This document shows positions 1 through 54,210 of a stretch of DNA of 54,210 bases, one piece after another. Made by a program: the position numbers and the translations under genes. Numbering within the stretch: position 1 is the stretch's first letter; each line of letters opens with the position of its first letter. Source of the DNA: Rhodospirillales bacterium (GTDB lineage Bacteria; Pseudomonadota; Alphaproteobacteria; Acetobacterales; Acetobacteraceae); contig JAGWQN010000018.1 of the NCBI GenBank assembly GCA_028869995.1, positions 1 through 54,210 on the forward strand. The letters are read 5' to 3'. A model generated the notes under the pieces. The model ran no database searches and had not been told where the DNA came from. It was given only the letters and a program-made list of their open reading frames with translations.

Positions 1-2
1 AT

Positions 3-26
3 TTCAAAGCATCGAGATGCTTTGAA
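3..26. repeat. Perfect 10-bp palindrome with 4-nt centre
   Basis: Arms TTCAAAGCAT (3-12) and ATGCTTTGAA (17-26) are exact reverse complements around the 4-base centre CGAG. No T-run follows on either strand, so it does not look like an intrinsic terminator. It lies in AT-rich DNA at the window edge. It could be an operator for a dimeric regulator of a gene to the left or a dispersed intergenic repeat. The symmetry is seen; the role is unknown. Confidence 0.6.
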
Positions 27-336
27 GATGACAACGAAATTGTGGAAGATCAAGAAAAAATATCGTTTACTATTTGTTTTTGTTGCTTAATAAATATGTT
101 CATTCTTGTATCGTTTGAAGAAAATTTTCACCAATTGATGTGGTGCTCGCACACACCTGCAGCGCCGAACTCGGCGAGTGAAAGCGGAGCGACGGAGCCA
201 TCCGAAAGGGTTAGCGGTCCGCGATCAAAACGACAGCGTCTCGTCCTCATCGCCGAAGGCATGCGGCCGACGGCGCCGGTGATGACACATGAGCCCTGCT
301 TGCGGCTCGTTCCCGACCCGGCCCCGGCCGGCTGGC
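27..336. other. Intergenic, no supported gene
   Basis: Bases 27-130 are strikingly AT-rich compared with the rest of the window; from about 150 on the composition returns to the GC-rich background. Open frames here are low-complexity or antisense to the alcohol dehydrogenase and resemble no family I know. A short dyad, CGCCGA-AC-TCGGCG, lies at about 166-179. The interval holds the 3' flank of the dehydrogenase gene. Confidence 0.4.
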
Positions 337-1383
337 TCAGAACAGGAAAACGCCCTTGCCGTCCGCCTGGCGATCGAACAACCGATAGGCCTCGGCGGCC
401 TGTTCGAGCTTCCAGCGATGGGTGAACAGCGCCTCGACGTCGATCCCACGCTCCTCGACGTAACGCGCGCAACGAGCCTGACCGCCGGAAGAAAAGGTCC
501 ATGAGGCGACGATGCTGACCTGCCGGCGCAGGAGGTCGGGCGAAACCTCGAGCGTCACATCGCCCCCCTCGCCGACGTAGCACGCGGTCCCCCACGTGCG
601 GACGCACTGCACCGCGGCCCGTCGCGCGCTGGCGGCCGAGGACGTTTCGAGCGACAGGCTCGCCCCGCCATGCGTGAGATCGCGGATGGCGCCGACGGGC
701 TCGTCCTTGCTCGGGTCGATCGTCGCCCATGCGCCGAATTCCCTGGCACGGGCGAGGCGCGTCGCACTGATGTCGAGGGCGATGACGCGCGCACCCATCG
801 CGGTCGCGAGCTGGGTCGCCGACAGGCCGACCGGCCCCTGGCCGAAGATGGCAATCGTGTCGTTACCAGAACATCCGATGCGCACCAGCGCGGCATGCGC
901 CGTCCCGGTGCCGCAGGAGATCGCGGCACCCGTGGCAAACGTCAGCGCGTCCGGCAGGTGCACGAGCGTGAAGGCCGGAACCTTCATGTAGGGCGCGTGG
1001 CCACCATGCCCGGTCATGCCGTAGACCGTGGGCGGGACGTCGGCGCAAAGCTGCGCCCAGCCGCCGCGGCAATGCTCGCACGTGCCACACCCGGCGTAGT
1101 GGTGCACCATCACCCGCGCCCCCTTGTGCAGCCCCTTGCCGACGACGCCTGGCCCGAGTTCCTCGATCACGCCGCAGGGCTCATGACCGCCGATCGTGGG
1201 TTCGGTCGGCATCGGCACGCCGCGCGTCGACGTGTCACCGGCGACGTGCCGGTAGGGCTTGAGGTCGCTGCCGCACATCCCCGAAGCCCGCATGGCGAGG
1301 ACGACCTCGCCCGGGCCCGGCCTGGGGTCCGCAAAATCGCGCAGCTCGACGGCCCGGTTGCCGAGAAAAACCATGCCGCGCAT
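337..1383 (-). CDS. Zinc-dependent alcohol dehydrogenase (MDR family)
   Basis: A 348-residue medium-chain dehydrogenase/reductase, which would oxidise an alcohol or polyol with NAD(P) in the cytoplasm. The N-terminal GroES-like domain carries the catalytic zinc motifs (GMCGSDLK, then GGHEPCG) and the structural-zinc cysteine cluster CGTCEHC followed by a fourth Cys. The Rossmann half has the glycine motif GQGPVGLSA. The ATG at 1383 is chosen over the in-frame ATG at 1422 because AGGAGAG sits just upstream and the protein then begins MRGMVFLGN, as relatives do. The substrate is not determined; threonine/sorbitol-type and generic zinc alcohol dehydrogenases are both possible. It stands 89 bp downstream of the dioxygenase gene on the same strand. 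Confidence 0.85.
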   Translation of the reverse strand: MRGMVFLGNRAVELRDFADPRPGPGEVVLAMRASGMCGSDLKPYRHVAGDTSTRGVPMPTEPTIGGHEPCGVIEELGPGVVGKGLHKGARVMVHHYAGCGTCEHCRGGWAQLCADVPPTVYGMTGHGGHAPYMKVPAFTLVHLPDALTFATGAAISCGTGTAHAALVRIGCSGNDTIAIFGQGPVGLSATQLATAMGARVIALDISATRLARAREFGAWATIDPSKDEPVGAIRDLTHGGASLSLETSSAASARRAAVQCVRTWGTACYVGEGGDVTLEVSPDLLRRQVSIVASWTFSSGGQARCARYVEERGIDVEALFTHRWKLEQAAEAYRLFDRQADGKGVFLF

Positions 1384-1472
1384 CCCCAACTCTCCTTCGC
1401 TGGCCGAGCACGGTGCTAGCATGCCCCCGCGGCGGGCGAAATGAACTTCCGGCGTGCCGCCGCCTGTGGGCC

Positions 1473-2201
1473 TCAGGCGGCTTTGAAGGTCGCGACCAGC
1501 ACGTCGCGATGGGCCGGCTGGGAAGGATCGGCCGCCTCGACAGGCGTGACGCCGTGATAGACGCGCCGGTCGTCGACGATCGCTGCGTCGAACGGATCCG
1601 CGAGGGTAAAGCTGCCAAGCTGGCGCCCATCCAAATCATGGATCGTGGTCGTGCCGCTGACGATGTTACGACGCCGCACCATCAACACCAGCACCCAGTC
1701 CACGCCGTCTCGGTGCATTCCCTCGGGGGTCGGCTTGCCGGATTGATCCGGCCCTGCCTCGATCCGGAACTGGTGCAACTCCACCGTCCAGGCGCGCGGA
1801 GCGGCGATGGCCTCGAACAAGGCGCGCGCGGCGGCAAGGATGGTGCCGAGCGCGGCCGACTGTGCTGCCGCTGGCGTCATCGGTTCGAACCATCGCTCGA
1901 CCCCACCGTTGAGCCGATTGTAGGTTCGCGTCTGGTAGTGCGGCTGATGCGGCTGGCGGATCAGCGCCTGGCCCGGCTGCCCCGCGAAGACCGCGTGCCG
2001 GCGCCGACGGTAGCGCCCGCCATCCGCCATGTAGCGGTCCTGCTCCATCCCATCCCAGCTCGCGGCGAAACTGTCCCAATCGGCGAGCGAACCATGGCTG
2101 AGAAGCCAGGCCCGGACCTCGGCGGCCGGCAGCAGCGCGAAGCCCTGGCCGGAAAGCAGGGCAAGCGGCGGCCGGGCCTCGGCGTCAACGAGCGGTTTCA
2201 T
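1473..2201 (-). CDS. 2OG-Fe(II) dioxygenase family protein
   Basis: A 242-residue protein resembling the 2OG-Fe dioxygenase family (PF10014 type), which includes amino-acid hydroxylases such as isoleucine 4-hydroxylase. The cues are an HRDGVDW segment supplying an H-x-D iron motif near residue 160, and a C-terminal histidine in the segment VYHGVTPV or AHRDVL supplying the distal ligand. No signal peptide or membrane segment is visible. The ATG at 2201 has no clear ribosome-binding site. It lies 75 bp after the mechanosensitive channel gene and upstream of the alcohol dehydrogenase on the same strand, but nothing links their functions. The substrate is unknown. Confidence 0.7.
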   Translation of the reverse strand: MKPLVDAEARPPLALLSGQGFALLPAAEVRAWLLSHGSLADWDSFAASWDGMEQDRYMADGGRYRRRRHAVFAGQPGQALIRQPHQPHYQTRTYNRLNGGVERWFEPMTPAAAQSAALGTILAAARALFEAIAAPRAWTVELHQFRIEAGPDQSGKPTPEGMHRDGVDWVLVLMVRRRNIVSGTTTIHDLDGRQLGSFTLADPFDAAIVDDRRVYHGVTPVEAADPSQPAHRDVLVATFKAA

Positions 2202-2276
2202 GATCGTGCAATGTAGGCACCGGACGTCCCCCGCCTCGGTCCAATTCCGCGCACCGCGACGGATCCACCGCCCGGC

Positions 2277-4715
2277 TCAGATATTCGCGGGATCGACCAC
2301 CGGAACGACGGCAGGGGGCGCGATCCCCCGCACCTTGTAGCTGGTGATCGGCGAATCGATGCCGAGCTCGTCAAACCGACGCTTCACCCGCCGGTTGATC
2401 TCCCGGGCCACGCCCCATCGGCCGCCGGCGGTGGTACGGATGCGCATCTGCATGACCCACGAGCCGAGAAGAAAACGGTCCAGGCCAAAGACCTCGAGAT
2501 CGCCCTGGATGATGCCCGCCCACTCCGGCTCCTTGCGCATCTCGCCGACGATCGCCCGCAGCAACTCGCTGATTCGGTCGGGCTGCTCGTTCGTGCCGAT
2601 GCGGAACTCCATCATCGCGTAGCCAAAGTCGCGGGTCATGTTCGTGACCGTCGTCACGGCGGAGAAGGGGATGATGTGGATGGACCCGTCCCCCGCCCGC
2701 AACCGGATGGTCCGCACCGAGAGCGTCTCGACCGCACCGGACAGGCCGCCGAGTGTCACCGCGTCGCCCACTTGCATCGCGTTTTCGAGCAGCAGGAACA
2801 GCCCCGTGATGATGTCCTGCACCAGCTTCTGGCTGCCGAAGCCGACGGCCAGGCCGACGACGCCCGCGCCTGCCAGCAGCGGGGCGATGTTCACGCCGAT
2901 CTCGGACAGCACGATAAGCGCCACCACGGTGATGATGGCGATGAGCAGGGCCGTGCGCAGCATCGGCAGCAGGGTGCGAATGCGGGCGGCGCGGGCAACC
3001 TGCTCATGCGCGGAGAGATGACGCAGATGGCTTCCAATGGCCGCATTGACGCCTTCCCAGATCGCCAGGGCGATCAGGCAGGCGACGAGGATATTGCCGG
3101 CCGAGGACAGCAACTGCGCGCCCACGGCCGCACCGCTGAACCAGCCGAGTGCATCGAATCCCCAGGCCTGAGCGAGCAGCACCAAGGCCGCACAGGTGAC
3201 GACGAACTTGGCCCCGCCGCGCAGCAGCGGATGGTAGACGCCCAACCGCTGCTCCAGCCCCGGATACCGCTCCGCCACGGCGGGGTGCAGGCGCAGCGCC
3301 CGGGCAATGGCGCGCAGCAGCGCACGCTGCACGATGCGCGCGAGCACGAGAACGCCGACCGACAGGACGAAAACACGCAGCATGCGGCTGAAGCCGCCAG
3401 GTATCGCCAGCGCCCAAACCGACCAGAGCGAGAGGAGATAGAACGCAACGGCAATGTGCCATATCGCGGCAAAACGCTGCCGCACGACCGAGAACGCCGC
3501 CCTGCCATGCCCGCCTCCCGGTCTCCTTTCGGGCTGGCCCCGGATCCAGCGCGCCACCGCAGCGTTGTGGCGCAGGACGATGACACTGAGGCAGACCACG
3601 ATAGCCAGCGACAGCAGCTTGAAGAGCGCGTCGTGCACCACCGGGTAAAGGCCGAAGACCAGCCCCGCCTCCAACGCGGCATAGCCAAAGATGCCGAGGG
3701 CACCGAGCGTGCGCGTCCATTGCCGCAGCGCGCCGGCCGCCTCGTCGTCGATCGCGAGCAGCCGTAAAGCCGGCCGCGACGGTGAGGCCAGCATGGCCGC
3801 CACCGCCTGCAGCAGCATAAAGAGCGCCGAGGCGTTGAGCATCGCGATGATGACGACACGGTCGACATAGGCGGTGCCGACGACGCGGCTGGCGAGGATG
3901 GCGCCGCCCATGGCGAGCAGCGCAACAATCGGCAGCAGATCGAGACCGAAGCAGGCGGCGGCATAGGGCAGGCGGCGCAACGCCAGCAGCAACGGCGCCG
4001 AGTCCGACCAGTGGCGTTCCGTCTGGCCTGCTTCCGCTTCCTCGATGCCGCGGGTCTCATCGGCCTCCCCGGTCGCTGCGGCCACGCTCGGCGCCGGGGC
4101 GCGGGCGGCCAGCGCCTTCACCGGCCGGCGCAGCGCCCACCCGACCAGCCATGCAGCGGCCAGGCTGGGCAGAAGAACCTCGACCATGTGCAGAAGGGCA
4201 TCGAGGATTTCCCTGCGGGCGAAGCGATCCGTCGCGGTCTGGCGGATCCAGAACAGCAGCAGCGGGAAATCCGTGAGCGCCCGCACGGAGCCGAAAGCGC
4301 TCTTCGAAAGGCTCGAGATCTGCGTCGAGGCGTCGAGCAGAAGCTGGGCACCCAGGCTGTCCGGGGCGAGCGGGATGGGCAACGCGCCGGCCGGCTTGGC
4401 GGCGCCCGTCGCCGGGGCGGTCGGTGCGGGCTTGGCGCCAGCGCCATGGCTCCCGGCTGGCGTCGCACCGGCGGGGGCGGGCCCGGCCGCCTTGCCCTGG
4501 AGCGACGGCATCGCGGCAATGGCCTTGAGCGTCGTGATGAGCTCGGCGCGCTTGGCCGGATCCTCCAGCACGGCGAGCGCCGTGCGGGCCTGCGCGGCCG
4601 TCAACGCGGCCGGGTCTGCCGCGGCCGCCGTGGACGGCGGCGTTCCGGCACGCACCGCCGAGGGCACAGCCATCCACGCGACCACAAGCAAAAGGGGCAG
4701 CAGGGCGCGACGCAT
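2277..4715 (-). CDS. Large MscS-family mechanosensitive channel
   Basis: About 812 residues: a signal peptide (MRRALLPLLLVV...), an Ala/Pro-rich periplasmic N-terminal segment, many predicted membrane helices from about residue 120, and the conserved MscS core near residues 590-650. The core contains GVVGLAVGFGSQKLVQD, the pore helix, followed by the beta domain VGDAVTLGG. The C-terminal alpha/beta domain follows. The size and layout match the large MscS relatives (E. coli YbiO class) that open under hypo-osmotic shock to release solutes. The frame stays open to 5186, but the extension is low-complexity and would overlap the small gene at 4812, so the ATG at 4715, which begins the signal peptide, is preferred. 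No good ribosome-binding site is seen. Confidence 0.85.
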   Translation of the reverse strand: MRRALLPLLLVVAWMAVPSAVRAGTPPSTAAAADPAALTAAQARTALAVLEDPAKRAELITTLKAIAAMPSLQGKAAGPAPAGATPAGSHGAGAKPAPTAPATGAAKPAGALPIPLAPDSLGAQLLLDASTQISSLSKSAFGSVRALTDFPLLLFWIRQTATDRFARREILDALLHMVEVLLPSLAAAWLVGWALRRPVKALAARAPAPSVAAATGEADETRGIEEAEAGQTERHWSDSAPLLLALRRLPYAAACFGLDLLPIVALLAMGGAILASRVVGTAYVDRVVIIAMLNASALFMLLQAVAAMLASPSRPALRLLAIDDEAAGALRQWTRTLGALGIFGYAALEAGLVFGLYPVVHDALFKLLSLAIVVCLSVIVLRHNAAVARWIRGQPERRPGGGHGRAAFSVVRQRFAAIWHIAVAFYLLSLWSVWALAIPGGFSRMLRVFVLSVGVLVLARIVQRALLRAIARALRLHPAVAERYPGLEQRLGVYHPLLRGGAKFVVTCAALVLLAQAWGFDALGWFSGAAVGAQLLSSAGNILVACLIALAIWEGVNAAIGSHLRHLSAHEQVARAARIRTLLPMLRTALLIAIITVVALIVLSEIGVNIAPLLAGAGVVGLAVGFGSQKLVQDIITGLFLLLENAMQVGDAVTLGGLSGAVETLSVRTIRLRAGDGSIHIIPFSAVTTVTNMTRDFGYAMMEFRIGTNEQPDRISELLRAIVGEMRKEPEWAGIIQGDLEVFGLDRFLLGSWVMQMRIRTTAGGRWGVAREINRRVKRRFDELGIDSPITSYKVRGIAPPAVVPVVDPANI

Positions 4716-4811
4716 GGCACGGAGGGGGCATGGCTGGGCGCCCCGTGTCAACGGCTGAGCACGCCTTCGCCGCCACCTGTCAAAACAGGCCAAAGTCACT
4801 ATACTAATTCT

Positions 4812-5009
4812 ATGAGGACTTTCCTGTTCGTCGTCGTCCTGCTGCTCATGGCCGGCGTGGTGGGCGTGCTGCTGACCGGCATGATCGGGCTGGTCCGCGG
4901 CGGCGGCGACCCGCGGCGCTCCAACAAGCTGATGCAATGGCGCGTGGCACTCCAGGCCGCGGCGCTGCTGGTGTTCATCCTGCTGCTGAGCCTGACCTCC
5001 TCTTCCTGA
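4812..5009 (+). CDS. Small twin-transmembrane protein, HIG1-like
   Basis: A 65-residue protein with two hydrophobic helices (about residues 4-28 and 44-60) joined by a short basic loop containing GGGDPRRSNKLMQWRV. This is the layout of bacterial HIG1-domain proteins (hypoxia-induced gene 1 family), which are inner-membrane and are linked in some organisms to respiratory complexes. It is read from an intergenic position between the divergent channel gene and etfB. No strong ribosome-binding site is seen (TATACTAATTCT precedes the ATG). Family assignment rests on the loop motif RSNKLMQ and the topology; the function is not known. Confidence 0.65.
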   Translation: MRTFLFVVVLLLMAGVVGVLLTGMIGLVRGGGDPRRSNKLMQWRVALQAAALLVFILLLSLTSSS

Positions 5010-5057
5010 TCGTGCGGCGCATGCGCCCAGCGGGCAGGGCCCCTGCCATCCTGCCGT

Positions 5058-5087
5058 TTGACAGGCTCTGGCGCCCAGCCCTAGGAA
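5058..5087 (+). promoter_or_regulatory. Candidate sigma-70 promoter of etfBA-hbd
   Basis: A perfect -35 hexamer TTGACA (5058-5063) is followed at 18 bp by a weak -10, TAGGAA (5082-5087). This would give a leader of about 70 bases before etfB. Only the -35 is convincing. Confidence 0.4.
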
Positions 5088-5163
5088 CGATTGTGCAGGT
5101 GCGAAGCGCGCCGCCGGGTTGTGCCAGGCGACGCCGGAGAGACACCGGTTAGGGAAAGCGCAT

Positions 5164-5913
5164 ATGAAGATCCTCGTCCCCGTCAAGCGGGTGGTCGACT
5201 ACAACGTCAAGGTGCGGGTGAAGGTCGACGGCACCGGCGTCGAGACCGCCGGCGTAAAGATGTCGATGAATCCCTTTGACGAGATTGCCGTCGAGGAGGC
5301 CGTGCGCCTGAAGGAAAAGGGCGTCGCGACCGAGATCGTCGCCGTTTCGATGGGCATCACCGCCTGCCAGGAGACGATCCGCACCGCGCTGGCGATGGGG
5401 GCCGACCGCGGCATCCTGGTCGAGACCGACGTGGAGCTCCAGCCGCTGGCCGTCGCGAAGCTGCTCAAGGCCCTGGTGGACAAGGAAGCGCCGGGCCTGG
5501 TCATCATGGGCAAGCAGGCCATCGACGACGACATGAACGCGACGGGCCAGATGCTCGCGGCCCTGCTCGGCTGGCCGCAGGGCACGTTCGCCTCGAAGCT
5601 GACGATCGACGGCACGACCGCCTCCGTGACCCGCGAGGTGGATGGCGGGCTGGAGACGGTGGCCCTGGCGCTGCCGGCGGTGGTCACGGCGGATCTGCGC
5701 CTCAACGAGCCGCGCTATGCGTCGCTTCCCAACATCATGAAGGCCCGCAAGAAATCGATCGAGACGATCAAGCCCGCCGATCTTGGCGTCGATCCGGCAC
5801 CGCGGCTGACGCTGGTCTCCGTGGCCGAGCCGGCGAAGCGCAAGGCGGGCGTGCGCGTCGCGAGCGTCGCGGAATTGGTGGCGAAGCTGCGCACTGAAGC
5901 GAAGGTGATCTGA
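5164..5913 (+). CDS. etfB: Electron transfer flavoprotein subunit beta
   Basis: A 249-residue ETF beta subunit. With EtfA it forms the soluble AMP/FAD heterodimer that takes electrons from acyl-CoA and other dehydrogenases and passes them to ETF:ubiquinone oxidoreductase. The sequence begins [14 protein letters not shown], as in the family, and contains the beta-subunit recognition segment [14 protein letters not shown] and the signature [20 protein letters not shown] with the lysines near residue 200. The ATG at 5164 is chosen over an in-frame start at 5119 because of these family features and AGGGAAA upstream. One base separates its stop from etfA; the next gene, hbd, suggests beta-oxidation use. 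Confidence 0.96.
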
Positions 5914-5914
5914 G

Positions 5915-6850
5915 ATGACGGCACTGGTTCTGCTCGAGTTTGACGCGGCCGGAATCAAGCAGCCCTCGCGCTCCGCGGTTGCGGCGGCGGCGAAGCTCGG
6001 CGAGGTGCATGCTCTTGTCGCGGGTGAGGGTGTCGCGGCGGCCGCGGCCGCGGCGGCGAAGCTGCCGGGGGTCACGAAGGTCCTCGTCGCGGACGCCCCT
6101 GCCCTCGCGCACGCGCTGGCCGAGCCGATGGCATCGCTGCTGGTCGCCCTCGCGCCCGCCTATTCGCACCTGTTTGCGGCGGCGACCGCCGTCGGCAAGA
6201 ACGTGCTGCCGCGCGTCGCCGCGCTGCTGGACGTGCAGCCGGTTTCCGACATCGCCGGGGTGGTGGACGCGGACCAGTTCGTCCGCCCGATCTATGCCGG
6301 CAACGCGCTGGCGACGGTGAAGAGCGCGGACGCGAAGAAGGTGATCACGGTGCGCGCCGCGAGCTTCGACCCGGTCGCGGCCGAGGGCGGCTCGGCGGCA
6401 ATCGAGAATGTCGCCGTCGCGGTGGCCGACGCGGGCTCGCGCTTTGTCGGCGCCGAGTTGTCCAAGAGCGAGCGGCCGGAGCTGACGGCGGCGCGGGTGG
6501 TGATATCCGGCGGGCGCGGCATGCAGGCCGGGGAGAATTTCCGGCTGCTGGAGCCGATCGCCGACAAGCTGGGAGCGGCGGTCGGCGCAAGCCGGGCGGC
6601 GGTGGATGCCGGTTTCGTGCCGAACGACTACCAGGTGGGGCAGACGGGCAAGATCGTCGCGCCTGAGCTTTATGTCGCGGTCGGTATTTCCGGCGCGATC
6701 CAGCACCTTGCGGGCATGAAGGACAGCAAGGTTATCGTGGCGATCAACAAGGACGAGGAGGCGCCGATCTTCCAGGTCGCCGATTACGGCCTGGTCGCTG
6801 ATCTGTTCACGGCGCTGCCGGAACTGGCGGCGGAACTCGGGAAGGGTTGA
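5915..6850 (+). CDS. etfA: Electron transfer flavoprotein subunit alpha
   Basis: A 311-residue ETF alpha subunit, partner of EtfB. The N-terminal domain is Ala-rich. The C-terminal FAD-binding domain shows the family hallmarks: VVISGGRGM near residue 190, [41 protein letters not shown] and [11 protein letters not shown]. The length is normal. The start codon lies one base after the etfB stop and its ribosome-binding region is inside the etfB end (GAAGGTGATC), so the two are translationally coupled. Four bases separate its stop from the next start, giving a three-gene operon. Confidence 0.96.
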
Positions 6851-6854
6851 TCGC

Positions 6855-7784
6855 ATGAACGTCGACGCGCGGGTGGTTGCGGCCACGGCGGATAGTTTGG
6901 CCCCGACGCCGGAGATCGGGCGCGTCGGCGTGATTGGCGCCGGCCAGATGGGCAACGGCATCGCCCATGTGTGTTCGCTGGCGGGGCTGCCGGTGGTGAT
7001 GCTCGACATCAGGCAGGAGGCGCTGGACAAGGCCCTCGGCGTGATGGGCGGGAACATGGACCGCCAGGTCAAGCGCGGCCTCATCACGGCCGAGGACAAG
7101 GCGGCGGCCCTGGCGCGCATCACCACCACGACGGACTACGCCTCCTTTGGCGATTGCGACCTGGTGGTGGAGGCGGCCACCGAGAAGGAGGACATCAAGC
7201 GCGCGGTGTTCAAGACGCTGCTGCCGCACCTCTCGCCGCGCTGCATGCTCGCCTCCAACACCTCCTCGATCAGCATCACGCGGCTCGCGGCCGGGACCGA
7301 CCGGCCCGAGAAGTTCATCGGCATGCACTTCATGAACCCGGTGCCGGTGATGAAGCTGGTGGAGGTGATCCGCGGCATCGCGACGGACGAGCCGACGTTC
7401 CAGGCGATCGTCGGGCTGGCGCACAAGCTGGGCAAGCAGACGAGCGTCTCGGAAGATTTTCCGGCCTTCATCGTGAACCGGATCCTCGTGCCGATGATCA
7501 ACGAGGCTGTGTATGCGCTCTACGAGGGCGTGGGGACGGTGGGGGCGATCGACCTGGCGATGCGGCTGGGCGCGAACCATCCGATGGGGCCGCTGGAGTT
7601 GGCGGATTTCATCGGGCTGGATACGTGCCTCTCGATCATGCAGGTGCTGTATGAGGGGCTCTCTGACAGCAAGTACCGCCCCTGCCCGCTGCTGGTGAAG
7701 TACGTCGAGGCCGGCTGGCTCGGCCGCAAGACGCGGCGCGGTTTCTACGACTACACCCAGGACCCGCCGCGCCCGACGCGGTAG
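6855..7784 (+). CDS. hbd: 3-hydroxybutyryl-CoA dehydrogenase
   Basis: A 309-residue soluble L-3-hydroxyacyl-CoA dehydrogenase of the short (non-FadB) type. It interconverts 3-hydroxyacyl-CoA and 3-oxoacyl-CoA with NAD(P). The Rossmann motif GVIGAGQMGNGIAH lies near residue 24. The segment SNTSSISITRLA and the dyad region HFMNPVPVMKLVEVIRG contain the catalytic His and nearby Asn. The C-terminal helical domain has VNRILVPMINEA and ends in RGFYDY. It is the third gene after etfBA, an arrangement common in alphaproteobacteria, and is consistent with short-chain acyl-CoA or polyhydroxybutyrate metabolism. Confidence 0.93.
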   Translation: MNVDARVVAATADSLAPTPEIGRVGVIGAGQMGNGIAHVCSLAGLPVVMLDIRQEALDKALGVMGGNMDRQVKRGLITAEDKAAALARITTTTDYASFGDCDLVVEAATEKEDIKRAVFKTLLPHLSPRCMLASNTSSISITRLAAGTDRPEKFIGMHFMNPVPVMKLVEVIRGIATDEPTFQAIVGLAHKLGKQTSVSEDFPAFIVNRILVPMINEAVYALYEGVGTVGAIDLAMRLGANHPMGPLELADFIGLDTCLSIMQVLYEGLSDSKYRPCPLLVKYVEAGWLGRKTRRGFYDYTQDPPRPTR

Positions 7785-7878
7785 AGCTATGCACGCCTCC
7801 CCCTGACCCCTCGCTCGCGCCTATCCCTGGGTAGAAATGACCGTGAAACCAATACAGGACACTCCCTTTTGATCGGCG

Positions 7879-8535
7879 ATGGTCTCAATGTCGCTTTACG
7901 GTGATTTTCTCGTAGACGACCATCGGAGAGCAGGGAAATGGCTTCATTATTTCCCGATCTACGAAAGGCATTTCGCCCGTTTCAAGAATCGTTATGCTAC
8001 ACTTTTTGAAATCGGCGTTGCCGGTGGTGGATCGCTTCAACTTTGGCGACGTTATTTTGGGCCTTTGGTCAGGATTGTCGGCGTCGATATCGACCCCGAA
8101 TGCAAGCGCTGCGAAGAGGATCAGATCGCGGTGCGTATCGGCGATCAATCTGACCCCGCCTTCTTGGCATCTCTCATCAAGGAGTTTGGCCCGCCCGATA
8201 TCGTCATCGATGACGGCAGCCATATTCAAAGCCACATCAATGCAACATTTGATGTTCTTTATCCGACTATCCCGAAGAACGGAGTTTATCTCGTAGAAGA
8301 CTTGCATACCGCATACTGGGATGATTTCGAGGGAGGTCTTGAAAGAGCTGGAACGTTCATAGAGCGTACCAAGGCATTCATCGACGAGCTACACGCGCAC
8401 CATTCACGCGGGGCGATGAAGCCCACAGGCTTTGGCAAGCATACCGACTCCATCCATTGTTATGATAGCGTTATAGTATTTGAGGTCGGCGAGGAGCGCC
8501 CGCATATGGACCGCTGGATTGGCACCGCCAGATGA
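7879..8535 (+). CDS. Class I SAM-dependent methyltransferase, MycE-like
   Basis: A 218-residue protein with a SAM-binding fold: motif I LFEIGVAGGGSLQLW near residue 42, the acidic strand IVGVDIDPEC, and IVIDDGSH near residue 110. That last motif is typical of the metal-dependent O-methyltransferases that act on sugars (mycinamicin MycE, macrocin TylF relatives). A second ATG at 7888 is an equally possible start; neither has a clear ribosome-binding site. Base composition is visibly lower in GC than etfBA-hbd upstream, matching the glycosyltransferase genes that follow. A role in methylating a surface glycan or its sugar precursor is inference. Confidence 0.7.
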   Translation: MVSMSLYGDFLVDDHRRAGKWLHYFPIYERHFARFKNRYATLFEIGVAGGGSLQLWRRYFGPLVRIVGVDIDPECKRCEEDQIAVRIGDQSDPAFLASLIKEFGPPDIVIDDGSHIQSHINATFDVLYPTIPKNGVYLVEDLHTAYWDDFEGGLERAGTFIERTKAFIDELHAHHSRGAMKPTGFGKHTDSIHCYDSVIVFEVGEERPHMDRWIGTAR

Positions 8536-8674
8536 TCTAGGCGCGATATTCAATGGACTAGCACCCAGCGTCGATATCGGCAGTATGATTACGCGGCTCA
8601 CAGAATCGAAACTTCGCGCTGAACACCGGTTCGCCCTCGGCTCGACGGCGCGGCTCTAGCGGCGCAACCCGTGT

Positions 8675-8726
8675 CGAAATGGTATGGACCTCGGCACTCT
8701 TCCCCCTGCGACCTTCTACCATTTCG
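8675..8726. repeat. 10-bp inverted repeat with 32-nt spacer
   Basis: The arms CGAAATGGTA (8675-8684) and TACCATTTCG (8717-8726) are exact reverse complements. The right arm ends two bases before the stop codon of the minus-strand gene at 8728, so a transcript of that gene could fold into a stem just after its stop. There is no U-tract. The surrounding 8536-8727 interval contains no gene that I can support. Confidence 0.45.
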
Positions 8727-8727
8727 C

Positions 8728-10254
8728 TCAAGGGTAACCAAAGACCTCCACTGCAGCGAGGTGCAGGTTTGTGTTTTGTCGTTCTGCTAGGACCTTAACG
8801 AATCGGCATTCAACCTTTCCCGAACGTCGAAAGACGACAGGAGAAAGAGTCCCGTTGGTCTCCAGAGACTGATCTTCAGACTGCGCCCGACCATACTCAA
8901 CCCATTCGCTAGCGTCATCAGACACCAGAACAACCAGAGGAAAAGCTTTCTCTCGGACGACCCAAGGTCCTCTACGATTCTGCACGTGGATCTCAACGAT
9001 TGACGACTTCTTCCCCAGATCCACAACCCACCAGGGGTTGTCTTCTTGCTCCGTATGGAATGCATATTCGCGCCCCCGCACGCCGTCTACCGCTCGCATC
9101 GCATCTTCGTTGATTGTCTTGCCTGCGGACCATTGCGATAGGGAGCTTTGCCAAGCGCGCGCCCCGCGCGCAAGATCAGGCATGCTTGGCGTCTCCAGTA
9201 TCGGTCCTGGGCGGTAACCGATGCGGCGTCCTATATCAATGTAATGGTGGAGGGCGTCGTAATACACACCCTCGCTGATTCGCTGCGCGGCATCGATATA
9301 CGTGTGCAGATACCAGCGCTCGTCAAAACCTAGCGGGATTTGGGTCCCGAGTTCAGGACGATTCCGCTGAACCAACGGCGAGGAAAGAGCAATCGCTTGG
9401 AGATGTGTCGCCGAAACTTCGCGCCAAAGCCCTTCGATACGCGCGTGATGCAGCAATGCTTCAGACTCAGGGAGGGCAAAATTCATAGGAAAAAGAAAAT
9501 ATCGGTACCTTTCATCACCAAGTGGCAGCAAATCGACTTCGCGTAGGTGTGACGGATTAAGGAATCCATTGACCTGGAGAAAGATCGATCTAGCGTTAGA
9601 GAGCCAAGCTGCAGCAAGCGAAAAGGTGCTTACCGCTGGCGCAATGTTCGCGGCTCGGCGCAATATATCAAAATCTCTGATCGCCCCTTGGCTAGGCACG
9701 AATTCGGCATCCGGAAATTCATGCCTGAGCGCGCTGACGTAATCGCCTTCGTCAAGTTGCCCCATAAAGACAGGGGTAAGGTTGGTTAAGTCCGCCAGAT
9801 ATCGCCAGAACCGAATCGGCGTTAACGGGTAAAATGGAACATGTCCGGTTCTTATGTCTCCCGTTCTTATATTAATAACTAAATACCTCTCATCAAAAAC
9901 CGGAACGTCATGACTTAGTATCGGAAATATTTGCCTATATATAGACCTGTCTAGGAAAAACTCACTTCTTTGTAGGTACAAATCAACAATTATATGAACT
10001 GATTTCTCACGACGAGCCGTCTCTGCCAGATAGGGAATATCAAAATCTTCGTTCCGGCGAATAAGGATCGTGCGCCGATAGCGCCTATTGTCCACCGGCG
10101 GCAACAATATGTTCCATTCAGGGAATGAAAAATTGGCCAGGACGCAGTCGCCGATTGCCGCGGCAAGAGATTTGAGAGCAAAAAACTGGTATAAGCGATT
10201 ACCGAGAAAACCAGGGTTCTGAATGCTGATGGCGGGAGTATCAGACCACTCCAT
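8728..10254 (-). CDS. Fucosyltransferase-like protein with C-terminal F5/8 type C domain
   Basis: A 508-residue multidomain protein. Residues about 1-290 look like a fucosyltransferase-type fold: NPGFLGNRLYQFFALK at the N-terminus, INIRTGDIRTG (an R-x-G-D motif) near residue 150, and VSTFSLAAAWLSNA near 210. A middle segment of about 45 residues, FDERWYLHTYIDAAQRIS to GRRIGYRPG, matches a helical module often attached to alphaproteobacterial glycosyltransferases. Residues about 372-508 form a discoidin/F5-8 C sugar-binding domain (PWWVVDLGKKSSIVEIHV, FVKVLA, AAVEVFGYP). The start is firm: AGGAGG lies 5 bases before the ATG and overlaps the stop of the upstream gene. GC content is low. The sugar donor and acceptor are unknown. 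Confidence 0.65.
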   Translation of the reverse strand: MEWSDTPAISIQNPGFLGNRLYQFFALKSLAAAIGDCVLANFSFPEWNILLPPVDNRRYRRTILIRRNEDFDIPYLAETARREKSVHIIVDLYLQRSEFFLDRSIYRQIFPILSHDVPVFDERYLVINIRTGDIRTGHVPFYPLTPIRFWRYLADLTNLTPVFMGQLDEGDYVSALRHEFPDAEFVPSQGAIRDFDILRRAANIAPAVSTFSLAAAWLSNARSIFLQVNGFLNPSHLREVDLLPLGDERYRYFLFPMNFALPESEALLHHARIEGLWREVSATHLQAIALSSPLVQRNRPELGTQIPLGFDERWYLHTYIDAAQRISEGVYYDALHHYIDIGRRIGYRPGPILETPSMPDLARGARAWQSSLSQWSAGKTINEDAMRAVDGVRGREYAFHTEQEDNPWWVVDLGKKSSIVEIHVQNRRGPWVVREKAFPLVVLVSDDASEWVEYGRAQSEDQSLETNGTLSPVVFRRSGKVECRFVKVLAERQNTNLHLAAVEVFGYP

Positions 10255-10263
10255 AACAACCTC

Positions 10264-11613
10264 CTAAAAAGCACCGATAAATCTCGGAGGAATCCGCCAC
10301 AATGACTGCCCCCACAAGGATAGATCAATCTTATAAAGATCGTTAGACCGCCCGATACTTGACGTCATAACCTGATCGACGACCCCTCGAATCGGCTCAA
10401 TGTTTATATCAAATTCTACGTTGTCGACCGGCGGCAACCGACCAAACCCTTGATACTGTCCGATCATATCTGAGTCAGATACCCTTTGGTGAACACCGGC
10501 GTCCGTTCGTGCCCACGCCATCTCACGAGTCTTCTGAAGTCGACGCAACCCGGATTTGAGGTCAAACCAACGCAGATGAAAGAGGTATAGGCGGTCGAAG
10601 ACTATCGGCGCATCGGAGGAGTGCGACCCCGGGGACCAACGAACCGGCCTGGAAATCAACAGCGGCTTGCACATTGACGACGCGTAGAAGACGTATGGGC
10701 GCTGCACCGTAATTGGCTGAGAAAAATCGAGATCAGTTTCGATATCGATACGATGAGCTATATTGAGACCTATAGCCGTCACGACCGGAGGCAATGGATG
10801 AGAACAGTACTCACGTAAATTTGAGTAATATTTTGGGTCCGCCATAATTATTTCATCGACGTCAGAATAAATTACCCAATCATACCATTCAAGTAAACTG
10901 GAACAAAAAGATGAGTTAAAACTTGACTGCTTATGAGGTTCGTAGGGCGACCGAGGAATTCTGACAACACTAGCGGGGCCGATGAAATCAGTACTGCCAT
11001 CATCTGATCCATGATCAACTACAAAACAATTCTCTATGCCAACCTGATTCCCATAGTGCTTCAGCCATATCGGAAGATAATGAATCTCATTATAGACCAT
11101 GGTCACTGCCGCGACCTTGGGCTGGAATGAGCGCTCCACGCGGGAGTTAAGACTATCTCCGACAACTACCGCTACGCCAGCCTGAGCGGGCAACCATTCT
11201 AAAATCATGTCCCAAATCGCAAATGCAATACGACGTAAATCAGAAGAATCTGAGACAACTGCGGGAACCACCGCGTCCGGATATTGCAGGTCGATCGGCA
11301 GTGAGCCGTCACCAGATACGGCGGCGGCTGGAATCGTGAATTGGATTTCAGCGTTCTGGCTGATGACACCCTCGTACAGAGGGGTAGAACCGGAGGATAT
11401 TCGTAATCTTTGCGAGAGAATTTTAGGTGCCGCGATAAACGGGCCGAGACGCATCCGCACACTGATCGGAACATCGTGCGGCAGATCGTGAAGAAATAGG
11501 CCGCCCTCCGTACCTGAGGTCCATCGCCCCATTCCCTCGGAGGGATAAAAGCCCTCGACCACCGATTGGTCGCTGTTACCCCCTATTGAAAATTCTATAA
11601 TTCTTTTTGGCAC
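10264..11613 (-). CDS. GT-A glycosyltransferase (family 2/92-like)
   Basis: About 449 residues. The central domain is a GT-A glycosyltransferase: AAVTMVYNEIHYLPIWLKHY, VVDHGSDDGSTDF and the metal-binding DVDEII. This pattern is shared with GT92/Glyco_tranf_2_4 proteins. The first 170 residues look like a separate beta-rich domain. The GTG at 11613 is proposed as start because AGGAAAG lies upstream and the extension to the ATG at 11724 is Arg/Glu-rich and unlike the rest; the longer form cannot be excluded. The stop lies within the ribosome-binding site of the next gene (9-bp gap), so the two are one operon. GC content is low. Confidence 0.7.
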   Translation of the reverse strand: MPKRIIEFSIGGNSDQSVVEGFYPSEGMGRWTSGTEGGLFLHDLPHDVPISVRMRLGPFIAAPKILSQRLRISSGSTPLYEGVISQNAEIQFTIPAAAVSGDGSLPIDLQYPDAVVPAVVSDSSDLRRIAFAIWDMILEWLPAQAGVAVVVGDSLNSRVERSFQPKVAAVTMVYNEIHYLPIWLKHYGNQVGIENCFVVDHGSDDGSTDFIGPASVVRIPRSPYEPHKQSSFNSSFCSSLLEWYDWVIYSDVDEIIMADPKYYSNLREYCSHPLPPVVTAIGLNIAHRIDIETDLDFSQPITVQRPYVFYASSMCKPLLISRPVRWSPGSHSSDAPIVFDRLYLFHLRWFDLKSGLRRLQKTREMAWARTDAGVHQRVSDSDMIGQYQGFGRLPPVDNVEFDINIEPIRGVVDQVMTSSIGRSNDLYKIDLSLWGQSLWRIPPRFIGAF

Positions 11614-11992
11614 GACATCTTTCCTGCCCCCGTGGTCACGGGAGTTGCAGTGAGTGGGTTCCAATCCCTCAGGAGCTTCCTCTCGGAGGCGCCCCGTATA
11701 CGGTCGCTCGATCTCCCATGCCATGCGGAACGCCGGCCTAAAAGTTCCCCACTCGGCGTGAGCCTCCAGGACGCCGTGAGGCTAGGCACTGGTCGGTTCT
11801 TCGTGCAACGGTTTGTGGTTGGATTTTTAGGATTTTGCCGAATATGCCGCAACTACGCGCATCCGAGAATTACTCAGAACGACGCAGGTATTGCGGCAGG
11901 CGCCCCGGTCCAACCGCCGGTTCGCGGAGCTGGCCCCCGGTCCGAGGGGCAAACCGTCACTGCCCCACGTTCAACACCATGCCCCGCTCACC
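11614..11992. other. Intergenic between divergent glycan genes
   Basis: About 380 bases between a minus-strand glycosyltransferase and a plus-strand fucosyltransferase-like gene. It must hold promoters for both. Composition shifts from moderate GC near 11800-11870 to very GC-rich after 11890, marking the right edge of the low-GC island. No tRNA or convincing promoter pair was found. Confidence 0.35.
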
Positions 11993-13000
11993 ATGACCAC
12001 CCCCACCCCCCTCACCGCCGTCGCCTCCCGCTACGGCCTCTCCCCCGCCGCGCTCGCGGCGCGCATCGAGGCGAGCGGCTATGACGATGACGTCGAGATC
12101 GAAAACCCCGCACCCGACGGGCATGTCGAGCGCCTGCGCATCAAGCCGCTCGGGCGCTTCGGTAACGTCTTCGCCCAGCTTCTGCACGCGATGCTCGTCG
12201 CGCGCGCCCTCGGCGTGCGGCGCCTCGCCTTCCCCGCCTATGAGCCTGGCCCGTCCCCGGGCGAGGCCGCCGGCATCCGCCTCGAGCCCACCGCGCCCGA
12301 CACGGCGCCGACCCTCGCCGCGCGCTTCTTCTGGGCGGCACCGTTCGCCCAGGTTCTGGCGCCGGCCAGGGAGGCGGAGGCGATGCTCGCCGCACTCGCC
12401 CCGCGCTACGCGCACCTCGCACCCGCCGCTCCGGCGGAGGAGATCGCGGTGCACTTCCGCGCCGGCGATGTCTTCGGCGTCCGCGACCCCGGCGGCTACG
12501 ACTGGATCGTGCCGATCTACGTCCAACCCCCCGCGAGCTACTACCAGGCGGCGATCGCCCGCGCCCGGGCGGAAACCGGCATCGCCCGCGTGCGCCTGGT
12601 CTATGAAGGCCGGGAGAACCCGGCGGTGGAGGCCACGGCGGCGTGGCTGCTCGCCGAACGCATCCCCTTCACGGCGCAGAGCCTCACGGCGGCCGACGAC
12701 CTCGCGGCCCTGATGGCGGCGCGCGTGCTGGTCGGCGACTGCGGCACCTTCGCCGAGGCCGCGGCCCTGCTCTCGCCGCACCTGCGCATGCTGTGGGCCT
12801 TCCGCACGGTCGAGTGCCACGCCCACATCCACGCGCGCCCGGAGCCACTCTGGGCGCGGCTGCTGCGCGACAAGGGCGTCGGCCTGCGCGTCCTGCGCGA
12901 CGGAGGCGACTACATCGCCCCCCTCACCTGGTCCGCCTCGCCGGAACAGCTGGCGATGATCCGCGACTACCCGGTGGAGAAGCTCTCGCTCGCGGACTGA
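11993..13000 (+). CDS. Fucosyltransferase-like glycosyltransferase
   Basis: A 335-residue protein. Near residue 50 it has GRFGNVFAQLLHAMLVARAL, the G-x-x-x-N/Q entry motif of alpha-1,2- and O-fucosyltransferase folds. Near residue 160 is VHFRAGDVFG, the H-x-R-x-G-D motif that contacts the GDP-sugar. Near 245 is GDCGTFAEAAALLS. These three landmarks occur in the same order in the low-GC protein encoded at 8728-10254. The ATG at 11993 begins MTTPTPLTAV; an upstream in-frame start at 11891 adds only Arg/Pro-rich residues. The gene is much richer in GC than its divergent neighbours and may be resident. The acceptor is unknown. Confidence 0.6.
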   Translation: MTTPTPLTAVASRYGLSPAALAARIEASGYDDDVEIENPAPDGHVERLRIKPLGRFGNVFAQLLHAMLVARALGVRRLAFPAYEPGPSPGEAAGIRLEPTAPDTAPTLAARFFWAAPFAQVLAPAREAEAMLAALAPRYAHLAPAAPAEEIAVHFRAGDVFGVRDPGGYDWIVPIYVQPPASYYQAAIARARAETGIARVRLVYEGRENPAVEATAAWLLAERIPFTAQSLTAADDLAALMAARVLVGDCGTFAEAAALLSPHLRMLWAFRTVECHAHIHARPEPLWARLLRDKGVGLRVLRDGGDYIAPLTWSASPEQLAMIRDYPVEKLSLAD

Positions 13001-13035
13001 CGCCCCGCGCCCCAGACCCGGACCAGGCGGGCCGG

Positions 13036-13137
13036 TCAGGCTCCGTGGTAGCGATGCATCGGGCAGGCATGGGCGGGCGGCGCGGCGATCGCCGCGAAGC
13101 CGCCGAACAGGGCGAGCACGAGCAGGAGCGTCTTCAT
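13036..13137 (-). CDS. 33-residue secreted Cys/His peptide
   Basis: A short open frame, ATG at 13137, preceded by a near-ideal AAGGAGG 5 bases upstream. It encodes MKTLLLVLALFGGFAA followed by IAAPPAHACPMHRYHGA. The N-terminus is a textbook Sec signal (Lys, then a Leu-rich core) with an AHA cleavage site at residues 22-24. That leaves a mature peptide of nine residues containing Cys, Met and two His. It lies 52 bp downstream of the M81 peptidase gene on the same strand. Metal binding is inference from the residues. The alternative is a coding remnant, but the ribosome-binding site argues against that. Confidence 0.6.
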   Translation of the reverse strand: MKTLLLVLALFGGFAAIAAPPAHACPMHRYHGA

Positions 13138-13189
13138 GCGGTCCTCCTTGGTGACGACGGCCGAGCCTAGCGCCCGCACGCCGCCCAGA

Positions 13190-14659
13190 TCACATTAATT
13201 CGGGGCCCGACGGATCGCCGTAGGGGTAGAAGCGGGCGATCTCGAGGTGGCGGTAGGGCAGCGCCTCCAGCCGCACCGTGCCGAGGAAGGGCTCGTCCGG
13301 CTCCACCAGCAGGATCGTCGAGGCGAAGCCGCTGTCATCGAAGCCGCGGCGGAAATGGACGCGGGACTTGATGGCGATCACGTCGAAGGCCCCCGGCTCG
13401 ATGCCCATCTCGCGCAACTGCTCGAGCTCGATGATCTGCGTCAGATAGCGAGAGACGACGACCTCGCTGCCGCCGCCGATGTCGATCCGCGCCCAGGAGC
13501 CGCCGCGCCCGCGCGATTCGTCACGGGCGACGACGCGCCCGGTGATGCGCACCGGCTCGCCTGCGGATTCATCGACGCGCCCGCCCACGTCACGGTCAAA
13601 CGGCTGGCCCGGAACGGCCGCATCCACCGCGGCGGGGTCGGCGACGGTGGCGACGAGCACCCGGCGCAGGCCGCTGCCCAGCAGCTCGCGCAGCAGCCAC
13701 GTCGCATGGCCGCTGCGATCGGAATGGTCGGCCAGCACCACCGGAGTCTTGCCGGCGCTGACCGCCTCCGCCGCGTGGCGCACGCCGTCGCGGATGCTGT
13801 GGATGGTGGCGGCGCGCACCAGCTCCTTCCGCCGGCGCCAGGCAAAATCCGCCACATCGACCGCGGCGCGGTGCGCCAGGCCGTGGTCGACGTTGGCGAT
13901 GGCCTGGATCGTCATGCCGGCATCCGGCACATCCGACCAGGGGAAGCCGAAGAAGACGTTCACGTAGAGGTCGGGCTCGCGTGCTTCCCACACCAGCGCG
14001 CGCTGGATCAGGTCCATCCAGGGTGAGGCGCCCGTCCACTGCATCACCGTGGGGGTCAGGATGGGCACTTTGACGACCGCGTGGACCGGGCTGTAGGCGC
14101 CGCGGATGGCGCGCACCAGCGTCCGCGCCGCACGCTGGCCCTGCAGGTGGCCGTCGTAGTGCGGGAAGTATTTGACCGTGAACCCGAGCTCCGCGTGGCG
14201 CAGGAATTGCGCATCCTCGTTGCCATGCGGATCGAACGTGGCGGCGAGCCGCGCGTGGGGGCCGACCGCCTCGCGCACGCGTCGCGCCAGCTCCGCCTCG
14301 GGGCGGGCGACGCCCTCGACGGCCATCGCCCCGTGCAGCGCCATGAAGACGCCGTCGAACGGACCCTGCGCACGCAGCTCGCGAGTCATCACGGAAGTAA
14401 AATGTTCGAACGCCTCACGCGTGACCCAGCCGGAGCCGGAGCCGGTGCGCGGCCAGAGCGGCGATTCGATGCCGACGAGCTGAACGTCCGGGTACTCGCG
14501 TGCCACCTGGACGAAGCCACCCATATACGAACGCGGCTCTGCATCGAGCAGCGCCTCGCCCGCGGCGGGTGAGCCTTGATAGGTGAAGTCCTCGATCGTC
14601 GTCGTGTTCGCGAGGAACGTGACGGTCTCGTGGACGAACATCAGGCAGGCGATGCGCAT
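13190..14659 (-). CDS. M81 family metallopeptidase (MlrC-like)
   Basis: A 489-residue protein of the MlrC family, named for the enzyme that degrades linearised microcystin; most members act on unknown small peptides or amides. It begins MRIACLMFVHETVTF, has DGVFMALHGAMAVEG near residue 105 and FDPHGNED near 145, where the metal-binding His and acidic residues lie. VLADHSDRSGHAT near 310 belongs to the C-terminal MlrC domain. Length is typical. It is the fourth gene of a minus-strand run (membrane protein, nitrilase-like, NAD kinase, M81), 26 bp after nadK. No signal peptide is seen, so cytoplasmic. Confidence 0.85.
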   Translation of the reverse strand: MRIACLMFVHETVTFLANTTTIEDFTYQGSPAAGEALLDAEPRSYMGGFVQVAREYPDVQLVGIESPLWPRTGSGSGWVTREAFEHFTSVMTRELRAQGPFDGVFMALHGAMAVEGVARPEAELARRVREAVGPHARLAATFDPHGNEDAQFLRHAELGFTVKYFPHYDGHLQGQRAARTLVRAIRGAYSPVHAVVKVPILTPTVMQWTGASPWMDLIQRALVWEAREPDLYVNVFFGFPWSDVPDAGMTIQAIANVDHGLAHRAAVDVADFAWRRRKELVRAATIHSIRDGVRHAAEAVSAGKTPVVLADHSDRSGHATWLLRELLGSGLRRVLVATVADPAAVDAAVPGQPFDRDVGGRVDESAGEPVRITGRVVARDESRGRGGSWARIDIGGGSEVVVSRYLTQIIELEQLREMGIEPGAFDVIAIKSRVHFRRGFDDSGFASTILLVEPDEPFLGTVRLEALPYRHLEIARFYPYGDPSGPELM

Positions 14660-14685
14660 GGTTCCATGTCCGTTGCGTTGGCGTT

Positions 14686-15444
14686 TCAGACGGTAAATTG
14701 CTCGGCGATGATCCGCTCAGAAAGTCCGTGGTCGCGATCGTGCAGGACCGTCACCCCGACGCCACGGTCCTCGTGCACGCCGACGCGCAGCACGTCGCGC
14801 ACCTCGGTCTGGTCGGCGACGGCCGCGACCGGGCGCTTGTCGGACTCCAGCACCTCGAACAGGACCTGCGCGTTGGACGGCAGCAAGGCGCCGCGCCAGC
14901 GGCGGGGCCGAAAGGCGGAGATCGGCGTCAGCGGCAAAAGGTTGGCGGACAGCGGCACGATCGGGCCATGGGCGGAGAGATTGTAGGCGGTGGAGCCGGC
15001 AGGCGTGGCGAGCAGGACGCCGTCGCAGACCAGTTCCGCCAGGCGCAGCGTGCCGTCGACCGTGATGCGTATCTTGGCCGACTGACGCAGCTGGCGCAGC
15101 AGCGACACCTCGTTCAGCGCCAGCGCCTCCACCGTGCGGCTGTCCGCCGTGGTTGCGCGCATGCGCAAGGGATGCAGCCGCGTCGGGTTGGCGGCGGCCA
15201 CACGGATGGTCAGGTCCTCCTCGGCATAGGCGTTCATCAGGAAGCCGACCGAGCCACAGTTCATGCCGTAGACCGGGTGTCCGGCAACGAGCTGGCGGTG
15301 GAGGGTCTCGAGCATCAGCCCGTCGCCGCCAAGCGCGATGACGACATCCGCCGCCTCGCCGGCGTCGCCATAGCGCGCAACCAGGCGGTCGCGCGCCTTC
15401 TGTGCCGCGGGCACGGAACCGGCAACGAAGGTGAGGCTGGTCAT
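14686..15444 (-). CDS. nadK: NAD kinase
   Basis: A 252-residue NAD kinase, which phosphorylates NAD to NADP with ATP or polyphosphate. The diagnostic GGDG motif is in [16 protein letters not shown] near residue 40; [10 protein letters not shown] lies near 70. The NAD-binding loop [10 protein letters not shown] and the glycine segment [16 protein letters not shown] follow. The alphaproteobacterial form is this short. The ATG at 15444 gives the usual N-terminus ([10 protein letters not shown]); an in-frame start at 15513 would run into the nitrilase gene. It lies between the nitrilase-like gene (31-bp gap) and M81 gene (26-bp gap). Confidence 0.93.
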
Positions 15445-15475
15445 GAGGGGCGAGGCCGGCGAGAAAGGACGAGGG

Positions 15476-16312
15476 TCAAACGAGCTTGCGGTGTTCGAGG
15501 ACCGGCATGTCACGGCGTACGCGGGCGGTGATCGCCGGGTCGATGCGCGCGGTGGCCCAGCCGGTGCCGTCGGAGACCTTCGCGGTCACCATGCCCCACG
15601 GATCGCAGACCAGCGAGTGGCCGTAGGTGAAACGTGCCTCGCCCGCGCCGTCGAGATGCCGCCCCCACATCGCCGGTGCTGCGAACCAGCACTGGGTCTC
15701 GATCGCCCGCGCGCGGATCAGCGTCTCCCAATGGTCCTTACCGGTTTGCAGCGTGAAGGCCGCGGGCAGGAAGATCAGCTCCGCGCCCTGCCGGCGCAGG
15801 GCCAGGAAGAGCTCGGGAAAACGGATGTCGTAGCAGATGGCAAGCCCGACGTCGGTGCCTCCGACCTTGCAGGTGACGATGTCGGCACCTGCGCCAAAGG
15901 TTGCACTCTCGCGATACCCCTGCCCGTCCGGCGTCACGATGTCGAACAGGTGGATCTTGCGGTAGCGCCCGATCTCGGTGCCGGCGGGATCGAACACCAG
16001 GGTGGTGTTGAACAGGCGCTCCCCGTCCCGCTCGACGATCGAGCCGCCGTGGACATGGATGCGCTTCTCGCGTGCGACGGTGCGGAGGAACTCATAGGCC
16101 GGCCCGCCCGGTTCGTTGCTGCCCGCCGGCGGCAGCACCTCCGAGGCGGCGAGCTTGTCGGCCCGGCTGCCGCCGAGCGAGCTCCACACCTCGGGCAGGG
16201 CCACGATGTCCGGCCGGTCGGCGGCGACCGCGGCATCGATGAGGCCGCCGGCCTGCTCGATGTTCTTGGCGACCTGGGATCCGGAATTCATCTGGATGAC
16301 ACTGACGCGCAT
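15476..16312 (-). CDS. Nitrilase-superfamily amidase (Nit1/deaminated-glutathione amidase type)
   Basis: A 278-residue carbon-nitrogen hydrolase. The Glu-Lys-Cys catalytic triad is visible: E41 in VALPEVW, the Lys in RYRKIHLFD near 119, and the Cys in [10 protein letters not shown] near 160. The motif after the Cys and the ending WATARIDPA match the Nit1/YafV-like branch, which hydrolyses deaminated glutathione and other omega-amides. GGAG lies 6 bases before the ATG. It is followed by nadK and preceded by a small membrane protein gene 17 bp away, suggesting an operon. The exact substrate is not shown by the sequence. Confidence 0.88.
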
Positions 16313-16329
16313 GCGGGGCTCCCTGGGGT

Positions 16330-16752
16330 TCAGCGACGCGGATCGAGCCGCGGTTCGAGGCGGCGTGGGCGCGAGGCGGGATCGGGAGGACGGCGATCGC
16401 GCGGCCGGTCGTCCACATCCCGCTCAACCTCGGCACGCTCGCCGCCGCGCCGGTTCCTCCCGACGGGCCGCGGCTCGTCCTCGTCCGGGTAGGGCGCCGT
16501 GAAAATCTCGCGGCGCGGGGGCACGGGGATCCGATGGGAAACGGGGTCGGGTTCAGGCAGCCGCAGCGCCAGCGAACGTATTTCCGCCTGCAACTCGTCC
16601 AGCCTCGCTTCGATACCCTCCAGCCGCCCGCGCACGCCCAGGACGGCGAAAGGCATGGGCAGCATTGCCAGCAGCCAGGCCACGCCCGGCACCAGGACCA
16701 GGAGCGGCAGCCACCAGGGAATCCAGGACGGCAGGCCCAGCATCGCGACCAT
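16330..16752 (-). CDS. Hypothetical membrane protein with coiled-coil and charged tail
   Basis: A 140-residue protein with one or two membrane segments near residues 7-40 (WIPWWLPLLVLVPGVAWLLAM). A short heptad-like stretch follows (LEGIEARLDELQAEIRSLALRL), then a Pro/Arg/Asp-rich tail that is probably disordered and cytoplasmic. The upstream in-frame codon at 16770 is TTG, so the ATG at 16752 is preferred. It heads the minus-strand run leading to the amidase and NAD kinase. No family is recognised and no function is assigned. Confidence 0.6.
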   Translation of the reverse strand: MVAMLGLPSWIPWWLPLLVLVPGVAWLLAMLPMPFAVLGVRGRLEGIEARLDELQAEIRSLALRLPEPDPVSHRIPVPPRREIFTAPYPDEDEPRPVGRNRRGGERAEVERDVDDRPRDRRPPDPASRPRRLEPRLDPRR

Positions 16753-16858
16753 AGACCCAGCATACGGCAAGCCGGGGGGGCGCGCGAAGGGGGCGCATCA
16801 GGGGGGTGGATTTGGTCGCCCCCGCATGCCATGCCTCGGCCTGCTGGAAGGAGAGCCC

Positions 16859-17965
16859 ATGAAGCTGCTGATTCCCGGCCCGGTCACCACCCATCCCGAC
16901 GTGCGCGCCGCCATGGCGGTCGATATTGCCCCCTGGGACAACGAGGTTCGTCCCGTCTTTGCGCGCATCCGCACTCGGCTCCTGGCTCTCGGCGGCGGTG
17001 TCCCAGCCACGCATGCCGCCCTGCCGATCCAGGGCAGCGGACATTTCGGCATGGAGGCGGCGCTGCGCAGCTTGCTGCGCCCGGGCGAGCGCATCCTGAT
17101 CCCGATGACCGGCGCCTATGCCGACCGGATGGCAAGGCTGGCGCGCGCGGCCGGGCGCGAGCCGGTACCGCTTGCAGCCTCACCCACCGAACCGGTCGAT
17201 CCCGAGACCGTACGCGCGGCCCTGGCCGACCCCTCGATCGCGCTGGTCGGCCTGGTGCAGAGCGAGACCAGCTCCGGCATCGTCAACGATCTGGTCGCGA
17301 TCGGCGCCGCCGTCCGCGATGCGGGGCGGCGGCTGCTGGTGGACGCGGTCTCCGCCTTCGGCGCCCTGCCGCTGGACCTCGGTGCACAGCCCGAGATCGC
17401 GGCCGCGGTGTTCACGCCCAACAAATGTCTCGAAGGCATGCCGGGCATCGCCGTGGCACTGGTTCGACGCGACGCCATGCCGGCGCCGGGAACGGCCGGC
17501 TCCTGGTGCTTCGACCTCGCCGACGTCCTCGAGCACTCCGAAAAGCGCGGCTGGGGCACGTTCCGCTTCACGCCCCCGGTGCAGACGCTGAACGCTCTTG
17601 CGGTCGCATTGGACCGGCTGGACGCCGAGGGACGCGTCGGGCGTCTCGCCCGCTACACCGCCAATGCCGCAACGCTGCGGGCGGGAATGCAGGCGCTCGG
17701 CCTGCGCCCGATTCTCGACGCGCGCCACCAGGGTCCGATCGTGAGCAACATCGCCGCCCCCACGGATGCCGGCTGGGATCTGCAGCGTTTTGTGGACGCC
17801 CTGAAGCGGCGCGGCTATCTCATCAGCAACTTCTACGACACTGAAACCCCGAGCTTCCGCGTCGGCACGATCGGCGTGCTGGACCGATCCGATTTCGAGG
17901 GATTCGCGGCGGCCGTCGGCGAGACGCTGGCCGAGCTCGGCATCGGCCGCCGGAGTGCAGCATGA
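16859..17965 (+). CDS. phnW: 2-aminoethylphosphonate-pyruvate transaminase
   Basis: A 368-residue class V PLP aminotransferase. PhnW converts 2-aminoethylphosphonate plus pyruvate to phosphonoacetaldehyde plus alanine. PhnW landmarks appear in order: [38 protein letters not shown], the PLP Asp in [14 protein letters not shown], and the Schiff-base Lys in [20 protein letters not shown] lies upstream of the ATG. It overlaps fhs by 4 bases (ATGA). No phosphonatase (phnX) is nearby, so a related amine or glyoxylate transaminase activity remains possible; serine-glyoxylate aminotransferases have a different N-terminal signature. Confidence 0.78.
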
Positions 17966-19623
17966 ACCACGACCTCGAGATCGCACGCGCAACCCAGCTT
18001 CAGCCGATCGCGACGATCGCGGCCAAGCTGGGCATCCCGGAACATGCGCTGGTACCCTACGGCCGCTACAAGGCGAAGGTTGATTTCGACTTCATCGCCG
18101 CGCGGGCAACAAGCAAGCCCGGCGCGCTCGTGCTGGTGACAGGGATCAGCCCGACCCCTGCCGGCGAAGGCAAGACGACGACGACGATCGGGCTCGGCGA
18201 CGCGCTGAACAGCCTGGGCACGCGTACCATGATCTGCCTGCGCGAGCCCTCCCTCGGGCCGTGCTTCGGCATGAAGGGCGGCGCAACCGGCGGCGGGCAC
18301 GCCCAGGTCGGCCCGATGGACGAGATCAACCTCCACTTCACCGGCGATTTCCACGCCATCACGGCGGCCAACAACCTCCTCGCGGCGATGGTGGACAACC
18401 ACCTCTACTGGGGCAATCCGGCCGGGATCGATCCGCGGCGGATTTCCTGGCGCCGCGCCATGGACATGAACGACCGTGCGCTGCGCTCGATCGTGACCTC
18501 GCTCGGCGGAGCGGCGAATGGCTCGCCGCGCGAGGACGGCTTCGACATCACCGTCGCCTCCGAAGTCATGGCGGTGTTCTGCCTGGCGACTTCGTTGCAG
18601 GACCTGCAGGCGCGGCTGGCACGCATCATCGTCGCCGCGCGGAAGGGTGGCGGATTCGTGACCGCCCGCGACATCAAGGCCGACGGCGCCATGGCGGCCC
18701 TGCTGCGTGACGCGCTGATGCCCAATCTGGTGCAGACGCTGGCCGGTTCGCCCGCTCTGGTTCACGGCGGCCCCTTCGCCAACATCGCGCATGGCTGCAA
18801 CTCGGTGATGGCGACGAAGCTCGGCCTGTCACTCGCCGACGTGGTGGTGACCGAGGCGGGCTTCGGTGCCGACCTTGGCGGCGAGAAGTTCCTCGACATC
18901 AAATGCCGGCTCGCGGGATTGGCTCCGTCCTGCTGTGTGGTGGTGGCCACCGTGCGCGCGCTGAAGATGCACGGCGGGGTGGCGAAGGCCGATCTCGCGC
19001 GCGAGGACGTGGCGGCGGTCAGCCGGGGCGTGGTCAACCTGGCCCGCCACGTCGAGAACATGCAGGGCTATGGGCTGCCCGTCGTCGTGGCGCTCAACCG
19101 CTTCACCGGCGACACGGATGCGGAGATCGCGGCGGTTCGCGCTGGTGTGGCCGCCGAGGTGGTGCCGTGCACCCACTGGGCCGACGGCGCCGCCGGCGCC
19201 GCGGCCCTCGCGCACGCGGTCAAGACGCGCATCGCTGAGGGCAAGGCTGCGTTCCACACGCTCTACCCGGATACGATGAGCCTGACCGGCAAGATCGAAA
19301 CCATCGCCAAACGCATCTACCGCGCCGGCGGAATCGCCATTGCCGAGGGGGCGTCGCACAAGCTGGCGGCATGGGAGAAGGCCGGGTTCGGTTCCATGCC
19401 CGTCTGCATCGCCAAGACGCAGTACAGTTTCTCAGCGGATCCAACCAAGCTCGGCGCGCCGGAGGGGCACACCTTGCCGATCCGCGATGTGCGGCTGTCC
19501 GCCGGCGCCGGCTTCGTCGTCGCCATCGCGGGGGATATCATGACCATGCCGGGGCTGCCGAAGCTACCGGCGGCCGAGTCGATCCATCTCGACGACACGG
19601 GCCGCATCGAGGGCCTGTTCTGA
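17962..19623 (+). CDS. fhs: Formate-tetrahydrofolate ligase
   Basis: A 553-residue 10-formyl-THF synthetase, which joins formate to tetrahydrofolate with ATP. The P-loop is [14 protein letters not shown] near residue 68. Other family segments are [19 protein letters not shown], the THF-site region [15 protein letters not shown], and [17 protein letters not shown]. Length is normal. The start overlaps the phnW stop by 4 bases, so the two are co-translated. It converges on the hydrolase gene 12 bp away. It feeds one-carbon units into purine and serine synthesis or disposes of formate. Confidence 0.95.
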
Positions 19624-19635
19624 CGGCGAGGAAGC

Positions 19636-20970
19636 TCAGTCCGTCAGCTCGATGACGCTGACATGCCCGTCGGCCGCAGGCCAGGTGCGCGCCGCGATCG
19701 TCTCGCTGTTGCACTGACCGACGACGCATTGCCCCGCCGGCAACGGGTAGGCGACCGCAAGGTCCGATACCGCGGGCACGCCTCTCGGGATACCGGGCGG
19801 GACGCGCCCGCCCAGCAGCACATGGTCGCGCCCCGCACCGAAATAGCCGCGCGGGCGCGAGAGATGAACGACCGTCCCCTTTCCAGCCTCCGCCGCGGTG
19901 AGGCGCTGCGGGCGAAGATTGACGAGGTCCGACGAATGCGGGAAGGGCGAGCGGTAGATGTGCGTGGTCGACAGGCCGGGGACCGCCACCGCGAATTCCA
20001 GATTGTCATGCGGCGAGACAGCAAGCGGCCCCCATGCCCCGTTCTTGTCGGTAGCCTGCCGCAGCAACGCTCCACCCTGGCGCTCACCCGTCATCGCGTC
20101 GACAACGAACACCTCGATCGGTATGCCGGCGAGGCCGATATTGGTCGGCAGGTCGCCGAGCCAGCCGGTGATCCGGCCGGCGAGCCTGGCACGGCGCTCG
20201 GCAACCACATCCACCGTTCGCGGGGCGCTGCCGGTCAGGAAGCGCCACATCGCGGCGAAGGCCTGCGGCGAGTACCCCGTCTCGCGATGATCGAGACCCG
20301 GTATCGCCACATTGATGGCACCCCGCAGCGCCGGCGCGTCGTAGCCGGTGCCCTTGACCTGCGGCAGACCGATAGCGCGCCCGTCGGGCTGGGCGAATTT
20401 GTCCATGTCCGTGCTGCGTATGGTCATGGTGCGCACACCTGGCACCACCTCTGACAAGCCGGCGTTCAGGCTGCGCAGAATGGACGAGTTGGCGTTGAAC
20501 TCACTACCGACGAGCACCGTCGTCGAGTCGAGGACGCCATGGTTCACCCCGCCGCACAGGATCATCGCCTCAACCTGGTCGGCGCCGCCGCTCTTGGCGA
20601 ACATGCGGGCGACCAGTCCGCCTCGCGACTGGGCGACGAGCACCACCCTGGCAGCACCGGTCCGCCGGCGGATGGCCGCAACCTCGTCGCTGAGCTGGGC
20701 AACGGCCTCGCCGATGGAAGACGTGCCCGGCTGGGCAACGTCGGCGACACGCCGGGCCGTCGGGTAGCGAAAATCCACCGCATGCAGCCGGTCGCGCGGC
20801 CAGCCGTTGCTTTCGAACCGCCAGATGGTCGTCATCCAAAGCGCGGCGGTGTCGCCGTTGCCGTGGATGAAGATGATCGGTGGCTTGACGGCAGCGCGGG
20901 CGCGCGGAACGCTTGCGGCGGAGGCCGCGCCGATCATGGCGCTACGACGGGCGATGGTGGATTGAGCCAT
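19636..20970 (-). CDS. Exported alpha/beta-hydrolase (lipase-like)
   Basis: A 444-residue protein. The N-terminus has a twin-arginine-like signal (IARRSAMIGAASAAS) ending near ARA at residue 27. The hydrolase fold shows the oxyanion-hole segment PIIFIHGNGD, the nucleophile elbow VAQSRGG near residue 113, and a C-terminal His candidate in GLDHRETG. The last 180 residues form a beta-rich extension of unknown role. Such proteins are usually periplasmic or secreted esterases, lipases or polyhydroxyalkanoate depolymerase relatives. The elbow is A-x-S-x-G, as in many lipases. It converges with fhs; the ATG has no clear ribosome-binding site. Confidence 0.7.
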   Translation of the reverse strand: MAQSTIARRSAMIGAASAASVPRARAAVKPPIIFIHGNGDTAALWMTTIWRFESNGWPRDRLHAVDFRYPTARRVADVAQPGTSSIGEAVAQLSDEVAAIRRRTGAARVVLVAQSRGGLVARMFAKSGGADQVEAMILCGGVNHGVLDSTTVLVGSEFNANSSILRSLNAGLSEVVPGVRTMTIRSTDMDKFAQPDGRAIGLPQVKGTGYDAPALRGAINVAIPGLDHRETGYSPQAFAAMWRFLTGSAPRTVDVVAERRARLAGRITGWLGDLPTNIGLAGIPIEVFVVDAMTGERQGGALLRQATDKNGAWGPLAVSPHDNLEFAVAVPGLSTTHIYRSPFPHSSDLVNLRPQRLTAAEAGKGTVVHLSRPRGYFGAGRDHVLLGGRVPPGIPRGVPAVSDLAVAYPLPAGQCVVGQCNSETIAARTWPAADGHVSVIELTD

Positions 20971-21118
20971 GATTTATTTAGCGCCCGCGGCGCGAATGCG
21001 TGAAGCTCCGCCTATCCTGCGCTCAGACACAAGATTTGGGCACAAGCAAGGTTAGTTACTTGATTAACAACGAGATTGAGGTGCCTGGCCGGACAGTGGC
21101 GCCGACGGTTACCTTACT

Positions 21119-21613
21119 TTAAGCCGCCCGAAGCGCCGCCGGCAGCTGCGCGATGGCGCGATCGACCAACGCCTCCGCTTCCGCTCCCGACAAGGTGGTC
21201 CGGATCACCTGCTCGGAGGCGATGGCGGCAATCTCGGCGGCAGCCAGACGAACCTCCGTCACGGCCGCCTTTTCGGCCGCGGCGATGCGGTCATGGGCCA
21301 TGCGCTCGCGTCGCTCGGCGGAACGTGTCGCCTCGGCAGCGGCCTCGGCGGTGACGCGAGCCGCCTCGTCCCTGGCGCTATCGAGCATCCGCTTCGCCTC
21401 GGCAAGCGCATGTTCGCGCCGTGCCCTGGCGTCGGCCAGCATGGTCTCCGCCTCGCGACGCAGGCGCTGCGCTTCCGCCAGTTCCGTTCGCACCGCCTCG
21501 GCATGGCGATCGAGCATCCCCGCGACCGCGGCCCAGAGCTTGCGGCCGAACAGCACGAAGAACAGAACGATCGCGAGACTGACCCAGTTTCGCGGCTCGG
21601 AGAAAAACCCCAT
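21119..21613 (-). CDS. atpF: F0 ATP synthase subunit b
   Basis: A 164-residue subunit b. One N-terminal membrane helix (WVSLAIVLFFVLFGRKL, about residues 10-26) is followed by a long Ala/Glu/Arg-rich helix with heptad character, the peripheral stalk that holds F1 against rotation. The C-terminal segment IASEQVIRTTLSGAEAEALVDRAIAQL matches the delta-binding end. It is the last gene of the F0 operon, 9 bp after the b' gene. It pairs with b' as a heterodimer, as in photosynthetic and many alphaproteobacteria. Confidence 0.9.
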   Translation of the reverse strand: MGFFSEPRNWVSLAIVLFFVLFGRKLWAAVAGMLDRHAEAVRTELAEAQRLRREAETMLADARARREHALAEAKRMLDSARDEAARVTAEAAAEATRSAERRERMAHDRIAAAEKAAVTEVRLAAAEIAAIASEQVIRTTLSGAEAEALVDRAIAQLPAALRAA

Positions 21614-21622
21614 CGCTACCTC

Positions 21623-22234
21623 TTAGGCTTTCCGCGCCGCGAGGGCGGCGCCGACAGCTGCATTCACGACGGAGCGGTCCGGCACATGGCCGATCAGGCG
21701 GCCAGCGAGTGCTTCCGTCGTCTCCATCGCCACATCGTGCAGTGCCGCCATCGCCGATGCGCGCGCGGCCTGGATTCGTGCCTCTGCCTCGGCGAGTTGA
21801 GCCTCGAGGACAGCGGTCGCCCGCGCGGCCTCCGCCTCGGCGGCAGCCTTGGCAGCAGCGGCCGCCTGAGCCACCTGCGCCGCAGAGGACGCCTGCGCCT
21901 CACGGGTCGCTCGCGCCACTTCCTCGGCCGCCGCATCCGCTTCCAGCTTCGCCTGCTTCGCCGCGTCCAGATCGGCACCGATGGTCCGTGCCCGCTCCTC
22001 GAGGACGCTCGCCACCTTCGGCAGCGCACCGCGCGAGAGCAGGACGTACAGGACGACGAAGATCAGCGCGCCCCAGACGACCTGGCTTGTCGTCAGCGGG
22101 TTGGCGAAATCCATCTGCGGCAGGCCAACCGCTGCCCGGGCCGGGACCGTACCCAGAACCCAGGCCGCGAGCGCCGAGACAGCCAGGGCCGAGACGACCG
22201 GCAGCCGCGCCGCGGGAGGAAGCCGCCGCCGCAT
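21623..22234 (-). CDS. atpF2: F0 ATP synthase subunit b'
   Basis: A 203-residue b-type subunit. It is preceded by a hydrophobic leader of about 35 residues (VVSALAVSALAAWVLG) and a second helix (VVWGALIFVVLYVLLSRGALPKV). Then comes a long Ala/Glu-rich coiled coil. The LPKV following the membrane helix and position between the c and b genes identify b'. The hydrophobic N-terminal extension before the usual membrane helix is longer than standard b' subunits and may be a cleaved signal. Gaps are 5 bp to atpE and 9 bp to atpF. Confidence 0.88.
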   Translation of the reverse strand: MRRRLPPAARLPVVSALAVSALAAWVLGTVPARAAVGLPQMDFANPLTTSQVVWGALIFVVLYVLLSRGALPKVASVLEERARTIGADLDAAKQAKLEADAAAEEVARATREAQASSAAQVAQAAAAAKAAAEAEAARATAVLEAQLAEAEARIQAARASAMAALHDVAMETTEALAGRLIGHVPDRSVVNAAVGAALAARKA

Positions 22235-22239
22235 CGACG

Positions 22240-22470
22240 TCAGATCGCGTAGAGGATGATGAACGCGATGACGAGCGCGTAGATCGCGATCGCCTCGGTA
22301 AGGGCGAAACCGAGAATGCCGATACCGAAGACGCTGTCGCGCGACGAGGGGTTACGGGCGATGGAGTTCACGAGGGCGGCAAAGATGTTGCCGATGCCCA
22401 CGCCAGCGCCGATGCCCGCACCGATCATGGCGAGACCGGCACCGATAGCCTTCGCGGCAGCAAGATCCAT
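22240..22470 (-). CDS. atpE: F0 ATP synthase subunit c
   Basis: A 76-residue proteolipid with two membrane helices joined by the polar loop ARNPSS (residues 38-43). The glycine-rich first helix ([12 protein letters not shown]) packs the c-ring. The proton-binding carboxylate is E59 in [12 protein letters not shown]. The residues around it are of the proton, not the sodium, type: there is no obvious Q/T sodium ligand set, though this is a weak inference. Gaps are 52 bp to atpB and 5 bp to b'. Confidence 0.95.
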
Positions 22471-22522
22471 TGGAGTATGTCCTTCCTATTGCGGGTTCGA
22501 GGTAAGCGGTTCGGCCGTTGCC

Positions 22523-23272
22523 TCAGTGCAGATGCACGGCGTCGTGCAGGTACATGCAGGCGAGCACGGCGAAAACATAGGCCTGGAGGGCAGCGACCAG
22601 GAGTTCGAATCCCGTCATCGCCACGTCCAGAGCGAAGGGACCGACCGCCATCACGTAACCGATGGCGCCGAGGGACGCGGCCATCGCCACCATGAAGCTG
22701 GCGAACACCTCAAAGACGACGTGCCCGGCCATCATGTTGGCGAAGAGACGAAACGAGAGGGAGATCGGCCGCGAGAGATAGGAGATCACTTCCACCGCCA
22801 CGATCAGCGGCGCCAGGAAGATCGGCAGCCCCTCGGGCAGGAAGTAGGAAAAGAAGTGCAGCCCGTGGGTGCGAAGCCCCACGAACGTTGCCAGCACGAT
22901 CACGAAGACAGCCAACCCGGCCGTGATCGCGAGATGGCTGGTGATGGTGAACTGGTAGGGCACCAGGCCGAACAGGTTGCCGAACAGGATGAAGCTGAAC
23001 AGCGTGAAGATGAAGGGGAAGAAGGCCTTCCCCTCCTCCCCGATCTGGTCGATGCACATTCGATGCACGAAGCCGTAGAGCATCTCCGCGGCCGCCTGCA
23101 GCCGGCCCGGCACCACGGCGCGAGGCGCCATGCCGAGATGCAGCAGCGCCAGGATCAGCGCGCAGATCACGACCATGGTCAGGTTCGACTGGGTGAAGTT
23201 CACCGAGGCTCCCACCGGCCCGAGGGCCGTGGTGAGCTTGAACTGACCCATCACATCGATCGTCGTCGCCAC
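22523..23272 (-). CDS. atpB: F0 ATP synthase subunit a
   Basis: A 249-residue membrane subunit that forms the proton half-channels against the c-ring. The essential arginine is in helix 4, ISLSFRLFANMMAGHVV. The last helix contains GFELLVAALQAYVFAVLACMYL with the conserved Glu and Gln. The start codon at 23272 is GTG; an in-frame ATG at 23251 (MGQFKLTT) is an alternative. It is the second gene of the F0 operon. Confidence 0.94.
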   Translation of the reverse strand: MATTIDVMGQFKLTTALGPVGASVNFTQSNLTMVVICALILALLHLGMAPRAVVPGRLQAAAEMLYGFVHRMCIDQIGEEGKAFFPFIFTLFSFILFGNLFGLVPYQFTITSHLAITAGLAVFVIVLATFVGLRTHGLHFFSYFLPEGLPIFLAPLIVAVEVISYLSRPISLSFRLFANMMAGHVVFEVFASFMVAMAASLGAIGYVMAVGPFALDVAMTGFELLVAALQAYVFAVLACMYLHDAVHLH

Positions 23273-23309
23273 GCCCTACCTCACGGTCGCGCGATCGCTC
23301 GCGCCAGAT

Positions 23310-23618
23310 TCACTCTTGATGCCCGGGCCGCTTCGGCCCGACCAGCCGCCACACATTGCGAACGCCGGCGACGCCACCGAGGAGCAGGAACACGACCATC
23401 AGAAATGGCTTCGTGTGCAAGACCCGGTCCAGCCAATAGCCGAGGAACGCCCCCACGGCCAGGGCCGACGCCATATCGACGCCCACCCGCATGCCGATCC
23501 CGAGCAACGAGGTCTTCGCCACCGGGCCCGGTTCCGCGGGCTTCTCCAATCCCTGCCGCTGTCGCGCCTCAGCAAGACGCCTATCGAAATCGGCGCCCTT
23601 CTCGGGTGCATCCGTCAT
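23310..23618 (-). CDS. atpI: ATP synthase protein I (AtpI/AtpZ-like)
   Basis: A 102-residue protein with a charged N-terminal third and two membrane helices (GMRVGVDMASALAVGAFLGYWLD and PFLMVVFLLLGGVAGVRNVWR). This matches the AtpI family, which assists c-ring assembly or magnesium supply. It heads atpI-atpB-atpE-atpF2-atpF. GGAGAT lies 7 bases before the ATG. Genes for F1 (delta, alpha, gamma, beta, epsilon) are absent, as expected where F0 and F1 operons are split. Confidence 0.9.
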   Translation of the reverse strand: MTDAPEKGADFDRRLAEARQRQGLEKPAEPGPVAKTSLLGIGMRVGVDMASALAVGAFLGYWLDRVLHTKPFLMVVFLLLGGVAGVRNVWRLVGPKRPGHQE

Positions 23619-23784
23619 GGGACATCATCTCCCCAGCAGGATTCCCTCGCTGAGGTCCCCCTTGCCGGAAACGGCCGGGTTGCTACCCTCGCCCCCCAAG
23701 GGTGTCAAGAACGACATCAGCCGGAAAGCTTGCCGGCAAACGAGCCCGGATCACACCGACCGCCACGAGGAGAAAGCCAAGGCC

Positions 23785-25131
23785 ATGAGCCGTCTGTTGC
23801 ACCGCAGCCTGCATGCCGAGCCCGTGCGCATCGCGACCGGCGACGGCATGTACATGACCACCGCCGCCGGGGCCCGGATCCTGGACGGGTCCGGGGGGGC
23901 TGCCGTCTCCTGCCTCGGGCACAACAATGCCAGGGTCAACGCGGCGATCGACGCCCAGCTGCGCGCCATCGCCTATGCTCACACGACCAGCTTCACCAAC
24001 GACGCCGCCGAAGAGCTGGCCGAGCGCGTGCTCGGCCACGAGCCGGGGGGCCTCTCCCATGCCTATTTCATCTCCTCGGGCTCCGAGGGAACGGAAGCGG
24101 CCCTGAAGCTCGCCCGGCAGTACTTCCTCGAGATCGGCCAGCCGCAGCGCACCCGCTTCATTGCCCGGCGCGCCAGCTACCACGGCAATACGCTCGGTGC
24201 GCTCGCCGCAGGCGGCAACGCCATGCGCCGTGCACCTTATGGTCCGATTCTCGCGGACGCGTTCAGCCATGTCTCGCCCTGCTTCGCCTACCGCCACCAG
24301 GAAGCCGGGGAATCCGACGAGGCCTATGTGGCCCGCCTGGCCGCCGAACTGGAGGCGGAGTTTCAGCGCCTGGGGCCGGAAAACGTGATCGCCTTCATCG
24401 CCGAACCGGTGGTGGGGGCGACCACCGGCTGCGTCACCGCGCTTCCCGGCTATTTTCCGGCCGTCCGCGCAGTCTGCGACCGGCATGGTGCGCTCCTCAT
24501 CCTCGACGAGGTGATGTGCGGCATGGGCCGCACCGGCACCACCCATGCCTGGGAGCAGGAGGGGGTCAGCCCGGACCTGCAGGTGATCGCCAAGGGGCTG
24601 GGAGGCGGCTACCAGCCGATCGGCGGTATCCTGATCCACAAACGCATCATCGCCGCGCTGCAGGCCGGCACCGGCGCGTTCATGCATGGGCACACCTACC
24701 AGGCGCACCCCGTCGCCTGCGCCGCGGCTCTCGCCGTGCAGAAGGTCATCGCCGAGGACAACCTGCTGGCGAACGTGCGCGCCATGGGCAGGCTGCTCGC
24801 CGAAGGCCTGCAGGATCGGTTCGGCAACCACGCCCATGTCGGGGATATCCGCGGGCGCGGCCTGTTCCAGGCCATCGAACTGGTCGCCGACCGAGCGACC
24901 AAGGAAGCGTTCGACCCGAAATTCCGGCTCTACGACCGTGTGCGCGAGGCAGCCCTCGACGCCGGGCTATCCGTCTACCCGATGAACGGCACGATCGATG
25001 GCCGCCGCGGCGATCATGTCGTGATCGCCCCGCCCTATATCGCGCAGCCGGAACATATCGAGGCCATCGTCGAACGCCTGGGCAGCGCGGTGGACACGGC
25101 ACTGGCAAGCGTGCGGCGGGACTCCGCGTGA
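23785..25131 (+). CDS. Class III PLP aminotransferase
   Basis: A 448-residue aspartate-aminotransferase-superfamily (class III) enzyme of the omega-transaminase/GabT type. Features in order: SSGSEGTEAALKLARQY binding PLP phosphate, RASYHGNTLGAL, the aromatic stacking region, the PLP Asp in LLILDEVMCGMGRTG, and the Schiff-base Lys in VIAKGLGGGYQPIG near residue 272. HGHTYQAHPVACAAAL follows. The donor amine cannot be read from the sequence. The ATG at 23785 has GAGGAG upstream. It overlaps the crotonase gene by 4 bases (GTGA), so the products probably act in one pathway. Confidence 0.88.
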   Translation: MSRLLHRSLHAEPVRIATGDGMYMTTAAGARILDGSGGAAVSCLGHNNARVNAAIDAQLRAIAYAHTTSFTNDAAEELAERVLGHEPGGLSHAYFISSGSEGTEAALKLARQYFLEIGQPQRTRFIARRASYHGNTLGALAAGGNAMRRAPYGPILADAFSHVSPCFAYRHQEAGESDEAYVARLAAELEAEFQRLGPENVIAFIAEPVVGATTGCVTALPGYFPAVRAVCDRHGALLILDEVMCGMGRTGTTHAWEQEGVSPDLQVIAKGLGGGYQPIGGILIHKRIIAALQAGTGAFMHGHTYQAHPVACAAALAVQKVIAEDNLLANVRAMGRLLAEGLQDRFGNHAHVGDIRGRGLFQAIELVADRATKEAFDPKFRLYDRVREAALDAGLSVYPMNGTIDGRRGDHVVIAPPYIAQPEHIEAIVERLGSAVDTALASVRRDSA

Positions 25132-25943
25132 ACCTGCCGCAGCTCCGCGACTCAAAGCTCGAGTTCGACGGGCGGATCGCCATCCTCACCCTCGACCGCC
25201 ACGACGTGCGCAACGAGCTGACCGGCACGCTGCTCGCGGAGGAGATCGCGACCGTCTGCGCCTGGCTCAACGCGCATGAGACCGCCAGTGTGCTGATCCT
25301 CACCGGCGCCGGCTCCGCCTTCTGCGCGGGCGGCAACATCAAGCACATGCGCAACCGCGAAACTGGATCCTTCGCCGGCGACGTCTACACCGTGCAGAAC
25401 AAGTACCGCGCCGGCATCCAGCGCATGGCGCTCAGCCTGGCCGCCCTCGAGATCCCCTCGATCGCCGGCGTGAACGGCCCGGCGATCGGGGCCGGCTGCG
25501 ACCTCGCCACCATGTGCGACGTGCGGCTCGCCAGCGAGCACGCCAGCTTTGCCGAAAGTTTCATCAATCTCGGCATCATCCCCGGCGACGGCGGCGGCTG
25601 GTTCCTGCAACGGCGAATCTCCTACCAGCGCGCCGCCGAACTGACCTTCTCAGGCCGCACCATCGACGCCGCCGAGGCGCTCTCGATCGGCCTCGTGCTC
25701 GAGGTGCTGCCGGGGGGCGAGCTGATGGCCCGCGCACGCGAGATGGCCGCGAGCTTCGCCGCCAAACCACCGCGCACCGTGCGCATGACCAAGCGCCTGT
25801 TGACCTGTGCGCGGCGCCTGGACTTGCCCGACTATCTCGACTTCTGCGCCCTGATGCAGGGAATGGCACATAATTCCGAGGATCATGCGGAGGCCGTCGC
25901 GGCCTTCCTTGAAAAGCGGGTACCCACCTTCCGCGGCCGTTGA
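25128..25943 (+). CDS. Enoyl-CoA hydratase/isomerase (crotonase family)
   Basis: A 271-residue protein starting at a GTG inside the aminotransferase stop region. The oxyanion hole is formed by GSAFCAGGNIKHM and GPAIGAGCDLATMCDVRLAS. The first catalytic Glu position is close to NLGIIPGDGGGWFLQR, where Asp/Gly replace the usual E-x-G-L-x-P pattern, so hydration is not assured; other crotonase activities are possible. The Lys-rich C-terminal helix follows. It stands between an aminotransferase and a MetE-like gene. Confidence 0.85.
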   Translation: MNLPQLRDSKLEFDGRIAILTLDRHDVRNELTGTLLAEEIATVCAWLNAHETASVLILTGAGSAFCAGGNIKHMRNRETGSFAGDVYTVQNKYRAGIQRMALSLAALEIPSIAGVNGPAIGAGCDLATMCDVRLASEHASFAESFINLGIIPGDGGGWFLQRRISYQRAAELTFSGRTIDAAEALSIGLVLEVLPGGELMARAREMAASFAAKPPRTVRMTKRLLTCARRLDLPDYLDFCALMQGMAHNSEDHAEAVAAFLEKRVPTFRGR

Positions 25944-25955
25944 CGGAGGATTTTC

Positions 25956-26978
25956 ATGTTCCCCACGACCATTGCCGGCTCGCTGCCCAAACCCGCCTGG
26001 CTCGCCGAAACCGGCAAGCTGTGGCCTGAGTGGCGCGCCAGCGGCACGGCGCTCCATGATGCCAAGCGCGATGCCACTCTGCTGTGGCTCAAGGAGCAGG
26101 AAGCCGCCGGACTCGACATCATCACGGATGGCGAACAATCCCGTCAGCATTTCGTCCACGGCTTCCTCGCGCAGGTGGAAGGCATCGACTTCGAGCACAA
26201 ACAGAAGATCGGGATCCGCAACAACCGCTACGAGGCACTTTGCCCGACCGTCGTGGGCCCGCTCGCGCTGCGCGGGCGCGTGCACGAGACCGAGGCGCGC
26301 ATCATGCGCGCGGCGACGGATCGGCGCATCAAGTTCACCCTGCCCGGCCCGATGACGCTCGTCGATACGCTCGCGGACAGCTATTACGGCGACCGCGTGC
26401 GGATGGCCTTCGCCTTCGCCGACCTGCTCAACCAGGAGGCCCGCGCCCTCGCCGCCGACGGCATCGATGTCGTCCAGTTCGACGAACCGGCCTTCAATGT
26501 CTATCTCGCCGAGGCCGCGGATTGGGGCGTCGCGGCACTGGAGCGGGCCGCGGCCGGCGTCAACGCCGCGACGGCGGTGCATATCTGCTACGGCTACGGC
26601 ATCGATGCGAACCGCGCCTGGAAAGACACGCTCGGCGACACGTGGCGGCAGTACGAAGCGGTGTTCCCGGCCCTGGCGACGAGTTCGATCGGTCAGGTCT
26701 CGCTCGAGTGCATCAACTCCCGGGTGCCGCCCGAACTCATGGCGCTGCTGGCCGGAAAGGACGTTCTCGTCGGCGCGATCGACGTCGCCACGGACGTGGT
26801 CGAAACCCCCGAGCAGGTCGCGGCGACGCTCGAGCTGGCGGCACGCCACGTGCCGCCCCATCGCATCGTTGCCTGCACCAATTGCGGCATGGCCCCCATG
26901 GGCCGGCACATCGCCCGCGCGAAGCTGCAGGCGCTGGCCGCCGGCGCCGCCCTCGCGCGTTCACGCTTCGGCGTCTAG
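25956..26978 (+). CDS. MetE-like (cobalamin-independent methionine synthase core) methyltransferase
   Basis: A 340-residue protein equal to the C-terminal catalytic half of MetE. It begins FPTTIAGSLPKPAWL, as these do. The zinc ligands can be placed at HICYGYG (His, Cys), LECINSR (Glu, Cys region) and CTNCGMAP (Cys). DEPAF near 170 is the family acid. It lacks the N-terminal MetE domain. Such core proteins methylate homocysteine or other thiols, or act in catabolism of methylated compounds. GGAGG lies 6 bases before the ATG. It is third in the aminotransferase-crotonase operon; no S-box or cobalamin riboswitch is seen. Confidence 0.82.
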   Translation: MFPTTIAGSLPKPAWLAETGKLWPEWRASGTALHDAKRDATLLWLKEQEAAGLDIITDGEQSRQHFVHGFLAQVEGIDFEHKQKIGIRNNRYEALCPTVVGPLALRGRVHETEARIMRAATDRRIKFTLPGPMTLVDTLADSYYGDRVRMAFAFADLLNQEARALAADGIDVVQFDEPAFNVYLAEAADWGVAALERAAAGVNAATAVHICYGYGIDANRAWKDTLGDTWRQYEAVFPALATSSIGQVSLECINSRVPPELMALLAGKDVLVGAIDVATDVVETPEQVAATLELAARHVPPHRIVACTNCGMAPMGRHIARAKLQALAAGAALARSRFGV

Positions 26979-27101
26979 GGCCAGCTCCGATCCTCTCAGT
27001 GCTCGAGCCCGACATCCGGCCCGACGGATCGGCCGGAGCGCGTCGGCCGCAGCGCGCTGGGCGGTGAGCATCGTTGCGCGGCGAGCCAGGCCGCGCCGGC
27101 G

Positions 27102-28046
27102 TCAGCCTGATAAAGCGGCACGCAGCGCCGCGGCACAGTGCAGCAGCGCCGTGTCGGCCGCTCGAACCACGCGCCCCATGGTGATGAAGCCGTGCATCTG
27201 GTCGGCCATGTGCATCAACGTCGTGCGCACGCCCTCCTGCTCCAGCCGGCACGCATAGGCGCGACCTTCGTCGACAAGCGGGTCATGGCCGGCGGTGAGC
27301 ACGAAGGCCGGGGCGGTGCCTGCCAGGCTCGCGGCACGCAGCGGCGAGGCCTGCCACTCCGTCCAACGGACCGGATCGGGACTGTAGGCGTCACGGAACC
27401 AGCGTGCGGTCGCGGCGGTCAGCGGGAAATCGGTGACGAAGCGCTGATAGGAGGGCATCTGCATCGTCATGTCGGTGGCGGGATAAACCAGCAGCTGAAA
27501 CGCGATCGGCGGCAGCGCGCGATCGCGCGCCATCAGTGCCAGGACGGCGGCGAGATTGCCGCCCGCGCTGTCGCCGCCGACGGCCAGGCGAGTGGGATCG
27601 ATTCCGAGGGAGTGCGCCTCTCGGGCCACCCAGCGCGTCGCCGCGACGGCGTCTTCGACGGCCGCGGGGTAGCGGTGCTCGGGCGCCAGCCGATAATCGA
27701 CCGTGACGACCGCGACCCCCGCATCGTTGGCAAGACGGCGGCAGACCACGTCGTAGGTATCGAGCGAGCCGATCATCCAGCCACCGCCGTGCAGGAAGAC
27801 AAGCCCCGGCAGCATGGCGCCGGCAGCCGAGCCCAGCGGACGGTAGAGACGGCAGGCGATCCCATCAGCATCCACGGCGCGGACCTGCGCGACCTCGGCC
27901 GCGGGCGGCTGGAGGATCGGCATGGAGGCGACCTGCAAGGCGCGGGCCTCGGCGGCGGTGAGGGTCTCATAGGGCGGCCGATTGGCGAGGCGGATCATCT
28001 CGAGCACCCGCCGGGCATCGGGATCGAGACCGGGATAGCGGATCAT
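27102..28046 (-). CDS. Alpha/beta-hydrolase, HSL/fold-3 family
   Basis: A 314-residue hormone-sensitive-lipase-type esterase. The HGGGW oxyanion motif (VFLHGGGWMIGS) is near residue 85. The nucleophile elbow is GGDSAGGNLA near 160, the acid is in AGHDPLVDEG near 258, and the His is in QMHGFITMG near 288. These are cytoplasmic esterases acting on short acyl chains. It lies 15 bp after the MOSC gene on the same strand, so the pair is probably co-transcribed. The natural substrate is unknown. Confidence 0.88.
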   Translation of the reverse strand: MIRYPGLDPDARRVLEMIRLANRPPYETLTAAEARALQVASMPILQPPAAEVAQVRAVDADGIACRLYRPLGSAAGAMLPGLVFLHGGGWMIGSLDTYDVVCRRLANDAGVAVVTVDYRLAPEHRYPAAVEDAVAATRWVAREAHSLGIDPTRLAVGGDSAGGNLAAVLALMARDRALPPIAFQLLVYPATDMTMQMPSYQRFVTDFPLTAATARWFRDAYSPDPVRWTEWQASPLRAASLAGTAPAFVLTAGHDPLVDEGRAYACRLEQEGVRTTLMHMADQMHGFITMGRVVRAADTALLHCAAALRAALSG

Positions 28047-28061
28047 GCTTGCTCCGGGCGC

Positions 28062-28817
28062 TCAGGCTAGGATTTCGATCGCATCGCCCGAGGCGATCCG
28101 TCCGGCCTCGACCACCTCGGCGTGAACGCCGAGATAGGTATGTCCGTAGAGGCGCTTCAGCTCCGCCACCGGGTCGGCGTCGCGCTCGGCGGTGAGCGGG
28201 TTCACTTCCGTGGCCGGACAGCGCGTGATGCTGCGGGTGACGCGCAGACGCGCCGTGCCGACAAGCAGCTCGCGACCCACCCAGCCGAGTTCGCTCATCG
28301 GGGCGGCACCATCGAACCAGATATTGGGGCGGAAACGGCGCTTGTGGCGGCGCGCCCCGATCTTGGCCTCGTAATCGGCGAGGCTCGCGAGGTTGATGAG
28401 CGAGACAACCTGATGCTTCTGGTCACCGAAGCTGTGCCCTTCGACATGGTGGAAGCGCGGCGTGCCTCGCGCCTCGGCACCGAGAAAGCGGGTGAGCCAG
28501 GCGCCGATGCGGTCCCGTCCCTCCTGTTCGAGCGCGTTTTCGATCAGGCGGGAACCGTCCGGTGCCTGGATCAGCAGCGTCCCGGTCGAGGGATCGAAGC
28601 TGGATTGCAGCGACGCGATGGCGGCATGGACGCGCAGGCACATGAACTCGGTCTTCGGTCGCCAGCCCGGCTGCGCGGGATCGAACAGGGAATCCCCCTG
28701 CGCGAGAGCGAAGGCGCGGTCCCAGGGAATGGCGCGGCCAGGATTGACCTGCGTCTCCTCGAGCGCTTCAGCGGTCAGGCCCTTCACCGGGTAGCGATAC
28801 AGACGTTCAACGCGCAT
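28062..28817 (-). CDS. MOSC domain protein
   Basis: A 251-residue protein with the beta-barrel N-terminal domain (VERLYRYPVKGLTAEAL) and the MOSC domain, which carries the conserved Cys of RCPATEVNP near residue 205. MOSC proteins bind molybdenum cofactor or related sulfur carriers and include N-hydroxylated-compound reductases such as YcbX/mARC. The ATG at 28817 has AAGGA upstream and gives the usual start MRVERLYRYPVKG; an in-frame start at 28883 would run into the divergent clpB promoter region. Confidence 0.85.
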   Translation of the reverse strand: MRVERLYRYPVKGLTAEALEETQVNPGRAIPWDRAFALAQGDSLFDPAQPGWRPKTEFMCLRVHAAIASLQSSFDPSTGTLLIQAPDGSRLIENALEQEGRDRIGAWLTRFLGAEARGTPRFHHVEGHSFGDQKHQVVSLINLASLADYEAKIGARRHKRRFRPNIWFDGAAPMSELGWVGRELLVGTARLRVTRSITRCPATEVNPLTAERDADPVAELKRLYGHTYLGVHAEVVEAGRIASGDAIEILA

Positions 28818-28845
28818 GGTATGTCCTTGAAGGCAGCGACAGGCC

Positions 28846-28874
28846 CTTGAGAGGCGGCCCAGCATTGCCCATTT
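28846..28874 (+). promoter_or_regulatory. Candidate sigma-32 heat-shock promoter of clpB
   Basis: CCCTTGAGA around 28844-28852 matches the sigma-32 -35 box (core CTTGA). GCCCATTT at 28867-28874 differs from the -10 consensus CCCCATNT only at the first base. The spacing of about 14 bp between the two boxes is right. Transcription would start about 80 bases before the clpB ATG. This fits the known heat-shock control of clpB. Confidence 0.6.
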
Positions 28875-28963
28875 CCAGGACACGGGATAGCTGGCCTGTC
28901 GCCTCTTGGAGGGGCGGGCCGGCGTGATGCGCCCGACCAGTCGCCTAAGCAGAGGGACAGGAT

Positions 28964-31546
28964 ATGGACATCGAGAAGTTCACTGACCGCGTCCGCGGCT
29001 TCATCCAGGCCGCGCAGACGATCGCGATCCGCGAGTATCACCAGCAGCTGGCGCCTGAGCATGTGCTCAAGGCTATGCTCGATGACGAGGAGGGCGCCGC
29101 AGCGGGTCTGATCAAGGCCGCAGGCGGCGACGACCACGTCGCGCGCAGTGCCGTCGAAGCCGCGCTCGCCAGGCTGCCGAAGGTCCAGGGCGGCGGCGCG
29201 GGGCAGCCGCAGATCACGCCCGCGCTGGTCCGGGTGCTCGACGCTGCCCAGGCGGCCGCGAGCAAGGCCGGCGACGACTATGTGGCGCAGGATCGCGTGC
29301 TGGTCGCACTCGCGGCGGGCGAGGGACCGGCGGCTGCGGCCTTGCGCGATGCCCGGGCCACCGCGCAGGCGCTCGAGAAGGCCGTTGCCGAAATCCGCAA
29401 GGGGCGCAAGGTGACGAGCCAGAACGCCGAGGCGAGCTTCGACGCCCTCAAAAAGTATGCGCGCGACGTCACGCAGCTCGCGCGTGACGGCAAGCTTGAT
29501 CCGGTGATCGGCCGCGACGAAGAGATTCGCCGCGCGATCCAGGTTCTGGCGCGACGCACGAAGAACAACCCGGTGCTGATCGGCGAACCCGGCGTGGGCA
29601 AGACCGCGATCGTCGAGGGGCTGGCGCTGCGCATCGTCAACGGTGACGTCCCCGAGGCCCTGCGCGGCAAGCGCCTGCTCTCCCTCGACCTCGGCTCCAT
29701 GGTGGCCGGCGCCAAATATCGTGGTGAATTCGAGGAACGGCTCAAGGCCGTGCTGAAGGAGATCGAGGCCTCCAACGGCGAGATCGTGCTGTTCATCGAC
29801 GAGTTGCACGTTCTGGTCGGAGCCGGTCGCGCCGACGGTGCGATGGATGCGTCCAACCTCATCAAGCCGGAACTGGCCCGCGGCGCGCTGCATTGCGTCG
29901 GCGCGACGACACTCGACGAATATCGCAAGCACATCGAAAAGGATGCAGCGCTGGCGCGGCGCTTCCAGCCAGTGTTCGTGGGCGAGCCTTCGGTGGAGGA
30001 CACCATCTCGATCCTCCGCGGCATCCGTGAAAAATACGAGCTGCATCACGGCGTGCGAATCTCGGACAATGCTCTGGTCGCCGCGGCGACGTTGTCGAAC
30101 CGTTACATCAGCGACCGGTTCCTTCCCGACAAGGCCATCGACCTGGTTGACGAGGCGGCGAGCCGGCTGCGCATGCAGGTCGACAGCAAGCCCGAGGAAC
30201 TCGACGAGCTCGACCGGCGCATCCTGCAGCTCAAGATCGAGCGTGAGGCGCTGAAGCGCGAGAAGGACGCGGCAAGCAGGGACCGGCTCGGCAAGCTTGA
30301 GCATGAGCTGGCGGAACTGGAGGAGAAATCCACCGCGCTGACGGCGGCCTGGCAGGCCGAGAAGGAAAAGCTGGCGGCAGGGCAGAAGCTGAAGGAACAG
30401 CTGGACGCCGCGCGCGCGCAGATCGAGGTCGCCCAGCGCAACGGCGATCTCGCCCGCGCCTCCGAGCTGCTCTATGGCCGTATTCCAGAACTGGAACGTC
30501 AGCTCGCCGCAGCCCAGCAGGCCGGCCGCCTGGTGAACGAGAGTGTCGACGAGCAACAGATCGCGCAGGTCGTCTCGCGTTGGACCGGCGTTCCGGTCGA
30601 CAAGATGCTGGAGGGCGAGCGCGCGAAGCTGCTGCGCATGGAAGACGCGCTGCGTCGCCGCGTGGTTGGTCAGGAGGATGCGCTGGTGGCGGTCGCGAAC
30701 GCGGTGCGCCGCGCTCGCGCCGGCCTGCAGGACCCCAACCGGCCGATCGGCAGCTTCCTGTTCCTCGGCCCCACGGGCGTTGGCAAGACCGAGCTGACCA
30801 AGGCGCTTGCCGAATTCCTGTTCGATGATGAGCGGGCGATGGTGCGCATCGACATGAGCGAGTTCATGGAAAAGCATGCCGTCTCGCGCCTGATCGGGGC
30901 GCCGCCGGGCTATGTTGGCTACGACGAGGGAGGCGTGCTGACCGAAGCCGTCCGCCGCCGTCCCTACCAGGTGGTGTTGTTCGACGAGGTCGAGAAGGCG
31001 CACGAGGATGTCTTCAACATCCTGCTCCAGGTGCTCGATGACGGACGGCTGACGGACGGCCAGGGGCGGACGGTGGATTTCCGCAACACCATCATCGTGC
31101 TGACCAGCAACCTGGGCAGCGAGATCCTCGCGGCCCAGCCCGACGGAGCTGACCTCACGCTCGCCTACAAGGGGGTGATGGACATCGTGCGTCAGCATTT
31201 CCGGCCGGAATTCCTGAACCGCCTCGATGAGACGGTCCTGTTCCGCCGGCTGCAGAAGAGCGACATGGCGGCCATCGTCGACATTCAGCTGAGCCGGCTG
31301 CGCAAGCTGCTGGCGGACCGCTCGATCCGGATCGAGCTCGACGGCAAGGCGCTGGAATGGCTCGCGGAGGAAGGCTACGACCCCGTTTATGGCGCACGCC
31401 CCCTGAAGCGCGTGATCCAACGCAGCCTGCAAAACCCGCTTGCCTCCCGCATCCTCGAGGGCTCGGTCGCGGAAGGCGAGACGGTTCACGTCTCGGCCGT
31501 TCCTCGCGGCCTGCTGATCGAAGGCAAGCTGGCCGAGGCGGCATAA
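28964..31546 (+). CDS. clpB: ATP-dependent disaggregase ClpB
   Basis: An 860-residue Hsp100 chaperone that extracts proteins from aggregates together with DnaK. In order: the N-terminal Clp repeat domain (1-145), the first AAA+ module with Walker A GEPGVGKT near residue 208 and Walker B VLFIDELH, the long coiled-coil middle domain (about 400-530), and the second AAA+ module with GPTGVGKT near 608 and [10 protein letters not shown]. The C-terminal D2-small domain follows. Length is normal. The ATG is preceded by AGGGACAGGAT. It is a single-gene unit with its own promoter and a strong 3' hairpin. Confidence 0.97.
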
Positions 31547-31552
31547 GGCGGC

Positions 31553-31589
31553 CAGGCGTGGGATCGCCGCAACGGTGATCCCACGCCTG
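31553..31589 (+). terminator. 13-bp hairpin after clpB
   Basis: CAGGCGTGGGATC (31553-31565) and GATCCCACGCCTG (31577-31589) pair perfectly around an 11-nt loop. The hairpin begins 6 bases after the clpB stop. No U-tract follows, so it may act as a bidirectional or Rho-assisted terminator, or protect the 3' end. Confidence 0.65.
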
Positions 31590-31709
31590 CGGGCAGCACA
31601 ACGCTTTGGGGTGCCGAAGCGACGTGTCGGCAGGGGCGGAAGCCCATCAGCTTCGAGGCCCCACGCAGGGTGTCGCTTTTTCGATGAAACCGACGCCCGC
31701 ACGCTGCGC

Positions 31710-31733
31710 CTGAGCCCACGGGACGTGGCTCAG
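31710..31733 (-). terminator. Hairpin downstream of lipoprotein gene
   Basis: CTGAGCC...GGCTCAG form a 7-bp stem extended by ACG/CGT with one bulged C. It lies about 75 bp beyond the stop of the minus-strand lipoprotein gene and 120 bp beyond the clpB hairpin. There is no clean U-run. A terminator role is inference. Confidence 0.35.
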
Positions 31734-31806
31734 CCAGCCCAGGCCGGGATGGTTGTAGCGGTCTCGCTGCCTATGCGCGCCTTCGGGCGAGCCGAACCGG
31801 ACAGGG

Positions 31807-32025
31807 TCAGTGCGAGGTCACAGCGCCGGCAACAGCACCCGCGCCGGCACCGATAGCCGTGCCGAGCAGCACCGGCCCCCCGACGACCGCCGTCAACACG
31901 GCACCGCCGGCGGCACCGATGGCGCTCCCGGAAAGCACCCGCTGCTGAGTGCTGTTGAGGCCGGTGCAGGCCGCGAGCGAGCCGGCGGCAAGGATGACGA
32001 GAAGGGTGCGCTTCAGGTTCGTCAT
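31807..32025 (-). CDS. Small Gly-zipper outer-membrane lipoprotein
   Basis: A 72-residue protein. The first 21 residues are a lipoprotein signal ending at LAAC. The mature part is LNSTQQRVLSGSAIG followed by glycine-zipper repeats (GAAGGAVL, GTAIGAGAGAVAGAV). This resembles OsmB/YMGG-type lipoproteins linked to envelope stress. GGAAGGAG lies upstream of the ATG at 32025; an in-frame start at 32127 is rejected because it hides the signal peptide. The following 165 bp to the M24 gene contain no gene. Confidence 0.8.
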   Translation of the reverse strand: MTNLKRTLLVILAAGSLAACTGLNSTQQRVLSGSAIGAAGGAVLTAVVGGPVLLGTAIGAGAGAVAGAVTSH

Positions 32026-32190
32026 ATCGAATCTCCTTCCGATGCTCCTCATGGAGCAGGATATAGGCGCGGGATCGTGGCCGTTTCCAGGCAAACTTAT
32101 TTTCAGATTGTGCGGATTACAAACCACTCATGAGCGACGGCCCCTTCCGGGCCCGGCGACAACGTGCCGTGGGGTCGGCTTCCTTGCCGC

Positions 32191-36814
<4,624 letters not shown>

Positions 36815-36860
36815 CCGCTGCGGCCGGGCCGCCACGCTCTCTTATCGAAAGGATCCGATC

Positions 36861-37817
36861 ATGCGCATCGCTATCGCCGGAGCCGGAGCGTTTGGTGAAA
36901 AGCATCTCGAGGCGTTGACGCAGATCGACGACGTCCAGATCATCTCTGTCATCAGCCGCACCGCGGAGCAGGCCAAGGCCGTCGCCGCCCGATATGGCGC
37001 CCAGCACAGCGGCACCGAGCTCGCCGAGGCCCTCGCCCGGAAGGACGTGGACGCCGTGATCCTCTGCACGCCGACACAGATGCACGCCGCACAGGCGATC
37101 GCCTGCATGGAAGCCGGCAAACATGTCCAGGTCGAAATCCCGCTCGCCGATTCCTGGGCCGACGCACAGGCAGTCGCGACGAAGAGCCGCGAGACCGGGC
37201 TTACCTGCATGGTAGGTCACACGCGGCGCTTCAACCCCAGCCATCAATGGGTGCATCACCGTATCGTTTCCGGTTTGTTTTCTGTTCAGCACATGGATGT
37301 GCAGACCTTCTTCTTCCGCCGCACGAACATGAATGCGAAAGGCGAGCCGCGGAGCTGGACGGACCATCTGCTCTGGCACCACGCTGCGCATACGATCGAC
37401 CTGTTTGCCTACCAGGCGGGGCGAATCGCCAAAGCCAACGCGATTCAAGGCCCACGGCACCCGGAGCTTGGCATCGCGATGGACATGTCGATCCAGCTCA
37501 AGAGCGAGACCGGCGCGATCGGCACGCTTTCGCTCTCCTTCAACAACGACGGACCGCTCGGCACCTTCTTCCGCTACATCGGCGACAGCAGAACCTACAT
37601 CGCTCGCTACGACGACCTGTTCGACGGCCGCGAGAGAACGATCGACGTCTCCGGCGTCGCCATCAGCAGCAACGGCATCGAGTTGCAGGATCGCGAGTTC
37701 GTTGCGGCCATACGCGAGCGGCGAGAACCCAACTCCTCGGTGGCGAACGTCCTCGATTGCTACCGTGTCATCGGCGAGCTGGCGGCAAGCCTCCACGTCC
37801 AGGACGGCTGGTCTTGA
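36861..37817 (+). CDS. ligC: 4-carboxy-2-hydroxymuconate-6-semialdehyde dehydrogenase
   Basis: A 318-residue Gfo/Idh/MocA oxidoreductase that oxidises the LigAB product to 2-pyrone-4,6-dicarboxylate with NAD(P). The Rossmann motif GAGAFGEKHLEAL is at the N-terminus. LCTPTQMHAAQA, the EIPLADSW segment in place of the common EKP, and HTRRFNPSHQWVH agree with LigC. AAAGGA precedes the ATG. It is 46 bp after ligB. Its 3' end overlaps the convergent livM by 50 bp. Confidence 0.9.
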   Translation: MRIAIAGAGAFGEKHLEALTQIDDVQIISVISRTAEQAKAVAARYGAQHSGTELAEALARKDVDAVILCTPTQMHAAQAIACMEAGKHVQVEIPLADSWADAQAVATKSRETGLTCMVGHTRRFNPSHQWVHHRIVSGLFSVQHMDVQTFFFRRTNMNAKGEPRSWTDHLLWHHAAHTIDLFAYQAGRIAKANAIQGPRHPELGIAMDMSIQLKSETGAIGTLSLSFNNDGPLGTFFRYIGDSRTYIARYDDLFDGRERTIDVSGVAISSNGIELQDREFVAAIRERREPNSSVANVLDCYRVIGELAASLHVQDGWS

Positions 37818-38781
37818 GACGCTCGCGCAAGAAGCGGGAGACAATGCGCCCGGGCGGCGAAAGTCCGCGCGGCCGCAACAAGAGAGAGGCGGCGATCGCC
37901 ACACCGATGGCGACGATGCGCAACGAGGCTCCGCCCGTCGCCATGGAAGCCGGCAGGACCACGGCAAAGAGTGCCCCCGCCGCACTCCAAAGCCCCCAGA
38001 CGGCGAACGCACCGACGAGAGCACCACGATGGCTGCCCATGCCACCGACCACCAGCATGGCCCAGATCTGGAATGTCAGGACGGGCACGAAATTATCGGG
38101 CGCGATATAGCCGATCAGGCTCGCCTGCACCGCGCCCGCAAGGCCCATCGCAGCGGCTCCGAGAGCCATGGCCTGGATACGCAAGCGGCGCGGCTCGCAG
38201 CCCAGCGAGGCGGCTGCGGCCTCATCCTGCGCCAGCGCCCGCAGAGCCCGACCGAAGGGTCCGGCAGTGACCCGATCGATCGCAAACCAGGCGGCACCGG
38301 CGGCGACGGCTGTCGTCGCGAGATCGAGCAACCCGCGCACAAGCCCGCCGGGCGGAACGAAGGCCAGCAGATGCGGGATGAAGGCGATGCCGAACGGTCC
38401 GCCGGTCAACCCTTGCGCATTGGCCGCCAACTCCTGCAAGGCGACCGCAATGCCAAATGTTCCGATTGCGAGATAATCGGCCCGCAGCCGCAAGGTGGCG
38501 AGGGCGACAACGGCAGCGGCCCCGGCGGCGGCGAGCATCGCCCCCAGCCATCCCACGAGCACGGGAAGACCGAGCCCACCGACATGGCCCGGGCCCGGCG
38601 GACCATACCAAGGCGGTGCCGTCAGGAGCGCGGAGACATAGGCGCCGATACCGATGAAACCTGCCACGCCGACATTGAACAGGCCGGCGAAGCCCCACTG
38701 CACGTTGAGCCCGAGAACGGCGATGAAGTTGACCAGGGCCTCGGTCACAAAAAAGACGAGGTAGGAGAGCAAGCCGATCAT
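37768..38781 (-). CDS. livM: Branched-chain-type ABC transporter permease (LivM)
   Basis: A 337-residue inner-membrane permease with about ten helices. The family core GFAGLFNVGVAGFIGIGAYVSALL is near residue 35, and the cytoplasmic coupling loop FGRALRALAQDEAAAASLG near 205. The start at 38781 (MIGLLSYLVFF) lies 4 bp after the livH stop; the upstream in-frame region is Cys/Arg-rich and overlaps livH. The C-terminal 16 codons overlap ligC on the opposite strand. It serves the periplasmic binding protein encoded at 43187. Confidence 0.9.
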   Translation of the reverse strand: MIGLLSYLVFFVTEALVNFIAVLGLNVQWGFAGLFNVGVAGFIGIGAYVSALLTAPPWYGPPGPGHVGGLGLPVLVGWLGAMLAAAGAAAVVALATLRLRADYLAIGTFGIAVALQELAANAQGLTGGPFGIAFIPHLLAFVPPGGLVRGLLDLATTAVAAGAAWFAIDRVTAGPFGRALRALAQDEAAAASLGCEPRRLRIQAMALGAAAMGLAGAVQASLIGYIAPDNFVPVLTFQIWAMLVVGGMGSHRGALVGAFAVWGLWSAAGALFAVVLPASMATGGASLRIVAIGVAIAASLLLRPRGLSPPGRIVSRFLRERLKTSRPGRGGLPPARR

Positions 38782-38785
38782 CGCT

Positions 38786-39688
38786 TCATCGTTCCATGCC
38801 AAACAGCCCCTGCGGGCGCACCAGCAACACCGCCAGCAGCAACAGGAACGCGACACCGCCACGCCAGGCCGCGCCGATGATGGGCACCGCCAGCGCTTCG
38901 GCGATGCCCACGATCATGCCGCCGGCAAGCGCGCCGGGAACACTGCCAACACCTCCCACAATGACTCCCGCGAACAGCGGCAGCAGAAGGTCGAAGCCCA
39001 TATAAGGTCGGATCTGCACCGTCAGGCCAAGGAACACGCCGGCGAGTGCCGCCAGCCCACCGCCGAGCCACCACGTCGTTCGCACCACGCGGGCCGGATC
39101 GATGCCGGCAACGCGGGCGAGGTCGGGGTTTTCCGCGACCGCACGCATGGCGCGTCCCACCGCCGTCCGGGTCAGCAGGACGTGCAGGACAAGCCCGCTG
39201 GCGGCCGCCAGCGCGACAACCGCAAGCTGGTCGGGCGTGGCGCGCACGCCGAAGCCGAGAGGGAGCGCGATCTGCAGATCCTGGCTGTAATACTTCGGCT
39301 CAGGGGTGAACGCGAACTCGATCAGGCTGCGCAGCGCGAGCGAGGCACCGAAGCTGGCCATGACGAGGACGATTTCCTCGCCGCGCCGGCGCAGGCGGCG
39401 GAACAGCATCCAGTCCAACAGCAGCGCCAGCACGCCGGTCGCGGCCATGGCGATCGGCAGCGCAAGGATCAACGGCCAGCCGAAGGAGAAGGGACCAATG
39501 CCGTCGCCGCCGAGGAACTGGGAGAGGACGCCCGCAAGCACCAGCGCCAGATAGGCGCCGGCGGTGAGGAAATCGCCGTGCACAAAGTTGGCGAAGCGCA
39601 AAATCGAATAAGTGAGGGTGAGGCCGACACCGCCGAGTCCGAGTAGCGCGCCGGTCAGAATGCCATCGGCAAGGAATTGCGGGTTCAT
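38786..39688 (-). CDS. livH: Branched-chain-type ABC transporter permease (LivH)
   Basis: A 300-residue permease with eight or so helices. It begins QFLADGILTGALLGLGGVGLTLTYSILRFANFVHGDFLTAGAY in family style, and the coupling loop is VGRAMRAVAENPDLARVAGI near residue 190. Its ATG overlaps the livF stop by 4 bases. Transporters of this class carry branched-chain amino acids, amides, urea or aromatic acids. The lig genes next door suggest an aromatic or dicarboxylate substrate. Confidence 0.9.
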   Translation of the reverse strand: MNPQFLADGILTGALLGLGGVGLTLTYSILRFANFVHGDFLTAGAYLALVLAGVLSQFLGGDGIGPFSFGWPLILALPIAMAATGVLALLLDWMLFRRLRRRGEEIVLVMASFGASLALRSLIEFAFTPEPKYYSQDLQIALPLGFGVRATPDQLAVVALAAASGLVLHVLLTRTAVGRAMRAVAENPDLARVAGIDPARVVRTTWWLGGGLAALAGVFLGLTVQIRPYMGFDLLLPLFAGVIVGGVGSVPGALAGGMIVGIAEALAVPIIGAAWRGGVAFLLLLAVLLVRPQGLFGMER

Positions 39689-40413
39689 GTTACAGGGTCA
39701 TCGCCCGTGCCCCCAAGGAAAAGGCGCGCCAGAAGCTTGCCGGAACGCAGCGGGTCCGCCGGTCCGTCATGCGCGACACGCCCCTCGACAAGCACCAGGG
39801 CACGGTGCGCGATGCGCAGGGCCGCCGCGACGTTCTGTTCCACAAGCGCGACAGAAACGCCGCCTGCCGCGATGGCGGCGATGGAGGAAAACACCCCTTC
39901 GACCAGCGCCGGCGAAAGGCCGGCCGAGGGCTCGTCGAGGAGCAGCACCCTTGGCTCCGCGATCAGCGCGCGCGCGATCGCCAGCATTTGCCGCTGCCCG
40001 CCGGACAGACGGCCGGCCGCCAGCGTGGGGCGGGTGGCGAGATCGGGGAACATGTCCAGGACCGCATCGATCCGCCCGGCACGCCGGGCGCGAGGCAGGA
40101 GCGCCGCGCCAATCTGCAGATTCTCTCGGATGGTCAGGCGGGTAAAGACATTCTCGGTTTGCGGCACGAAGGCGATCCCGACATGCGCCAGCGCGTGCGC
40201 CGGTGCGGTGATCGGCTTGCCGTCCATCAGGACGCAGCCGGTCCGCTCCGGCACGAGGCCGGCGATGGCCTTGGTGAGCGTGGACTTGCCGGCTCCATTC
40301 GGGCCGATGACGGTGACGATCTCCCCTGCATCGAGGCTGAAGGAAACGTCACGCACGATCGGCATGCCGCTCTCGTAGCCGGCGACGATGTTCTCGACCG
40401 TCAGCGCCGTCAT
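39685..40413 (-). CDS. livF: Branched-chain-type ABC transporter ATPase (LivF)
   Basis: A 242-residue ATPase: Walker A GPNGAGKST near residue 38, the Q-loop in VPQTENVF, signature LSGGQRQ, Walker B VLLLDEPSAGLSP, and the switch His region LVEQNV. The ATG at 40413 overlaps the livG stop by 4 bases, and its own stop overlaps livH by 4 bases, so livG-F-H are translationally coupled. A longer in-frame start at 40521 lies inside livG and is rejected. Confidence 0.92.
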   Translation of the reverse strand: MTALTVENIVAGYESGMPIVRDVSFSLDAGEIVTVIGPNGAGKSTLTKAIAGLVPERTGCVLMDGKPITAPAHALAHVGIAFVPQTENVFTRLTIRENLQIGAALLPRARRAGRIDAVLDMFPDLATRPTLAAGRLSGGQRQMLAIARALIAEPRVLLLDEPSAGLSPALVEGVFSSIAAIAAGGVSVALVEQNVAAALRIAHRALVLVEGRVAHDGPADPLRSGKLLARLFLGGTGDDPVT

Positions 40414-41186
40414 ACCGCGGCCCCCAGATAGCTCTCCGCGACACGCGTGTCGGCCAGCACCGCACGGGGGCTGCCCTCGGCGATGACACGCCCCGATTCC
40501 ATGGCGTAGACGCGGTCGCAAAGTCCGGTGACGAACGCCATGTTGTGTTCGACCATCAGCAAGCCGATGCCCTCGTCGCGCAACTGCGCGAGAATCCGCC
40601 CGATCGTCTCGAGCAGCACCGGGCTGACGCCCGCCGCGGGCTCATCGAGCAGGATCATCCTTGGGCGGGCCATCAGCACCCGGCCGAGCTCCAGCAGCTT
40701 TCGCTGCCCGCCGGAAAGCACGCGCGCGGGTTCACCCATGAGCGCAGCCAGGTCCAGGCGGGCGAGGATTTCCTCTGCCCGCACGCGCGCGGCGAGTTCC
40801 CGCGCACGCGTGCGGGCTGGCGCCAGGGCCGCCAGCAGCCCGCCATGCGGACCAGCGACCATGAGATTCTCGAGCACCGACAGCTCGGGGAACGGTCGCG
40901 GAATCTGAAAGGTTCGCGCCAGTCCGAAGGCAAGGCGCGAGGCCGCCGGCATGCCCGTCAGCGATCGTCCTTCAAAACGAATTTCCCCGGCGAGCGGGCG
41001 GAGGGCCCCCGCAACGAGGTTGAACAACGTCGTCTTGCCGGCTCCATTGGGTCCGATGAGCCCGGTGATGGAGCCAGGTGGTGCGGTGAGGCTGGCGCCG
41101 TCGACCGCCGCCACCCCGCCGAAACGGATCACCGCGTCGTGGACTTCCAGCAAACCCCGTCTCCCGTGGCCGGTTCGGCCCGCCAC
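40410..41186 (-). CDS. livG: Branched-chain-type ABC transporter ATPase (LivG)
   Basis: A 258-residue ATPase with Walker A GPNGAGKTT, the long LivG insert containing RTFQIPRPFPELSVLENL, signature LSGGQRK, and Walker B MILLDEPAAGVSP. The given start is GTG at 41186, whose ribosome-binding site is too close; a TTG at 41153 with GGGAG upstream gives the usual N-terminus LLEVHDAVIRFGG and may be the real start. It is the first gene of livG-F-H-M and diverges from the DUF3830-like operon across about 85 bp, which must hold both promoters. Confidence 0.9.
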   Translation of the reverse strand: MAGRTGHGRRGLLEVHDAVIRFGGVAAVDGASLTAPPGSITGLIGPNGAGKTTLFNLVAGALRPLAGEIRFEGRSLTGMPAASRLAFGLARTFQIPRPFPELSVLENLMVAGPHGGLLAALAPARTRARELAARVRAEEILARLDLAALMGEPARVLSGGQRKLLELGRVLMARPRMILLDEPAAGVSPVLLETIGRILAQLRDEGIGLLMVEHNMAFVTGLCDRVYAMESGRVIAEGSPRAVLADTRVAESYLGAAV

Positions 41187-41270
41187 TCCTTGTCCCGGAT
41201 CCCTTGACCGGGCGCGACATCAAGGCATGCTTCCCGCGCCGCAGGCAAGCCGGCGGCGTCGAGCAGCAGC

Positions 41271-41759
41271 ATGCAGGAGGCAATCCTGGCGCAGAGAATT
41301 CGGATCAGCGAGGCCCGCTCGGGTCTGGACGTCACGGCGGCGCTCGACGCAACGCGCGCTCCGGCCAACGCCGGCTTCCTCTGGAACCTGCTCGCCGAGC
41401 CGCGGGCCATCCCGGGCGTGCACGCGATGTGGACGGGCCCCGAGATCTCCTGCCCGGTCCCAGACGCGATGCTGGCCGACCGTGAGCGCTCACCGCTGCC
41501 CGTCGAGTGCGGGACCGTCATGCCGCAACCGGGCGAGATCGTCCTGACCTACCTGCCGGCTCGGTTCTGGGGCGGCGGCGAGGCGCCGGTCTTCGACATC
41601 GGTCTGTTCTACGGCCCGCAGGCACGGTTGTTCTTCCCCGTCGGCTGGATCGCCGGCAGCGTCGTCGGCCGCGTTGCCGATGTCGCAGCTCTCGCCGCCG
41701 CCTGCGCCGTCATTCGCCGTCACGGCCAGGCGACGCTGTCGTTTGCGCGGATGCCATGA
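41271..41759 (+). CDS. DUF3830-like cyclophilin-fold protein
   Basis: A 162-residue protein. It resembles DUF3830 proteins in overall layout: an N-terminal strand ending IRISEARSGLDVTAAL, ATRAPANAGFLWNLL (the part where cyclophilin-like proteins have TAPKTC), and GEIVLTYLP with PVFDIGLFYGPQARLFFPVGW near residues 100-130, followed by a helical end. No signal peptide is seen. Its stop overlaps the next start by 4 bases. The function is unknown. Position opposite the liv genes suggests a role in handling the imported compound. Confidence 0.55.
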   Translation: MQEAILAQRIRISEARSGLDVTAALDATRAPANAGFLWNLLAEPRAIPGVHAMWTGPEISCPVPDAMLADRERSPLPVECGTVMPQPGEIVLTYLPARFWGGGEAPVFDIGLFYGPQARLFFPVGWIAGSVVGRVADVAALAAACAVIRRHGQATLSFARMP

Positions 41760-42079
41760 GCGACGCGTTCACGATCTGGGACCTGCGCGTCACCGTGGAA
41801 GCGCCGGAGGGAGCCACGCTCTACTGCGGGGCCCGGCGCGGCGATTGGTTCGAACTGCAGGGCGAGATGCTCCATCTCCCCCCCGGCCAGGGTTTTTCGA
41901 TCTACTCGCTGGCGTCCGTTCTGCCGCTGCTGGCGGCGAAGCAGCGGCGATGCGATCCCGCGGATTGGATGGCCACCGACGATCTCATCGCCTGCCCCGA
42001 CCCGAACTGTCCCAGCCAGCTACGCATCACCCGGCTTCGCGAGCACCGGTTCCGCCGCTCGGAGGTAACGAAGACATGA
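41756..42079 (+). CDS. TIGR04076-like small protein
   Basis: A 107-residue protein. The layout VTVEAPEGATLYCGARRGDWFELQG, then PPGQGFSIYSLASVLPLLAAKQR and a Cys-rich CPDPNCPSQLRI near residue 80, matches TIGR04076-like proteins of unknown function, in which a C-x-x-G-D-x-F segment and a late C-P-D-P motif recur. The cysteines could bind metal. It overlaps both neighbours by 4 bases, so it is translated with the DUF3830-like protein and the aldo-keto reductase. Confidence 0.5.
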   Translation: MSDAFTIWDLRVTVEAPEGATLYCGARRGDWFELQGEMLHLPPGQGFSIYSLASVLPLLAAKQRRCDPADWMATDDLIACPDPNCPSQLRITRLREHRFRRSEVTKT

Positions 42080-43152
42080 ACCTTGAGCAGCGGACCCTGG
42101 CGCCGGGCTACACCATCCCGCGCCTCATCAAGGGCGGCTGGCAGCTCGCCGGCGGGCACGGCACGGTCGATCGCGCAGCGGCGCTCGCAGACATGGATGC
42201 CTATGTCGCGGCGGGCCTGACCGCGTTCGATTGCGCCGATATCTACACCGGCGTCGAACAGCTGATCGGTGACTGGCGGCGGACGCGCCCCGATCAGGCG
42301 GCGGGTGTGCGCGTGCACACCAAGTTCGTGCCGGACCTATCGAGCCTGGCCACGCTGGACGCAGGCGAGGTCGAGAGGCTGATCGATCGCTCGTGCGCGA
42401 GGCTCGGCGTTGAAACGCTGGACCTAGTCCAGTTCCACTGGTGGGATTTGGCCGTTCCCGGCTGGGTCGAGACGGCACGCACGCTCGCGACCTTGCGCGA
42501 TCGCGGCCGGATACGGCTGCTCGGAGGCACGAATTTCGATACGGCATCGTTGCGCACGCTGGCCGAGGCCGGGGTGCAGATGAGCACGATGCAGGTGCAA
42601 TATTCGGTGCTCGACGACCGGCCCGCAAGGCAGATGACGCGATGGGCGGGCGCGCACGGGGTCTCGCTTCTGTGTTATGGAACCGTCGCCGGCGGCTTCC
42701 TCGCCGAGCGGTGGCGCGGCCGGGCGGATCCCGGCATGGCGCTCGAAAACCGCAGCCTCGTGAAATACAAGCTCATCATCGACGACGTCGGGGGATGGGA
42801 TTTTTTCCAGGCCCTGCTCGACACGCTGGCCGCCATCGCCGGCCGCCACGGGACGGACATCTCCACGATCGCCACCCGCTACGTCCTGGAACAGGAAGGC
42901 GTGGGTGCGGCCATCGTCGGCGTTCGCCATGGCGCCCATCTCACGGCACACCTGCGTGCGGCGAGCATGCGGCTCGATGAAGCGGATCACGGCGCGCTCA
43001 AGGCCGTACTGGCGCAGCGCCGGCCTCTCGAAGGCGACGTCTACGCCCTCGAACGCGACCGCGAGGGACGGCATGGGCGGATCATGAAATACGACTTGAG
43101 CCATGCGCCGGGCGGAGGCGCTTGCGAGAAATCCGCTTCCGCCGCACGCTGA
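42076..43152 (+). CDS. Aldo/keto reductase
   Basis: A 358-residue NAD(P)-dependent reductase. The catalytic set can be placed: Asp and Tyr in DCADIYTG (near residue 54), Lys in VHTKFVPD and His in VQFHWWD. GGTNFD and the coenzyme-loop region KLIIDD/VGVRHGAHLTA agree. The C-terminal extension of 30 residues is Gly/Ala/Ser-rich. The ATG overlaps the upstream stop by 4 bases. The substrate is unknown; an aldehyde from aromatic or side-chain breakdown is plausible by context. Confidence 0.82.
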   Translation: MNLEQRTLAPGYTIPRLIKGGWQLAGGHGTVDRAAALADMDAYVAAGLTAFDCADIYTGVEQLIGDWRRTRPDQAAGVRVHTKFVPDLSSLATLDAGEVERLIDRSCARLGVETLDLVQFHWWDLAVPGWVETARTLATLRDRGRIRLLGGTNFDTASLRTLAEAGVQMSTMQVQYSVLDDRPARQMTRWAGAHGVSLLCYGTVAGGFLAERWRGRADPGMALENRSLVKYKLIIDDVGGWDFFQALLDTLAAIAGRHGTDISTIATRYVLEQEGVGAAIVGVRHGAHLTAHLRAASMRLDEADHGALKAVLAQRRPLEGDVYALERDREGRHGRIMKYDLSHAPGGGACEKSASAAR

Positions 43153-43186
43153 CATCACCAACATCAAGCCAAGGGGAGGACGCTTC

Positions 43187-44446
43187 ATGAAAATGCGGTT
43201 CCAGGCACCGCTGTTCGTTGCGCTCGCCATCGCGCTCACCACCGGCACGGCCGGTGCCTGCACCACCACGATCGGCGTTGTCATGTCGTTGACAGGACCC
43301 GCCGGAGCGTATGGCCAGGCTGGCGCGAAGGCGGTTCAGATGGCGCTCAGCGACATCAACAAGGCGGGCGGCGCGGCGGGCTGCAAGCTGGCAGCTGACG
43401 TGCGCGACGCCCAGACGAGCGGCTCGGTCGCAGCGGACCAGGCGAAGCAGCTGGTCGATATCGAGCATGTGCCCGGCCTGATCGGCGGCATCATCTCGTC
43501 GGTGACCCTGCCCATCCTGACGGCCGTGACGGCACCGGCGAAGATCCCGCAGATCTCGCCGGCCTCGTCCTCGCCGACGCTGACCACGCTGGGCGAAGAG
43601 GGCAAGACCAACGGCATCTTTTTCCGCACGATCACGTCCGACGCACTGCAGGGCGTGGTGGCCGCGCAGTATGCCATGGCACTCGGCTACAAGAAGCTCG
43701 CGATCATCCATGTCAACAATGATTTCGGCGCCAACATGGTCCGCGAATTTTCTGCCGCTTACCGCAAGCTTGGCGGCACCATTACTTCCGACACTCCCTA
43801 CAACGAGAAGCAATCCTCCTATGCGGCTGAGGTCACGGCGGCCATGGCCGGCAAGCCGGATGCGCTCTACCTCGTCAGCTATCCCGTCGATGGCGCGACC
43901 ATCGCCCGCGCCTGGATCAGCCAAGGCGGGCCCCAGAAATTCCTGCTCAACGACGGCATGAACAGCGCAAGCTTCATCAAGGCCGTGGGGGCGAAATATC
44001 TCAACCATGCCTTCGGCACCTCCTCGGGAACCGAGCGCACCGCCTCGACCACCTATTTCAACCAGCACTTCAAGGCCTTCTCGGGGCTGGATGCGGGTTC
44101 GCCGGGCGCGGTGCAGTCCTATGACGCCGCCGCGATCATGGGGCTCGCGATCGCCATCGCGGGAAAGCCGGACCCGGCCGCCATCGTCGCCGGCATCCGC
44201 GCCTCGGTGGACCCGAAGGGTACGCCCATCACCGCGGGCCCAGATGGCTTTCGCAAGGCGTTGGCCCTGATCAAGGCGCACAAGCCGATCCGCTATGTGG
44301 GGGTGATCGGTCCGATTTCCTTTGACAAGGTCGGCGACATCACGGGCCCGTTCCGTGAGTGGAAGATAGCGGGGGGCAAGGTGGTGACCACGGGCCAGGT
44401 TTCCACCAATGCGGTCACGCAGCTGGTGCAGCGCCTCGGAAAGTAA
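43187..44446 (+). CDS. Type I periplasmic binding protein (LivJ-like)
   Basis: A 419-residue solute-binding protein. The signal peptide of about 24 residues (MKMRFQAPLFVALAIALTT) ends near TAGA. The mature protein begins CTTTIGVVMSLTGPAGAYGQ and has the leucine-binding fold: GGIISSVTLPI, PQISPASSSPTL, IIHVNNDFGANMV and KPDALYLVSYPVDG. GGGGAGGA is the ribosome-binding site. It is the natural partner of livG-F-H-M, which lacks its own binding protein gene on the other strand. The ligand is not a clear branched-chain amino acid; the lig context suggests an aromatic acid. Confidence 0.88.
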   Translation: MKMRFQAPLFVALAIALTTGTAGACTTTIGVVMSLTGPAGAYGQAGAKAVQMALSDINKAGGAAGCKLAADVRDAQTSGSVAADQAKQLVDIEHVPGLIGGIISSVTLPILTAVTAPAKIPQISPASSSPTLTTLGEEGKTNGIFFRTITSDALQGVVAAQYAMALGYKKLAIIHVNNDFGANMVREFSAAYRKLGGTITSDTPYNEKQSSYAAEVTAAMAGKPDALYLVSYPVDGATIARAWISQGGPQKFLLNDGMNSASFIKAVGAKYLNHAFGTSSGTERTASTTYFNQHFKAFSGLDAGSPGAVQSYDAAAIMGLAIAIAGKPDPAAIVAGIRASVDPKGTPITAGPDGFRKALALIKAHKPIRYVGVIGPISFDKVGDITGPFREWKIAGGKVVTTGQVSTNAVTQLVQRLGK

Positions 44447-44490
44447 AGACCGGAGCGGCGAACCCGAGCCACTGCATCGAAACGGCTGCG

Positions 44491-45792
44491 ATGGTGCAGG
44501 ATCCCAGCGTCTGGGCGGCGTCGGCGAGGGAGGAGGCGGATTATCCCGCGCTGGAGCACGATCTTGATGTCGATATCGCCGTCATCGGCGGGGGCATTCA
44601 TGGCCTGGCGGCGGCTCTGGCGGCAGCACAGGCCGGACGGACGGTGGCGGTGCTGGAGGCGGTGGCGGTGGGTCACGGTGCATCGGGCCGTAATGGCGGT
44701 CTGGTGGTGCCGAGCCTGCCGCGCATCGGTCCGGACGATGTGCTGCGTGCCTTCGGGGCGGAGCGAGGCGAATCGTTCATCCGTCTCGTGCTCGGCGCTC
44801 CGGGGGAGGTCTTTGCGCTGATTCGCCGTTTCGGCATCGATTGCGGGGCACGCCAATCGGGTTGGCTCAACCCCGCGCATGCGCCGGCCCTCGTGGCCAC
44901 ACTGGAACGGCGCCTCGACGCCTGGCAGCGCTTCGGCAGCACCGCCACGCTGCTCTCGGCGGAGGAGACGCGCCGGCGCGTGGGCTCGCCACATTTCCAT
45001 GGCGCCCTCGCCGATCCGTCGGGCGGGCACCTCAACCCGCTGAGCTATACAAGGGGTCTTGCGCGAGCCGCCGCGGGGGCCGGGGCTCGGATCCATGAGC
45101 GCACATCGGTGCGGCGCCTCGAGCGCCATGGCGAGCGCTGGCGGCTGATCACGCAGACGGGCAGCGTGACCGCGGCGCGGGTGCTGCAGGCGACCAACGC
45201 CCAGTCGCCCGGCCTGACCGGGGACGCGGGAGCTGCGGGAACGGTCCCCCTCGTCGTCTACGAACTTGCGACTCCGTTCCTGTCGGAAGAGCAACGGGCA
45301 TCGATCCTGCCCGGCGGCGAGTCCATGTCGGACACGCGTCACAATCTCTTTGCCTGCTGCATCGACGAGAGCGGCCGGCTGGTCACCGGGGGGATGGCGC
45401 CGCTGACGCAGGTGGGCGCTCGTCGCTGGCTGCCACCGTTATTGGCGCGACGGCTCGGGCAGGTCTTCCCACAGTTGGCGCCGGCCCGCTTTGACATCGT
45501 CTGGTCTGCACGCGCCTCGCTGACACCCGACTTCCTGCCCCGCGTTTTCGAGCCGGCGCCTGGCTGGATCGCGCCCATCACCTGCAACGGGCGAGGCGTG
45601 GCGCTCTCGACCGCTCTGGGCAGCCGGTTGGGACGGTGGCTTGCGACCGGGGACACGAGCGACTTGCCGCTTCCGCGCAGCGCGCCACGAGCCATTCCGC
45701 TGCACTGGATCGCTGCGCGCATCCCGCAATGGCTGCTGCCGCTCGGCATGCTCGCCGACTCCCGCGCCCGGCGGCGCGTGCCAACACGCTGA
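44491..45792 (+). CDS. FAD-dependent oxidoreductase (DAO family)
   Basis: A 433-residue D-amino-acid-oxidase-family flavoprotein. The dinucleotide motif DIAVIGGGIHGLAAALAAAQAG is near residue 30, and ASGRNGGLVVPS, which orients FAD, near 65. The C-terminal FAD segment has GWIAPITCNGRGVALSTALG. Family members oxidise amine or amino-acid C-N bonds. It follows the binding-protein gene by 44 bp and may belong to the same transcript. The ATG at 44491 has no clear ribosome-binding site; an upstream start in the same frame would overlap the previous gene. Confidence 0.82.
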   Translation: MVQDPSVWAASAREEADYPALEHDLDVDIAVIGGGIHGLAAALAAAQAGRTVAVLEAVAVGHGASGRNGGLVVPSLPRIGPDDVLRAFGAERGESFIRLVLGAPGEVFALIRRFGIDCGARQSGWLNPAHAPALVATLERRLDAWQRFGSTATLLSAEETRRRVGSPHFHGALADPSGGHLNPLSYTRGLARAAAGAGARIHERTSVRRLERHGERWRLITQTGSVTAARVLQATNAQSPGLTGDAGAAGTVPLVVYELATPFLSEEQRASILPGGESMSDTRHNLFACCIDESGRLVTGGMAPLTQVGARRWLPPLLARRLGQVFPQLAPARFDIVWSARASLTPDFLPRVFEPAPGWIAPITCNGRGVALSTALGSRLGRWLATGDTSDLPLPRSAPRAIPLHWIAARIPQWLLPLGMLADSRARRRVPTR

Positions 45793-45853
45793 TGCGACGC
45801 GAAGCGACCCTCGGGTTGACACGGGTCCGCCACGTTGGTTGCTGGGACCAGCC

Positions 45854-46633
45854 ATGAAGCTCCCGTTCCGCCGCCCCCGTATTCCGGTTCTCGTCCTGCA
45901 CGGCATGATCGCGCGACGCGGGTCCATCCACATCGGGGCCTATGAGAAACCGATCGCGCGCGCCGCGGCGCTCGCGAAGCGGTGCGGGCACCTCGTGCTC
46001 GACATCGACAGCCCGGGCGGCTCGCCCGTGCAGTCCGATCTGGTTGCCACCGCGCTGCGCAGTGCTGCCGACAAGGGTGGCTTCCGTATTCATGCCGCCA
46101 TTGCCGATGTCGGTGCCTCAGGCGGCTACTGGATCGCCTGCGCCGCTGACCGGATCGTGGCCAACCCGATGAGCATCGTCGGCTCCATCGGCGTGATCGG
46201 CGGCGGCTTTGGCTTCCCGGAGGCGATCGCCCGCCTGGGCATCGAGCGCCGGGTCTACAAGGCCGGCACCAACAAGCAGCGGCTGGATCCGTTCCTGCCT
46301 GAAAAGGCCGACGACGCCGCCTTCGTCGAAGCGTTGATGGCCGACATCCACAAGGGGTTCATCGGGTGGGTAAAACGCCAGCGCGGCACGGCCATCACGG
46401 GCGGCGAGGAACTCTTCGACGGTGGCTACATGCTGGGTGAACGCGCGGTCGCGGTCGGGCTCGCCGACGGTATCGGGGATGTCGGCTCGCTCGTGCGGGA
46501 GCTGGGGGGCGAGAAGGCACGGGCGGTGCGGATCGGGCCCAAGCGGCGCGGCCTGCTCGGGTGGATCCCCGGCCTCGTCCTCGACGCGGTGGCCGAGCGC
46601 TCGGCAGCAGGGCGCTTCCCGACGCTGGGCTGA
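45854..46633 (+). CDS. S49 family serine peptidase (SppA/SohB-like)
   Basis: A 259-residue short S49 peptidase. The Ser-Lys dyad maps to S89 in VGASGGYWIACAA and K141 in TNKQRLDPF. The domain core LDIDSPGGSPVQSDL and VGSIGVIGGGFGF is present. It has no N-terminal membrane anchor beyond a weakly hydrophobic start, unlike E. coli SppA, so its location is uncertain. Family members degrade signal peptides or membrane fragments. Confidence 0.88.
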   Translation: MKLPFRRPRIPVLVLHGMIARRGSIHIGAYEKPIARAAALAKRCGHLVLDIDSPGGSPVQSDLVATALRSAADKGGFRIHAAIADVGASGGYWIACAADRIVANPMSIVGSIGVIGGGFGFPEAIARLGIERRVYKAGTNKQRLDPFLPEKADDAAFVEALMADIHKGFIGWVKRQRGTAITGGEELFDGGYMLGERAVAVGLADGIGDVGSLVRELGGEKARAVRIGPKRRGLLGWIPGLVLDAVAERSAAGRFPTLG

Positions 46634-46732
46634 CGCCCGTGTCCTTCCGGACCGGATCGTCGGACCGGTTGGCGTGCCCTGGCCGTATTGATCACAGGCA
46701 TTCCCTCTCCGATCAGCCTGCGCCTATCCGCC

Positions 46733-47425
46733 TCAGACGGATCGGATCCCCGAACGGATCTCGGCGAGGCCGCGCCGCGCCGTTCCGTCCGGACCGAAAT
46801 TTTCGGGCGCCAACCAGGCCAGCAGCGCATCGCGGCACGTCGGCCATTCGTCATCGAGAATGGAATACCAGTCGGTGTCTCGCCGCCGCCCCTTCACCAC
46901 CATGTGGGCACGATGCCGGCCCTCGTGGGTAAAGCCGAGCCGGTCTGCCGCCCGACGGCTGGCCGCATTGCGGGAGTCGCATTTCCACACCAGTCGCCGG
47001 TACCCGAGGTCGTCCGCGGCCAGGCGCAGCAGCATGAACATGGCCTCGGTCGCGGCACGCGTTCGCTGCATACGTGGCGCGAACCAGATCCCGCCGAGTT
47101 CGATCGCGGCATGCCGCGGCTCGATGTTCATCAGCGCGAGCCACCCCGACACGACCCCCGTCACCACCGGTCGCACCGCCCAGAACATGGGGTCGTGCGT
47201 CGAAGCCAGGGCCGCGACCTGGGCGCGCATCCCCGCCTCGTTCGCGAAGGGGCCATAGCTCATGAAGGTCCAGCTGTCGTCGGCCTGTCGCGCCGACTGC
47301 CACAATTCGGCGGCGTGGCGAGGGTGCAGCGGCTCGAGCACGGCGTGTGCGCCACGGATCGGCACGCGCGCAGGCAGCGGCCTTGGCGTCGCATCGACCT
47401 CCGGCCCCGATGACGTATCGCTCAT
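46733..47425 (-). CDS. GNAT family N-acetyltransferase (RimJ-like)
   Basis: A 230-residue acetyltransferase. The acetyl-CoA region is GGIWFAPRMQRTRAATEAMFML, followed by RRLVWKCDSRNAASRRAADRLGF, a pattern found in RimJ/RimL-type GNATs. The ATG at 47425 is used; AGGAG lies 10 bases upstream. An in-frame start at 47491 adds a hydrophobic stretch that overlaps the CHRD promoter region. It converges with the S49 gene across 99 bp. The target is unknown. Confidence 0.85.
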   Translation of the reverse strand: MSDTSSGPEVDATPRPLPARVPIRGAHAVLEPLHPRHAAELWQSARQADDSWTFMSYGPFANEAGMRAQVAALASTHDPMFWAVRPVVTGVVSGWLALMNIEPRHAAIELGGIWFAPRMQRTRAATEAMFMLLRLAADDLGYRRLVWKCDSRNAASRRAADRLGFTHEGRHRAHMVVKGRRRDTDWYSILDDEWPTCRDALLAWLAPENFGPDGTARRGLAEIRSGIRSV

Positions 47426-47510
47426 GAGGCCAAGCTCCTGGCGAGGGGGCGCTTGCACAAGGACCACCGGCACCCACATGCGCCATGCCATTCAAACAGG
47501 GAGGCTACAG

Positions 47511-47921
47511 ATGACCCGCCTTGCTCTCACGGCTTTCGCCGCCGGGCTGCTGTTCTCGACCAGTGCCTTTGCCGCTACGGAGACGTTTCACGCCACGCTG
47601 ACAGGCGCCCAGCAGGTGCCGCCGGTGCACACGTCCGCCACGGGAAGCGCCACCGTGACAATCGACACCGCGACCAAGAAGGCGACCTGGACGGTGACTT
47701 ACAGCGGCCTCAAGCCGTTCGCCGCGCATATTCACGGCCCGGCGCCCGTCGGCAAGAACGCCGGTGTGATGGTACCGATGAAGGTGGGCCCCAGCCCGAT
47801 GACGGGTTCGGCCACGCTGACCGCGCAGCAGATCAAGACGATCGAGGCCGGCGATGCCTACGTCAACCTCCATACCGCAGCACATAAGGGCGGCGAGCTC
47901 CGGGGCCAGTTGACGAAATAG
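47511..47921 (+). CDS. Secreted CHRD-domain protein
   Basis: A 136-residue protein with a signal peptide (ALTAFAAGLLFSTSAFA, cleavage after residue 22) and one CHRD domain: HATLTGAQQVPPVHTSATG, AHIHGPAPVGKNAGV, and AYVNLHTAAHKGGELRGQL with the conserved His residues. CHRD domains bind metal or peptides and are common in bacterial secreted proteins of unknown role. CAGGGAGG precedes the ATG. It is divergent from the GNAT gene. Confidence 0.88.
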   Translation: MTRLALTAFAAGLLFSTSAFAATETFHATLTGAQQVPPVHTSATGSATVTIDTATKKATWTVTYSGLKPFAAHIHGPAPVGKNAGVMVPMKVGPSPMTGSATLTAQQIKTIEAGDAYVNLHTAAHKGGELRGQLTK

Positions 47922-47961
47922 CCGCAACCATGCCCCCTCGGGGAAAGCAGACTGGGGGGGC

Positions 47962-48921
47962 ATGATGCGGATCGTGATCACGGGCGGCGGCGGATTTCTG
48001 GGCCAACGGCTGGCTCGCCGACTGGCGCGCGAAGGGCGGATCGGCGATCAGCCTGTCACCGAACTGACCTTGTTCGACATTGTCGCGCCTCCGCCGCCCG
48101 ATGCTCCCTTCCCCGTCCGGTCCGTTGCCGGTGATGTCGCCGACCTCCCGGCAAACGCGATGCCCATGGGCACGGATATTGTCTTTCACCTCGCAGCCGT
48201 CGTGTCCGCGGCGGCCGAGGCCGACTACGACCTCGGCCGCCGCGTGAACCTGCGCGGTACGGATGCGGTCGTGGATTCATGCCGTCGCCTGACGCGCCCT
48301 CCGCGCGTCGTGTTCACGAGCTCCGTTGCAAGCTTTTCGGCCGCTCCCGACGAAGTCATCGGGCCGGCAACGCGGCAGGTGCCGGCGAACTCTTATGGAG
48401 CGCAGAAGGCAGCCGCGGAGCTGATCCTCGCCGACGCAACGCGCCGCGGCTTCCTCGACGCGGTAACGCTCCGCCTGCCCACCGTCTCGATCCGGCCGGG
48501 CCGGCCTAACAAGGCCGCCAGCAGCTTCGTCTCGTCCATCCTGCGCGAGCCGTTGGGCGGCGAGGAGGCGGAACTTCCCGTCGCCGACGATTTCCGGCTC
48601 TGGATCACCAGCCCCGCCCACGCCACCGACTGGCTTCTGCACGCGGCGACCTTGGACACCGCGGCGATGGGGCCCGATCGCTCCGTCAATCCGCCGGGGC
48701 TGACGGTCAGCGTCGGCGAGATGCTGGCGGCTCTGGAGGCGGCCAAGCCCGGAGCCGCCGCGCTGGTCCGCCGCGTGGCCGCACCCGAGATCCAGGCAAT
48801 CGTCGCCACCTGGCCGGCTCGCTTTGACCCCGCGCGCGCCCTCGCGCTCGGCTTCGCTGCGCATGGCCCACTCGAGGCCCTGGTTGCGGAGTTCCTCGCC
48901 GAAACCCGCGGCGCGGCCTAG
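47962..48921 (+). CDS. denD: D-erythronate dehydrogenase
   Basis: A 319-residue NAD-dependent SDR/epimerase-type protein close to DenD, which oxidises D-erythronate in tetronate catabolism. It begins MRIVITGGGGFLGQRLARRL, has FHLAAVVSAAAEADY, the catalytic Tyr-Lys in SYGAQKAAAE, and RLPTVSIRPGRPNKAASSF. A second ATG follows at 47965. The stop TAG is built from the TA target of the downstream transposon plus its first base; the pre-insertion sequence would also read TAG. The kinase and isomerase partners (OtnK/OtnI) are not in the window. Confidence 0.82.
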   Translation: MMRIVITGGGGFLGQRLARRLAREGRIGDQPVTELTLFDIVAPPPPDAPFPVRSVAGDVADLPANAMPMGTDIVFHLAAVVSAAAEADYDLGRRVNLRGTDAVVDSCRRLTRPPRVVFTSSVASFSAAPDEVIGPATRQVPANSYGAQKAAAELILADATRRGFLDAVTLRLPTVSIRPGRPNKAASSFVSSILREPLGGEEAELPVADDFRLWITSPAHATDWLLHAATLDTAAMGPDRSVNPPGLTVSVGEMLAALEAAKPGAAALVRRVAAPEIQAIVATWPARFDPARALALGFAAHGPLEALVAEFLAETRGAA

Positions 48922-49012
48922 AGTCTGTCAGTCTTTCGTTGAATCGGGGTGGGGTTCCGCGACGCGGGGGTGGCGTGATTCAAGATTGCTGCTGGGCAGG
49001 AGGCCAGGAGCG

Positions 49013-49955
49013 ATGGCTCGACCGCTTTCCCTTGATTTGCGTATTCGCGTTGCTGCGGCCCTTGCGGAAGGATCGAGCGTGCGGGAAGCGGCGAAGCGCT
49101 TTGGTGTGTCGGTGGCCTCGGCGGTGCGGATGGGCCAGCTTTCGCGAGCCGGCCATGGCCTGGCGGTTCGCAAGATCGGCGGCAACCGCCCGCCGATCCT
49201 TCTCAGCCTGTCCGACGCGTTCAGCGCCCGCCTCGCGGCCAAGTCGGATTGGACGGTGCGCGCCCTCGCCGCTGATCTGCGCGCTGACGGCATCGCAGTG
49301 TCTCATGACACGGTCTGGCGCTTCATGCGTCGCCAGGGCCTTACCTTCAAAAAAAACGCTGCTGGCAAGCGAGACAGAACGGCCGAGCCTGGCGCGGCTA
49401 CGGACACGCTGGCGCCGTTATCAGCACCGCCTTGATCCGGCTCGACTGGTCTTTGTCGACGAGACCTGGGTCAAGACCAACATGACCCGCACGTACGGCT
49501 GGAGCCCGCGAGGCGAACCGCTTCTGGCCAAGGTCCCGCACGGGCACTGGCAGACGCTGACGTTCCTCGCCGGGCTGCGACACGACCGCATCGTCGCACC
49601 TTGCGTCATCGACGGGCCGATCAACGCGATCTCCTTCACCGCCTGGGTCCAGCAGTTCCTCGTGCCCACACTCAAGCGAGGCGACATCGTCGTTGCCGAC
49701 AACCTCGGCAGCCACAAAGGCAAAGCGGCGCGCAACGCGATCCGCAGCGTCGGTGCCAGGCTGTTCTTCCTGCCCGCCTACAGCCCCGACCTCAATCCAA
49801 TCGAGATGGCCTTCGCCAAGCTCAAGGCGATGCTGCGCAAGGCCGATGAACGATCCGTCGAGGCAACCTGGCGAAAGCTCGGCGACCTGCTTGCCGCATT
49901 CAACGCCGACGAATGCGCCGCTTATCTTCGTCACGCAGGCTACGCTTCTATCTAA
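49013..49955 (+). CDS. IS630-family transposase in two frames (A8 frameshift site)
   Basis: The first frame runs from ATG 49013 to 49435 and encodes the helix-turn-helix part (LSLDLRIRVAAALAEGSSVREAAKRFGVS). The second frame, to 49955, encodes the DDE domain: VFVDETWVKTNM (first Asp), VVADNLGSHKG (second Asp) and YSPDLNPIEMAFAKLK (Glu). They meet at eight A residues (49349-49356). Joining needs a +1 shift (or loss of one A), by transcriptional slippage, ribosomal frameshifting or mutation. A continuous protein would be about 313 residues, typical of IS630. Confidence 0.85.
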
Positions 49956-50043
49956 CCCTGACATGGAGTAATCGGGGCGACCACTCCCCCGATGCAGGGT
50001 CGATATGATCGACCTTGGGAACATCGGCATCGGGAGAGCAGCC

Positions 50044-51078
50044 ATGGAACACTATGTCGCGCTGGACGTGTCGCTCAAGGAAATCAGTGTCTGCATTCTG
50101 GACGAGAAGGGAGGTTTGGTCTTCGAAGGTAAGGCCGCGGCCGACCCGCCGGCCTTGGTGGATCTGATCCGATCGAAGGCGCCCGGTGTCGTTCGGGTTG
50201 GCTTAGAGACCGGCGCGACCACGCCATGGCTGTTCCACGCGCTGACGGCGGCCGGTTTGCCGGTGATCTGCATGGATGCCCGTCATGCCAATGCGGCGCT
50301 GTCGATGCGGCCGCGCAAGTCCGACCGCAGCGACGCCCGCGGCCTGGCTGACATCCTGCGGATGGGCTGGTATCGCGAGGTCAGGGCCAAAAGCATTCCC
50401 GCTCACGAGCGTCGCGCCCTGCTGGCCACCCGCCATCACCTGGTGACAATCCGCACGGAGTTGGATGCGCAGCTGCGGGGTCTGCTGAAGACATTTGGCC
50501 TGATTGTCGGGCCAGGCAACACCGACGTCCTGGTCCGCAAGGCCGAAGCGCTCTCGCAAGGGCTCCCGGTGATCGAGGCATTGGTATCCAGGCTCGCCGA
50601 AGTCCGTCGCCATGTTGTGCAGCAGGTGGCGGCCCTCGATCGCGATATCCGCCGTCTGGTCCGTGCCGACGGAACCTTGAAGCGCTTCCTGACCGTGCCC
50701 GGCGTCGGTCCGATCACCGCGATCGCCTTCCTGTCGACCATCGACGAGCCCAGCCGGTTCCAACACGCTCGCGATGTCGGTCCTTATCTCGGGCTGACCC
50801 CGACCCGATACCAGTCGGGAGAAACCGATCGGCAAGGCCGGATATCGAAATGCGGAGATGCCTTCACCCGTTCCTGTCTCTACGAGGCGGCGAATGTGCT
50901 GCTGACCAAGGTGCAGCGCTTCTCGCCGCTGAAGGCGTGGGGAATGAAGCTTGCGAAGCGCATCGGGGGCAAGAAGGCGCGCATCGCCGTCGCGCGCAAG
51001 ATCGCCGTCATCCTGCACTGCATCTGGACTGACGGCACCGAGTTCTGGTGGACGCGAGTAGAGGCCAAGATGGCCTGA
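50044..51078 (+). CDS. IS110-family transposase
   Basis: A 344-residue DEDD recombinase. The N-terminal RuvC-like domain has Asp in YVALDVSLKEISV, Glu in RVGLETGATTPWL, Asp in ICMDARHANAA, and RKSDRSDARGLAD. The C-terminal Tnp domain shows VPGVGPITAIAFLSTI, the dimerising helix-hairpin-helix region, and the segment CGDAFTRSCLYEAA with the catalytic Ser. The ATG at 50044 gives the usual start MEHYVALDVS. The gene looks intact. IS110 enzymes work with a bridge RNA encoded in the element's non-coding end. Confidence 0.95.
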   Translation: MEHYVALDVSLKEISVCILDEKGGLVFEGKAAADPPALVDLIRSKAPGVVRVGLETGATTPWLFHALTAAGLPVICMDARHANAALSMRPRKSDRSDARGLADILRMGWYREVRAKSIPAHERRALLATRHHLVTIRTELDAQLRGLLKTFGLIVGPGNTDVLVRKAEALSQGLPVIEALVSRLAEVRRHVVQQVAALDRDIRRLVRADGTLKRFLTVPGVGPITAIAFLSTIDEPSRFQHARDVGPYLGLTPTRYQSGETDRQGRISKCGDAFTRSCLYEAANVLLTKVQRFSPLKAWGMKLAKRIGGKKARIAVARKIAVILHCIWTDGTEFWWTRVEAKMA

Positions 51079-51312
51079 CGCTCGCCCCGCCACACCAGCT
51101 CCGCTCCGGCGGAGGCGCTGTCCCTGCCGGGACGGCGGGTGACGGCGACCGCGAAGAGTCCGTTGGCCGGTCCCATGCCAATCCCGGATCAGGCCGCCTC
51201 AGACATAGCGGCGCCACATCCCTGATATCCATCATGGGGCGAGTAACTCGACCCCGAAGAGAACCATGACCCCGGCAGATGCAGACCCCTCAATCAGAGC
51301 TTGACCAAGCAG
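51079..51312 (+). other. IS110 3' non-coding region with dyads; possible bridge-RNA locus
   Basis: This stretch after the transposase has no gene. It contains CTCCG...CGGAG (about 51100-51115), GCCGC...GCGGC (about 51194-51212) and a strong dyad at 51236-51255, GGGG-CGAGT-A-ACTCG-A-CCCC. The non-coding space is larger on this side than on the 5' side, as in IS1111-type elements where the bridge RNA is at the right end. The RNA itself is inferred, not shown. Confidence 0.35.
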
Positions 51313-51334
51313 CCCCAATTAGAGAACAGACTCT

Positions 51335-51354
51335 AGCCGAAGGACGGTTCGGCT
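51335..51354 (+). terminator. Hairpin, formerly 3' of denD
   Basis: AGCCGAA (51335-51341) and TTCGGCT (51348-51354) form a 7-bp stem around GGACGG. Removing the transposon and one TA puts this stem directly on the denD stop codon, so it was probably the denD 3' hairpin. Confidence 0.55.
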
Positions 51355-51502
51355 GCACCGGGCGAGGGCCGGCGCTCTCCCATCGCCGACGCCTGGCAGC
51401 CGACTGCCTCTCTCGCGGCAACGCAGGCCGTCGCATTAATTTGCCCGCCCTGAGCGGGTCCGCCCCGCCATCGTGCGCAGCGTCCGGCGCGGCGATCTTC
51501 GC

Positions 51503-51532
51503 TTGACCGCCAGTAAGACGTATGATTTATTT
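51503..51532 (+). promoter_or_regulatory. Candidate promoter of the nickel permease gene
   Basis: TTGACC (51503-51508) is a good -35; an AT-rich -10 candidate, TTTATT (51527-51532), lies 18 bp on and overlaps the putative NikR dyad. TATGAT at 51521 is too close to serve with this -35. Confidence 0.35.
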
Positions 51533-51547
51533 TTCACACTTCATACG
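51519..51547. promoter_or_regulatory. NikR-like operator
   Basis: CGTATGA (51519-51525) and TCATACG (51541-51547) are perfect inverted half-sites separated by 15 bases. The half-site GTATGA/TCATAC is that of the E. coli nickel repressor NikR, where the spacer is 16. It lies 56 bp before the start of a nickel/cobalt permease gene and overlaps its candidate promoter, a position suited to nickel-dependent repression. No nikR gene is in the window. Confidence 0.6.
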
Positions 51548-51602
51548 GCGCTGACCGTCATTCAGCCAGCGCGGCGCGAACCGTCTTGCGGGGAATACGA
51601 CG

Positions 51603-52679
51603 ATGAGCCCGATGCTGACCTCCCTCCTCCACCAAACCCGCACGACCCGCGCGCGGTCGGTGGGCCTGCTCGGGACTTTGCTGGTCGCCAACGGCCTGGC
51701 CTGGGCTTGGGCTCTCGTCGCGTTTCATGATTATCCTGTCCTCATCGGTACGGCCGCCCTCGCCTACACATTTGGCCTGCGCCACGCCTTCGATGCCGAT
51801 CATATCGCAGCTATCGACAACGTCACGCGAAAACTCATGCAGGAGGGCCAGCGACCGATCTCCGCGGGCCTTTACTTCTCACTCGGCCATTCTACCATCG
51901 TCATTGCTCTCTCGATCGCGATCGCAGCTACGGCCAGCGCTCTGCAGAATCACTTTGGCACGCTCAAAAATATCGGCGCCATCGTTGGCACGAGTGTCTC
52001 TGCTCTTTTCCTTCTGACAATCGCCGCGGCAAACGTTGCTGTTCTGGTAACGATCTACCGCGCCTTCCGCAGCGTGCGCGCGGGCGGCCCCCTCGTCGAG
52101 GAAGACATCGACCTGGCACTTGCCAACCGCGGCCTCCTCGGACGCCTGTTCCGCCGCTTCTTTCATGCGGTGGAAAAGAGCTGGCACATGTATCCGCTCG
52201 GCGTTCTGTTCGGCCTCGGCTTCGACACCGCGACGGAAGTCGGCGTGCTCGGCATCTCGGCAACGCAGGCCGCTCATGGTCTGCCGGTCTGGTCGATCCT
52301 CGTCTTCCCCGCCCTGTTTACCGCCGGGATGACGCTGGTCGATACGTCCGACAGCATGTTGATGGTCGGCGCCTATCAGTGGGCCTTCATCAAGCCGATC
52401 CGCAAACTTTACTATAACCTCACCATCACCGCCGTCTCCGTACTGGTCGCTATTATCGTAGGCGGTTTCGAAGCCCTGGGCCTGATCGGCAATCAGCTGG
52501 GTCTGACGGGCCAAGGCGGGTTCTGGGGCGCGATCGGCACCATCAACAATCATTTCGGTATCCTCGGCTATCTGATCGTCGCTGCGTTCCTCGTCAGCTG
52601 GCTGATCTCCATGATCATCTACCGGATCAAGGGTTATGACACGATCAACGTCGTCGTCAGCTCGGACGGGAGCGCCTGA
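51603..52679 (+). CDS. NiCoT family nickel/cobalt permease
   Basis: A 358-residue secondary transporter (HoxN/NixA/NicT family) that takes up Ni2+ or Co2+. The signature H-x4-D-H is H61 to H67 in LRHAFDADHIAAIDNVTR of helix 2. The other family motifs are LGHSTIVIALSIAIA, LGFDTATEVGVL and FTAGMTLVDTSDSMLM. About eight helices are predicted. GGGGAA lies 8 bases before the ATG. The NikR-like operator points to nickel. Urease or hydrogenase genes are not in the window. Confidence 0.93.
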   Translation: MSPMLTSLLHQTRTTRARSVGLLGTLLVANGLAWAWALVAFHDYPVLIGTAALAYTFGLRHAFDADHIAAIDNVTRKLMQEGQRPISAGLYFSLGHSTIVIALSIAIAATASALQNHFGTLKNIGAIVGTSVSALFLLTIAAANVAVLVTIYRAFRSVRAGGPLVEEDIDLALANRGLLGRLFRRFFHAVEKSWHMYPLGVLFGLGFDTATEVGVLGISATQAAHGLPVWSILVFPALFTAGMTLVDTSDSMLMVGAYQWAFIKPIRKLYYNLTITAVSVLVAIIVGGFEALGLIGNQLGLTGQGGFWGAIGTINNHFGILGYLIVAAFLVSWLISMIIYRIKGYDTINVVVSSDGSA

Positions 52680-52803
52680 GGAGAAACCGCCACGCACGTC
52701 GCATCGTTATGCCGCCTGCGTCGCTCGCTGGTTGACCCGAAGCGGACCGCCGCGCTCGTAACGGTCACCGCCGATCCACGATCGTTTCGCCAAGAAGCCG
52801 ACG

Positions 52804-52819
52804 CATCCTGACCAGGATG
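52804..52819. repeat. Short hairpin between convergent genes
   Basis: CATCCT-GACC-AGGATG forms a 6-bp stem with a 4-nt loop in the 207-bp interval between the permease gene and the sensor gene. It could end permease transcription. The rest of the interval holds no gene. Confidence 0.35.
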
Positions 52820-52860
52820 TCGTTCCGTACCCGCATTCGACAGATCAGCGCGAGCGATCT

Positions 52861-52881
52861 CGCGGCAGCGGCGTTGCCGCG
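52861..52881 (-). terminator. GC hairpin after the sensor gene
   Basis: CGCGGCA and TGCCGCG pair around GCGGCGT (7-bp stem), 5 bases beyond the stop codon of the minus-strand sensor gene. There is no U-run, so a terminator role is likely but not certain. Confidence 0.4.
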
Positions 52882-52886
52882 GGCGC

Positions 52887-54197
52887 TTAGAGCGCGCCCA
52901 GCCGATGACGGATGCGGCTCCACACATTGCCCGGGCCGGCCCCCGCACCTTCTTCCGGTCGCTCGCCCGCACCACTCTCGCCTTCGGGCACAGGTCCTGT
53001 CATCGGATCCGTGATCCGTCGCGCGGCCTGAACCAGCCCGTCAAGGCTGTACAAATTCGTCGAGCTGCCCAATCGCGTGTTGCGCCGCTCCACCCTCTTG
53101 ATCAGTCCCGATTCCTGAAGCCCACCGATATGCTTCTGGACCGTGCGGCTGCTCACGCCGATGTCCTTGGCGAGCTTGTCGACCGTCGGGCTCGGCAACT
53201 CATCAGCACTCGTCCAGGCGTGCAGCAGATGGATGACGATATTCATGTCGATCGGATCGAGCCCCAGCTCGGCCTGCCTCTCGACGATGATATTCGGCAG
53301 CGCGCTCCAGCCGGACCGCAGCACGGGCTTCGTCCACTTCTCTTCGTTGGCCTGTCTCGTTCGCAGTGTCGCCCAGCTGGCTCCCAGTGCCAGCAGGGCG
53401 AGCATCGCCAGAAACACGATGGTCAGCACGCGATAGTGCGAGACGTTGGTCGCCGCCTCGACCACAGCGAGCTTTGTCCGCTTATCCATCAGCGTGAAAA
53501 AGCGGTCGATCGGCTCCATGATAGCGGCCTTCTCCCGCAGATAGGCCGGAGAGAACATCATGTGGATCGCGAGGTTCCGGTCCGGCGCGCCGTGGATGGT
53601 GAAGGCGCCCGTCTTGTCCGGGAAAAGACCGACCACGGCGTTCATCGCGATCGCCTCCCGCTTGGCCAGCGCGTTCGACCGATCCTCCGCCTGTTTCAGC
53701 ATCGCAAACTCGGCGCCGTCAAAGCCCGCCTTGCGGATGCGCTCTTCGAACGACTCCTGCGCGCCGTTCGGGCGCGGCTTTGGCATCCCCGCGGAAACGA
53801 AATCCCAATATATTCTATTGTATTGCTGCGGTCGCGGCATCTTGCCATCACGAATGGCAAGAATATCCTCGTATTCCTTCCTGAACTGGGGATTTCCCGT
53901 CACCACATACAATCGCGCCGTCGTCGTCAGATCGTCCGAACTGGTCCGCAGCTCGCCCGCAAGCACATAGGACTTGTAGCGGGCTTGATAGGCATGTGAC
54001 AGCTGATGCAGAGCATCCGCATAGAGAAAGAAGGATGCCAGTGTCGCCAAGACGATCAGGAGCAGCCCTTCGGCCAGAATCGTCGCGAACATGCGCGCCG
54101 AGATCCTCGCCAGCAAGCGCTCCGGAAACGTCACGACTGAAAACAAGTTAGAGAGGCTCATCGTGCTAACGCCCACCTGCCGTGGCACTCGCGCCAT
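52887..54197 (-). CDS. Membrane sensor with chemoreceptor-type domain fused to a C-terminal winged helix
   Basis: A 436-residue protein. Helix TM1 is at about 38-60. A periplasmic domain of about 195 residues follows, with ARLYVVTGNPQFRKEYEDILA, RPQQYNRIYWDFV, AEDRSNALAKREAIAMNAV and MEPIDRFFTLMDKRT; this layout is the ligand domain common in chemotaxis receptors and GGDEF proteins of alphaproteobacteria. TM2 is at about 257-275. The cytoplasmic part has a winged helix-turn-helix (about 310-386; LAKDIGVSSRTVQKHIGGLQ, then SGLIKRVERR) and an acidic Gly/Pro-rich tail. No HAMP, kinase or methylation helix is present. An ATG at 54161 is an alternative start. It is probably a one-component membrane transcription regulator. 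Confidence 0.72.
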   Translation of the reverse strand: MARVPRQVGVSTMSLSNLFSVVTFPERLLARISARMFATILAEGLLLIVLATLASFFLYADALHQLSHAYQARYKSYVLAGELRTSSDDLTTTARLYVVTGNPQFRKEYEDILAIRDGKMPRPQQYNRIYWDFVSAGMPKPRPNGAQESFEERIRKAGFDGAEFAMLKQAEDRSNALAKREAIAMNAVVGLFPDKTGAFTIHGAPDRNLAIHMMFSPAYLREKAAIMEPIDRFFTLMDKRTKLAVVEAATNVSHYRVLTIVFLAMLALLALGASWATLRTRQANEEKWTKPVLRSGWSALPNIIVERQAELGLDPIDMNIVIHLLHAWTSADELPSPTVDKLAKDIGVSSRTVQKHIGGLQESGLIKRVERRNTRLGSSTNLYSLDGLVQAARRITDPMTGPVPEGESGAGERPEEGAGAGPGNVWSRIRHRLGAL

Positions 54198-54210
54198 CGT
54201 GATTGGAACA

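Follow-up and report, generated by a model that had tools for sequence, protein, structure and literature searches.

A chemoreceptor-type sensor joined to a DnaD-N-type winged helix: a candidate transmembrane one-component regulator in an alphaproteobacterium

The window analysed here is an entire contig (54,210 nucleotides) of a 2.88-Mb, 77%-complete assembly of a Rhodospirillales bacterium. At its far end, the reverse strand carries a single intact frame of 436 codons (52887..54197, − strand) that is open up to the contig end. The probable start is the ATG at 54161, where the alignment with the protein of a second copy of the gene (L007) begins; this ATG is directly preceded by CAGGTGGGCGTTAGCACG and has an AGGTGG-like ribosome-binding site about 10 nt upstream. 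On the strength of this alignment and of CAGGTGGGCGTTAGCACG, the product is taken to be 424 amino acids long and the gene (52887..54161, − strand) to be complete inside the contig, with only 49 bases of the window upstream of the start. The longer N-terminus of the 54197 frame was dropped, and the start shifted to 54161, after the comparison with L007; residues are numbered throughout according to the 424-residue form.

Tail to tail with this gene lies a gene for a NicO/NiCoT nickel-cobalt permease (51603..52679, + strand; Pfam NicO, 335.8 bits; TIGR00802, 406.7 bits), and the same convergent arrangement is found in L007 (nicO at 1656-2816). Transposases (IS630, IS110 or others) accompany the fused gene and nicO in both assemblies, consistent with a mobile segment. 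IS630-type and IS110-type transposase genes occupy positions 48939-51078 of the window, directly upstream of nicO, and the nicO gene of L007 likewise has an IS630-type gene alongside; these names were partly recognised from the translated sequence and partly drawn from annotated IS630 matches.

In both copies, hydropathy reveals exactly two membrane segments in the encoded protein, centred on residues 28-46 and 245-263. A short N-terminal segment (residues 1-24; 54090..54161, − strand), with 3 K/R and 1 D/E, is predicted to be cytoplasmic by the positive-inside rule and is followed by TM1 (residues 25-48; 54018..54089, − strand; Kyte-Doolittle peak 2.39), a mainly helical periplasmic sensor domain of 195 residues (residues 49-243; 53433..54017, − strand) and TM2 (residues 244-266; 53364..53432, − strand; hydropathy peak 2.36), both membrane segments being aligned to their counterparts in chemoreceptors of the MCP type. 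The linker RTRQANEE (residues 267-274; 53340..53363, − strand) lies in the position of HAMP and forms the fusion junction, such that only about ten residues (RTRQANEEKW) connect TM2 to the winged helix. This C-terminal domain (residues 275-386; 53004..53339, − strand) is assigned to the DnaD N-terminal-domain type by Pfam, profile and structure model, and contains a putative recognition helix, SRTVQKHIGGLQE (residues 338-350; 53112..53150, − strand), identified from the secondary structure in both models. In the alignment with L007, the C-terminal tail (residues 387-424; 52890..53003, − strand) consists of a variable linker and then a conserved short helix; the motif VWSRIxxRLGxL (window 52890-52928) is conserved at the C-terminus after this Pro/Gly/Glu-rich linker. 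The order TM1, periplasmic domain, TM2 and winged helix, proposed in an earlier note on this DNA, is borne out by hydropathy, by the MCP alignment and by Pfam.

Residues 17-268 match the N-termini of true MCPs, from other alphaproteobacteria and from plasmids, at 41-48% identity, in agreement with the chemoreceptor-type sensor claimed in the earlier note, and the motifs quoted there prove to be the most conserved blocks of the family, i.e. LADELRQSSDDLTRLARTYVVTGD, IRNGxxPRPxxYHRIYWDF and AMNAVKG. The invariant residues of the sensor cluster in LADELRQSSDDLTR, IRNGxxPRP, YxxIYWD and the AMNAVKG block. Among the MCP relatives are L023 (47-48% identity) and proteins of Azospirillum (L041), Spartinivicinus (L042) and Ensifer (L043), and the sensor is carried by PAS/histidine-kinase proteins (L028 and L086) as well; its occurrence on both MCPs and PAS/kinase receptors indicates a module that transmits across membranes to varied outputs. 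Pfam yields no named sensor domain for the periplasmic part, the only match being CHASE3 at 13.8 bits (cut-off 28), and in the true MCPs with this sensor Pfam recognises HAMP and MCPsignal, the sensor domain itself being nameless. A profile search returned no PDB relative of the sensor family, and in the full-length structure model the sensor has a pLDDT under 50, too low for this part of the model to be used. Because the sensor is without a Pfam name even in true MCPs and without a PDB relative, it is, as judged from these searches, an MCP-type sensor that has no name, and a label such as "4HB" or "CHASE" exceeds the evidence. This family, marked by LADELRQSSDDLTR...YHRIYWDF...AMNAVKG, is nonetheless widespread in chemoreceptors and kinases (the six relatives listed above). 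Neither MCPsignal nor CheW domains were found in four genomes of the window's own genus (G000, G098, G1087 and G1088, one of them 94% complete); thus, the sensor is a borrowed part in the window's lineage, where a chemoreceptor sensor survives although chemotaxis genes were not found. The genome of L007 (G689) has both MCPsignal and CheW.

The matches to MCPs stop at residues 265-269 and those to stand-alone winged-helix proteins start at residues 266-270, and this coincidence places the junction at the border of TM2 and HAMP. Given this boundary, and given that a Pfam search up to E = 10 finds neither HAMP nor MCPsignal in the fused protein, the earlier proposal that the winged helix replaces HAMP and the signalling helices holds. 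From residues 266-270 on, the protein is 31-55% identical to soluble proteins of about 140-220 amino acids without membrane segments. Such free-standing relatives occur in at least 336 plasmid records and also on alphaproteobacterial chromosomes; the plasmid hosts include Xanthobacter (55% identity), Caulobacter, Gluconobacter and Acinetobacter, and small plasmids of Enterobacteriaceae are also among the records. Many of the plasmids with a free-standing DnaD-N-type protein (e.g. L044, L046 and L049) are tiny and cryptic, with a separate Rep. A 488-codon frame with a winged-helix match (L054) was rejected as merely a long G+C-rich open frame, its protein being short and soluble.

In Pfam, the C-terminal domain exceeds the gathering cut-offs of both HTH_36 (26.4 bits vs. 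25) and DnaD_N (27.8 bits vs. 27), and Trans_reg_C, the winged helix of the OmpR/PhoB type, is absent among the matches up to E = 10. When the PDB was searched with a seven-sequence profile, the top matches were DnaD N-terminal domains (E = 1.3e-10 for 2vn2, 1e-7 for 2v79 and 3e-7 for 8ojj), with ordinary HTH regulators trailing at 5e-4 and above. Modelled alone, the winged helix shows the succession H-H-H-H-E-E-H with a mean pLDDT of 68, and it is of moderate confidence within the full-length model; DnaD chains lead the fold comparison (Foldseek, VIA-align) with Z of 11-12 over 95-105 residues (best single score, Z 12.1 to 2v79), and the next group is near 8. The VIA-align rows after DnaD (MarR, TFE and LexA types, Z of about 7-8) were counted as generic winged-helix similarity. 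Profiles and structure model together identify the output domain as a DnaD-N-type winged helix of extended form. The C-terminal winged helix of the earlier note is thus upheld by Pfam, by the DnaD profile and by structure, and of the domain search that it had proposed, the part concerning the output succeeded (HTH_36 above cut-off) but the part concerning the sensor did not, CHASE3 remaining below cut-off and no named sensor family emerging.

The N-terminal domain of DnaD serves mainly in oligomerisation and in binding to partners, which weakens the equation of the output domain with a transcription factor and leaves DNA binding not guaranteed; we infer both DNA binding and control of transcription by the fused protein. 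Alternatively, the protein could be a membrane-tethered replication or partition factor, in which the DnaD-N module would bind DNA or a DnaA-like partner and the sensor would read an external cue or anchor a replicon. DnaD is the best structural and profile relative of the winged helix, the top relatives in PHROG are initiators of phage replication, and free-standing relatives abound on small plasmids. However, small plasmids with the free-standing protein encode a separate replication initiation protein of their own, the fused gene does not adjoin replication genes, HTH_36 is a general class, and the second, C-terminal domain of DnaD (DnaD/DnaB_2) is absent in Pfam, a tail of 38 residues alone following the winged helix; we consider a role in replication or partition quite unlikely.

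The second full-length fusion (L007) is 81% identical and comes from an unrelated assembly (contig JAKAXS010000275.1, MAG YS2.bin16), whose genome belongs to another family of the same class: a search of its family brought up a stretch (L092) that is the same as one placed in family f175 by the phylum search (L056), and G000 was not among the results. For the window's own family there is a weak hint of Acetobacteraceae, in that one member (G308) has a protein identical to one from a Gluconobacter albidus plasmid, although plasmid genes move between hosts. Between the window and L007, synonymous changes are near-saturated (dS of about 1.4) and non-synonymous changes are few in both halves. The periplasmic domain has a dN/dS of 0.061 and the linker and winged helix one of 0.037, as against 0.32-0.35 for the TM segments. 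Thus, both halves are kept joined under strong constraint in two lineages. A frameshift or misassembly, named in the earlier note as what might have produced the joined parts, is contradicted by the single open frame, by the identity of the L007 copy and by the low dN/dS in both halves. More generally, a non-functional chance fusion or an assembly artefact is barely credible: both copies lie near contig ends amid IS elements, and the L007 contig is short, with a coverage of 1.2, yet the same junction is present in two independent assemblies with diverged DNA and low dN/dS, which argues that the fusion is not due to chance. When about 85,000 species genomes were scanned by a method that detects close relatives only, L007 was the sole match, and no third fusion was found in about 1,700 genome searches on overlapping samples (own family, order, class, phylum and genus, as well as the family of L007); nor were fused homologues found on plasmids, where every record covers less than 80% of the query, or on viral contigs. 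The survey of homologues proposed earlier accordingly gave one gene with the same domain order and the same NicO neighbour, but no third fusion. The domain combination is genuine and rare.

The fused gene, its conservation, the origins of its domains and the fold class of the output are established here, and the protein is, in our judgement, probably a transmembrane one-component transcriptional regulator that arose by the fusion of genes. A chemoreceptor portion reaching from TM1 to the end of TM2 would have been linked, where HAMP would otherwise start, to a winged-helix protein of the DnaD-N type that had until then been soluble. Either a solute in the periplasm or a binding protein carrying its ligand would alter helix packing in the sensor dimer, and a piston movement or rotation of TM2 would then pass straight into the winged-helix pair, whose altered dimer geometry may change its grip on the operator with the protein still held in the membrane. 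Dimerisation, DNA binding, the direction of regulation, the ligand and the target genes are the elements of this scheme that we infer. The regulator reading is favoured by an intact ORF common to two assemblies, by purifying selection on both halves and by the HAMP-free junction at residues 266-270; against it stand the role in replication initiation of DnaD, to which the winged helix is closer than to any other protein of solved structure, and the small number of fused copies, just two; nor was a target operator found, with 49 bases of the window upstream of the start. A single polypeptide unites the sensor, a transmembrane segment and the DNA-binding fold and has no phosphotransfer domain. 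It is plausible that phosphorelay is skipped.

The transmembrane transcriptional regulators that have been studied act while anchored (PMC11856585). The engineered chimera Chi37 combines the cytoplasmic part of ChiS with both TMs and a portion of the periplasmic domain taken from the chemoreceptor Mlp37; binding of Chi37 to its promoters reaches the wild-type level, and its promoter is activated (PMC11856585). Regulated proteolysis, whereby a stimulus would free the winged helix from the membrane, is another reading: the winged helix is homologous to soluble stand-alone proteins over its full length and begins right after TM2, so that release would yield a soluble protein with no part missing. 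However, a protease or cleavage motif was not identified in this analysis, and in view of the anchored action of the regulators studied, we regard release as decidedly improbable. Unlikely, although not negligible, is a further-reaching proposal, in which this would be the first case of a DnaD-type module coupled to a sensor: the membrane receptor would pass a periplasmic signal through its two helices, without HAMP or phosphorelay, to a winged helix of the replication-initiator type, controlling either transcription through a DNA-binding fold new to membrane regulators or the replication or positioning of a replicon.

The generalisation in the earlier note that the DNA-binding domain is N-terminal in known membrane regulators applies to the ToxR family (PMC5936718) but is too broad, being contradicted by ChiS, with its DNA-binding domain (residues 1024-1129) at the extreme C-terminus (PMC8092284), by TfoS (residues 997-1114; PMC13316777) and by Cache-domain receptors with HTH or LytTR outputs (PMC4822843). 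Like the fused protein, ChiS and TfoS of Vibrio cholerae are membrane-anchored regulators with a C-terminal DNA-binding domain (PMC8092284, PMC13316777, PMC11856585). However, ChiS has HK, Rec and PAS parts ahead of a helix-sheet-helix DNA-binding domain. The DNA-binding domain of TfoS is of the AraC type. The sensor described here is absent from both proteins, as are a winged helix of the DnaD type and a linker of roughly ten residues. ToxR and CadC share with the fused protein a one-component, membrane-integrated design with a winged helix and no phosphoacceptor domain, whereas their DNA-binding domain is N-terminal, of the OmpR/PhoB type and combined with one TM, as opposed to a C-terminal, DnaD-N-type domain and two TMs. 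The Cache receptors resemble it in coupling a chemoreceptor-type extracellular sensor to a transcription-factor output (PMC4822843), but belong to another sensor family and have another DNA-binding domain.

MCPs with the same sensor (e.g. AZL_RS24765 of Azospirillum sp. B510, L041) are alike in TM1, periplasmic domain and TM2, at the 41-48% identity given above; in the fused protein, the winged helix stands in for HAMP and MCPsignal. On the output side, WP_203197165.1 of Xanthobacter dioxanivorans (L046, annotated as a "helix-turn-helix domain-containing protein") is 55% identical over 107 residues of the winged-helix module, but free-standing relatives of this kind are soluble proteins of about 140-165 amino acids without a TM or sensor. 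The N-terminal domain of DnaD (2v79, 2vn2) matches the whole module in fold and profile at 16-20% identity; unlike DnaD, the fused protein is without the DnaD C-terminal domain, is fused to a membrane part and is alphaproteobacterial. No record of a DnaD-N-type winged helix in a membrane regulator was found. What is unusual is the way in which the parts are combined: an MCP sensor that has no name is linked by ten residues, without HAMP, to a winged helix of the DnaD-N type. The uniqueness as a sensor class asserted earlier was overstated: a C-terminal DNA-binding domain has precedents among membrane one-component regulators, and the protein does not represent a new class of mechanism. It is a natural counterpart of an engineered design, a chemoreceptor sensor with a DNA-binding domain, and with a HAMP-free junction about ten residues long it offers a compact system in which to test how a chemoreceptor TM2 signal can drive a DNA-binding domain directly, as well as a possible biosensor scaffold.

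The adjacent permease had led to the suggestion in the earlier note that the protein senses a metal or solute, which the analysis does not support, since a NikR-type operator at the nicO promoter gives the control of this gene an ordinary explanation. This operator, GTATGA-N15-TCATAC (51520..51546, + strand), lies upstream of nicO with 0 mismatches and occurs nowhere else in the window at 0 or 1 mismatch; it is present in L007 at 2796-2822 with 1 mismatch. The E. coli NikR operator is GTATGA-N16-TCATAC (PMC7055735), so that the spacing at nicO is one base shorter. The genome encodes nikR, with a perfect GTATGA-N16-TCATAC just upstream (L103, 3485-3512), and neither a nickel riboswitch nor another Rfam element was found near nicO. 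The ordinary reading of these motifs is that NikR would control nicO, and with both operator and nikR present, the nickel idea for the fused protein is weakened. A nickel- or cobalt-responsive regulator of the neighbouring permease, although consistent with the convergent gene pair conserved in both assemblies, is very doubtful in the face of the NikR-type operator and of nikR behind its own perfect site; moreover, the relatives of the sensor sit in MCPs beside unrelated genes. Adjacency is the sole tie of the fused protein to nickel, and with the fused gene and nicO flanked by IS elements, co-inheritance accounts for the pairing.
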